From an uncultured Eubacteriales bacterium (lineage in GTDB: Bacteria; Bacillota; Clostridia; Lachnospirales; Lachnospiraceae), in the NCBI GenBank assembly GCA_900319795.1, contig ONPU01000018.1, forward strand, positions 1 to 34,821: 34,821 nt of DNA, read 5' to 3'. A program made the position numbers and the translations under genes. The notes below the pieces were generated by a model. It was not told the DNA's origin. It saw only the letters and a list, made by a program, of their open reading frames with translations, and did not search any database. Below, piece by piece: positions 1 to 34,821 of this stretch (its first letter is position 1; every line of letters begins with the position of its first letter).

Positions 1-45
1 TTTCGTTGTAATTTCAATAGTCACAACAAGGTACGATTATCCCTT

Positions 46-267
46 CTAGAATCGATCCATATCATCCTGAGATGCCAGAGTGCTGTATGATCCCTGGTTC
101 TCATCATTCTGCATTTCCGTGTACATATCGTTGATGGTTCCGATAGTCAGAAGATCCATCTCCCCGATCTGCACACCAAGCTGCACCGCCCTTAGAAGTA
201 AGAGCGGCGTTGTCATTTCCCGGTCAGTCGCTCGAAGTTTTTTTACTCTCCACCTGCGTCTGCACAT
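46..267 (-). CDS. Phage tail assembly chaperone, downstream (GT-type) part, remnant
   Basis: The frame encodes a short acidic segment containing LGVQIGEMDLLTIGTINDM and ending in ASQDDMDRF. This resembles the second reading frame of tail-assembly chaperones in Firmicutes siphophages, which is usually made by ribosomal frameshifting from the upstream chaperone gene. The frame is +1 (equivalently -2) relative to the gene at 224-580 and overlaps its end. An A7 run at 238-244 lies in the overlap, so the natural product is probably a fusion of about 180 residues rather than a protein started here. An internal ATG (MTTPLL) has no clear Shine-Dalgarno. No tape-measure gene is visible because the window ends. 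Family assignment is by pattern memory only. Confidence 0.55.
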   Translation of the reverse strand: MCRRRWRVKKLRATDREMTTPLLLLRAVQLGVQIGEMDLLTIGTINDMYTEMQNDENQGSYSTLASQDDMDRF

Positions 268-580
268 TCAGCCCCCAGAGCTCAATGATCTCCGGCAGCA
301 CCTGGTAGATGGAAAATGTTCCGAACTGATCCAGCCACTCATCCGGCGTATCCGGAACACCCTGCGGATCCGCATGCTTCGCCATGATGTAACTGATATC
401 CTCGAACAGCTCCAGCGAAAAAGAATCCAAAGCGGAATTTTCGGGATCATTCTCATCAATACTTTTCTGCAGATCATGAAGATCCTTATAGATATCCCTG
501 TGAAACTTGTTTCTGTATTTTCTTGGAATGGCTGCGGAAGCCCTGAAGGTCACATCCTTGCCATCGATATTTATCCCCAT
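224..580 (-). CDS. Phage tail assembly chaperone (G-type), prophage remnant
   Basis: About 118 residues starting MGINIDGKDVTF, with the segment FGTFSIYQVLPEIIELWGLN typical of Firmicutes phage tail-assembly chaperones, which sit before the tape-measure gene and help tail-tube assembly. The ATG at 580 is chosen because the recognisable family N-terminus begins there; an in-frame TTG exists at 592. No good Shine-Dalgarno precedes it, and the sequence immediately upstream reads in another frame as the ParB coding region. This suggests the phage gene has been cut away from its own leader. It is probably a remnant and may not be translated. No other phage gene is present in the window. Confidence 0.6.
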   Translation of the reverse strand: MGINIDGKDVTFRASAAIPRKYRNKFHRDIYKDLHDLQKSIDENDPENSALDSFSLELFEDISYIMAKHADPQGVPDTPDEWLDQFGTFSIYQVLPEIIELWGLNVQTQVESKKTSSD

Positions 581-1061
581 ACTTTTTTCCAATTGCGTCT
601 GATGTTAAATCACCTTTCCTCCCCTGATGTTTCATCATCTCCATCTGGAGTCGGTAAGCCCTTGCTTTTTCACTGGGTAAAACATTTGTCCGTTGGATAT
701 TGCTGTAGATCATAATATCCACCGCCTCCTCATCAGACATTTCACGAATCAGAACTGGAACCTTAAATAATCCTGCGATCTCTGCCGCGTGCCTCCTTCT
801 ATGGCCGGAGATGATCTCATACCCTCCTCCCTCCTTTGGCCTGACTGTCAGCGGAACCAGGATCCCTTTATCCCGAATACTCTGAATCAGTTCCGCCATG
901 TCTTCATCGTCAGTGACGCGAAAAGGATGATTCTCAAAATCATGGAGTTCCTTCGTCATCACTTCTACCGCATCCGCCTGCACCGGAGTTTCTCCGAAGA
1001 GATCATCATAAGAATTCAGCTTGATCTCCGGTTTACTCCGTTTCATTGTTTTACCTGCCAT
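486..1061 (-). pseudogene. parB: ParB-like partition protein, truncated at its 3' end by phage sequence
   Basis: The start ATG at 1061 follows a GGAGG-containing leader and overlaps the end of parA by 11 bases. The first ~160 residues are a good ParB/Spo0J N-terminal domain: VMTKELHDFENHPFRV, the C-motif-like region ISGHRRRHAAEIAG and the box IYSNIQRTNVLPSEKARAY. After the residues DAIGKKYG (about 575-600) the family pattern, which should continue into the helix-turn-helix, stops. The frame then runs through the tail chaperone gene in a different frame for about 30 residues of unrelated sequence. The DNA-binding half and the C-terminal dimer domain are missing, so normal parS binding is unlikely. 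It resembles the ParB of plasmids and ICE/IME elements in gut Firmicutes and is distinct from the chromosomal ParB at 31364. Confidence 0.7.
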
Positions 1062-1947
1062 CTCCTGCCACCTCCCCAGCCAGACTTCTGTATGCTTCCG
1101 CCACTTTCCCCCGTGGATCATAAGTAAAGATACTGCACCCGGATGCACTTGCTTCCGAAGCCCGCACCGAAAATGGGATCTGTGTCTGGAAGATACGGAT
1201 GTGATTTCCGTAGGTTTCATAGATCAGGGAAATGATTTCCTTCGCATAATTTGTCCTTGCATCTACCATGGACAGCAATATCCCCTCCATTTTCAGCCTC
1301 CGGTTGATCTGCCTTCGGACCTTACTCACCGTAAGAAGAAACTGCTCCAGCCCCTTAGCCGGAAGATAAGCAGCCTGCACCGGGGTTATGATTTCGTCCG
1401 CCGCAGCAAGCGCATTGATTGTCAGCATACCGAGAGAAGGCATACAGTCTATGATGGTATAGCTGTATTCCTTCCGTAATTCCTGAATTGCCATCTTCAG
1501 AAACAGCTCCCGGCTCATCAGATTCACCATGGAGACCTCCAATCCGGCCAGCTCGATATTTCCGGGAATCAGATCCAGACCTTCCGTGTGATGTAAAACA
1601 GCCGCTCTGAAGGTTTGTGACAAATTGTCACAAAGTTCAGGATTTTCTTCATCCCTCTCACAAGTCATCGCCACATCAGCTTCGTTTCCATATTCCCCAA
1701 AGTCAGCTGTACCGCTTTGTGACAAATTGTCACAAAGCTGGATTTCCGACTTCAGCACTTCCGCGATCGTACACTCGATCTCATCCGGATTCCGATAACC
1801 GAGGCTCTGTGTCAGATTTCCCTGCGGATCCAGATCGATCAGACAAACTTTTTCCCCGGCTTGCGCCAGCGCCGTCCCCAGGTTCACGCAGGTGGTTGTC
1901 TTGCCTACACCACCCTTTTGATTTCCTACGCAAATGACTTTGCCCAT
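1051..1947 (-). CDS. parA: ParA-family partition ATPase of a mobile element
   Basis: A 298-residue ParA/Soj-type ATPase that would position plasmid or ICE DNA together with the adjacent ParB. Visible are the deviant Walker A motif KGGVGKTTT near the N-terminus, LIDLDPQGNLT, the Walker B-like segment YTIIDCMPSLGMLTINAL and the C-terminal block AEAYRSLAGEV. The ATG at 1947 is preferred over the TTG at 1953 because AAGGAG lies seven bases upstream of it. Residues ~70-115 are an insert not expected in the family. It is bracketed by two copies of LCDNLSQ, each encoded by the same DNA palindrome. The gene is partnered with a broken parB, so the system may be a relic. It differs clearly from the chromosomal Soj at 32602. 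Confidence 0.85.
   Translation of the reverse strand: MGKVICVGNQKGGVGKTTTCVNLGTALAQAGEKVCLIDLDPQGNLTQSLGYRNPDEIECTIAEVLKSEIQLCDNLSQSGTADFGEYGNEADVAMTCERDEENPELCDNLSQTFRAAVLHHTEGLDLIPGNIELAGLEVSMVNLMSRELFLKMAIQELRKEYSYTIIDCMPSLGMLTINALAAADEIITPVQAAYLPAKGLEQFLLTVSKVRRQINRRLKMEGILLSMVDARTNYAKEIISLIYETYGNHIRIFQTQIPFSVRASEASASGCSIFTYDPRGKVAEAYRSLAGEVAGDGR
1614..1635. repeat. Palindrome copy A inside parA
   Basis: Two 9-bp arms, TTTGTGACA (1614-1622) and TGTCACAAA (1626-1634), surround AAT. On the minus strand it is translated in frame as LCDNLSQ. It is identical in its core to the copy 102 bp away. Confidence 0.9.
1714..1738. repeat. Palindrome copy B inside parA
   Basis: The same core as the copy at 1614, with the arms extended to 11 bp (GCTTTGTGACA and TGTCACAAAGC) around AAT. 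It encodes LCDNLSQ in frame and lies 34 codons upstream, in parA terms, of copy A. Confidence 0.9.
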
Positions 1948-2219
1948 TTTCAAACTCCTTTTCTGGGTAAAATATGTACTTTATGTACGGGTTTCTCTGA
2001 CGATGGCAAAAACATTAAAAAAAGAGATATTTTCCTTGGTTTTTGGAAAATATCTCTTCGTGAAAGTGTTCTTTCTCAGTTTTTCTTACAGGATTTCACC
2101 CATATTGTCACATATTCTCACACCGAATTTATGTACTAAATATGTACGAAACGGGCAATTTCTTCAAAAACTCACCATAAATGGTGTTCAATGTGGCTCT
2201 ATTACACAATATGTTGTGG
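1948..2219. other. AT-rich intergenic region with paired TATGTAC motifs
   Basis: No gene is seen. The region lies between the lysS stop codon and the mobile-element parA. It contains two pairs of TATGTAC: 1973-1979 with 1982-1988, and 2130-2136 with 2141-2147. These could be operator or partition-protein sites for the parA leader, but that is inference. It also holds the lysS terminator at 2017-2058. Its AT-richness contrasts with lysS and suggests that the edge of the imported segment lies here. Confidence 0.6.
2017..2058 (-). terminator. Rho-independent terminator downstream of lysS
   Basis: A perfect 14-bp stem, AAGAGATATTTTCC with GGAAAATATCTCTT, and a 9-base loop, followed on the minus strand by a T run. 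It ends leftward transcription from lysS about 160 bases past the stop codon and shields the parA region. Confidence 0.85.
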
Positions 2220-3710
2220 TCACTCCTTGATGGACTTCATCGTCGGGAACAGCAGCACGTCCCTGATCGCCTCTGCCCCCGTAAACAGCATGCACCATCT
2301 GTCAATGCCGTAGCCGATACCGCCTGTCGGAGGCATGCCGACTTCGAGAGCGTTCAGGAAGTCCTCATCGGTTGTCTGAGCTTCCTCGTCGCCCTTCGCA
2401 AGCTGTGCTTCCTGCATTTTGAAGCGTTCGCGCTGATCGATCGGGTCGTTCAGCTCGGAGTATGCGTTGCACATTTCCCAGCCGTTCATGAACATTTCGA
2501 AACGAAGAACCTTGCCCGGGTGCTCCGGATCCTTCTTAGTCAGCGGACTGATCTCGATCGGATGGCCGGTAATGAACGTCGGCTGGATCAGTTTGTCTTC
2601 CACATACTCGTCAAAGAACAGGTTCAGAATATCACCGATCTCATGGCGGTCCTCATAGTGGATCTCCCTTTCGTCTGCCAGAGCGCGGGCTTCTTCCACC
2701 GTCTTCACTTCGTCAAAGTCGACACCGCTGTACTTCTTTACGGCCTCCGTCATCGTCATACGCGTAAACGGCTTGCCGAGATCCATCTCGACGCCCTTGT
2801 AAACAATCGTTGTGGTTCCGAGCACTTCCTGAGCGACCGTTCTGTACATATCCTCTGTCAGGTCCATCATGCCGTTGTAATCCGTATAGGCCTGATAGAG
2901 TTCCATCAGAGTAAATTCCGGATTGTGTTTGATATCGAGACCCTCATTGCGGAATACGCGGCCGATCTCATAGACCCTTTCAAGGCCGCCGACGATCAGT
3001 CTCTTCAGATAGAGCTCGAGCGAGATACGCAGCTTCTTGTCCTCGTCAAGGGCATTGAAATGCGTCGTAAACGGGCGCGCGGAAGCGCCGCCCGCGTTCT
3101 CGACCAGCATCGGCGTTTCGACTTCCATGAAATCGCGGTCGTCCAGATAGCGGCGGATCGCGGAAATGATCTTCGACCGCTTGATAAAGACATCCTTTAC
3201 CTCCGGATTCATGATCAGGTCCACATATCTCTGACGATAGCGGATGTCCGTATCCGTGAGGCCGTGGAACTTCTCCGGCAGGATCTGCAGAGACTTGGAA
3301 AGGAGCGTCACCTCTTTGGCATGGATCGATTTCTCGCCCATCTTCGTCGTAAAGACAATGCCCTTTACGCCGAGGATGTCGCCTACATCCAGTTTCTTAA
3401 ACTTCTTATAGTTGTCATCACCGAGATCGTCCCGGGAAACGTAGATCTGAATATTGCCGTCACGGTCCTGAAGATTGGCAAATGAGGCCTTGCCCATCAC
3501 GCGCTTGGACATCATGCGTCCCGCTACGGACACTGATTTTCCTTCAAATGCCTCATAGTTGTCTTTGATCTCCTTTGTGTGCTCCGTCTGATCATAAGTG
3601 ACGATCTCATACGGATTCTCACCCGCTTCCATGAGCGCGGCAAGCTTTTCACGCCTGACCTTTCTCAGCTGGTTCAGATCCTGTGTTCCTTCTGTCTTTC
3701 TTTCCGGCAT
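2220..3710 (-). CDS. lysS: Lysine--tRNA ligase, class II
   Basis: A cytoplasmic enzyme charging tRNA-Lys with lysine using ATP. At 496 residues it has normal bacterial length. An N-terminal OB-fold anticodon-binding region (VAGRMMSKRVMGKASFANLQD) precedes the class II core. Motif 2 is seen as YEIGRVFRNEGLD followed by KHNPEFTLMELYQAY, and motif 3 as GGIGYGIDRWCMLFTG near the C-terminus. The start at 3710 is supported by AGAAAGGA upstream. The greA terminator lies between greA and this gene, so lysS is served by partial read-through or by its own promoter in the 125-base gap; no convincing promoter was seen there. The greA-lysS order is common in Firmicutes. A conventional housekeeping copy. 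Confidence 0.97.
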   Translation of the reverse strand: MPERKTEGTQDLNQLRKVRREKLAALMEAGENPYEIVTYDQTEHTKEIKDNYEAFEGKSVSVAGRMMSKRVMGKASFANLQDRDGNIQIYVSRDDLGDDNYKKFKKLDVGDILGVKGIVFTTKMGEKSIHAKEVTLLSKSLQILPEKFHGLTDTDIRYRQRYVDLIMNPEVKDVFIKRSKIISAIRRYLDDRDFMEVETPMLVENAGGASARPFTTHFNALDEDKKLRISLELYLKRLIVGGLERVYEIGRVFRNEGLDIKHNPEFTLMELYQAYTDYNGMMDLTEDMYRTVAQEVLGTTTIVYKGVEMDLGKPFTRMTMTEAVKKYSGVDFDEVKTVEEARALADEREIHYEDRHEIGDILNLFFDEYVEDKLIQPTFITGHPIEISPLTKKDPEHPGKVLRFEMFMNGWEMCNAYSELNDPIDQRERFKMQEAQLAKGDEEAQTTDEDFLNALEVGMPPTGGIGYGIDRWCMLFTGAEAIRDVLLFPTMKSIKE

Positions 3711-3783
3711 ACTGTAAAATCCTTTCTTTTCGGTTCCTGTCCTTAAAACCGCAAAATGGCTTCAAACATTGTAATTCATAAAT

Positions 3784-3827
3784 GAAAAAAAGAAAAGCTT
3801 CATTCGGAAAATCCTAAGAAGCTTTTC
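3784..3827 (-). terminator. Terminator between greA and lysS
   Basis: A 10-bp inverted repeat, GAAAAGCTTC (3792-3801) with GAAGCTTTTC (3818-3827), followed on the minus strand by a run of seven Ts. It begins only a few bases after the greA stop codon. Confidence 0.75.
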
Positions 3828-3835
3828 GATGTGCC

Positions 3836-4333
3836 TTATACGTTTCTGGTGATCTCAAGAATTTTGTAGTGGTCTGTCTCGTCTCCGAGAAGGACTTCCA
3901 CCACGTCGCCGACTCTTGCGCCGATCAGAGCACGTCCTACCGGAGATTCATTGGAGATCTTTCCCTGAAGGGAATTGGCTTCCGTGGACCCGACGATCTT
4001 GAATTCCAGATCCTCATCGTAATCGATGTCATGAATCTTCACCTTGCAGCCGATATTGACCGTTTCGGTATCCGCTTCCTCTTCATCGATGACTTCGGCG
4101 TGTTTCAGAATATTCTCGATTTCCTCGATTCTGGCTTCGATATCTCTCTGCTCGTCCTTTGCGGCATCGTATTCCGCGTTTTCGGAAAGGTCGCCCTGTT
4201 CACGGGCTTCCCCGATTTTTCTGGAGATTTCTCTGCGTTTATTGACCTTCAGGTCATTCAGCTCATCTTCGAGCTTTTTCAGTCCGGCATATGTCAGTAT
4301 GTTTTTCTTTGCGGATGTTGTTTCCTCTCCCAT
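3836..4333 (-). CDS. greA: Transcription elongation factor GreA
   Basis: A 165-residue GreA, which binds the RNA polymerase secondary channel and stimulates cleavage of backtracked transcripts. The N-terminal antiparallel coiled coil carries the acidic tip in EQGDLSENAEYDAAKDEQ, where the Asp and Glu residues coordinate catalytic metal. The C-terminal FKBP-like domain holds the typical block ISNESPVGRALIGARVGDVVEV. The ATG at 4333 follows GGGAGGA. A strong sigma-A promoter lies about 110 bases upstream, leaving a leader with a hairpin near its 5' end. This is the first gene before lysS. Confidence 0.97.
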   Translation of the reverse strand: MGEETTSAKKNILTYAGLKKLEDELNDLKVNKRREISRKIGEAREQGDLSENAEYDAAKDEQRDIEARIEEIENILKHAEVIDEEEADTETVNIGCKVKIHDIDYDEDLEFKIVGSTEANSLQGKISNESPVGRALIGARVGDVVEVLLGDETDHYKILEITRNV

Positions 4334-4401
4334 TTTCAGGTTCCTCCCAGCTACTTAATTTTGACGCATTTGTCAGATAATTCCGCATTAACGCCAAAAA
4401 C

Positions 4402-4430
4402 TGCGTGACTCTTTTCTCAGCTGTCACGCA
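4402..4430 (-). promoter_or_regulatory. Hairpin at the 5' end of the greA leader
   Basis: TGCGTGAC (4430-4423, minus strand) pairs with GTCACGCA (4409-4402) around a 13-base loop and is followed by GTTTTTGG. With the start site predicted near 4436, the stem would begin within about six bases of the RNA 5' end. It could be a 5'-protecting stem or a weak attenuator. Confidence 0.45.
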
Positions 4431-4442
4431 TGTACTTTTACG

Positions 4443-4471
4443 ATTATATTGATAATAGGGTATACTGTCAA
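4443..4471 (-). promoter_or_regulatory. Sigma-A promoter of greA
   Basis: Consensus boxes on the minus strand: TTGACA (4471-4466), a 17-base spacer and TATAAT (4448-4443). Both boxes are perfect matches. Confidence 0.88.
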
Positions 4472-4573
4472 GGATCATTCTGTTTCCTAAAAGTAATAAT
4501 GGCAGAGCTCTCCCCCTGATGTTAAAATGGAACCATCTTCCTTACCTTCTTGCCTGAAAGGAGCATCTTATAT

Positions 4574-6802
4574 ATGAAAAGAATGATCTCTCTCCTTCTC
4601 ACTCTTACTCTGGCAGTTTCCCTTTTCACAAATGCGGCATTTGCCGCCGACTCCCCGAAAGATGGCGATACGATGGTATCCCTCAGCTTTGACGGAGACA
4701 AAACCGAAGGCTTCATGATCTATACAAACGGCGGCAGCTGTGACATTTCCAATGAAAATGAGAGCCTGTGCGTCACCGTGACCAACCCGGGACTTCTCGA
4801 TTACTCCAATCAGGTTTACTACGACGGATTCTCACTTGCGCAGGGCTGTGTCTATACTTACAGTTTTGACATTTCTTCCGATCTTGAGAGAAAAGCACAG
4901 TACCGAATCCAGCTGAACGGAGGAGATTATCACGCGTATGTCGAAGACAATATCGACATCGGACCGGATCCCGTTCATATCGAAAAAGACTGGACGATGG
5001 AGGACGAATCGGATCCCGCGCCGCGGATTGTATTTAATCTCGGAAAATTCGACGGCCTCGATGAAAGCACTCCTGAGCACCATATCTATATCGACAATAT
5101 CACACTCGTTGTTAAAGACGCCTCCGCGGCCCAGGCGATCGAGTCTCTTCCCGAATACTCGCAAGTGGCCCTGAACCAGGTCGGCTACCGTCCTTCGGAT
5201 TCGAAAACCGTCTTTGTAAAGGACGAGACCGAAGAGGCTGTCTATACCGGCTTTTCCGTAATCAGCGAGGCGGACGGAACGGAGATACTCAGCGGAACTC
5301 TGACAGAACCTGTTTATGACAAGGCCAGCTGGTCGCATGTAAGGCACGGAGATTTCTCGGATCTGAAAGAGCCCGGGTCCTACCATATTGAAATAAGCGG
5401 CGGATCCGAACCTCTCATTTCTCCGACATTTGAAATAGCGGACAATATCTATGACGATTTATATAAAGAAGTATTTCTGATGCTCTACCGGCAGAGATGC
5501 GGGACAGAAACAGATCCTCAGATCACCGGCACCAAGTTCGCCCATAAAGCCTGCCATACCGGTCTTGCCAGGGTCTACGGAACAGACCGGACCGTGGATG
5601 TGAGCGGCGGATGGCACGACGCGGGCGATTACGGAAGATACGTGGTTTCCGGCGCGAAAACCGTTCTGGACCTGCTTATGGCCTTTGAGGATTTCAATGA
5701 GGGCAGCGATGATTTCGGCATTCCGGAAAGCGGAAATGCAATCCCGGACCTCCTGGATGAAGCCCGCTACGAAATCGAATGGATGCTGAAAATGCAGGAT
5801 CCCGAAAGCGGCGGTGTCTGGCACAAGGTGACCTGCGCCTCCTTCCCCGGAGAAGTTCCGCCTGAAGAAGAGACCGATGAGCTGATTCTTGCCCCCATTT
5901 CCATCACAGCCACGGCGGATTTCGCGGCAGTGACGGCGAAGGCTTCGACGATTTACAAGGCCTATGATCCGGCATTTGCGGACACACTCTACGAAGCGGC
6001 AAAAAATGCATTTGCCTATATTGAAAACACGGAAGATGCCGGATTCAAAAATCCCGAAGACATTTCCACGGGCGAATATCCGGACAGCGATACAGTTGAC
6101 GAACGCCTCCTCGCCGCAGTGAATCTGTATCTGGCCGGAAACGAAGCCGTCCTAGATACGCTGTACGCATGGTATGACGAAGCCCGCGAAAGCCATAAGA
6201 AAGACCTTCTGGATCCGGGACTTGGCTGGGCTAAGATGAACACCTATACCGTTCATGATCTCGCCACCTACGCGCCCGGGACTCTTTTGGACGTGACAAG
6301 CGACTACCTGGACCGCTTCTTTAAAGATCTGGATGCCATGGAAGAGCGCTCCGTTTCCGACGCCTATTATATGTCTCTCGGCAAGGCATACCCTTGGGGA
6401 TCCAATATGAGCGTCGCGAACAACGGCATGTCCTGGCTCATGGGAAATCTGTTTGAAGGCGAGAAAAAGGATTACATCGGTTTCGCGAAAGAACAGCTGG
6501 ACTATCTTCTCGGCGCCAACGCGCTCTCCACATCCTACGTGACCGGATTCGGCACGCTGTCGCCTCTCAATCCTCATCACAGACCTTCTCAGGCAGCAGG
6601 CGCGGTCATGCCCGGCATGCTGGTCGGTGGCCCGGACAGCAGCCTGGAAGATCCGTATGCCAAGGCGGTCCTTTCCAACTCCGCGCCGGCCATGTGCTAT
6701 GTGGACAACACGCAGAGCTACTCGACCAATGAGGTAACGGTCTATTGGAATTCGCCGCTGATCTATCTCCTTTGCGGAGTCGTCAAAAGCGTCGAATCAT
6801 GA
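4574..6802 (+). CDS. Secreted glycoside hydrolase family 9 (endoglucanase-type)
   Basis: A 742-residue secreted enzyme expected to cut beta-1,4-glucan chains of cellulose or related glucans. A signal peptide (MKRMISLLL...NAAFA, cleavage near residue 24) is followed by a CBM4/9-like beta-sandwich (~30-185). Next come an Ig-like CelD_N domain starting near residue 195 (VALNQVGYRPSDSKTV) and the (alpha/alpha)6 GH9 domain. GH9 residues are visible: DAGDYGRY with Asp349 and Asp352, LNPHHRPS, and the C-terminal catalytic Glu720 in STNEVTVYWNSPL. No dockerin, SLH domain or sortase signal is seen, so it is probably released. The ATG at 4574 has AAAGGAG upstream; an earlier in-frame codon at 4550 lacks one. 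It ends 12 bases from the convergent gene at 6815 with no terminator between them. Confidence 0.93.
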   Translation: MKRMISLLLTLTLAVSLFTNAAFAADSPKDGDTMVSLSFDGDKTEGFMIYTNGGSCDISNENESLCVTVTNPGLLDYSNQVYYDGFSLAQGCVYTYSFDISSDLERKAQYRIQLNGGDYHAYVEDNIDIGPDPVHIEKDWTMEDESDPAPRIVFNLGKFDGLDESTPEHHIYIDNITLVVKDASAAQAIESLPEYSQVALNQVGYRPSDSKTVFVKDETEEAVYTGFSVISEADGTEILSGTLTEPVYDKASWSHVRHGDFSDLKEPGSYHIEISGGSEPLISPTFEIADNIYDDLYKEVFLMLYRQRCGTETDPQITGTKFAHKACHTGLARVYGTDRTVDVSGGWHDAGDYGRYVVSGAKTVLDLLMAFEDFNEGSDDFGIPESGNAIPDLLDEARYEIEWMLKMQDPESGGVWHKVTCASFPGEVPPEEETDELILAPISITATADFAAVTAKASTIYKAYDPAFADTLYEAAKNAFAYIENTEDAGFKNPEDISTGEYPDSDTVDERLLAAVNLYLAGNEAVLDTLYAWYDEARESHKKDLLDPGLGWAKMNTYTVHDLATYAPGTLLDVTSDYLDRFFKDLDAMEERSVSDAYYMSLGKAYPWGSNMSVANNGMSWLMGNLFEGEKKDYIGFAKEQLDYLLGANALSTSYVTGFGTLSPLNPHHRPSQAAGAVMPGMLVGGPDSSLEDPYAKAVLSNSAPAMCYVDNTQSYSTNEVTVYWNSPLIYLLCGVVKSVES

Positions 6803-6814
6803 ACCATAATTTCC

Positions 6815-8014
6815 TCACCCTTCGTCTTCCTCCACCGTAATGATGTCTTCGAGAATATAATGAAATGAAGGAGAACTGTATTCCGCGTTTTCCTCAAATC
6901 CGTTATTGAGATCAATGGTGTCCTGAGGATCGTTCGGATTGACTCCGATATAGTCCCCCTGAAATACCTGCAGGCTTCCGTCCTTCAGCTTCTCCTCGGC
7001 TTCCGCAAGTGCCTCCGCCGTGCCTTGGGCAGCATTGTAGTCATTGAGGTCCAGAAGCTTTACCCAGCCTTCTTTCATACCGGCGCTGATGTCATTGCCG
7101 TGCACATTGCCTTTCACAACGGTTTCGATCTTCCTGTTCTGGCGGACCGCTTCGACGGCTCCCAGAACATACGGTGTCCAGTTGATTCTCGTACTGATCA
7201 GCACCGAAGTGGGCGCCACGTCCTGCATGCTCTGGTTATAGCCCACAAAGATCCGTTTCAGGCTTCCCACGGCCTCTTCACAGGCAACCGCCGGACCGAT
7301 TGTATCCGTGTGCTGCGAAAGGACCACGCAGCCTTCCGAAATCAGCTCCTCGGCGCATCTCTTTTCGGCCTTGAAATTGCCCCAGGAATACGTATAGCGG
7401 ACTTTGAGTTTCGCCTCCGGCGCGACAGTGCGAATGCCGAGAATAAAAGCCGTAAAGCCGGAAATCACCTCTGTATTCGGAAAAGCGGCAACATAACCCA
7501 CTTTCGCTTCATAGGATTCGATATACTCCCTGTCAATGAGTTCCCGCAGCTTCATACCCGCCGCAATGCCGCTCAGATAGCGGCCTTCGTAAATCGTTCC
7601 CTTGAACGTATGATAGTTCTCCGGAGCATTTTCCGGCAGCGCCTCAAGGAAAGAAGCCTGGCAGAACTGAATGTGCGGATAATCTCCGGCAATTTTCATG
7701 AACTCTTCGGTATAGCTGTTGGTAAAAATGATGTTGCAGCCCTTCTGGATCAAATCCATGAGCGGCTCTTCCGCTTCCGTATCCGGCACGTTGTTCTTGG
7801 AGTAGATCTCGATCCGGTCCTTGTACTCTTCCATAAGGGCTCTTTCCGCCTCGGCGAAATTGGCGGTATAAGGCACGCTCTCATCGTCTTCATAGATGAA
7901 TCCCACTTTCAGCGTGCCTCCGTAGGGAGTGCCCTTCATCTGAATGAAGATACTGGCAAATAAAGCCAGCAGCACGGCGCAGGTCAGAAGCGTCGCGATG
8001 TATACTCTCTTCAT
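6815..8014 (-). CDS. BMP-family (PnrA/Med-like) binding protein, membrane-anchored
   Basis: A 399-residue protein of the basic membrane protein family, whose members bind nucleosides or other small ligands outside the membrane. An uncleaved-looking N-terminal hydrophobic segment (residues 5-25) with no lipobox cysteine suggests a signal anchor. The two-lobed fold is indicated by LKVGFIYEDDES, FTNSYTEEFMKIA, KGTIYEGRYLSGIAAGMK and ISTRINWTPYVLGAVEAV. Its ATG overlaps the stop codon of the HD-GYP gene (ATGA), so the two are translationally coupled. No ABC permease or ATPase gene is nearby, which argues for a sensory rather than transport role (inference). The ligand cannot be told from sequence. 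Confidence 0.8.
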   Translation of the reverse strand: MKRVYIATLLTCAVLLALFASIFIQMKGTPYGGTLKVGFIYEDDESVPYTANFAEAERALMEEYKDRIEIYSKNNVPDTEAEEPLMDLIQKGCNIIFTNSYTEEFMKIAGDYPHIQFCQASFLEALPENAPENYHTFKGTIYEGRYLSGIAAGMKLRELIDREYIESYEAKVGYVAAFPNTEVISGFTAFILGIRTVAPEAKLKVRYTYSWGNFKAEKRCAEELISEGCVVLSQHTDTIGPAVACEEAVGSLKRIFVGYNQSMQDVAPTSVLISTRINWTPYVLGAVEAVRQNRKIETVVKGNVHGNDISAGMKEGWVKLLDLNDYNAAQGTAEALAEAEEKLKDGSLQVFQGDYIGVNPNDPQDTIDLNNGFEENAEYSSPSFHYILEDIITVEEDEG

Positions 8015-11000
8015 GCTCCGCCCCCTTCCTTCTTTTCGGCTTTCGCCTCGTCTATGGCTTTCGCCTCGTCCTCCGCAACCTTACGGGCCGCGGCTTCTTT
8101 TTCCTCATCGGTCATGTTCGCCTTTTTCTCGGCCTCATGCGCGTTCATCAATTCAGGATAGAGTTCTTTCAGGTTGATTTTTCCGTCTTCTATCAGTTTC
8201 AGAAGGATATCGTCCGATGCGGGATCGAACTGAGTTCCTCTGCCCTTCTTCAGCTCATTGATGACGTAGTCGAGATCCATCTGTTTTCTGTAAATACGGT
8301 TCGCCGTCATTGCGTCAAATGCGTCGGCTGTTCCGATAATCCTCGCGAAGAGCGGAATCTCTTCTCCCTTCAGCCCCTGGGGATAACCCCGCCCGTCATA
8401 CCGTTCATGATGATACAGGGCGCCTTCCACAACGTGATCCAGAATCGTAAATCCTTTCAGAATATCTCCGCCGCGGCTGGTGTGGGATTTCATGACGCCG
8501 TATTCTTCATCCGTGAGTCTTCCCGGCTTATTGAGAACGCTGTCAGGGATGCCGATCTTACCGATGTCGTGCATCTGCGCGGTTCTGCGAAGGCTCTTTA
8601 ATTCATTTTCGGAAAGGCCCATTTCCCGGCCGATCATAACGGAATAGGTCGCAACCCTCGCGGAGTGCTGCGCGGTACGGACGTCCTTCGCGTCAACGGC
8701 TTTCGCGATCGCGATAATCGTTTCATCGCCCATCTGTGCACGCTGTTTCATGACCTCAACTTCACGCCTTTGGACTTCCAGGGTCTTTCTCACCTGAGTC
8801 TTGACAACGAACCATGTGAACCAGGCAATCGCGCATGCCGCTGTGACCAGCATATAGATCTTAAACCAGCGGTTGTCATAGATCTCTTTTTCTTTTATGA
8901 CCTCATATCGACGCTCTTCCAGGATTTTCTTTTTGTTGCTGTCGAAAACAGCCAGATGCAAAGTATATTCTCCGCTCGGAAGGTTCGTATAGACAATGGA
9001 ACCGACCGTACTTTGCGGTGCAATCGTCCAACCATTTTCAAACCCCTCCAGGTAATAGCCGAGGTTTGGGTCCTGGATAGTGAAGTTGATCAGTTCCTGG
9101 TGGAATTCGATACGGCTGACGCCGCGCCCGACCACAATCGGAGTGCCCCTTTCGACCTTCCGGACCTCGCTGTCCATCGATACCGCCGGGATCAGCATAC
9201 GATAGGAACGGCCTTCGGCTCCGTACCTGTCCGTGTCGAGAATATAGACGCCGCGGTCGCAGCACAGGAACAGATCTCCCGAGCCGTCAGAGTAGTTCCA
9301 GGAGTTTGCTGTCAGTGTTCCGGTAAGACCTTTTCTGGCGTCCAGCAGCTCATAGCTGACCTCTGTCTTTTCTTCATCGAGGACGTCGTGGCGGTTCACA
9401 ACATAGATGCCCGAGCTTCCGGGTACGAAAAGCTTCTCGCCGTCCGCTGTCCAGAGGTCATAATTGTTAAAGTACGGGAAGCTGTCCAGAAGGCGGATCG
9501 TTCCCTCATCATTCATATAGCAGAGGCTGTTGCTGGTTACGATAAACATTCCGTCTGATTTCTTATCGCGGATTGTACGCAGAATCACTTCCGAGCTGAG
9601 GCCGTCCGCCTTCGTCAGCATCCGGGTCACTTCGTAATTCTCTATCACTGCGATTCCGTCACCGTCAGTACCGGCATAGATCTTCCCGTCAGGCATCTCT
9701 GTGACGGTAAGAACCATCGACTGGATCTTCTTGTCCTCGTACCCGATCGTTTTGATAATCTCATGGTCCCGGATAAAGCAAAGGCCGGTATCGCCTGCCG
9801 CGACGATTGTCCCGTCCGACAATTCACTCACAAGCCTTGAACGGTTTCCGAAGCTGCCGTTGCTCTGGTTGTAGATATGCTGAGTCCCGTCTTTCTCTAT
9901 TTCCACAAGGCCCTGTCCGTATGTGCAGATCCACAGGCACTCCCTGCTGTCTGTAAAAATACAGCGGATGCGGATATCCTGAAACTGCTCGGTCAAAGAG
10001 TTGGTAATCTGTTTGCGAAGCTCCCCGTCGGCAATATCGAGTCCCTGATCCGTTCCGAAGTAATAGCGGTTTCCCCACTTCGTCACGCTGTTGACGACCC
10101 GTCCCTTCATGCCGATCGTGCTGTATACGTCTTTAAATGAAGACGGCGACAGGCGAAGAAGTCCGAGACGCGAGGATGTGAACCAGAAATTGTTCTGGTA
10201 GTCCACCATCATATGGTCAATGGAACTGTTAAAGGTATTGGTATTGATCGAACGGAAAAAGCCGCCCCTGTCCATGTAGCCGATACCGTTATCCGCCGTG
10301 ACGAAAATCTCCCCGTTATCCATAAAACGGATGTCCTGAAGAGACAGGAGTTTTTCACAGTTCACCGCTCTGAGATGCTTAAAATAGCCGGTGGAAATAT
10401 CATAGCTGTGAATCTTTCCTCCCGAAGTACCGGCATAGAGAATGCCGCCGTCGTCAAAGGCACAGCAGGAAAACGGGGTTTCATTTTCAGCCGTCTGAAG
10501 GGAGCAGGCGATCTTGCCTTCCCGAAGCAGAAACAGGCGTCCGTCCGCTGTCACGACGGCAACGTTTCCGAACTCATCTGCAGCGATGCGGTCGGAATAG
10601 TTGACCTCCGTCAGTGTGTTGATCTTTTTCAGTCCGCTGTTCAGGGAAAGGACCTGCATGCTGCCCGATGTACCGATATAATAATATCCGTCCGCTCCCT
10701 GCGTGATGCAGCGCACGGAGTTCGAAGGCAGGCCTTCATCCGTATCAATGACATTGACGATCTTTTCATTAATGGAAATGGAAAGACCGTTATCATTCGT
10801 CCCGATCCAGAGTCTTCCCTCTGAATCCACGAAAAGGCAGTTGACATTTCTTACGGATTCATAGGCATTCATCCAGCGGAATTCCTTGCCGTTATATCTG
10901 TAAAGACCGGCATATGTCCCGATCCACAGGATGCCGTCATTGGTCTCGACAATGTCGTTGGCTTCTCCGCAGGGCAGGCCGTTATTGCTGCTGAAGACCG

Positions 11001-11763
11001 TCTGTACATAGTCGTCATAGTCGATCGACGACTCCGTATTGACGGCAGCCTTAACACGGGTGCCTCCGGAAAAAAGAAGCGCAAACAGCACAATACCGGC
11101 CGTTATTTTAGGGCCGTTTCCGTGTTTTACGTGACGGGCTTCTTCCTCCTCCACCTCTTCGGCAATTTCCTCATAAGGATATTCGTCTTTCCGGTCGGAA
11201 GCAGTCTCTTTGTCATTGTTTTTCCGGGTCAGGCGCACAAGTTTGGTGCATATGAACACCATCCCCAAAATGAGGACCTTGTCCACGAATTCCGTATAGA
11301 ACTGCCCGACGATCATACAGGGAATCTTCGGATATCCCAGTTCTATAAGGAAATTCATCACGCCATCGCCCCAGAGATTGCCTGTGGAGCCGTTATAATA
11401 GATCAGATTGAGGGGCGCGGAAACCACCAGGCAGACGATCGCGACCATTGAACTCACGGACATGGTTCCGAACGCGTCGTTCATCATCCCTCTTTTTCCG
11501 GCTTCACCGACGATGACGGCAATCGCGATACTCGTAAATGCATAGATATAGGAAATGTTATTGTAGAACCCGTATATGAGATTTCCGGTCACACCTACAA
11601 TCGAACCGACAACCGGCCCGCCCACATAGGCGGCCAGAGCGGTTCCGAACGAATCCAGCCAGAGCGGCAGCTGGTAGTGGAGCGCAAAAAGACGTCCCCC
11701 TACATTCAGAAGAATACAGAGGCAGACAAAGGATATAATTTTATATAACTTCCAATCTTTCAC
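8011..11763 (-). CDS. Membrane receptor: ECF-S-like domain, beta-propeller, Y_Y_Y and HD-GYP phosphodiesterase
   Basis: A 1250-residue chimera. Residues ~1-190 form a multi-pass membrane domain with LWLDSFGTALAAYVGGPVVG, resembling ECF S-component or substrate-sensing membrane modules. A further membrane segment lies at ~228-245. Residues ~250-860 are many Reg_prop-like propeller repeats (for example DGILWIGTYAGLYRYNG and SEGRLWIGTNDNGLS), followed by a Y_Y_Y-like domain and another membrane helix near 970. The C-terminal HD-GYP domain has HDIGKIGIPD with His1065 and Asp1066, and HHERYDGRGYP with GYP at 1126-1128, so it is predicted active on cyclic di-GMP. A Lys/Ala/Glu-rich tail of ~44 residues follows. 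The GTG start at 11763 has only a weak AGGGG upstream. It sits between two binding-protein genes and overlaps the second, implying one signalling unit. Confidence 0.88.
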   Translation of the reverse strand: MKDWKLYKIISFVCLCILLNVGGRLFALHYQLPLWLDSFGTALAAYVGGPVVGSIVGVTGNLIYGFYNNISYIYAFTSIAIAVIVGEAGKRGMMNDAFGTMSVSSMVAIVCLVVSAPLNLIYYNGSTGNLWGDGVMNFLIELGYPKIPCMIVGQFYTEFVDKVLILGMVFICTKLVRLTRKNNDKETASDRKDEYPYEEIAEEVEEEEARHVKHGNGPKITAGIVLFALLFSGGTRVKAAVNTESSIDYDDYVQTVFSSNNGLPCGEANDIVETNDGILWIGTYAGLYRYNGKEFRWMNAYESVRNVNCLFVDSEGRLWIGTNDNGLSISINEKIVNVIDTDEGLPSNSVRCITQGADGYYYIGTSGSMQVLSLNSGLKKINTLTEVNYSDRIAADEFGNVAVVTADGRLFLLREGKIACSLQTAENETPFSCCAFDDGGILYAGTSGGKIHSYDISTGYFKHLRAVNCEKLLSLQDIRFMDNGEIFVTADNGIGYMDRGGFFRSINTNTFNSSIDHMMVDYQNNFWFTSSRLGLLRLSPSSFKDVYSTIGMKGRVVNSVTKWGNRYYFGTDQGLDIADGELRKQITNSLTEQFQDIRIRCIFTDSRECLWICTYGQGLVEIEKDGTQHIYNQSNGSFGNRSRLVSELSDGTIVAAGDTGLCFIRDHEIIKTIGYEDKKIQSMVLTVTEMPDGKIYAGTDGDGIAVIENYEVTRMLTKADGLSSEVILRTIRDKKSDGMFIVTSNSLCYMNDEGTIRLLDSFPYFNNYDLWTADGEKLFVPGSSGIYVVNRHDVLDEEKTEVSYELLDARKGLTGTLTANSWNYSDGSGDLFLCCDRGVYILDTDRYGAEGRSYRMLIPAVSMDSEVRKVERGTPIVVGRGVSRIEFHQELINFTIQDPNLGYYLEGFENGWTIAPQSTVGSIVYTNLPSGEYTLHLAVFDSNKKKILEERRYEVIKEKEIYDNRWFKIYMLVTAACAIAWFTWFVVKTQVRKTLEVQRREVEVMKQRAQMGDETIIAIAKAVDAKDVRTAQHSARVATYSVMIGREMGLSENELKSLRRTAQMHDIGKIGIPDSVLNKPGRLTDEEYGVMKSHTSRGGDILKGFTILDHVVEGALYHHERYDGRGYPQGLKGEEIPLFARIIGTADAFDAMTANRIYRKQMDLDYVINELKKGRGTQFDPASDDILLKLIEDGKINLKELYPELMNAHEAEKKANMTDEEKEAAARKVAEDEAKAIDEAKAEKKEGGGA

Positions 11764-11783
11764 GTAACGGTTCAGCCCCTTTT

Positions 11784-12773
11784 CTATACTCCCAGACGGG
11801 CGGCATAGTCTGTATACTCATCAAACCAGGCCTCGTAAGTGCCGTCTTTCACCACTTCGTCAATCACACCGTTCACAAAATACATCAGCATCAGTTCATC
11901 CTTCGGGCCGGCAATTCTGTCTCCCCAATACTGCTCTTCCAACGAATAGCCGATTCCCTCTATGAATGTCAGGCCGCATCCCGGATTATTGCTGATGTAA
12001 ATCGAAGCTGTTTCAATATCTGCCGCGGCAGCGTCAACCTCTCCCTTCTCAAGAGCCGTATAGATCTCACTCATGTTATTAAATCTGCGGAACTGTCTGT
12101 AATTCATCACATGCTCCGCCAGAAGGCTCTCCTGAACGGAACCGCTCTGGGCAGCCAGATTCTTCCCGGCAAGGTCCTCTTCGGAACGGATCCTGTCGCG
12201 GTCCTCCTCCCGGATGAGAATCCCGACATTGGCGGTTTCATCCGTAAAATGATATCCCTTCGACATCTCCAGTATTCCCGCTCTGGCCGGCGTAAATGAT
12301 ACGCCCGATATGATCAGGTCGTTTGTTCCGTTGGCCACAGAGGCAAGCGCGTCGGAAAAGTCGAGCGGAACGATCCGAAGTTCTACTCCCATGCGCTCCG
12401 CAATCAGGCGGGCGAGTTCCATATCCGCTCCAACGTACTGCTCCTCACCTTCCAGCGAAGGATCGATAAATTCCTGCGGCGAATAATAGGGCTCTGTGGC
12501 CACGGTCAGGTAGCCTCTCTCCCGGATGATGAAAAGTCTGCCTTCTGCATTTTCCGGAATGCCGCCGGACACATCCATGGACTCATCCACGAAGCCGAAC
12601 TCATTTTCATGATAAAGAGATTCCGTCTCTTCCGAACTGTTCGTCTCCGGGACGGCCGTTCCCTCCGCTTCCTTCAGCCCGGGCTGCGCGCACGCACTAA
12701 GCAGCAGTACCGTGCTCATCAGTACCGCTGTCTTTATGATTCCTGCTCTTTTGTTGAATTTTCCGAATCTCAT
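11784..12773 (-). CDS. Extracellular solute-binding lipoprotein (PBPb, amino-acid type)
   Basis: A 329-residue lipoprotein with lipobox LLSAC (Cys28), a linker of ~45 residues rich in Glu and Ser, and a family 3 solute-binding domain: GYLTVATEPYYSPQEFID, YVGADMELARLIAERMG, SFTPARAGILEMSKGY and DLAGKNLAAQSGSVQESLL. Such proteins bind amino acids or other polar ligands at the cell surface. No permease or ATPase gene accompanies it. It is the first gene of a three-gene operon ending in a BMP-family protein, with 20 bases to the HD-GYP receptor gene. It may therefore deliver a ligand signal to that receptor (inference). It has its own promoter. Confidence 0.87.
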   Translation of the reverse strand: MRFGKFNKRAGIIKTAVLMSTVLLLSACAQPGLKEAEGTAVPETNSSEETESLYHENEFGFVDESMDVSGGIPENAEGRLFIIRERGYLTVATEPYYSPQEFIDPSLEGEEQYVGADMELARLIAERMGVELRIVPLDFSDALASVANGTNDLIISGVSFTPARAGILEMSKGYHFTDETANVGILIREEDRDRIRSEEDLAGKNLAAQSGSVQESLLAEHVMNYRQFRRFNNMSEIYTALEKGEVDAAAADIETASIYISNNPGCGLTFIEGIGYSLEEQYWGDRIAGPKDELMLMYFVNGVIDEVVKDGTYEAWFDEYTDYAARLGV

Positions 12774-12817
12774 ACTGCTTATTAAAAATAATCTGAATTC
12801 GATGCTAAGCCGATTAT

Positions 12818-12846
12818 ATTATACTATGCAAAATCAACGGGCACAA
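12818..12846 (-). promoter_or_regulatory. Promoter of the binding-protein/HD-GYP operon
   Basis: On the minus strand, TTGTGC (12846-12841), a 17-base spacer and TATAAT (12823-12818). A second overlapping TATAAT lies at 12818-12813. It sits ~45 bases upstream of the lipoprotein ATG. Confidence 0.65.
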
Positions 12847-12864
12847 TATTTCGGCAGTTTTTAT

Positions 12865-13755
12865 TTACGCGTCATACTGAAATCCGCTGGGCTCGCCGAT
12901 CGGCTGATCCAGCAGTTCGGGATGTTCAAAAATATGCTTGACGAGCTTCAGGCTCCTCGCGAAGTAGAAGCCGTCCGCGATTCTCTCATCCAGCGTCACT
13001 CCGAGATCCACCACGGTACGGATTTCCTTTGTTCCGTCTTCCATAAGCATTTCTTCCTTATGGATGGTCCCGAGCGTCACCATGATACTGCAGGTGCCGT
13101 AATTGCTCAGGTGATGGTAGACGGATTTGCAGCGGATGCTTCCGAGGTTTGAAAGAAGAACCGAGGTGTAATTCGGATCCCCTTCCGTCAGGAAGTCCGG
13201 GTTGATTCCCCAGAAGTCCATAATGCGGACGCCCTTTATCGCTGCCGCCATAATCGGCCTCGGAAGAGCGGCGAATTGATCCAGAAGTTCGTCCACACCG
13301 CCGGTCGCGTGCTCACTTTTACGGGCTTCCCGCACATCCCCGTATATTCTTTTGCTGATCGTGTCGATGGTGTCGTCGTCTTCCGCCTTCAGCACCATCA
13401 GCGCCTCTTCCGCGCCGTCCGCGAAACGTCTTTTGGCGACGAAACTCAGCGTGATGTCATTGTGCTCGTAGTGCCGGTATCCCTGAACGAAGCAGTTCAT
13501 CTTCGGCCGTTCTTTCAGCATTCGGGCAATCGCGGCAACGACACAGTGAAATACAGTCGTCTTGTAGTCGGGATGCTCCTCATTTTTCTTTTCGATATAG
13601 GACATCAGGTCCGTCACGTCGATCACGTCCTGCAGGAAGACCTCGCAGTCCGTTCTTCTCGGCCAGAGAGCTGCCATCACGGTCTGCAGCCCCGGCTGTT
13701 TCACGAATTTCGCGTCCCTGCGGTCTTTCGGATTTCTTTTACCGGATCGTGCCAT
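12865..13755 (-). CDS. E2-like (2-oxoacid dehydrogenase acyltransferase fold) protein, non-canonical active site
   Basis: A 296-residue protein with the catalytic-domain fold of E2 acyltransferases and chloramphenicol acetyltransferase, without lipoyl or E1/E3-binding domains. Family-like segments are DVTDLMSYI, TVFHCVVAAIARML, VLLSNLGSI and VVDLGVTLDERIADG. In E2 enzymes the last motif is DHRxxDG and its histidine is the catalytic base; here residue 257 is Glu (DERIADG at 256-262). It may have another acyl-transfer mechanism or be non-catalytic. It begins five bases after the acyl-CoA ligase, so the pair likely works together on an activated acyl group (inference). The substrate is unknown. 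Confidence 0.75.
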   Translation of the reverse strand: MARSGKRNPKDRRDAKFVKQPGLQTVMAALWPRRTDCEVFLQDVIDVTDLMSYIEKKNEEHPDYKTTVFHCVVAAIARMLKERPKMNCFVQGYRHYEHNDITLSFVAKRRFADGAEEALMVLKAEDDDTIDTISKRIYGDVREARKSEHATGGVDELLDQFAALPRPIMAAAIKGVRIMDFWGINPDFLTEGDPNYTSVLLSNLGSIRCKSVYHHLSNYGTCSIMVTLGTIHKEEMLMEDGTKEIRTVVDLGVTLDERIADGFYFARSLKLVKHIFEHPELLDQPIGEPSGFQYDA

Positions 13756-13760
13756 GTTCT

Positions 13761-15458
13761 TTATTCCTTTCCCACTTCGTTTTCGGCTTCTTCTTCCAGT
13801 TTCCTGTACGCGACCTTTCCGACCAGCGTTTTCGGAAGCTCTTTTCTGAAAATAATCTCCCTCGGCAGGGCATAAGCCGCCACATGGAGCCTCATTTCAT
13901 CCATGATTTTCTGTTTCAGGGCATCGTCTCCCTCAATGCCGTCACGAGGCACCACATAGGCCCGGATCCTGTGCATCCGCTTGCGGTCGGGGACTCCGAT
14001 CACGCAGGAGTATGCCACTTCCGGAACGGCGTCGATCGCGTTTTCCAGGATGGAGGGGTACACGTTGTATCCGTTCGTAATGATCATTCTCTTCAGCCGC
14101 TGCCGGAAGTAGACGAATCCGTCCTCGTCCATATATCCGAGGTCGCCGCTGTACATCCATATACGGCCGTCCGAAAGCGTCCTCAGCGTTTCGGCATTTT
14201 CCGAAGGATTGTCATAGTAGCCGAGCATGACCGTCGGTCCGCTGATGATGATTTCGCCTTCCTCGCCGCGCGGCAGTTCCTCATCCGTCCCCGGCTTCAC
14301 GATGCAGTAGAGCGTATCCGGAAACGGAATGCCGATACTGCCTTCCCTGTATTCGTCTCTGGGTGTCAGGCAGCTCGCCGTCACGCATTCGGTCAGGCCG
14401 TAGCCTTCGCGCACCTGAATGCGGGCATTGTGTTCCCTAAGGAACGTGTCGACCTTCTTCTTCAGCTCCACGGACAGGCTGTCCCCTCCGCAGAACATGC
14501 CCATAAGGAAACTCAGGTCCTTTCCGTCAAGCTGGGGCATATGCAGAAGGGCCTCAAAGATGGTCGGAACACCGGCAAGGAAATTCGGCTTTTTCCGGAT
14601 CATCATTTCCGCATAGGATTTGATATTGAATGCCGGCATCAGGATGCACTCCGCACCGTGGGTCAGAATCGTATGGATATTGATGCCGAGCCCGAACCCG
14701 TGGAACACCGGCATGCAGCTCAGCATGGTCCGTCCCGCGCCGAGGTCTACACCGATCGCTTCGGCGGCCTGGCAGGAGAGAGCGTTGAAATTGAAATCGC
14801 TCAGGCGGATTCCTTTGGGAATGCCGCTTGTCCCACCGCTGTAAAGGATGACGGACGTTCTGTTTTTGTCAAATAAAATCTCCGGCAGCTTTGGCGCGTT
14901 CTTTCCCTCGCCTTTTTGCAGGAACTTCTTCCACAGGATGCCCCCGTCCCGTCCGGGGAATTTCATGGCCGCCCTCCCTTTTGTCGCCGAAAACGCGAGC
15001 GCCATATGCGGCGGCAGTTCATCCTGCATGCGGGTGACAATCACCTGTACTGGATAACCGACTTTTTCAACGGCACTTTTGACATTTTCATAGAAGAGAT
15101 CAAAAGTGAGGATATATCTGCTCTTAGTCAGGCTGAGATAAAACGCGATCTCATTGACCGCGGACTGGGGATGGACCATATTGGCCAAAGCCCCGATCCG
15201 GTTGATCGCGTAAAAAGCGTCCAGCGCCTGCGGCGTGTTCGGCATGCAGATCGTCACGGCGTCCCCGGCATTTACCCCTTCCATAAGAAGGGCACGCGCC
15301 GTTCTTTCGATCTTCGCTATAAACCGCCTGTAGCTTGTCTTCTTGTTGAAGAATTCATAGGCAGGCATATCCGGCGCGTTTTCCGCCGCCTGCCGGACCA
15401 TCTCGAACATGGTCATCTCAGGATATTCCAGATGGTCTCTCTGTCTGTACGGTTCCAA
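13761..15458 (-). CDS. AMP-forming acyl-CoA ligase/synthetase
   Basis: A 565-residue ANL-family adenylating enzyme that activates a carboxylic acid, probably a fatty acid, with ATP and then CoA. Visible are the P-loop core SVILYSGGTSGIPKGI, the A5-like motif REGYGLTE, the A7-like YSGDLGYMDEDGFVYF, the hinge FRQRLKRMIITNGYNVYPS and the C-terminal catalytic Lys in LVGKVAYRKL. The start appears to be a TTG at 15458 with GAAGGAG upstream; the first ATG lies 14 codons later in a conserved-looking stretch. No signal peptide is present. It lies 28 bases after birA and five before the E2-like gene. The chain-length preference cannot be judged. Confidence 0.88.
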   Translation of the reverse strand: MEPYRQRDHLEYPEMTMFEMVRQAAENAPDMPAYEFFNKKTSYRRFIAKIERTARALLMEGVNAGDAVTICMPNTPQALDAFYAINRIGALANMVHPQSAVNEIAFYLSLTKSRYILTFDLFYENVKSAVEKVGYPVQVIVTRMQDELPPHMALAFSATKGRAAMKFPGRDGGILWKKFLQKGEGKNAPKLPEILFDKNRTSVILYSGGTSGIPKGIRLSDFNFNALSCQAAEAIGVDLGAGRTMLSCMPVFHGFGLGINIHTILTHGAECILMPAFNIKSYAEMMIRKKPNFLAGVPTIFEALLHMPQLDGKDLSFLMGMFCGGDSLSVELKKKVDTFLREHNARIQVREGYGLTECVTASCLTPRDEYREGSIGIPFPDTLYCIVKPGTDEELPRGEEGEIIISGPTVMLGYYDNPSENAETLRTLSDGRIWMYSGDLGYMDEDGFVYFRQRLKRMIITNGYNVYPSILENAIDAVPEVAYSCVIGVPDRKRMHRIRAYVVPRDGIEGDDALKQKIMDEMRLHVAAYALPREIIFRKELPKTLVGKVAYRKLEEEAENEVGKE

Positions 15459-15486
15459 AACTCGAAATCTCCTTCACTAAACAATT

Positions 15487-16347
15487 CTATACATAACCGT
15501 AAAGGCCGCGGACGGACACTTCTCCGGAACTGATATATACGCGTTCCGAACGGCCGTCCTCCCCGGCACGGTCGACGGCAAGCCTGCCGAAATCATCGAT
15601 CCCGCGCGCAATGCCGGTATAAGGTCCGGCGGGGTCTTCCACGCGCACATCCCGTTCCTTATTGACAAGGATCGCGTTATAACGCTCCTTCACCGTATGA
15701 AGGTCCCGTTTTTCAAGAAAATGCTGATAATTGAAGGCAAATCTGCGCAGCACGGAAGCCGTGATCCGCGCGGGCGAAACCTCCTCATTAAGAAACATGC
15801 GAAGAGAGAGAGCCTTATCCTTCAGCTCCCCGTCAAAGGACGGGTTATTCACGTTGATCCCGGTTCCGACTATGACATAGGGAATGTCTGTCCCTTTTCG
15901 GAAAAAAGCCTCCGTAAGAATTCCGCAGATCTTTTTGGACCCGATGACGACGTCGTTGGGCCATTTAATGGATGCGCCCGCATGATAGAGCCCGTTTACG
16001 GCCTCCGCGACTGAAAGCCCCATAAGGAGGGTCAGCATCGAAATATTTTCCACGGGTACAGACGGCCTTAAAAGAAACGAAAAATAAGCGGATTCTCCCA
16101 TCGGGGATTCCCATGTTCTGCCGAGTCTTCCCTTGCCCGCGGTCTGCTCAGCGGCCGCTGCCGTAAGGCCTTCCGGAAGCTCTTCGCTGTCTTTTAAGGC
16201 GCGGATCCTTCTTTTCAGTTCCTCGTTGGTCGAGTCCACGCTCCTCATAGGAAGCACAGTAAAAAAACCGTCCGCTTCACTCTCAAGGACTTCTTTCAAT
16301 TCAAAGGGCCACGCGTCGAAACACCCTGTTTCTCCCGCCGGGCTCAC
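15487..16347 (-). CDS. birA: Biotin--[biotin carboxyl carrier protein] ligase, monofunctional
   Basis: A 286-residue biotin protein ligase that makes biotinyl-AMP and attaches biotin to a lysine of carboxylase carrier domains. Motifs are [12 protein letters not shown], the adenylate loop [32 protein letters not shown] and [11 protein letters not shown]. Only ~35 residues precede the catalytic domain, so the N-terminal helix-turn-helix of repressor-type BirA is absent and the protein is not expected to be a transcription factor. It starts with GTG, overlapping the argF stop (GTGA), which suggests translational coupling. Confidence 0.93.
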
Positions 16348-17375
16348 AGTGTCGCCACCATCACGGCTTTAATGGTGTGCATGCGGTTTTCCGCCTCGTC
16401 AAAGACCACGGACTGCTTTGACTCAAAGACTTCATCCGTCACTTCCATTGCGTCGAGGCCGAATTTTTCGTGAATCTTTCTGCCGATTCCCGTTCCCAGA
16501 TCGTGGAAAGCCGGCAGGCAGTGCATAAAGATCGCCTGCGGTCCCGCGTTTTCCATCACATCGGCTGTCACCTGATAGGGCAGGAGAGCTTTGATGCGTT
16601 CCTCCCAGACTTCTTCGGGTTCGCCCATCGAAACCCAGACATCCGTGTAGATAACGTCGGCGCCTCTGGTTCCCTCTTCCACGTCTTCCGTCAGCGTGAT
16701 CGATCCGCCGCTCTCCGCTGCCCAGGCGCGGCATTCCTCCACCAGCTTTTCATTCGGGAAATATTCCTTCGACGTGCATGCCGTAAAATGCATCCCGAGC
16801 TTCGCGCAGGTGACCATCAGCGAATTGCCCATGTTGTAACGGGCGTCTCCCATGTACGTCAGCTTCCGGCCTTCAAGGTCGCCAAAATGTTCCTTCACGG
16901 TCAGCATATCCGCCAGCATCTGCGTCGGATGGTATTCATTGGTCAGACCGTTCCAGACCGGTACGCCCGAGTACTTCGCGAGATCTTCCACGATGGTCTG
17001 TTCAAAACCGCGGTATTCGATTCCGTCAAACATGCGTCCGAGCACGCGCGCCGTATCCGCGATGCTTTCTTTCTTGCCGATCTGAGATCCGGACGGATCA
17101 AGATAGGTGACGTTCATGCCCATATCATAGGCCGCCACTTCAAACGAGCAGCGTGTACGGGTGCTGGTCTTTTCAAATATGAGCGCGATATTCTTATGCG
17201 GGCGGTCATAGTCGTAGATCCCCGCTTTCTTTTTCGCCTTCAGTTCGGCGGCAAGATCGATAAAATAGAGAATTTCCTCTTTGGTGAAATCCCTCAGCGT
17301 AAGGAAATTTCTTCCTTTCAGCCCCGTGGCGATCTCTTCTTTACTCATGGCCGCAGCATTTTTCAGATCTGACAT
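16344..17375 (-). CDS. argF: Ornithine carbamoyltransferase
   Basis: A 343-residue enzyme joining carbamoyl phosphate and ornithine to give citrulline in arginine synthesis, or running in reverse in arginine breakdown. The carbamoyl-phosphate loop [13 protein letters not shown], the HPTQ motif ([13 protein letters not shown]), the ornithine loop [16 protein letters not shown] and the catalytic HCLPAFHD are all intact. The ATG at 17375 has GGAGG nine bases upstream. No other arginine genes adjoin it, so the catabolic form (arcB) cannot be excluded. It lies inside the pfkA operon between a SpoU methylase and birA. Confidence 0.96.
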
Positions 17376-17402
17376 TATCCGGATCCTCCGTTCTTTCTTT
17401 CA

Positions 17403-18188
17403 TTACAATGTTGATTCCGTCCTGAGCCTTCGCTGCCGCTGGGCTTCGTACATCAGGACACCCGCCGCCATCGCGGCATTTAAGGATTCCACCCTGCCCA
17501 TCATCGGGATGCGGATCAGCGTATCGCAAAGGGCCGCCGTCTCATCCGTGATGCCGCGGCTTTCATTTCCTATGACAAATAAACTGCCGCCAAGGTAGCT
17601 TACATCCGTATAGTTCGCCCGCCCCCGAAGGTGCGCGGCGTAAGTTTTAATGCCTTTTCCACGCAGCTCGTTAAAAAAAGCCTCCGTATCCTTCACCTGA
17701 AAATGCGGCACGCGAAAGACCGATCCCATCGTCGACCGCACAACCTTGGGACTCAGGACATCTACCGTGTTTTCCGTGAAAAATACCGCGTTTGCCCCGG
17801 CCGCTTCCGCGGTCCGAAGGATGGTGCCCGCGTTTCCCGGATCCTGCAGGTCTTCCGTAAAGACAAATAAAGGAGCGGGATGGTTCAGGATTTCACTGTA
17901 GTTCCATTCCGGTTTCCTGAGAACGCATAAAATTCCCTGAGGTGTTTTCGTATCGGAAATGCCGAAAAAGCGCGCCTCGTCCAGATCGTCCGACACGGCG
18001 GCGCCTTTGGGGATCCTGGCCCGGATGTCCGGATGTTCCTCCGCGAACGCGCGCGTCATCACGACCTGCTCGATTAAGGCGGGCGGTGCTTCCTCAAAGA
18101 GTTTGATTCCTTCCGCCACAAAAAGGCCCTGCGTGTCGCGGGCCTTTTTCTGCTTACCCAGATATCGGATATCTTTTAATGACAACAT
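17403..18188 (-). CDS. SpoU/TrmH-family RNA 2'-O-methyltransferase
   Basis: A 261-residue SPOUT methylase. It has an N-terminal substrate-binding domain (IRYLGKQKKARDTQGLFVAEG) and a C-terminal knotted SAM-binding domain with the three family motifs: DLQDPGNAGTILRTAEAAG, LFVIGNESRGI and IRIPMMGRVESLNAAMAAGVLMYE. It methylates rRNA or tRNA; which site cannot be told. The ATG is four bases after the pfkA stop codon, so the genes are co-transcribed. Length is normal. Confidence 0.93.
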   Translation of the reverse strand: MLSLKDIRYLGKQKKARDTQGLFVAEGIKLFEEAPPALIEQVVMTRAFAEEHPDIRARIPKGAAVSDDLDEARFFGISDTKTPQGILCVLRKPEWNYSEILNHPAPLFVFTEDLQDPGNAGTILRTAEAAGANAVFFTENTVDVLSPKVVRSTMGSVFRVPHFQVKDTEAFFNELRGKGIKTYAAHLRGRANYTDVSYLGGSLFVIGNESRGITDETAALCDTLIRIPMMGRVESLNAAMAAGVLMYEAQRQRRLRTESTL

Positions 18189-18192
18189 ATGA

Positions 18193-19209
18193 TTACGAAC
18201 GCTTTACCTTAGCATCTTTTTTATAACCGCCGGACATGGCCGTGGCGATTTCGTACTGATATTCGTCAATACCCTTGACCATGGCCAGAGCCTCATCGAT
18301 ATCGAAGTCCTGGAATTTTCCGTTCTTGTATCCGACGACGCGTTCGCTCTTTCCTTCCATAAGGAGGTCCACTGCCATGCAGCCCATAATGGACGCATAG
18401 ACGCGGTCTTTTGCTGTCGGGCTGCCGCCGCGCTGCATGTGGCCGAGAATCGTGGCGCGGGTTTCAATTCCGGTCGCCGCCTCAAGTCTTCTCGCCATGG
18501 AAGCGGAATGGCCGACGCCTTCGGCGTTGATGATGATGTGATGCTTCTTTCCGCGTCTTCTGGAGTCGATGATATTGTCTATGATCTTCTGTTCGTCATA
18601 GTCATATTTTTCGGGAAGCAGGATATCCTCCGCGCCGTTCGCGATACCGCACCACAGCGCGAGATAGCCGGCATTTCTGCCCATAACCTCGATGATGGAG
18701 CATCTTTCATGGGAAGTCGAAGTGTCCCTGACTTTGTCAATCGCCTCCATCGCCGTATTGACGGAAGTGTCAAAGCCGATCGTATATTCCGTGCAGGAGA
18801 TATCGAGGTCGATCGTTCCCGGAACGCCAACCACGTTGATTCCCTGATGGGCAAGGCACTGGGCACCTCTGTAGGAGCCGTCGCCGCCGATGACCACGAG
18901 TCCTTCGATGCCGTACTTACGGCAGGTTTCGGCCGCGTGCTTCTGGCCTTCCAGCGTACGCATCTCAGCGCATCTTGCCGTATAAAGAACCGTTCCGCCT
19001 TTCTGGATCGTGTCGGACACGTCCTTACCGGTAAGTTCTTTGAGGTCCTCTTCCATAAGGCCGTCATAGCCTCTGTAGATTCCATAGACTTTAAGACCCC
19101 TTCCGAGTCCCCTTCTTACAACAGCCCGGATTGCCGCATTCATGCCCGGCGCGTCGCCGCCGCTGGTAAGAACGCCAATCGTTTTGATTTCCTTCTTTTC
19201 ACTGGCCAT
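18193..19209 (-). CDS. pfkA: ATP-dependent 6-phosphofructokinase
   Basis: A 338-residue glycolytic enzyme phosphorylating fructose 6-phosphate. N-terminal GVLTSGGDAPGMNAAIRAVVR and the nucleotide motif GGDGSYRGA, with Gly after Asp, point to ATP rather than pyrophosphate as donor. The catalytic segment reads PGTIDLDISCTEYTIGFD: the usual TIDND is TIDLD here, keeping both aspartates. MGRNAGYLALW and LGHMQRGGSPTAKDR complete the active and effector regions. The ATG at 19209 has GGAGG upstream, and a promoter lies just before it. This is the first gene of a six-gene operon running to 12865. Confidence 0.96.
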   Translation of the reverse strand: MASEKKEIKTIGVLTSGGDAPGMNAAIRAVVRRGLGRGLKVYGIYRGYDGLMEEDLKELTGKDVSDTIQKGGTVLYTARCAEMRTLEGQKHAAETCRKYGIEGLVVIGGDGSYRGAQCLAHQGINVVGVPGTIDLDISCTEYTIGFDTSVNTAMEAIDKVRDTSTSHERCSIIEVMGRNAGYLALWCGIANGAEDILLPEKYDYDEQKIIDNIIDSRRRGKKHHIIINAEGVGHSASMARRLEAATGIETRATILGHMQRGGSPTAKDRVYASIMGCMAVDLLMEGKSERVVGYKNGKFQDFDIDEALAMVKGIDEYQYEIATAMSGGYKKDAKVKRS

Positions 19210-19257
19210 CTTCTTCCCTCCAAAAGTCTGTTCCTAACCGGAAATACAGTTATAGTT

Positions 19258-19286
19258 ATTTTATGTCTTTTTCATACATTTTTCAA
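19258..19286 (-). promoter_or_regulatory. Promoter of the pfkA operon
   Basis: On the minus strand, TTGAAA (19286-19281), a 17-base spacer and TAAAAT (19263-19258), about 50 bases before the pfkA ATG. Confidence 0.65.
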
Positions 19287-19296
19287 TGCATGAATG

Positions 19297-21207
19297 TTAT
19301 CCGAGAGGAATCTCGACGATTTCCGCCATCCGGGACAGGCACTGCTCAATCTGTTCCGATATTTCCGAAATCATGCGCCCCGAAATCTCCTCGTCTTTCT
19401 CCGTTTCCAGATTGCGGTAGAAATTCTCGCGGATCTCGCTGGACATGCTGTCCATGCGGGATTCAAAGGCCTTCCGCGTCACCATTTTCCTGAACATGTT
19501 CGGAATGTCCGCGCTTAAGATCGCCTGCTCCATCCGGTTTTTACCGAGCACCAGAACCAGCAGGGAAATGACCGCTCCGGCCATAATCCCCGGCGCGCCG
19601 CTTGAGATCAGCGCGATCCCGCTGCCTCCGCAGAGAAGACCCACAAGAACGGATACAAGCGTGTCGATGAGGAGTGTAATCTGTCCGACCGCAAATACGT
19701 CCTTCGTCTCGATCTTGATGTCGATATCCGTCAGCGCGAGATAGGACGTAAGACTCAGCTGCTGATAGGGAATGTTGTGCCGCGTGCAGATCGGAACCGT
19801 ATACTCTTCGATATCGACAGCCAGAGGCTTCAGCCAGTCCATAATCGGTTTCACGAGAAGCATGCGCGCCTCCTCGGTCTTGAGGAACTCTTCGATTTCC
19901 CGTTCCAGCTCGCCGTCCACGTCCTCGAGACGGCGGATTTCTCCGCTCCGCCAGCGGTCGAACACGGGAAGGGCGGCATTTTCCAGAACCGGATCCACCA
20001 GTGTCTCAACCGTATTGCGGTACAGTTCATCGATGTGCAGCCGGACGAGGTCCTCGATCACGGTCGAAGAAATCAGTTCGTCCAGCTCCGTGCGGAATTC
20101 CCTTAAGTCCTCATCGATGCGGCCGCAGGAAGCCAGTCCGCGGGCAATCGTAAATTCAGGCTCCGATCCGGTGATGACGACCGATTCCGGGAACACTTCC
20201 CGTACCCATCCCCGGATCTCCTGCATACGGGAAACGCCGCCCGTAAGGAAAACCAGTTCGGGCAGTTCTCCGTCAATATGTCCGCGTACCTCCTTAAGGC
20301 TGTCCGTAAACAGATCCCTGAAGGACTGTCCGCCGAGCACCTGCTGCTTTCCGCAGAGCATATCGTGGGCGATCTTCGGATCGATCGTAAGCTTCAGCCT
20401 CATCGGAATCGTATGGCGGATCATGACGGACTCCGAACATTCGTGATCGGCCCAGTAATCCACATCCGAGAAATATTTTTCCTTCAGCCGCCGTACCGCG
20501 AACTCACAGTAGTTTTTCCACGGTTCGCTCTCTTCGAAGACCGTCCGGATTCGTTCCTCGCGTGGGGACGTTTTAAGAGCATTTTCCAGCAGAATCTCGT
20601 CCATCATTCCGCCGCCGAGAGCCACCTCGCCGGCCGTCTTCAGTTCCACTTCCTTACCGCTCGCAATATAGGCAAAGTCCGTCGTGGAAGAGCCGATGTC
20701 CACTACAAGCACCGGCTTCGAGAGAATATCATAGCCGACCTGAAGATGTTTGGACTGGCAGGCAGCCACAAGCGCCGCCCTCGACTCCGAGATAATCCGC
20801 GCCGGCGGATAGCCGATCTCCTCAAAAAGAGCTCTGTAATCTTCTCTGGCCGCGCTGTCCCAGCCGGCAGGGCAGCCGATATAGAAACAGCAGTCCTCGC
20901 CTTTTACCAGATGGCCCTCGCCATAGAGTTCTCCCAGAATTCCGACGGCAAAGCGCCTGAGGTCTTTCCGGCTCTCACGATCTGTAAGAAACCGGCTCTT
21001 GAAACGGATCGCCCTTTTTACGGCGCGGGGCGTATAGCAGGCGCTCTCGCCCACCAGCACTTCTCCGCTTTGAAGAAGGGCATATGCCGTCACGATGCTT
21101 TTCACTTCCCGGATTGTCAGGATTTCCGGCTGTTCAGCGGAGTTCTTCCCGACTAACGATATGGCGCTCTCGGCATCCCCGAGATCAAATCCGAAATAGC
21201 GCTCCAT
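19297..21207 (-). CDS. Hsp70-like ATPase with C-terminal membrane hairpin
   Basis: A 636-residue protein. Residues ~1-370 are an actin/Hsp70 ATPase domain: phosphate-1 FGFDLGDAESA, phosphate-2 LVVDIGSSTTDFAYI, the adenosine region VFLTGGVSRMQEI and FTIARGLASCG. No DnaK-type beta-sandwich substrate domain follows. Instead there is a largely helical, charged region (~375-515), two adjacent hydrophobic segments (~523-570, rich in Gly, Leu and Val) and a C-terminal helical tail. This suggests an ATPase held at the inner face of the membrane. AAAGGAGG precedes the ATG. It lies 43 bases after a gene whose product has its own membrane pair and a GrpE-like end. The client is unknown; cell-envelope or stress roles are guesses. 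Confidence 0.8.
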   Translation of the reverse strand: MERYFGFDLGDAESAISLVGKNSAEQPEILTIREVKSIVTAYALLQSGEVLVGESACYTPRAVKRAIRFKSRFLTDRESRKDLRRFAVGILGELYGEGHLVKGEDCCFYIGCPAGWDSAAREDYRALFEEIGYPPARIISESRAALVAACQSKHLQVGYDILSKPVLVVDIGSSTTDFAYIASGKEVELKTAGEVALGGGMMDEILLENALKTSPREERIRTVFEESEPWKNYCEFAVRRLKEKYFSDVDYWADHECSESVMIRHTIPMRLKLTIDPKIAHDMLCGKQQVLGGQSFRDLFTDSLKEVRGHIDGELPELVFLTGGVSRMQEIRGWVREVFPESVVITGSEPEFTIARGLASCGRIDEDLREFRTELDELISSTVIEDLVRLHIDELYRNTVETLVDPVLENAALPVFDRWRSGEIRRLEDVDGELEREIEEFLKTEEARMLLVKPIMDWLKPLAVDIEEYTVPICTRHNIPYQQLSLTSYLALTDIDIKIETKDVFAVGQITLLIDTLVSVLVGLLCGGSGIALISSGAPGIMAGAVISLLVLVLGKNRMEQAILSADIPNMFRKMVTRKAFESRMDSMSSEIRENFYRNLETEKDEEISGRMISEISEQIEQCLSRMAEIVEIPLG

Positions 21208-21250
21208 AGTGTCCTCCTTTAGGCAATGCAGCTTTCTTGCAATGCCGATT

Positions 21251-22150
21251 TCATGCGATGCCGCTTTCTGTTCCGACCGCGGCGAGTCCTTTCATAAGCA
21301 GCCGACCATCGGAAACCAGTGCCGGACGGATCGTTGTTTCCTCTTCGGAAGGCAGCAGTTCAAACCACGATTCGTGTTCCGGGGTATAATCCACGGTTTC
21401 AATTCCATGGTTGTGGAGATAGAAGCGGACATCCTCCGCCTTCTCGAGGGCATATTCCTCGTCATGGCTCATAGCTGCTTCCATAAGGCCGGCAAGGAGT
21501 TCCAGTTCCTCCTTCGAAAGCGCGGCATCCGCCTTTTCCGCTGTTCTCTTCAGATCTTCGCGTTCTTCCGCCTCCGCAAGGGCCAGCTGACGGTCCATTG
21601 TGATCGTGACAGCCTGCAGTGCGCGGTACAGTTTTCCCGCGTCCATGTGCAGGATGACTGTTTTCTCCGCCCCTTTCTTCAGCGCTTTCTTATCCGTTCT
21701 TATGAACAGACCGCCCGCAAACAGCAGCAGAGCACCCGCCGCGATCAACGCAAGGGGCAGTTCCCAGATTCCTTTGGCTGTCGTTCCCGGAACCCGCGTC
21801 ATAAGAAGCACGACTCCTGCCGCCAGCACCGCAAGCGCGACCAGCGCAAGAATCAGCCCGACTGGCCGCAGCTTCATGCCTTTCTTTTTCCCTGCCGTCA
21901 CGGACGCTTCCTTCTCCCAGATCTCCGGCTCGCCGCAGGTATCCAGCATCGCAACCGACGCTTTCACCGTTTCGGCCAGATGGGCCGCGGTCTGCTTCGC
22001 GCGCTCGCTTTCGCTCTGCTCCATAAACCGAAACAGGAGCCTCTCCAAGGACCGCCGCATCGCTTCCTGCGCCGCTTCCGTGCTGTCCGCGCCCGCGAAG
22101 CGGGCTTTGATGTTGTCGCGCTCTTCATTCAATATATCTGACAGAGTCAT
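21251..22150 (-). CDS. Two-helix membrane protein with GrpE-like C-terminal region
   Basis: A 299-residue protein that I do not recognise by name. Residues 1-95 are charged and helical, possibly coiled coil. Two membrane helices (~97-118 and ~130-147) form a hairpin. The C-terminal ~150 residues start with a long helix and end in a small beta-rich segment, SWFELLPSEEETTIRPALV followed by SDGRLLMKGLAAV. That ending resembles the beta domain of GrpE nucleotide-exchange factors. Being next to an Hsp70-like ATPase that also carries a membrane hairpin, it may be its exchange factor (inference from position and weak similarity). Confidence 0.6.
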   Translation of the reverse strand: MTLSDILNEERDNIKARFAGADSTEAAQEAMRRSLERLLFRFMEQSESERAKQTAAHLAETVKASVAMLDTCGEPEIWEKEASVTAGKKKGMKLRPVGLILALVALAVLAAGVVLLMTRVPGTTAKGIWELPLALIAAGALLLFAGGLFIRTDKKALKKGAEKTVILHMDAGKLYRALQAVTITMDRQLALAEAEEREDLKRTAEKADAALSKEELELLAGLMEAAMSHDEEYALEKAEDVRFYLHNHGIETVDYTPEHESWFELLPSEEETTIRPALVSDGRLLMKGLAAVGTESGIA

Positions 22151-22168
22151 GGTCGCTTCCTTTCCTCA

Positions 22169-23041
22169 TCATGCTTCTACAACTTGGATGTGCGGGTACG
22201 CGATCTCCAGATCGGCCTCACTTTTGAACAGCAGCACCAGATCCCTCCGGATATCGCTGCAGGCGACAAAATTCTCCTCCACGTTCGAAGTGACCACGGA
22301 AGCCCGAAGACTGATCCCGCTTGGCCCGAGCTCCCGGATCAGCACGGTCGTCCTGTCGTTGATTCCCCTGCTTTTCTTCGCCTTCTTCACCATCGGATGG
22401 TCATCAATCAGATCCGCCATCACCTCGATCGCCTTCTTCAGATCCGACTCATACGTGATATCCACATCGAGGAAATTGGAACTGAACGAGTCCGCGTAGT
22501 AGTTGTTATCGATCACGCTTAAGTCCATTTTGGAATTCGGGACTATCACGTGAGAGGCATTCATGACATTTTCAATAACGGTATGGCGGAGATCGATCGA
22601 CTTGACATAGCCGGTGATGCTCTCGCCGTCGATCGTGACATGAATCCGGTCCCCGAGCTGGAATGGCGTGAATGTCGAAAGGATAAAGCCGTGCACGATA
22701 TTGCTTAAGCCCTCCTGAAATACAAAGCCGAGGACAACCACCAAAAGCGAAGAAGACAAAAGGATCTGGCTGGCGAAGTTTTTGAACACGTCAAAAAGAG
22801 ACGCGATACTGATCCCTGTCGCAATGGCGACGATCACCTGCAGACAGCCTTTCAGGAAACTCATCTGCACGCTCTTTTTTCCGCGGATCAGGATCTTCGT
22901 AAAAATGATATCTATGATTTTGATCACGATGAGCGCTACAATGATCTGGAAAATGATATAGTACATCCTGTTCGAAGTCACGAACCGGAAAAATGATTTC
23001 GCGGTCCATTTCAGTTCTTCATAGTTTTCATTGGTTTCCAT
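22169..23041 (-). CDS. MscS-family mechanosensitive channel
   Basis: A 290-residue small-conductance mechanosensitive channel that releases solutes under osmotic downshock. There are three membrane helices: residues ~25-50, ~63-85 and the pore helix ~90-118 (SSSLLVVVLGFVFQEGLSNIVHG). The cytoplasmic beta domain follows: TPFQLGDRIHVTIDGESITGYV, then the MscS hallmark IPNSKMDLSVIDN written here as VPNSKMDLSVIDN. The C-terminal alpha/beta vestibule region is complete. It is the first gene before the GrpE-like/Hsp70-like pair, 18 bases from the next gene, implying shared transcription. GAAAGGA precedes the ATG. Confidence 0.93.
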   Translation of the reverse strand: METNENYEELKWTAKSFFRFVTSNRMYYIIFQIIVALIVIKIIDIIFTKILIRGKKSVQMSFLKGCLQVIVAIATGISIASLFDVFKNFASQILLSSSLLVVVLGFVFQEGLSNIVHGFILSTFTPFQLGDRIHVTIDGESITGYVKSIDLRHTVIENVMNASHVIVPNSKMDLSVIDNNYYADSFSSNFLDVDITYESDLKKAIEVMADLIDDHPMVKKAKKSRGINDRTTVLIRELGPSGISLRASVVTSNVEENFVACSDIRRDLVLLFKSEADLEIAYPHIQVVEA

Positions 23042-23083
23042 CGAAATATCCTTTCTTCCGATTTGATGTGCATACCTTATTTT

Positions 23084-23113
23084 ATTTTACTGCCCCGGGC
23101 GGCTTCTGCACAA
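23084..23113 (-). promoter_or_regulatory. Possible promoter of the mscS/Hsp70-like operon
   Basis: On the minus strand, TTGTGC (23113-23108), an 18-base spacer and TAAAAT (23089-23084). It is close to the inverted repeat GCGGCTTC/GAAGCCGC (23099-23106 and 23131-23138), which lies between the two divergent promoters and may be an operator. Confidence 0.4.
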
Positions 23114-23146
23114 CCGTAAAGTCACAATCCGAAGCCGCGCCTTCGT

Positions 23147-23176
23147 TTGACAAACCGCAAGGGCTGTCTTTATACT
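23147..23176 (+). promoter_or_regulatory. Promoter of the cvfB-like gene
   Basis: TTGACA (23147-23152), an 18-base spacer and TATACT (23171-23176), ~37 bases before the ATG at 23213. Confidence 0.7.
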
Positions 23177-23212
23177 TGAAATAACTGTTTGTGAATTGAG
23201 AAGGAGCCGACC

Positions 23213-24085
23213 ATGCTGAAAACAGGAGTCTATCAGAATCTGACCGTCGTAAGCCGTAAAGAGCACGGCGTCTATCTGGCCGAAAACGCCGACGCGGGAA
23301 AGACGGAGCGCGTCCTGCTTCCGTCGAAGGAAGTGCCGGAAGACACGCAGATCGGAGAGCCTTTGAGGGTTTTCATTTACCGCGATTCGATGGACCGTCT
23401 GATTGCCACTACGACCGCGCCCCTTATTACGCTTGGCGAGGTCCGTCTTCTTAAAGTAAAAGAAGTGACCGCGATCGGAGCCTTTCTCGACTGGGGCCTT
23501 CCGAAGGACCTGCTGCTTCCGTTTGCGGAGATGGTTTCCGCAGCGGACGGAAAGAAGCTGCGCCTTCATCCGGGAGACGAAATTCTCGCCGCGCTGTACC
23601 TCGACAAGAGCGGGCGTCTTGCGGCGACCATGAAGATCTATCCCTATCTTCGGACGGATTCCCCGTATATCAAGGACATGCATGTGTCGGCCCGGATCTA
23701 CCAGATCGAAGAGAGCTTCGGCGCTTTTGCCGCCGTTGACGACCTCTATTCCGGACTGATTCCGAGAAGAGAAATGACCGGCAGGGAACGCCTCGGCGAA
23801 GTCATGACCCTTCGGGTGACCGGCGTCCGCGAAGACGGAAAGCTGGATCTGTCCGGCCGGGAAGCGGCCTATAAAATGATGGAAGAGGATTCGGATAATA
23901 TTCTCTCCGTGATCCGTGATGAATACAGCGGGGTCCTTCCTTTCGACGACAAGGCCTCCCCGGAAAAAATCCGGGAAGTGTTCGGACTTTCCAAAGCCGC
24001 CTTCAAACGCGCGGTCGGAAAATTGTACAAAGAGCGGCAGATCCGGCTGGAAGAGGGGCAGATCTTCATTTCCGACGAAGACTGA
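23213..24085 (+). CDS. cvfB: CvfB/YitL-like S1-domain RNA-binding protein
   Basis: A 290-residue cytoplasmic protein of the CvfB family: three S1-like OB domains followed by a winged helix. The first domain covers residues ~1-60 and the second ~70-140 (EVTAIGAFLDWGLPKDLLLPFAEM). The third covers ~150-215 (YQIEESFGAFAAVDDLYSGLIP), with the winged helix at ~225-285 (IREVFGLSKAAFKRAVGKLYKE). In Staphylococcus aureus the family influences virulence gene expression and binds RNA; here it is presumably a general RNA-binding regulator. GAAGGAG precedes the ATG, and the gene is transcribed divergently from mscS. Confidence 0.88.
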   Translation: MLKTGVYQNLTVVSRKEHGVYLAENADAGKTERVLLPSKEVPEDTQIGEPLRVFIYRDSMDRLIATTTAPLITLGEVRLLKVKEVTAIGAFLDWGLPKDLLLPFAEMVSAADGKKLRLHPGDEILAALYLDKSGRLAATMKIYPYLRTDSPYIKDMHVSARIYQIEESFGAFAAVDDLYSGLIPRREMTGRERLGEVMTLRVTGVREDGKLDLSGREAAYKMMEEDSDNILSVIRDEYSGVLPFDDKASPEKIREVFGLSKAAFKRAVGKLYKERQIRLEEGQIFISDED

Positions 24086-24206
24086 CCGCGAAACACAGTT
24101 TTTACTTCAGCCGCGTATAAATTTTTTATTTTACATAACTAAGAGATACAAAACGTCCCCGAAACGTGGTAGGATAGTAGAAGTATGATTCTAGGGAGGG
24201 ACTATC

Positions 24207-24863
24207 ATGCCGAATATCTTAACTTTGCTGAATGAGCTTGCTTCATCACCGGTCTGGAAATCACCCGCCATGAAGTACGCTGTCATTATTGTTCCGACGA
24301 TTGCCGGACTTATATATTGTTTCTACGGTTACAGGCTTGCCCGTGTCATCAGCGCTCTGGTTGGCGCGAGCATCGGTGGCGGAATCGGCTTTGTTGTCGC
24401 AGGTGTTATGAAAATGACACCCCCGCTCCTTTACGTCATCCCTGCTGTAGGCGCGATTCTCTTCGGCATCCTCGGATACTTCCTTGTGAGACTCGGCATT
24501 TTCCTGATCGTCTTCCTGGTGATCTTCGGATCCGTCGGCGTCTCGCTCGAGGAACTGACCTCGCTTGACCGGGTCGTTGTCCTGATCGTCTCACTGGTAT
24601 CCGGTCTGATTCTGGGAATTCTGTCCGCGATCTACGACAAGGTTCTCATTATCATCGCCACCTCCATCGGCGGCGCGATGATCGTTGCCGACAGGGTCTT
24701 CGATCATCTGGTTCACATCCGCTGGGACGCGAACCTCGAGTCGTATATCCGGCTCGGCTTCGGCGTTTTTCTGGCCGTCGTCGGACTGATCTTCCAGTTC
24801 GTCACGACAAGAGATATGAAGTCGCGCTATGACGACGAAGAAGGCGATTATTACGATGAGTAA
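24207..24863 (+). CDS. DUF4203/TMEM198-like multi-pass membrane protein
   Basis: A 218-residue protein with about seven hydrophobic segments rich in small residues (for example YRLARVISALVGASIGGGIGFVVAG) and a charged Asp/Glu/Tyr tail. The Gly-rich helices resemble the DUF4203 (TMEM198) family, whose bacterial role is unknown. GGGAGGG lies upstream of the ATG. A strong terminator follows, so it ends its transcription unit; its promoter in the 121-base gap after cvfB is unclear. Confidence 0.7.
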   Translation: MPNILTLLNELASSPVWKSPAMKYAVIIVPTIAGLIYCFYGYRLARVISALVGASIGGGIGFVVAGVMKMTPPLLYVIPAVGAILFGILGYFLVRLGIFLIVFLVIFGSVGVSLEELTSLDRVVVLIVSLVSGLILGILSAIYDKVLIIIATSIGGAMIVADRVFDHLVHIRWDANLESYIRLGFGVFLAVVGLIFQFVTTRDMKSRYDDEEGDYYDE

Positions 24864-24888
24864 TCATTTTTCATGAGCATTATGATCG

Positions 24889-24921
24889 AGGCATTCCCGA
24901 CAGTTCGGGAATGCCTTTTCG
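24889..24921 (+). terminator. Terminator after the DUF4203 gene
   Basis: A perfect 12-bp stem, AGGCATTCCCGA with TCGGGAATGCCT, a 4-base loop and TTTT. Confidence 0.88.
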
Positions 24922-24970
24922 CTAAAATCCGTACATCATGCATTTCCAAAGTACAACGGAAGGATCAGCA

Positions 24971-27900
24971 ATGGCATTTACACATCTGCACGTTCACACG
25001 GAATATTCCCTTCTGGACGGTTCAAACAAAATCAAGGAATACGTGTCCCGCGTAAAGGAACTCGGCATGACGTCCGCCGCGATCACCGATCACGGCGTGA
25101 TGTACGGCTGCATGGATTTCTACAAGGAAGCCGTCGCGCAGGGTATCAAACCGATCCTCGGCTGTGAAGTGTATGTCGCGCCGGGGAGCCGCTTCGACAG
25201 GGATCTCGGCTCGAGCGACGACCGCTATTACCACCTGGTTCTTCTCGCGGAAAATGACGAAGGCTATCAGAATCTCGTGCGCATTGTCTCCGCCGGCTTT
25301 ACGGAAGGTTTCTATTACAGGCCGCGTGTGGACCGGGAGATTCTGACGAAGTATCACAAAGGAATTATCGCTCTTTCCGCGTGCCTTGCCGGCGAAGTGG
25401 CCCGTCACATTTCGGCAAATGATTACGCCGGCGCGAAGAAGGCCGCCCTGGAGCACCTTGACATTTTCGGCGAAGGAAATTATTTCCTGGAACTTCAGAA
25501 CCACGGCATTCCGGAACAGGAGCACGTCAACCAGATGCTGATCCGCATGCACGAAGAGACGGGCATTCCTCTGGTCGCGACAAATGACATCCACTATACC
25601 TATGCCTCTGACGCGGAATCGCATGACATTCTCCTGTGCATCCAGACGCAGAAAAAGGTCCAGGACGAAGACCGCATGCGCTATGAGGGCGGACAGTACT
25701 TCGTCAAGTCGGAAGACGAGATGCGCAGGCTCTTCGGCTATATTCCCGAAGCTCTGGAAAATACAAACCGCATCGCCGAACGCTGCAATGTCACCATCGT
25801 CTTCGGTGAAAGGAAGATTCCGGAATACGATGTCCCTCAAGATTTCGCCGCGGAATATCCTTCCGAAGAGCCGTCTTTGGCCTACCTGAAATTCCTCTGC
25901 GAAAAGGGTCTGCGCAAACACTACGGCGAAGATTACCGCACGGCCCGTCCGGAAATTGCGGAACGCTATGATTACGAAATTTCGACTATTGCCTCGATGG
26001 GCTTTACGGACTATTTCCTCATTGTCTGGGATTACATCAACTTCGCGAAAGCCCATGACATCATCGTGGGACCGGGCAGAGGGTCCGCTGCCGGATCGAT
26101 CGTCTCGTACGCGCTCGGCATCACCGAACTCGACCCGATCCGCTATTCGCTGCTTTTCGAACGCTTCCTCAATCCGGAACGCGTGTCCATGCCCGATATC
26201 GACGTCGACTTCTGCTTCGAAAGAAGGCAGGAGGTGATCGACTATGTCGTGCGGAAATACGGGCGGGACCGCGTCGTCCAGATCGTCACGTTCGGCACCA
26301 TGGCCGCGCGCGGCGTGATCCGCGACGTCGGCCGGGCTCTGGATCTGCCCTACAGCGAATGCGACCGCATCGCGAAAATGATCCCCAAGGAACTCAACAT
26401 CACCCTGGACAAAGCGCTGGTCATGAATCCGGAACTGAAAGCGGAATATGAGTCCAACGAGCAGACCCGTTTTCTCATCGATATGTCAAGACGTCTCGAA
26501 GGCCTGCCCCGGAATACTTCCATGCACGCCGCGGGAGTCGTCATTTCCAAAAAACCGGTTGTGGAATATGTGCCGCTGTCCCGGGCTCAGGACGGTTCCA
26601 TTACCACGCAGTTTACGATGACCACACTGGAGGAACTGGGTCTTTTAAAAATGGACTTCCTCGGCCTTCGGACCTTGACCGTCATCCAGAACGCGGAAAA
26701 ACTGATCAACCGCCGTCCCGAATTCGAAGGCAGCGCGTCGTTCGATGTCAACCGGATTCCGGAAGACGATCCGGAGACCATGGAAATGATCGGACGCGGA
26801 AAATGCGAGGGCGTCTTCCAGCTTGAAAGCGCGGGCATGCGCTCCTTCATGAAGGAGCTGAAGCCCAGGACCCTGGAGGATATTATCGCCGGCATCGCTC
26901 TTTACCGCCCGGGCCCGATGGATTTCATCCCCCGCTATATCGAAGGCAAGAACCACCCCGAAAATGTCCGCTACGACACTCCGCTGATGGAGCCGATTCT
27001 GAAAGAAACCTACGGCTGCATCGTCTACCAGGAGCAGGTCATGCAGATCGTGCGCTCGCTCGGCGGCTATTCGCTCGGCCGTTCGGATCTGGTCCGACGC
27101 GCCATGTCGAAGAAGAAGGCCTCCGTCATGGAGAAGGAGCGGCAGAACTTCATTTTCGGAAATGAAAGCGAAGGCGTGCCCGGCTGCGTCCGGCGGGGCA
27201 TTTCCGAACAGGTCGCGAGCCATATCTACGACGAAATGACCGACTTCGCCAAATACGCTTTCAACAAGAGCCACGCAGCCGCCTACGCGGTCATCAGCTA
27301 TCAGACCGCTTACCTGAAATGCCACTATCCGGTGGAATTCATGGCCGCGCTGCTTACATCCGTCATCGACAACCCCGGCAAATGCGCCGAGTACCTCATG
27401 CACTGCCGCGCCGTCGGCATTTCGATCCTTCCTCCTTCCGTTCAAAGCGGAGAGGGACGCTTTACCGCCGAAAACGGCTCGATCCGCTGCGGCATGTACG
27501 CGATCAAAGCCGTAGGGCGCAGCGTCATCGACAATCTGGTGGAAGAGCGCGAAGCGAACGGCCGCTTCAGCTCCCTGAAGGATCTGATTACAAGAACCTA
27601 CGGCAAGGACCTGAACCGCCGCGCCATTGAAAATATGATCCGTGCCGGCGCGCTCGACGATTTCGGCGCCACCCGGAAGCAGCTGATGCAGGTCTTTCCG
27701 CAGGTGCTGGATCAGGCAGCATTTGACGCGAAAAGCTCCATTTCCGGACAGATGTCTCTCTTCGACCTGATGCAGCCGGAGGAGAAAAAAGAGTTTGAGC
27801 TCCGGTATCCCGATATCGGCGAATTCCCGAAGGAAATGCTTCTGGCGGGTGAAAAAGAAGTCCTCGGCATCTATCTGAGCGGACATCCGCTGGAAGATTA

Positions 27901-28480
27901 CGAGGACCTGATGAAAAGCGTTACCACAGCCACTACGGCCGATTTCGAACTCGACGAAGAGACCGGAACCTGCCGCGCCCAAAATGACGCCCGTGTCACG
28001 ATCGGCGGCATGGCTGTCCAGATCCAGAAAAAGTTCACCAGAACCAACAAGATCATGGCCTTCCTCACAATCGAAGACCTGCTGGGTTCGGTGGAAGTGA
28101 TCGTCTTCCCGAAGACCTACGACGAATACCGGCTTCTGCTCGACGAGGACGCGCGCCTCTTTATAGACGGCCGCGTGCAGACAGAAGACGACAAGCCCGG
28201 AAAGGTCATCGCGGAGAAAATCAGAAAGTTCGAGGATATCCCGCGCACACTCTGGATCGCATTTTCCTCGCTTGAGGAATATAAGCAGCACGCGGCGGAA
28301 CTGATGGAACTGGCAGAAAGCTCCGAAGGGATCGACGGCCTGTGCATTTTCCTCAGAGATTCGAAGCAGTGGAAGCGCGTCACACTTCCGAACGGGCTTA
28401 AGATTTCCGACGAGACACTGTCCGCGTTCCGAAAACTGTACGGCACGGAAAATGTTACGGTCCGCGCCTCAAAAAGATGA
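24971..28480 (+). CDS. dnaE: DNA polymerase III alpha subunit, DnaE type
   Basis: A 1169-residue replicative polymerase subunit. It has an N-terminal PHP domain (FTHLHVHTEYSLLDGSNKI) and polymerase palm aspartates in MPDIDVDFCFERRQEV (about residue 407 on) and LLKMDFLGLRTL (about 561). The segment YRPGPMDFIPRYIEGK, an HhH region and a C-terminal OB fold (VTIGGMAVQIQKKFTRTNKIMAFLTIEDLLG) follow. No 3'-5' exonuclease domain is fused, unlike PolC. The ATG at 24971 follows GGAAGGA with a 6-base gap and matches the family N-terminus; an upstream in-frame codon at 24938 is less likely. In Firmicutes DnaE works alongside PolC. pfkA, a frequent dnaE neighbour in Clostridia, lies 6 kb away on the other strand here. 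Confidence 0.97.
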   Translation: MAFTHLHVHTEYSLLDGSNKIKEYVSRVKELGMTSAAITDHGVMYGCMDFYKEAVAQGIKPILGCEVYVAPGSRFDRDLGSSDDRYYHLVLLAENDEGYQNLVRIVSAGFTEGFYYRPRVDREILTKYHKGIIALSACLAGEVARHISANDYAGAKKAALEHLDIFGEGNYFLELQNHGIPEQEHVNQMLIRMHEETGIPLVATNDIHYTYASDAESHDILLCIQTQKKVQDEDRMRYEGGQYFVKSEDEMRRLFGYIPEALENTNRIAERCNVTIVFGERKIPEYDVPQDFAAEYPSEEPSLAYLKFLCEKGLRKHYGEDYRTARPEIAERYDYEISTIASMGFTDYFLIVWDYINFAKAHDIIVGPGRGSAAGSIVSYALGITELDPIRYSLLFERFLNPERVSMPDIDVDFCFERRQEVIDYVVRKYGRDRVVQIVTFGTMAARGVIRDVGRALDLPYSECDRIAKMIPKELNITLDKALVMNPELKAEYESNEQTRFLIDMSRRLEGLPRNTSMHAAGVVISKKPVVEYVPLSRAQDGSITTQFTMTTLEELGLLKMDFLGLRTLTVIQNAEKLINRRPEFEGSASFDVNRIPEDDPETMEMIGRGKCEGVFQLESAGMRSFMKELKPRTLEDIIAGIALYRPGPMDFIPRYIEGKNHPENVRYDTPLMEPILKETYGCIVYQEQVMQIVRSLGGYSLGRSDLVRRAMSKKKASVMEKERQNFIFGNESEGVPGCVRRGISEQVASHIYDEMTDFAKYAFNKSHAAAYAVISYQTAYLKCHYPVEFMAALLTSVIDNPGKCAEYLMHCRAVGISILPPSVQSGEGRFTAENGSIRCGMYAIKAVGRSVIDNLVEEREANGRFSSLKDLITRTYGKDLNRRAIENMIRAGALDDFGATRKQLMQVFPQVLDQAAFDAKSSISGQMSLFDLMQPEEKKEFELRYPDIGEFPKEMLLAGEKEVLGIYLSGHPLEDYEDLMKSVTTATTADFELDEETGTCRAQNDARVTIGGMAVQIQKKFTRTNKIMAFLTIEDLLGSVEVIVFPKTYDEYRLLLDEDARLFIDGRVQTEDDKPGKVIAEKIRKFEDIPRTLWIAFSSLEEYKQHAAELMELAESSEGIDGLCIFLRDSKQWKRVTLPNGLKISDETLSAFRKLYGTENVTVRASKR

Positions 28481-28489
28481 TAAGCGTGT

Positions 28490-28528
28490 AAAAAAATGCG
28501 GGCTGCTTCCGAGGCAGTCCGCATTTTT
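28490..28528. terminator. Bidirectional terminator between dnaE and the DUF3881 gene
   Basis: A stem ATGCGGGCTGC with GCAGTCCGCAT (one G-U pair) is preceded by a run of As and followed by TTTTT, so it works on both strands. It ends both dnaE and the oncoming soj-spo0J operon. Confidence 0.85.
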
Positions 28529-28547
28529 CAGTTCTTCATATGTCATT

Positions 28548-29429
28548 TCAAAATTCCACAAATCCCTGCAGCCAGACTCTGCCGCGGAAGCGGGTTCCGG
28601 GCGCCGGCACGCCTTCCAGATCTTTCTCATTGATGCAGAGGCTGAAAAAGACGTCGCAGGCTTCGACTTTCATTTTCCAGATATTTTCATGCGTATAGCC
28701 ATTCCGGACTTGCTCGCAGTAAATGACATTGCCGCAGATGCTGTACAGATCGCATTCGATCCCGCTCGGCTGAAAATAGGTCTCGACGATTGACAGAATG
28801 TCTTCACGCTGTACCCTCTTCATGAGGATATTGAAGTTATTCATATCATCTTCCGTCAGTTCCTCGATCGCTTCTTCATCTCCCTCGCGGGCCTCGGAGA
28901 CCAGTTTCAGGTAGCGTTCCCGCTGCGCCATGACGGCCGCCTCTTCCTCGTGCGTCTTGAAGATCGGCAGAAGAATGCTCCCTTCCTTTGCCAGCGCGGA
29001 AAACCGGACCTGGCGGCTCTTGATGGGATCATCCGCTTTTCTCCCGTCCTCAGCGTAGATCATATCCGCGGCATTGATCAGATGGAAAATGATGGACGTC
29101 CCGATCCGGGGATCATCGCAGATCGCTCCATAGGATTCATCCGCCGAATGAAGCTCGAACTCGATCGGCTGCTTCATACTGATCACAGGACCTTTGTAAA
29201 ACGGGAACATATGCTGAGGGTGCAGATTTCCGTCCTCGTCAAATTCGCCGCAGACCACAAGACCGATCTCCGCCGCGTACTGTTTGATGAACTCGCAACG
29301 GGTAAATCCGTCCGACGTCTGCCAGGCTCTTTTGCGGTCATGATGAAGAATTGTCTCCCTCATCAGCTGTTCCGAAGCGCGGGCCGACCGGATCGACCGG
29401 AAACCCGCTGCCCTGAGATAATTATGCAT
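28548..29429 (-). CDS. DUF3881-family protein
   Basis: A 293-residue soluble protein starting MHNYLRAAGFRSI, which matches what I recall of the DUF3881 family, found mainly in Lachnospiraceae. There is no signal peptide or membrane helix and no recognised catalytic motif. Features are an acidic middle (AREGDEEAIEELTEDDMNN) and a C-terminal beta-rich end with FRGRVWLQGFVEF. It begins 11 bases after serS and is the last gene of the operon. Function unknown. Confidence 0.7.
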   Translation of the reverse strand: MHNYLRAAGFRSIRSARASEQLMRETILHHDRKRAWQTSDGFTRCEFIKQYAAEIGLVVCGEFDEDGNLHPQHMFPFYKGPVISMKQPIEFELHSADESYGAICDDPRIGTSIIFHLINAADMIYAEDGRKADDPIKSRQVRFSALAKEGSILLPIFKTHEEEAAVMAQRERYLKLVSEAREGDEEAIEELTEDDMNNFNILMKRVQREDILSIVETYFQPSGIECDLYSICGNVIYCEQVRNGYTHENIWKMKVEACDVFFSLCINEKDLEGVPAPGTRFRGRVWLQGFVEF

Positions 29430-29440
29430 TCAATTCTCCT

Positions 29441-30733
29441 TTATGCTTTCGGCACTAATTTCTCCGCGCCGCCCATGTAGGGTCTCAGCACTTCCGGAAT
29501 CGTAACGCTTCCGTCAGCCTGCAGATGATTTTCAAGGAATGCGATCAGCATTCTGGGCGGTGCTACAACCGTATTGTTCAGAGTGTGCGCAAGATATTTT
29601 CTTCCGTCCGCGCCTTTTACACGGATTCCCAGTCTTCTGGCCTGCGCGTCGCCGAGGTTCGAGCAGGAACCGACTTCGAAGTACTTCTTCTGACGCGGCG
29701 ACCATGCCTCGACGTCCAGAGACTTGACCTTGAGGTCCGCCAGGTCGCCGGAGCAGCACTCCAGCGTACGGACGGGGATGTCCATGGAGCGGAAGAAGTC
29801 GACCGTATTTTTCCAAAGCTGATCGAACCAGTACGGGCTTTCTTCCGGCTTGCAGACGACGATCATTTCCTGCTTTTCGAACTGATGGATTCGATAGACA
29901 CCTTTTTCCTCGATGCCATGCGCGCCCTTTTCCTTGCGGAAGCAGGGAGAATAGCTCGTCAGGGTGTAGGGAAGCTTCGCTTCATCATTGATCGTATCGC
30001 GGAACTTGCCGATCATCGAATGTTCCGATGTGCCGATCAGGTAGAGATCTTCTCCTTCGATCTTGTACATCATCGCGTCCATCTCCGCAAAGCTCATGAC
30101 GCCGTCCACTACGGAGCTTCTGATCATATAAGGCGGAATGCAGTAGGTGAAGCCTCTGTTGATCATAAAGTCTCTGGCATAAGTAAGGACTGCGGAATGA
30201 AGTCTGGCAATGTCGCCCATCAGATAATAGAAACCATTTCCGGCCACTTTATCCGTCGCGGTATCCAGATCGATGCCGGCGAAAGACTTCATAATCTCCG
30301 TGTGATACGGAATTTCAAAATCCGGAACGAGCGGCTCTCCGAAGCGCTCAAGTTCCACATTTTCCGTATCATCTTTTCCGATCGGAACCGACGGATCGAT
30401 GATCTGCGGAATCTTCAGCATATGTTCACGGATATCCGCCTCGACCTGCTTCTCCTCAGCTTCCAGCTCGGTGATTCTGGCGCCTTTTCTGGCGATTTCA
30501 TCCTTGATCGCCATGGCCTCAGCCTTTTTGCCCTCCTTCATCAGGCCGCCGATCAGCTTGGAGGTCTTGTTGCGTTCAGCCTGCAGCGCTTGAACTTCCT
30601 GCTTGATTGCACGGTTTCTCTTATCAAATTCAATCACTTCGTCGACGAGCGCGAGTTTTTCGTCTTCGAATTTTTTTCTGATATTTTCCTTAACGATTTC
30701 CGGGTTCTCTCTTAAAAATTTGATGTCAATCAT
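29441..30733 (-). CDS. serS: Serine--tRNA ligase
   Basis: A 430-residue class II enzyme charging tRNA-Ser. An N-terminal long helical hairpin (~residues 28-105, with KQEVQALQAERNKTSKLIGG) reaches the tRNA variable arm. The core has LYLIGTSEHSMIG, motif 2 TSYSPCFRKEKGAHG, FEVGSCSNLGDAQARRLGIR and motif 3 near HTLNNTVVAPPRMLIAFLE. It lies 42 bases after the DUF4446 gene, so there is no room for a T-box leader directly upstream. It is part of the soj-spo0J operon, an order common in Clostridia. Confidence 0.97.
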   Translation of the reverse strand: MIDIKFLRENPEIVKENIRKKFEDEKLALVDEVIEFDKRNRAIKQEVQALQAERNKTSKLIGGLMKEGKKAEAMAIKDEIARKGARITELEAEEKQVEADIREHMLKIPQIIDPSVPIGKDDTENVELERFGEPLVPDFEIPYHTEIMKSFAGIDLDTATDKVAGNGFYYLMGDIARLHSAVLTYARDFMINRGFTYCIPPYMIRSSVVDGVMSFAEMDAMMYKIEGEDLYLIGTSEHSMIGKFRDTINDEAKLPYTLTSYSPCFRKEKGAHGIEEKGVYRIHQFEKQEMIVVCKPEESPYWFDQLWKNTVDFFRSMDIPVRTLECCSGDLADLKVKSLDVEAWSPRQKKYFEVGSCSNLGDAQARRLGIRVKGADGRKYLAHTLNNTVVAPPRMLIAFLENHLQADGSVTIPEVLRPYMGGAEKLVPKA

Positions 30734-30775
30734 GATGCTTCTATTCTCCTTACATGTATTTCTGTTTATGTACTA

Positions 30776-31306
30776 TCAGCTTATTTCGTCGGGGCTCAGT
30801 TCATCGCTTCCGTACCGCCTTGCGATTCTCAGCGCTTCTACTTCTTCGTTACTGAGCATGATATACGATTCACCCTTTACGATTTCCTTAATATAGAGGA
30901 AGCAGTTGTCCCTGCTGTGAACCGCGTTCAGCACGAAGCCCGAATCGTAATCGTCCAGCAGCGCCAGCACGAAGCTCAGCTTTCCGCCCACATCATCGAA
31001 CGCGTCATATTTGACGATTCCGTATTTATGTGTGCTGTTGGAGATTCTGGAATCGATCTTAGCCAGCGTTTCGTCCAGCGATCCGATATTTTTCGCGTAC
31101 TTCTCGATCCTCGACATCTTCTGGGTCAGTTCCTTCTCAAGAGAAACGCCTCCCTGACCGCGCATGAAGCTTGTGTACTTCGCGTTCAGGCGCCTCACCT
31201 TGGCAGACATCGAAAAGATCGCGATCACTAACGCGATTTCCAGAACAAGCAGCACGATCAGGATAATACCCATATCCACGCCTGCCGAATTCAAAATGTC
31301 ACTCAT
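30776..31306 (-). CDS. DUF4446-family membrane-anchored protein
   Basis: A 176-residue protein with one N-terminal membrane helix (~residues 11-33), a coiled-coil-like region (~38-90) and a C-terminal domain with STHKYGIVKYDAFDDVGGKLSF, GFVLNAVHSRDNCFLYIKEI and LSNEEVEALRIA. This matches the DUF4446 family, usually found just downstream of spo0J in Firmicutes. Its role is not established. It lies 57 bases after spo0J. Confidence 0.85.
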   Translation of the reverse strand: MSDILNSAGVDMGIILIVLLVLEIALVIAIFSMSAKVRRLNAKYTSFMRGQGGVSLEKELTQKMSRIEKYAKNIGSLDETLAKIDSRISNSTHKYGIVKYDAFDDVGGKLSFVLALLDDYDSGFVLNAVHSRDNCFLYIKEIVKGESYIMLSNEEVEALRIARRYGSDELSPDEIS

Positions 31307-31363
31307 CTTATATCTGTCCCTTCATTCATCATCTGCAATCAGTCAATTATTTTCACCATCTCA

Positions 31364-32602
31364 TCAGGAATTCGCGGAAAGCAGCATTTCGTACAGACGA
31401 TCCAGTTCATCCTGAGAATAATATTCTATCTCGATTTTTCCCCTTTGGGAACTGCTTGGCTTAATTGATACCTTCGTACCCAGCGAGCTTTTCATTTTCT
31501 CAGCAAGATCGTTCAGCATCAGCGTGTCGATCACGTCTCTTGTCTTCTTAGGCTTCTGGGGCGTCACAAGGCCTCTGACCATTTTTTCGGTCTGTCTGAC
31601 CGAGAGATGATCTTTCAATACGGCATCTGCGGCTTCTTTCTGCAGAACGGGAGATACAAGTCCCAGAATCGCACGCGCGTGCCCTTCTGAAATCTGTGAG
31701 GTCTCCACCATGCCCTGTACTTCCGGATCCAGCTTTAAAAGTCTCAGCGAATTGGCCACTGCCGAGCGGCTTCTGGAAACCCGTTCCGCGACAGCCTCCT
31801 GGCTGAGTCCGTATTCCGTGACAAGCTGTTCGTAGGCCTTCGCTTCTTCGATCGGGTTCAGGTCTTCGCGCTGAATATTCTCGATCAGGGCCACTTCCAC
31901 GGCTTCCTGCTTCGAATAGTTTCTGATAATGACCGGAACTTCCTTCAGGCCTGCCTTTTTAGCCGCGCGCCATCTGCGCTCACCGGCTATGATCTCATAA
32001 TAGTCGTCTTTCTTCTGGACGATCAGCGGCTGGATGATTCCGAATTGTCGAATAGAATCCGAAAGTTCGGTTATCGCGTCTTCGTCGAAGTATTTTCTGG
32101 GCTGATCCCTGTTAGGTTCAACCAGAGATATTCTCATGTTGACAACGCGGTCCTTTGCGTAGGCTTCGTCCTGGTTTGAACCTGGTTCTGTGGTTGGTTT
32201 GGGTTCTGTTGTGTTCGCTGGTGTTGGCTCTGCTTTTTCTTCCGCTTCAATAACAGCTTTAGCTTCGGTCAGTGCTTTTGCTTTTGCTTCGGCCAATGCT
32301 TTTGCTTCGGCCTCCGCTGCGGCTTTTGCTTCGGCCTCCGCTGCTGCCTTTGCCTTTGCTTCGGCTTCTGCTGCAGCTTTTGCCTCGGCCTCCGCCTTAG
32401 CTTCAGCCTCTGCCTCTTCCTGGATCAGCCTCTCTTTTAATTCCGCAAGGCGTTTTTTCTCCGCGGCCACTTCATCCAGAGCCACCGTTTTTTCTTTCTT
32501 CTTCTTGGATGCTTTTTTGTCGGCTTTTTCTTTTGCTGCCTTGTCTGCTGTTTTATTCGGTATTAAAGCATCCAGACCTCTGCCGAGTCCTCTTTTTGCC
32601 AT
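31364..32602 (-). CDS. spo0J: Chromosome partition protein ParB/Spo0J with low-complexity insertion
   Basis: A 412-residue ParB CTPase that loads at parS and spreads as a sliding clamp to organise the origin. The family N-terminus RGLGRGLDALIPNK (residues 4-17) is separated from the CTPase domain by ~130 extra residues. Residues 61-123 are near-repeats of Ala, Glu and Lys (EAKAAAEAEAKA type), followed by a Pro/Thr linker. The core is intact: ISLVEPNRDQPRKYF, GERRWRAA (207-214), ENIQREDLNP (241-250), the parS-reading helix-turn-helix (LSQEAVAERVSRSRSAVANS) and a C-terminal dimer domain. Its ATG shares one base with the soj stop. Four exact parS sites lie upstream of soj. Confidence 0.95.
   Translation of the reverse strand: MAKRGLGRGLDALIPNKTADKAAKEKADKKASKKKKEKTVALDEVAAEKKRLAELKERLIQEEAEAEAKAEAEAKAAAEAEAKAKAAAEAEAKAAAEAEAKALAEAKAKALTEAKAVIEAEEKAEPTPANTTEPKPTTEPGSNQDEAYAKDRVVNMRISLVEPNRDQPRKYFDEDAITELSDSIRQFGIIQPLIVQKKDDYYEIIAGERRWRAAKKAGLKEVPVIIRNYSKQEAVEVALIENIQREDLNPIEEAKAYEQLVTEYGLSQEAVAERVSRSRSAVANSLRLLKLDPEVQGMVETSQISEGHARAILGLVSPVLQKEAADAVLKDHLSVRQTEKMVRGLVTPQKPKKTRDVIDTLMLNDLAEKMKSSLGTKVSIKPSSSQRGKIEIEYYSQDELDRLYEMLLSANS
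32234..32422 (-). repeat. Imperfect tandem repeat encoding the Ala/Glu/Lys-rich region of Spo0J
   Basis: Repeated units of the type GCTTTTGCTTCGGCCTCCGC (plus strand) code for EAKAAAEAEAKA-like repeats, predicted as a highly charged helix. Such slippage-prone DNA is likely to vary in length between strains. Confidence 0.85.
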
Positions 32603-33375
32603 TAGTTTTTCTTCCTTTTCTTCTTCGAGAATTCTTTCGCGAGTTCTCTGTAGCTCTGTGCGCCGCTCGAATGTGAATCGTAGCGGATCACGGGCTGACC
32701 GTAGCTGGGCGCCTCAGCAAGCCTTACATTTCTCGGTATCGTTGTTTTGTAAATATAGATGTCCAGATTGTCCTTCACGTTTTGAACAACATCCTGCGAA
32801 AGATTGGTTCTGCTGTCGTACATTGTGAAGACAATTCCGTTGATCTGCAGATCTTCATTCAAGCGTTCCTGAACAAGCGAAATGGTCTTGAGCAGCTGTG
32901 TCAGACCTTCCAGTGCATAGTATTCACACTGGACAGGAATCAACACGCTGTCCGCGGCGCTCAACGCATTCAGAGTCAGCAGTGAGAGCGAGGGCGGGCA
33001 GTCGATCAGGATGTAGTCATATTCATCCTTTAGCGGAGTGATAGCGTCACGAAGGAGATATTCTCTGTTTTCATGATCCATCAGCTCGATTTCTGCTCCG
33101 GCCAGATCCACATTTGACGGGATGACATACAATCTGCCGAATTCAGTGCGGATTGTGCAGTCCTCCGGCGTTGCTTCGCCCAGAAGCAGCTCGTATATCG
33201 TGTTGTCAACGGCATTTCGGTCTATTCCAAGGCCGCTGGAGGTGTTTCCCTGTGGATCCAGGTCGATCAATAGTACTTTTTTCAGGCGTTCTGCAAGACA
33301 GGCGGCAAGGTTGATGGCTGTTGTGGATTTGCCGACGCCGCCTTTCTGGTTGGATAATGCGATTATTTTCCCCAT
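32602..33375 (-). CDS. soj: Chromosome partition ATPase ParA/Soj
   Basis: A 257-residue ParA ATPase with deviant Walker A KGGVGKSTTAINLA (residues 11-24), LIDLDPQGNTSSGLGI, Walker B YILIDCPPSLSLLTLNAL and the DNA-binding basic C-terminus ELAKEFSKKKRKKN. In Firmicutes it acts with Spo0J in origin segregation and as a switch for DnaA initiation. It is the first gene of the operon and is translationally coupled to spo0J (TAATG overlap). A promoter lies ~30-55 bases upstream and the first parS site just beyond it. Confidence 0.97.
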   Translation of the reverse strand: MGKIIALSNQKGGVGKSTTAINLAACLAERLKKVLLIDLDPQGNTSSGLGIDRNAVDNTIYELLLGEATPEDCTIRTEFGRLYVIPSNVDLAGAEIELMDHENREYLLRDAITPLKDEYDYILIDCPPSLSLLTLNALSAADSVLIPVQCEYYALEGLTQLLKTISLVQERLNEDLQINGIVFTMYDSRTNLSQDVVQNVKDNLDIYIYKTTIPRNVRLAEAPSYGQPVIRYDSHSSGAQSYRELAKEFSKKKRKKN

Positions 33376-33403
33376 AATTGTCCCCTTTTCGATTCGTCCT
33401 TAA

Positions 33404-33432
33404 AGTATAGCATAAGAGTCTTTTGATTGAAA
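33404..33432 (-). promoter_or_regulatory. Promoter of the soj-spo0J operon
   Basis: On the minus strand, TTTCAA (33432-33427), a 17-base spacer and TATACT (33409-33404) with an extended -10 TG. The first parS begins 23 bp beyond the -35 box, so ParB loading could influence the promoter. Confidence 0.6.
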
Positions 33433-33454
33433 CAAGGAGATTTGACGGTTTTTA

Positions 33455-33470
33455 TGTTTCACGTGAAACA
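33455..33470. promoter_or_regulatory. parS: parS site 1
   Basis: Exact 16-bp palindrome TGTTTCACGTGAAACA, the consensus Spo0J/ParB loading site. Confidence 0.97.
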
Positions 33471-33471
33471 T

Positions 33472-33500
33472 AAGACAGTGGGGACAGTCCCTGGTGTCTT
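33472..33500. repeat. GGGACAGTCCC palindrome, copy 1
   Basis: A 29-bp inverted repeat: AAGACA, a central GGGGACAGTCCC-type palindrome and TGTCTT. It starts two bases after parS1. Confidence 0.85.
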
Positions 33501-33518
33501 GTTTTAGGGGGTATAAAA

Positions 33519-33534
33519 TGTTTCACGTGAAACA
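33519..33534. promoter_or_regulatory. parS: parS site 2
   Basis: Exact TGTTTCACGTGAAACA, followed by three 35-bp tandem repeats in near-phase (34, then 35 bp). Confidence 0.97.
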
Positions 33535-33553
33535 GGGGGATAGTCAAACGAAA

Positions 33554-33658
33554 GGTTCACGGGCCGCGGTCAGGCAAATGATCCAGACGGTTCACGGACG
33601 GCGGTCAGGCAAGTGATCCTGACGGTTCACGGGCTGCGGTCAGGCAAAAAGATCGCTC
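33554..33658. repeat. Three tandem 35-bp repeats after parS2
   Basis: Units start at 33554, 33589 and 33624 with GGTTCACGG and share CGGTCAGGCAA. The unit start resembles the left half of parS (GTTTCACGT). The array is followed directly by a 145-bp block duplicated downstream. Confidence 0.88.
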
Positions 33659-33795
33659 CACCGCACCCGGCAACGGGTTGTCGAGCTTCCCCTTTAAGAA
33701 AAACTAACTCATTCCCGGGTCTCGCCTCGGACCGGCGAGCCCCTTCATTCCTAAGTTTTTCTAAAAGGCCAATCTCGCCAATCCCTAAAAGCGCA
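33624..33795. repeat. 172-bp direct repeat, copy 1
   Basis: It matches 33903-34074 with about six differences. It contains AGAAAAACT and AGTTTTTCT as an inverted pair around a GC-rich inner hairpin (TCTCGCC/GGCGAG), so it can fold into a long stem. Confidence 0.92.
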
Positions 33796-33832
33796 ACTGG
33801 TCTAACCGTCTTATGAAAACCGCCGCAGGGAG

Positions 33833-33848
33833 TGTTTCACGTGAAACA
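33833..33848. promoter_or_regulatory. parS: parS site 3
   Basis: Exact TGTTTCACGTGAAACA. The next 35-bp repeat starts exactly 35 bp from the start of this site, as it does for parS2. Confidence 0.97.
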
Positions 33849-33867
33849 CCAAGCGAGTGATGCGGAG

Positions 33868-33937
33868 GGTTCGTGGGCTGCGGCCAGGCAAGTGAGCCGG
33901 ACGGTTCACGGTCGGCGGTCAGGCGAAAAGATCGGCC
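33868..33937. repeat. Two tandem 35-bp repeats after parS3
   Basis: Units start at 33868 (GGTTCGTGG) and 33903 (GGTTCACGG), related to the array after parS2. Confidence 0.85.
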
Positions 33938-34074
33938 CACCGCACCCGGCAACGGGTTGTCGAGCTTCCCCTTCAAGAAAAACTAACTCATTCCCGGGTC
34001 TCGCCTCGGACCGGCGAGCCCCTTCATTCCTAAGTTTTTCTAAAAGGCCAATCTCGCCAATCCCTAAAAGCGCA
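33903..34074. repeat. 172-bp direct repeat, copy 2
   Basis: A near-identical second copy of 33624-33795, with the same internal stem. Confidence 0.92.
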
Positions 34075-34077
34075 GAT

Positions 34078-34106
34078 AAGACACCGGAAACTGTCCCTAC
34101 TGTCTT
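34078..34106. repeat. GGGACTGTCCC-type palindrome, copy 2 (degenerate centre)
   Basis: AAGACACC, GGAAACTGTCCC and TACTGTCTT; the centre has two A changes. Confidence 0.75.
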
Positions 34107-34124
34107 ACGCGGCATGATATGAAT

Positions 34125-34140
34125 TGTTTCACGTGAAACA
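34125..34140. promoter_or_regulatory. parS: parS site 4
   Basis: Exact TGTTTCACGTGAAACA, extended by two bases each side (AT...AT) as a longer palindrome. Confidence 0.97.
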
Positions 34141-34171
34141 ATCTTTTAAATATTCGCAGGTTCATCTATTG

Positions 34172-34411
34172 CCAGCCGGCTTCGGACAGCTTTTGGGGAC
34201 ATCTACAGCCGACACAGTTTTCTTAGGCTGTCGGCTTCGACGTTGTCCGGCTTTCGAGAAACGGCCCCTTGTCTATTTATTTCTCGAAAGCCAGGCGTTT
34301 TTAGGAGAAGCCGAGAGCCTTAGAAACCCTGCGAGGCGCAGCCGTTCCCAAAAGCTGTCCGATGACGGCGCCAGGGCCGAGCTTACCCACAAGACACGAG
34401 GGACTGTCCCT
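34172..34411. repeat. Cloverleaf-like structured element, copy 1
   Basis: Outer arms CGGACAGCTTTTGGG (34183-34197) and CCCAAAAGCTGTCCG (34347-34361) pair perfectly. Inside lie hairpins AGCCGACA/TGTCGGCT (34207-34214 and 34229-34236) and GGCTTTCGAGAAA/TTTCTCGAAAGCC (34249-34261 and 34280-34292), plus a shorter arm region. The homology with copy 2 runs past the structure into a GGGACTGTCCC palindrome. Confidence 0.88.
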
Positions 34412-34419
34412 ACTGTCTT
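34391..34419. repeat. GGGACTGTCCC palindrome, copy 3
   Basis: AAGACACGAGGGACTGTCCC followed by TACTGTCTT. Confidence 0.85.
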
Positions 34420-34425
34420 ACCAAC

Positions 34426-34454
34426 CAGACACCGGGGACTGTCCCTGCTGTCTT
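34426..34454. repeat. GGGACTGTCCC palindrome, copy 4
   Basis: CAGACACCGGGGACTGTCCC followed by TGCTGTCTT. Confidence 0.85.
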
Positions 34455-34462
34455 ACGTACAA

Positions 34463-34493
34463 CCAGACACCGGGGACTGTCCCCACTGTCTGG
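34463..34493. repeat. GGGACTGTCCC palindrome, copy 5
   Basis: The most complete copy: CCAGACA at one end, TGTCTGG at the other and GGGGACTGTCCCC in the centre. Confidence 0.88.
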
Positions 34494-34502
34494 TTCCTCG
34501 CA

Positions 34503-34742
34503 CCAGCCGGCTTCGGGCAGCTTTTGGGGACATCTACAGCCGACACAGTTTTCTTAGGCTGTCGGCTTCGACGTTGTCCGGCTTTCGAGAAACGACCCCT
34601 TGCTTATTTATTTCTCGAAAGCCGGGCGTTTTTAGGAGAAGCCGAGAGCCTTAGAAACCCTGCGAGGCGCAGCCGTTCCCAAAAGCTGTCCGATGACGGC
34701 GTCAAGCGCCAGCTTACCCACAAGACACCGGGGACTGTCCCT
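34503..34742. repeat. Cloverleaf-like structured element, copy 2
   Basis: A direct repeat of copy 1 at an offset of 331 bp. The outer arms are 34514-34528 and 34678-34692; the left arm has one A-to-G change that keeps G-T pairing. The inner hairpin is CCGGCTTTCGAGAAA/TTTCTCGAAAGCCGG, with a longer stem than in copy 1. Most other changes fall in loops. Confidence 0.88.
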
Positions 34743-34743
34743 T
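34722..34743. repeat. GGGACTGTCCC palindrome, copy 6 (partial)
   Basis: AAGACACCGGGGACTGTCCC without the closing TGTCTT arm. Confidence 0.75.
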
Positions 34744-34821
34744 CCTATCATGTCAAGCCCTAAATCCATGTTTTATACGGGTTTGACAAACTCCTATACC
34801 TCTTAAAACAGAGCCAGATGG

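Follow-up and report, generated by a model that had tools for sequence, protein, structure and literature searches.

A BMP-family binding protein conserved with an HD-GYP receptor bearing an S-component-like domain: a candidate nucleobase or nucleoside sensor of Lachnospiraceae-like bacteria

What is the function of an operon that sets extracytoplasmic binding proteins beside a membrane-bound HD-GYP protein, apparently without transporter genes? A preliminary description of the window (the whole 34,821-nucleotide stretch of DNA analysed) proposed that two binding proteins of different families report to one receptor. The gene layout it gave is correct: three minus-strand genes lie at 12773-11784, 11763-8011 and 8014-6815, with a 20-base gap between the PBPb and receptor genes (11764-11783) and an ATGA overlap between the receptor and BMP genes (8014-8011). 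The claimed absence of a transporter permease or ATPase also holds, in that the window ORFs scanned (20 further ORFs plus P0004 and P0005, from a list of 71 less the shorter and outermost ones) showed no domain of an ABC permease or ABC ATPase. The single promoter of the preliminary description lacks such support: a consensus scan of 6600-13100 gave four promoter-like sites where chance alone predicts 6.5, and none of the four is upstream of 12773. No known RNAs were found in the window at gathering scores. A GH9 cellulase gene (4550-6802) lies tail to tail with the operon, next to P0003. The features are as follows.

11784-12773, minus strand: PBPb/SBP_bac_3 lipoprotein P0001, 329 aa (SBP_bac_3, 1.4e-21), with a lipobox-like LLSAC read by eye
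8011-11763, minus strand: receptor P0002, 1250 aa, GTG start (Reg_prop, Y_Y_Y, HD_5)
11236-11739, minus strand: S-component-fold membrane domain of P0002, about residues 9-176 (NF045596, AlphaFold, Foldseek)
11053-11109, minus strand: probable transmembrane helix that follows a charged linker, about residues 219-237 (by eye; low-confidence AlphaFold helix at 219-229)
9214-11016, minus strand: Reg_prop propeller region, about residues 250-850 (Pfam Reg_prop 9.5e-21; PDB 4a2l, 3v9f)
8890-9201, minus strand: Y_Y_Y domain, about residues 855-958 (Pfam 5.3e-9 at residues 903-952; strands in the AlphaFold model)
8788-8865, minus strand: probable second transmembrane helix of the receptor arm, about residues 967-992, running on as a coil (AlphaFold helix 965-1026; sequence)
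8218-8703, minus strand: HD-GYP phosphodiesterase domain, residues 1021-1182 (Pfam HD_5 2.4e-39; PDB 5z7c, 4mcw, 4r8z)
6815-8014, minus strand: partner BMP (PnrA-like) binding protein P0003, 399 aa (Pfam Bmp 3.1e-26)
7934-8002, minus strand: N-terminal hydrophobic stretch of P0003, about residues 5-27, without a lipobox pattern

The co-occurrence check suggested in the preliminary description, run on 397 genomes of the family, upheld the receptor-BMP pair but not the inclusion of the PBPb gene in the block. BMPs of the partner class (at least 347 bits; the next-best BMPs score 250-253 bits) occur in 31 of the 397 genomes, and all 31 also have the receptor; the two genes are adjacent in 30 of these, and in G112 they lie on two contig ends. 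This excludes accidental adjacency of BMP and receptor, which had been named as one outcome that would undo the proposal. At most two receptor and four BMP candidates were scored per genome; the receptors of G683 and G710, missed in genome-wide scoring, were found on closer look, and of the 16 genomes added by scoring, 13 were fetched, with pairing in G627, G666 and G734 taken from listed coordinates and kept outside the PBPb count. Three receptor genomes have no BMP. On the receptor tree, which omits L047, where the receptor is truncated, and L206, whose contig carries no receptor, the BMP accompanies 34 of 38 rows, including the earliest-branching, with three lacking it and one at a contig end; weaker matches (33-37% identity) served only as outgroups or went unused. 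The BMP start at a 4-base ATGA overlap is found in 12 of 22 loci. Judged by gene conservation, it is the receptor and BMP genes that stay together, rather than all three genes, and this is the kind of conserved binding-protein/receptor neighbourhood seen in SBP-assisted receptors of the NspS-MbaA type.

The PBPb gene adjoins the receptor in the window and in five of 38 other fetched loci, which all belong to a single subclade (the L047 sequence starts within the receptor gene and so shows no upstream side), and we rejected it as a core part; L054 and L065 have only weak SBP matches, 24-25% identical and kilobases away. The proposed two-binding-protein sensory system is thus upheld, by gene conservation, for the BMP as a putative partner of the HD-GYP receptor, and the PBPb protein is not a general member. 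A second ligand site, if there is one, more likely lies inside the receptor, in its S-component domain.

The domains of P0002 follow in the order S-component domain, transmembrane helix, propeller, Y_Y_Y, transmembrane helix with coil, and HD-GYP; the full-length AlphaFold model reaches only moderate quality (pLDDT 79, pTM 0.49), and the domain arrangement was not taken from it. Sequence and model comparisons indicate that the N-terminal membrane domain, missed earlier, has the six-helix S-component fold of ECF transporters. It scores 62.2 bits against the CD3073 model NF045596 (NCBIfam), below the curated cut-off of 180, and CD3073 is its sole NCBIfam match at E<=0.01. The AlphaFold model of this domain has a pLDDT of 96.7, and in Foldseek its nine top-ranking matches all come from ECF transporters (probability 0.85-1.00, TMq 0.50-0.60, best E only 0.044). 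Residues W35, D37, N129 and G132 are invariant in 25 aligned receptors. Alignment A1 holds 74 of 79 rows (without L073, L216, the second L089 copy and both L231 rows) and covers 31 of the 35 free-standing S loci. ECF transporters, unlike other ABC importers, work without a separate binding protein. The present pair combines an S-component-like domain with a binding protein, apparently for signalling; if so, an S component would be served by a substrate-binding protein.

Reg_prop propellers are best known in glycan sensing, and that of P0002, which is probably extracellular, resembles BT3049, BT4663 and BT4673 in matches to solved structures. In a glycan sensor, the propeller would bind an oligosaccharide, as it does in the hybrid systems of Bacteroides, with the S domain serving only to anchor the protein in the membrane or to dimerise it, and with the BMP adjusting or stabilising the receptor. 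This would fit the match of propeller and Y_Y_Y to BT4663 (a heparin/heparan sulphate sensor), BT3049 and BT4673, as well as the neighbouring GH9 gene. We consider it unlikely, since the invariant S-domain residues count against it, it leaves the exclusive BMP partner unexplained, and a GH9 gene was found in none of the 38 other receptor loci; a conserved cellulase link was likewise rejected on that count.

P0003 belongs to the BMP/PnrA family (92.5 bits against PF02608, cut-off 24.1), with 3s99 and 6pi5 as solved relatives. It does not have the makings of a transporter-type BMP, a lipoprotein beside an ABC permease and ATPase, as it lacks both a lipobox and ABC genes among the scanned ORFs. 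Of the 35 partner BMPs whose start could be read, one has a lipobox pattern, versus six of seven other BMPs; from sequence, this indicates that a membrane anchor takes the place of the lipobox.

Partner BMPs also keep most of a purine-base-type pocket, read by AtzT numbering in 24 of the 36: Tyr45 is present in 22 of 23 readable cases, Ser97 in 19 of 24, and Glu165 and Trp194 each in 22 of 23. At positions 218 and 220 they have His (21/23) and Asp (22/23), matching 3s99, a structure modelled with adenine; AtzT, which binds guanine at 0.11 uM (PMC6834077), differs from the partner BMPs in having Asn at both. The second-shell residues Asn169 and Thr139 of AtzT are replaced by Gly and Arg in nearly all BMPs read. 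Exceptions in the pocket are L050 (degraded), L045, L048, L054, L055 and L186 (no Ser97), L052 (no Glu165), and L054 (Tyr at 218). The same pocket is kept in five aligned non-partner BMPs (seven asked), so it marks a subfamily rather than a use.

That shared pocket would also suit a BMP that is an orphan binding protein feeding a BMP ABC transporter elsewhere, the operon merely coupling uptake to receptor expression, and the window's own genome does carry further BMP genes, two of them beside ATPase/permease-like ORFs read by eye (on contigs C2 and C16). These two transporters already own a BMP, however, and the rarity of the lipobox and the occurrence of the partner score class only with the receptor further argue against this explanation, which we regard as improbable.

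A hint to the ligand comes from free-standing relatives of the S domain, for which 35 of 37 short-ORF places were taken (without G472 and G180:C7; L207/L208 and L229/L230/L232/L235 are near-copies). Genes for a nucleoside hydrolase, a nucleoside phosphorylase or a TudS-like protein adjoin them at 22 of 35 loci, versus one of 70 control loci. A TudS-like gene is adjacent to all nine CD3073 genes that score over the cut-off; among the other 26 loci a nucleoside hydrolase is adjacent in 11 and a nucleoside phosphorylase in two more (L209 and L222), and 13 of the 35 have no nucleoside-type neighbour by the queries used. L209 also carries an HTH_11+3H regulator, which we take to be of the niacin-repressor type.

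Our preferred reading, to which we assign a probability of roughly 0.55, is that P0002 and its BMP together make up a two-part receptor that spans the membrane and recognises extracellular nucleobases or nucleosides, or similar compounds such as a 7-deazapurine; the pair probably senses such compounds rather than importing them. Gene conservation gives good support to the idea that the soluble-type BMP reports to the HD-GYP receptor in the membrane. We envisage that, with the receptor spanning the membrane, the BMP would close on its ligand and dock on the propeller/Y_Y_Y part or on the outward side of the S domain, which may be a second ligand site that has given up EcfT docking. These inputs would shift the Y_Y_Y-transmembrane-coil part and alter the HD-GYP phosphodiesterase, changing the level of c-di-GMP or another cyclic dinucleotide; in one subclade the amino-acid-type PBPb lipoprotein may have been added as another input or adaptor. 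More tentatively, the receptor may have been assembled from two unrelated uptake machines, a severed ECF S component with a propeller arm and phosphodiesterase, and its own tethered BMP, both tuned to nucleobases or nucleosides. If true, this would be a nucleoside-to-second-messenger pathway in Lachnospiraceae-like bacteria, a candidate route by which free nucleobases and nucleosides are read into second-messenger levels, and the module would offer a concrete ligand class for S-component receptors and the CD3073 family.

Instead of an ordinary nucleobase or nucleoside, the ligand could be a 7-deazaguanine (preQ1, queuine or queuosine), as queuosine salvage uses ECF S components of the QueT/QrtT type and the nucleoside hydrolase QueK (PMC11130926), and guanine-like bases fit AtzT-type pockets (PMC6834077). 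The S domain's restriction to CD3073 in NCBIfam speaks against this, as do the scanned neighbours of the free-standing relatives, which are RihC/RihA-like and PNP_UDP enzymes, and we think such a ligand quite improbable.

The AXXXA motif of helix 1, which docks S components to EcfT, appears mostly lost in the receptors: C and L occupy the two sites in the window receptor, and both Ala are present in one of 25 receptors versus six of eight over-cut-off free-standing CD3073 proteins (eight of nine included; L194 absent). Ala or Gly at the second site is found in three of 25 receptors versus seven of these eight (Fisher p=2e-4, with related rows). The contrast is not clean-cut: Ala or Gly also occupies the second site in four of nine other S-propeller and four of ten S-Cache-type receptors, and free-standing proteins below the cut-off have both Ala in only two of seven, with Ala or Gly at the second site in all seven. 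A transceptor, importing its ligand through a shared EcfT while signalling, is very unlikely, despite two EcfT-type genes in the genome and an Ala at the first site in six of 25 receptors and at the second in three, both because the Ala pair is so rare and because the C-terminal arm, at 1000 residues, would be expected to impede toppling (by an argument made in PMC11109136).

Among known systems, the lipoprotein Med is reportedly needed by the sensor kinase KinD of Bacillus subtilis, which Banse is said to have described in 2011. Med is, we believe, a BMP-family member, and presumably resembles the BMP-assisted sensor here; KinD differs from P0002 in its histidine kinase output and its sensor domain. 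To our knowledge, MbaA has neither an S-component nor a propeller domain. In the NspS-MbaA system of Vibrio cholerae an extracytoplasmic binding protein likewise signals the presence of its ligand to a c-di-GMP enzyme in the membrane, although MbaA is a GGDEF-EAL protein and NspS binds polyamines (PMC8967002). The 5TMR-LYT receptors (YpdA, BtsS) also use an S-component fold for sensing, with loss of AXXXA and many outputs (PMC11109136). Unlike them, P0002 has no extra helix H0 (its first helix, residues 6-30, is at the protein start), none of 25 receptors has an NXR motif between the first two helices (residues 24-41), the isolated S domain scores 20.6 bits against a PF07694 cut-off of 24.6, and there are a large extra arm after the S domain and a binding-protein partner; the words HD-GYP and propeller are absent from the main text of that paper. 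Bacteroides Reg_prop/Y_Y_Y hybrid two-component systems (BT4663) share the sensor part, but P0002 has an HD-GYP output and an N-terminal S domain. Xanthomonas GdpX2 and GdpX3 have the same kind of propeller in c-di-GMP enzymes, but belong to the GdpX group (GGDEF by name) rather than HD-GYP, and the excerpted text of PMC6637768 mentions no S domain or binding-protein partner for them. CD3073-family ECF S components belong to the same sequence family as the P0002 N-terminal domain, but are free-standing, and the domain falls well below their cut-off (62 against 180 bits).

'Two component regulator propeller' together with HD-GYP was not found in the open-licence PMC papers searched, and two papers there join Reg_prop/Y_Y_Y to c-di-GMP or GGDEF, one of them being that on GdpX2 and GdpX3. 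Among the best open-licence PMC matches, none joined HD-GYP to an S component or energy-coupling factor, none linked the PnrA/BMP family with c-di-GMP or HD-GYP, and none mentioned CD3073; all this is weak evidence of novelty.

The HD-GYP motif set (HD, GYP and the presumed metal-binding His/Asp) is unchanged in all 25 aligned receptors. The nearest solved HD-GYP chains include a 3'3'-cGAMP enzyme (5z7c) and c-di-GMP enzymes (4mcw, 4r8z), and the window's own genome contains 15 GGDEF matches, 14 of them over the cut-off.

The preliminary description of this locus had named three genes whose sizes, gap and overlap are borne out on the sequence, and two other genes of the window are listed with them:

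6815-8014, minus strand: partner BMP protein, 399 aa
8011-11763, minus strand: receptor with S-component domain, propeller, Y_Y_Y and HD-GYP, 1250 aa
11784-12773, minus strand: PBPb lipoprotein, 329 aa
12865-13755, minus strand: protein carrying a 2-oxoacid dehydrogenase acyltransferase catalytic domain, 296 aa, 91 bases upstream
19300-21207: protein weakly matching Hsp70 (1.2e-7), 636 aa

The reported lack of transporter genes also holds for the ORFs scanned, with ABC permease and ABC ATPase domains absent from 20 further window ORFs and the two flanking genes by Pfam; a promoter scan did not establish that one promoter drives all three genes. No counterpart of the acyltransferase gene was found in the 38 other receptor loci.

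Conservation of the three families as a block stands for the receptor/BMP pair and fails for PBPb. A search of 397 genomes from the family gives a receptor hit at E<=1e-230 in 32 and a hit to the BMP protein at E<=1e-72 in 33, 31 of the latter at or above 347 bits and two at 250-253. By listed coordinates, BMP adjoins the receptor on the same strand in 28 of the 32 receptor genomes; in G112 the two lie on separate contig ends, and in G683 and G710, listed for BMP only, a receptor was found beside it once the loci were fetched, so that a partner-type BMP is accompanied by a receptor in 31/31 genomes. Three of the 32 (G009, G630, G711) have a receptor without BMP, and in the G711 locus (L240, contig C69) a gene downstream of it matches both the S-component domain and HD-GYP. 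As in the window, PBPb adjoins the receptor in 5/38 other receptor loci (L045, L046, L048, L050, L052), these five relatives coming from a search that favors close relatives, and all six loci fall in one clade (nine rows, SH-aLRT 100, on one tree, three of the nine lacking PBPb; fourteen rows on the 38-receptor tree). PBPb is an optional addition to the pair.

On a tree of 38 receptors and six outgroup proteins, BMP is present in 34 of the 38 and absent in three, and one locus ends at a contig end. The three BMP-less receptors group together (SH-aLRT 64 for all three, 99 for two of them), the earliest-branching receptor has BMP, and no BMP gene lies beside the outgroup proteins. A class-wide search of 391 genomes (E<=1e-120, two candidates scored per genome) returned receptors of this kind only from the window's own genome, G180 and G335, all of one family. 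The module is patchily spread, since G591, of the same genus, has neither receptor nor BMP at E<=1e-230 and E<=1e-72, respectively.

What had been called the membrane domain of the receptor has an S-component fold. ECF_S_CD3073 (NCBIfam) matches the whole receptor at 2.4e-15, and the isolated N-terminal domain scores 62.2 bits, short of the curated cut-off of 180. An AlphaFold model of residues 1-185 (alignment of 74 sequences) has pLDDT 96.7 and pTM 0.91, and its best nine Foldseek matches in the PDB are chains of RibU, PanT and ThiT together with chain S of the ECF transporter 4huq; their probabilities are 0.85-1.00 and TMq values 0.50-0.60, with E 0.044 or worse. By the features tested it is not a 5TMR-LYT domain, because H0 and NXR (0/25) are absent and the Pfam score is under cut-off. 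A charged linker, a probable TM helix, the propeller region and Y_Y_Y follow in that order, the last two resembling BT3049/BT4663/BT4673; the C-terminal part is a probable TM helix continuing as a coil, then HD-GYP, with a motif set unchanged in 25/25 aligned receptors.

The S-component domain also heads many other receptor types: S with an extra stretch and HD-GYP, S with a hybrid kinase, S-propeller-kinase, and S-propeller-HD-GYP-REC (L196-L201, L203 and L204, ORFs of 568-752 aa; L202; L089, L090; L077, L088). Domains were scanned for L201, L202, L077, L088, L089 and L090, and the others were judged by eye. In L089, the S-propeller-kinase is followed by a gene that matches S-component and HD-GYP domains.

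Receptors with an S-component fold are reported to lack the AXXXA EcfT-docking motif (PMC11109136). In our alignment both alanines occur in 1/25 receptors versus 6/8 free-standing CD3073 proteins above cut-off, and A/G at the second site in 3/25 versus 7/8 (Fisher p=2e-4, on rows that are related, not independent). The seven free-standing proteins below cut-off have both alanines in two cases and A/G at the second site in all seven; the latter is also seen in 4/9 other S-propeller and 4/10 S-Cache-type proteins, "Cache" being a guess by eye. AXXXA loss is thus not a clean rule for telling receptors from transporters in this alignment.

The partner BMP matches the solved chains 3s99 and AtzT. 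According to excerpts of PMC6834077, AtzT contacts guanine (0.11 uM) through Tyr45, Ser97, Glu165, Trp194, Asn218 and Asn220, and adenine is modelled in 3s99. Across 24 aligned partner BMPs, Tyr45 (22/23 readable), Ser97 (19/24), Glu165 (22/23) and Trp194 (22/23) are kept, position 218 is His (21/23) and 220 Asp (22/23) as in 3s99, and second-shell Asn169 and Thr139 are not retained. This pocket recurs in five non-partner BMPs, and it is the predicted N-terminus, rather than the pocket, that distinguishes partner BMPs: with start codons picked by script, all 35 with a readable start have a hydrophobic stretch (best 19-residue Kyte-Doolittle mean at least 1.94), and the lipobox pattern occurs in 1/35 versus 6/7 other BMPs. 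The own genome also has BMP domains within ~650-aa proteins (C22:11461-12243 and C8:2752-3228; L005, L006, with ORFs in L013, L014), which by eye start without a signal sequence.

We propose that the tethered BMP, when ligand-loaded, would dock on the receptor's outer arm or S domain, and that docking together with ligand in the S domain would alter HD-GYP output. NspS-MbaA, a binding protein coupled to a c-di-GMP enzyme, is a precedent as outlined in part of PMC8967002. c-di-GMP is a plausible candidate substrate, since the own genome has 15 GGDEF matches, 14 over cut-off. Every ingredient of the system already has precedent; the combination was not found in the open-licence papers searched.

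Free-standing S relatives (35/37 loci fetched) offer a clue to the ligand. A TudS-like gene lies beside 9/9 S genes above cut-off (that of L188 scans as NF045597). In 11 of the 26 other loci a nucleoside hydrolase lies no more than 3.2 kb away, the three scanned being RihC/RihA-like, and two more of the 26, L209 and L222, have phosphorylase and EcfT/EcfA genes nearby; the L222 phosphorylase scans as PNP_UDP_1, and the L209 stretch, 59% identical to it, stops 17 bases short of the S ORF. In 70 control loci (964 kb) the three hydrolase queries and the TudS query found zero matches and the phosphorylase query one, beside one of the own genome's BMP genes. These queries found no nucleoside-type neighbor in 13/35 free-standing loci. 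L222 (182 bits) and L209 (176 bits, and part of the model's own alignment) are the best-scoring free-standing proteins with the S model, and the S tree leaves their branching relative to the receptors unfixed. L209 also has an HTH_11+3H regulator, presumably suggesting niacin. Those CD3073-like ECF S components that have a nucleoside hydrolase, nucleoside phosphorylase or TudS-like gene next to them (L207, L208, L210-L212, L217, L219-L221, L225, L227; L209, L222; L187-L195) resemble importers of nucleosides or thionucleobases.
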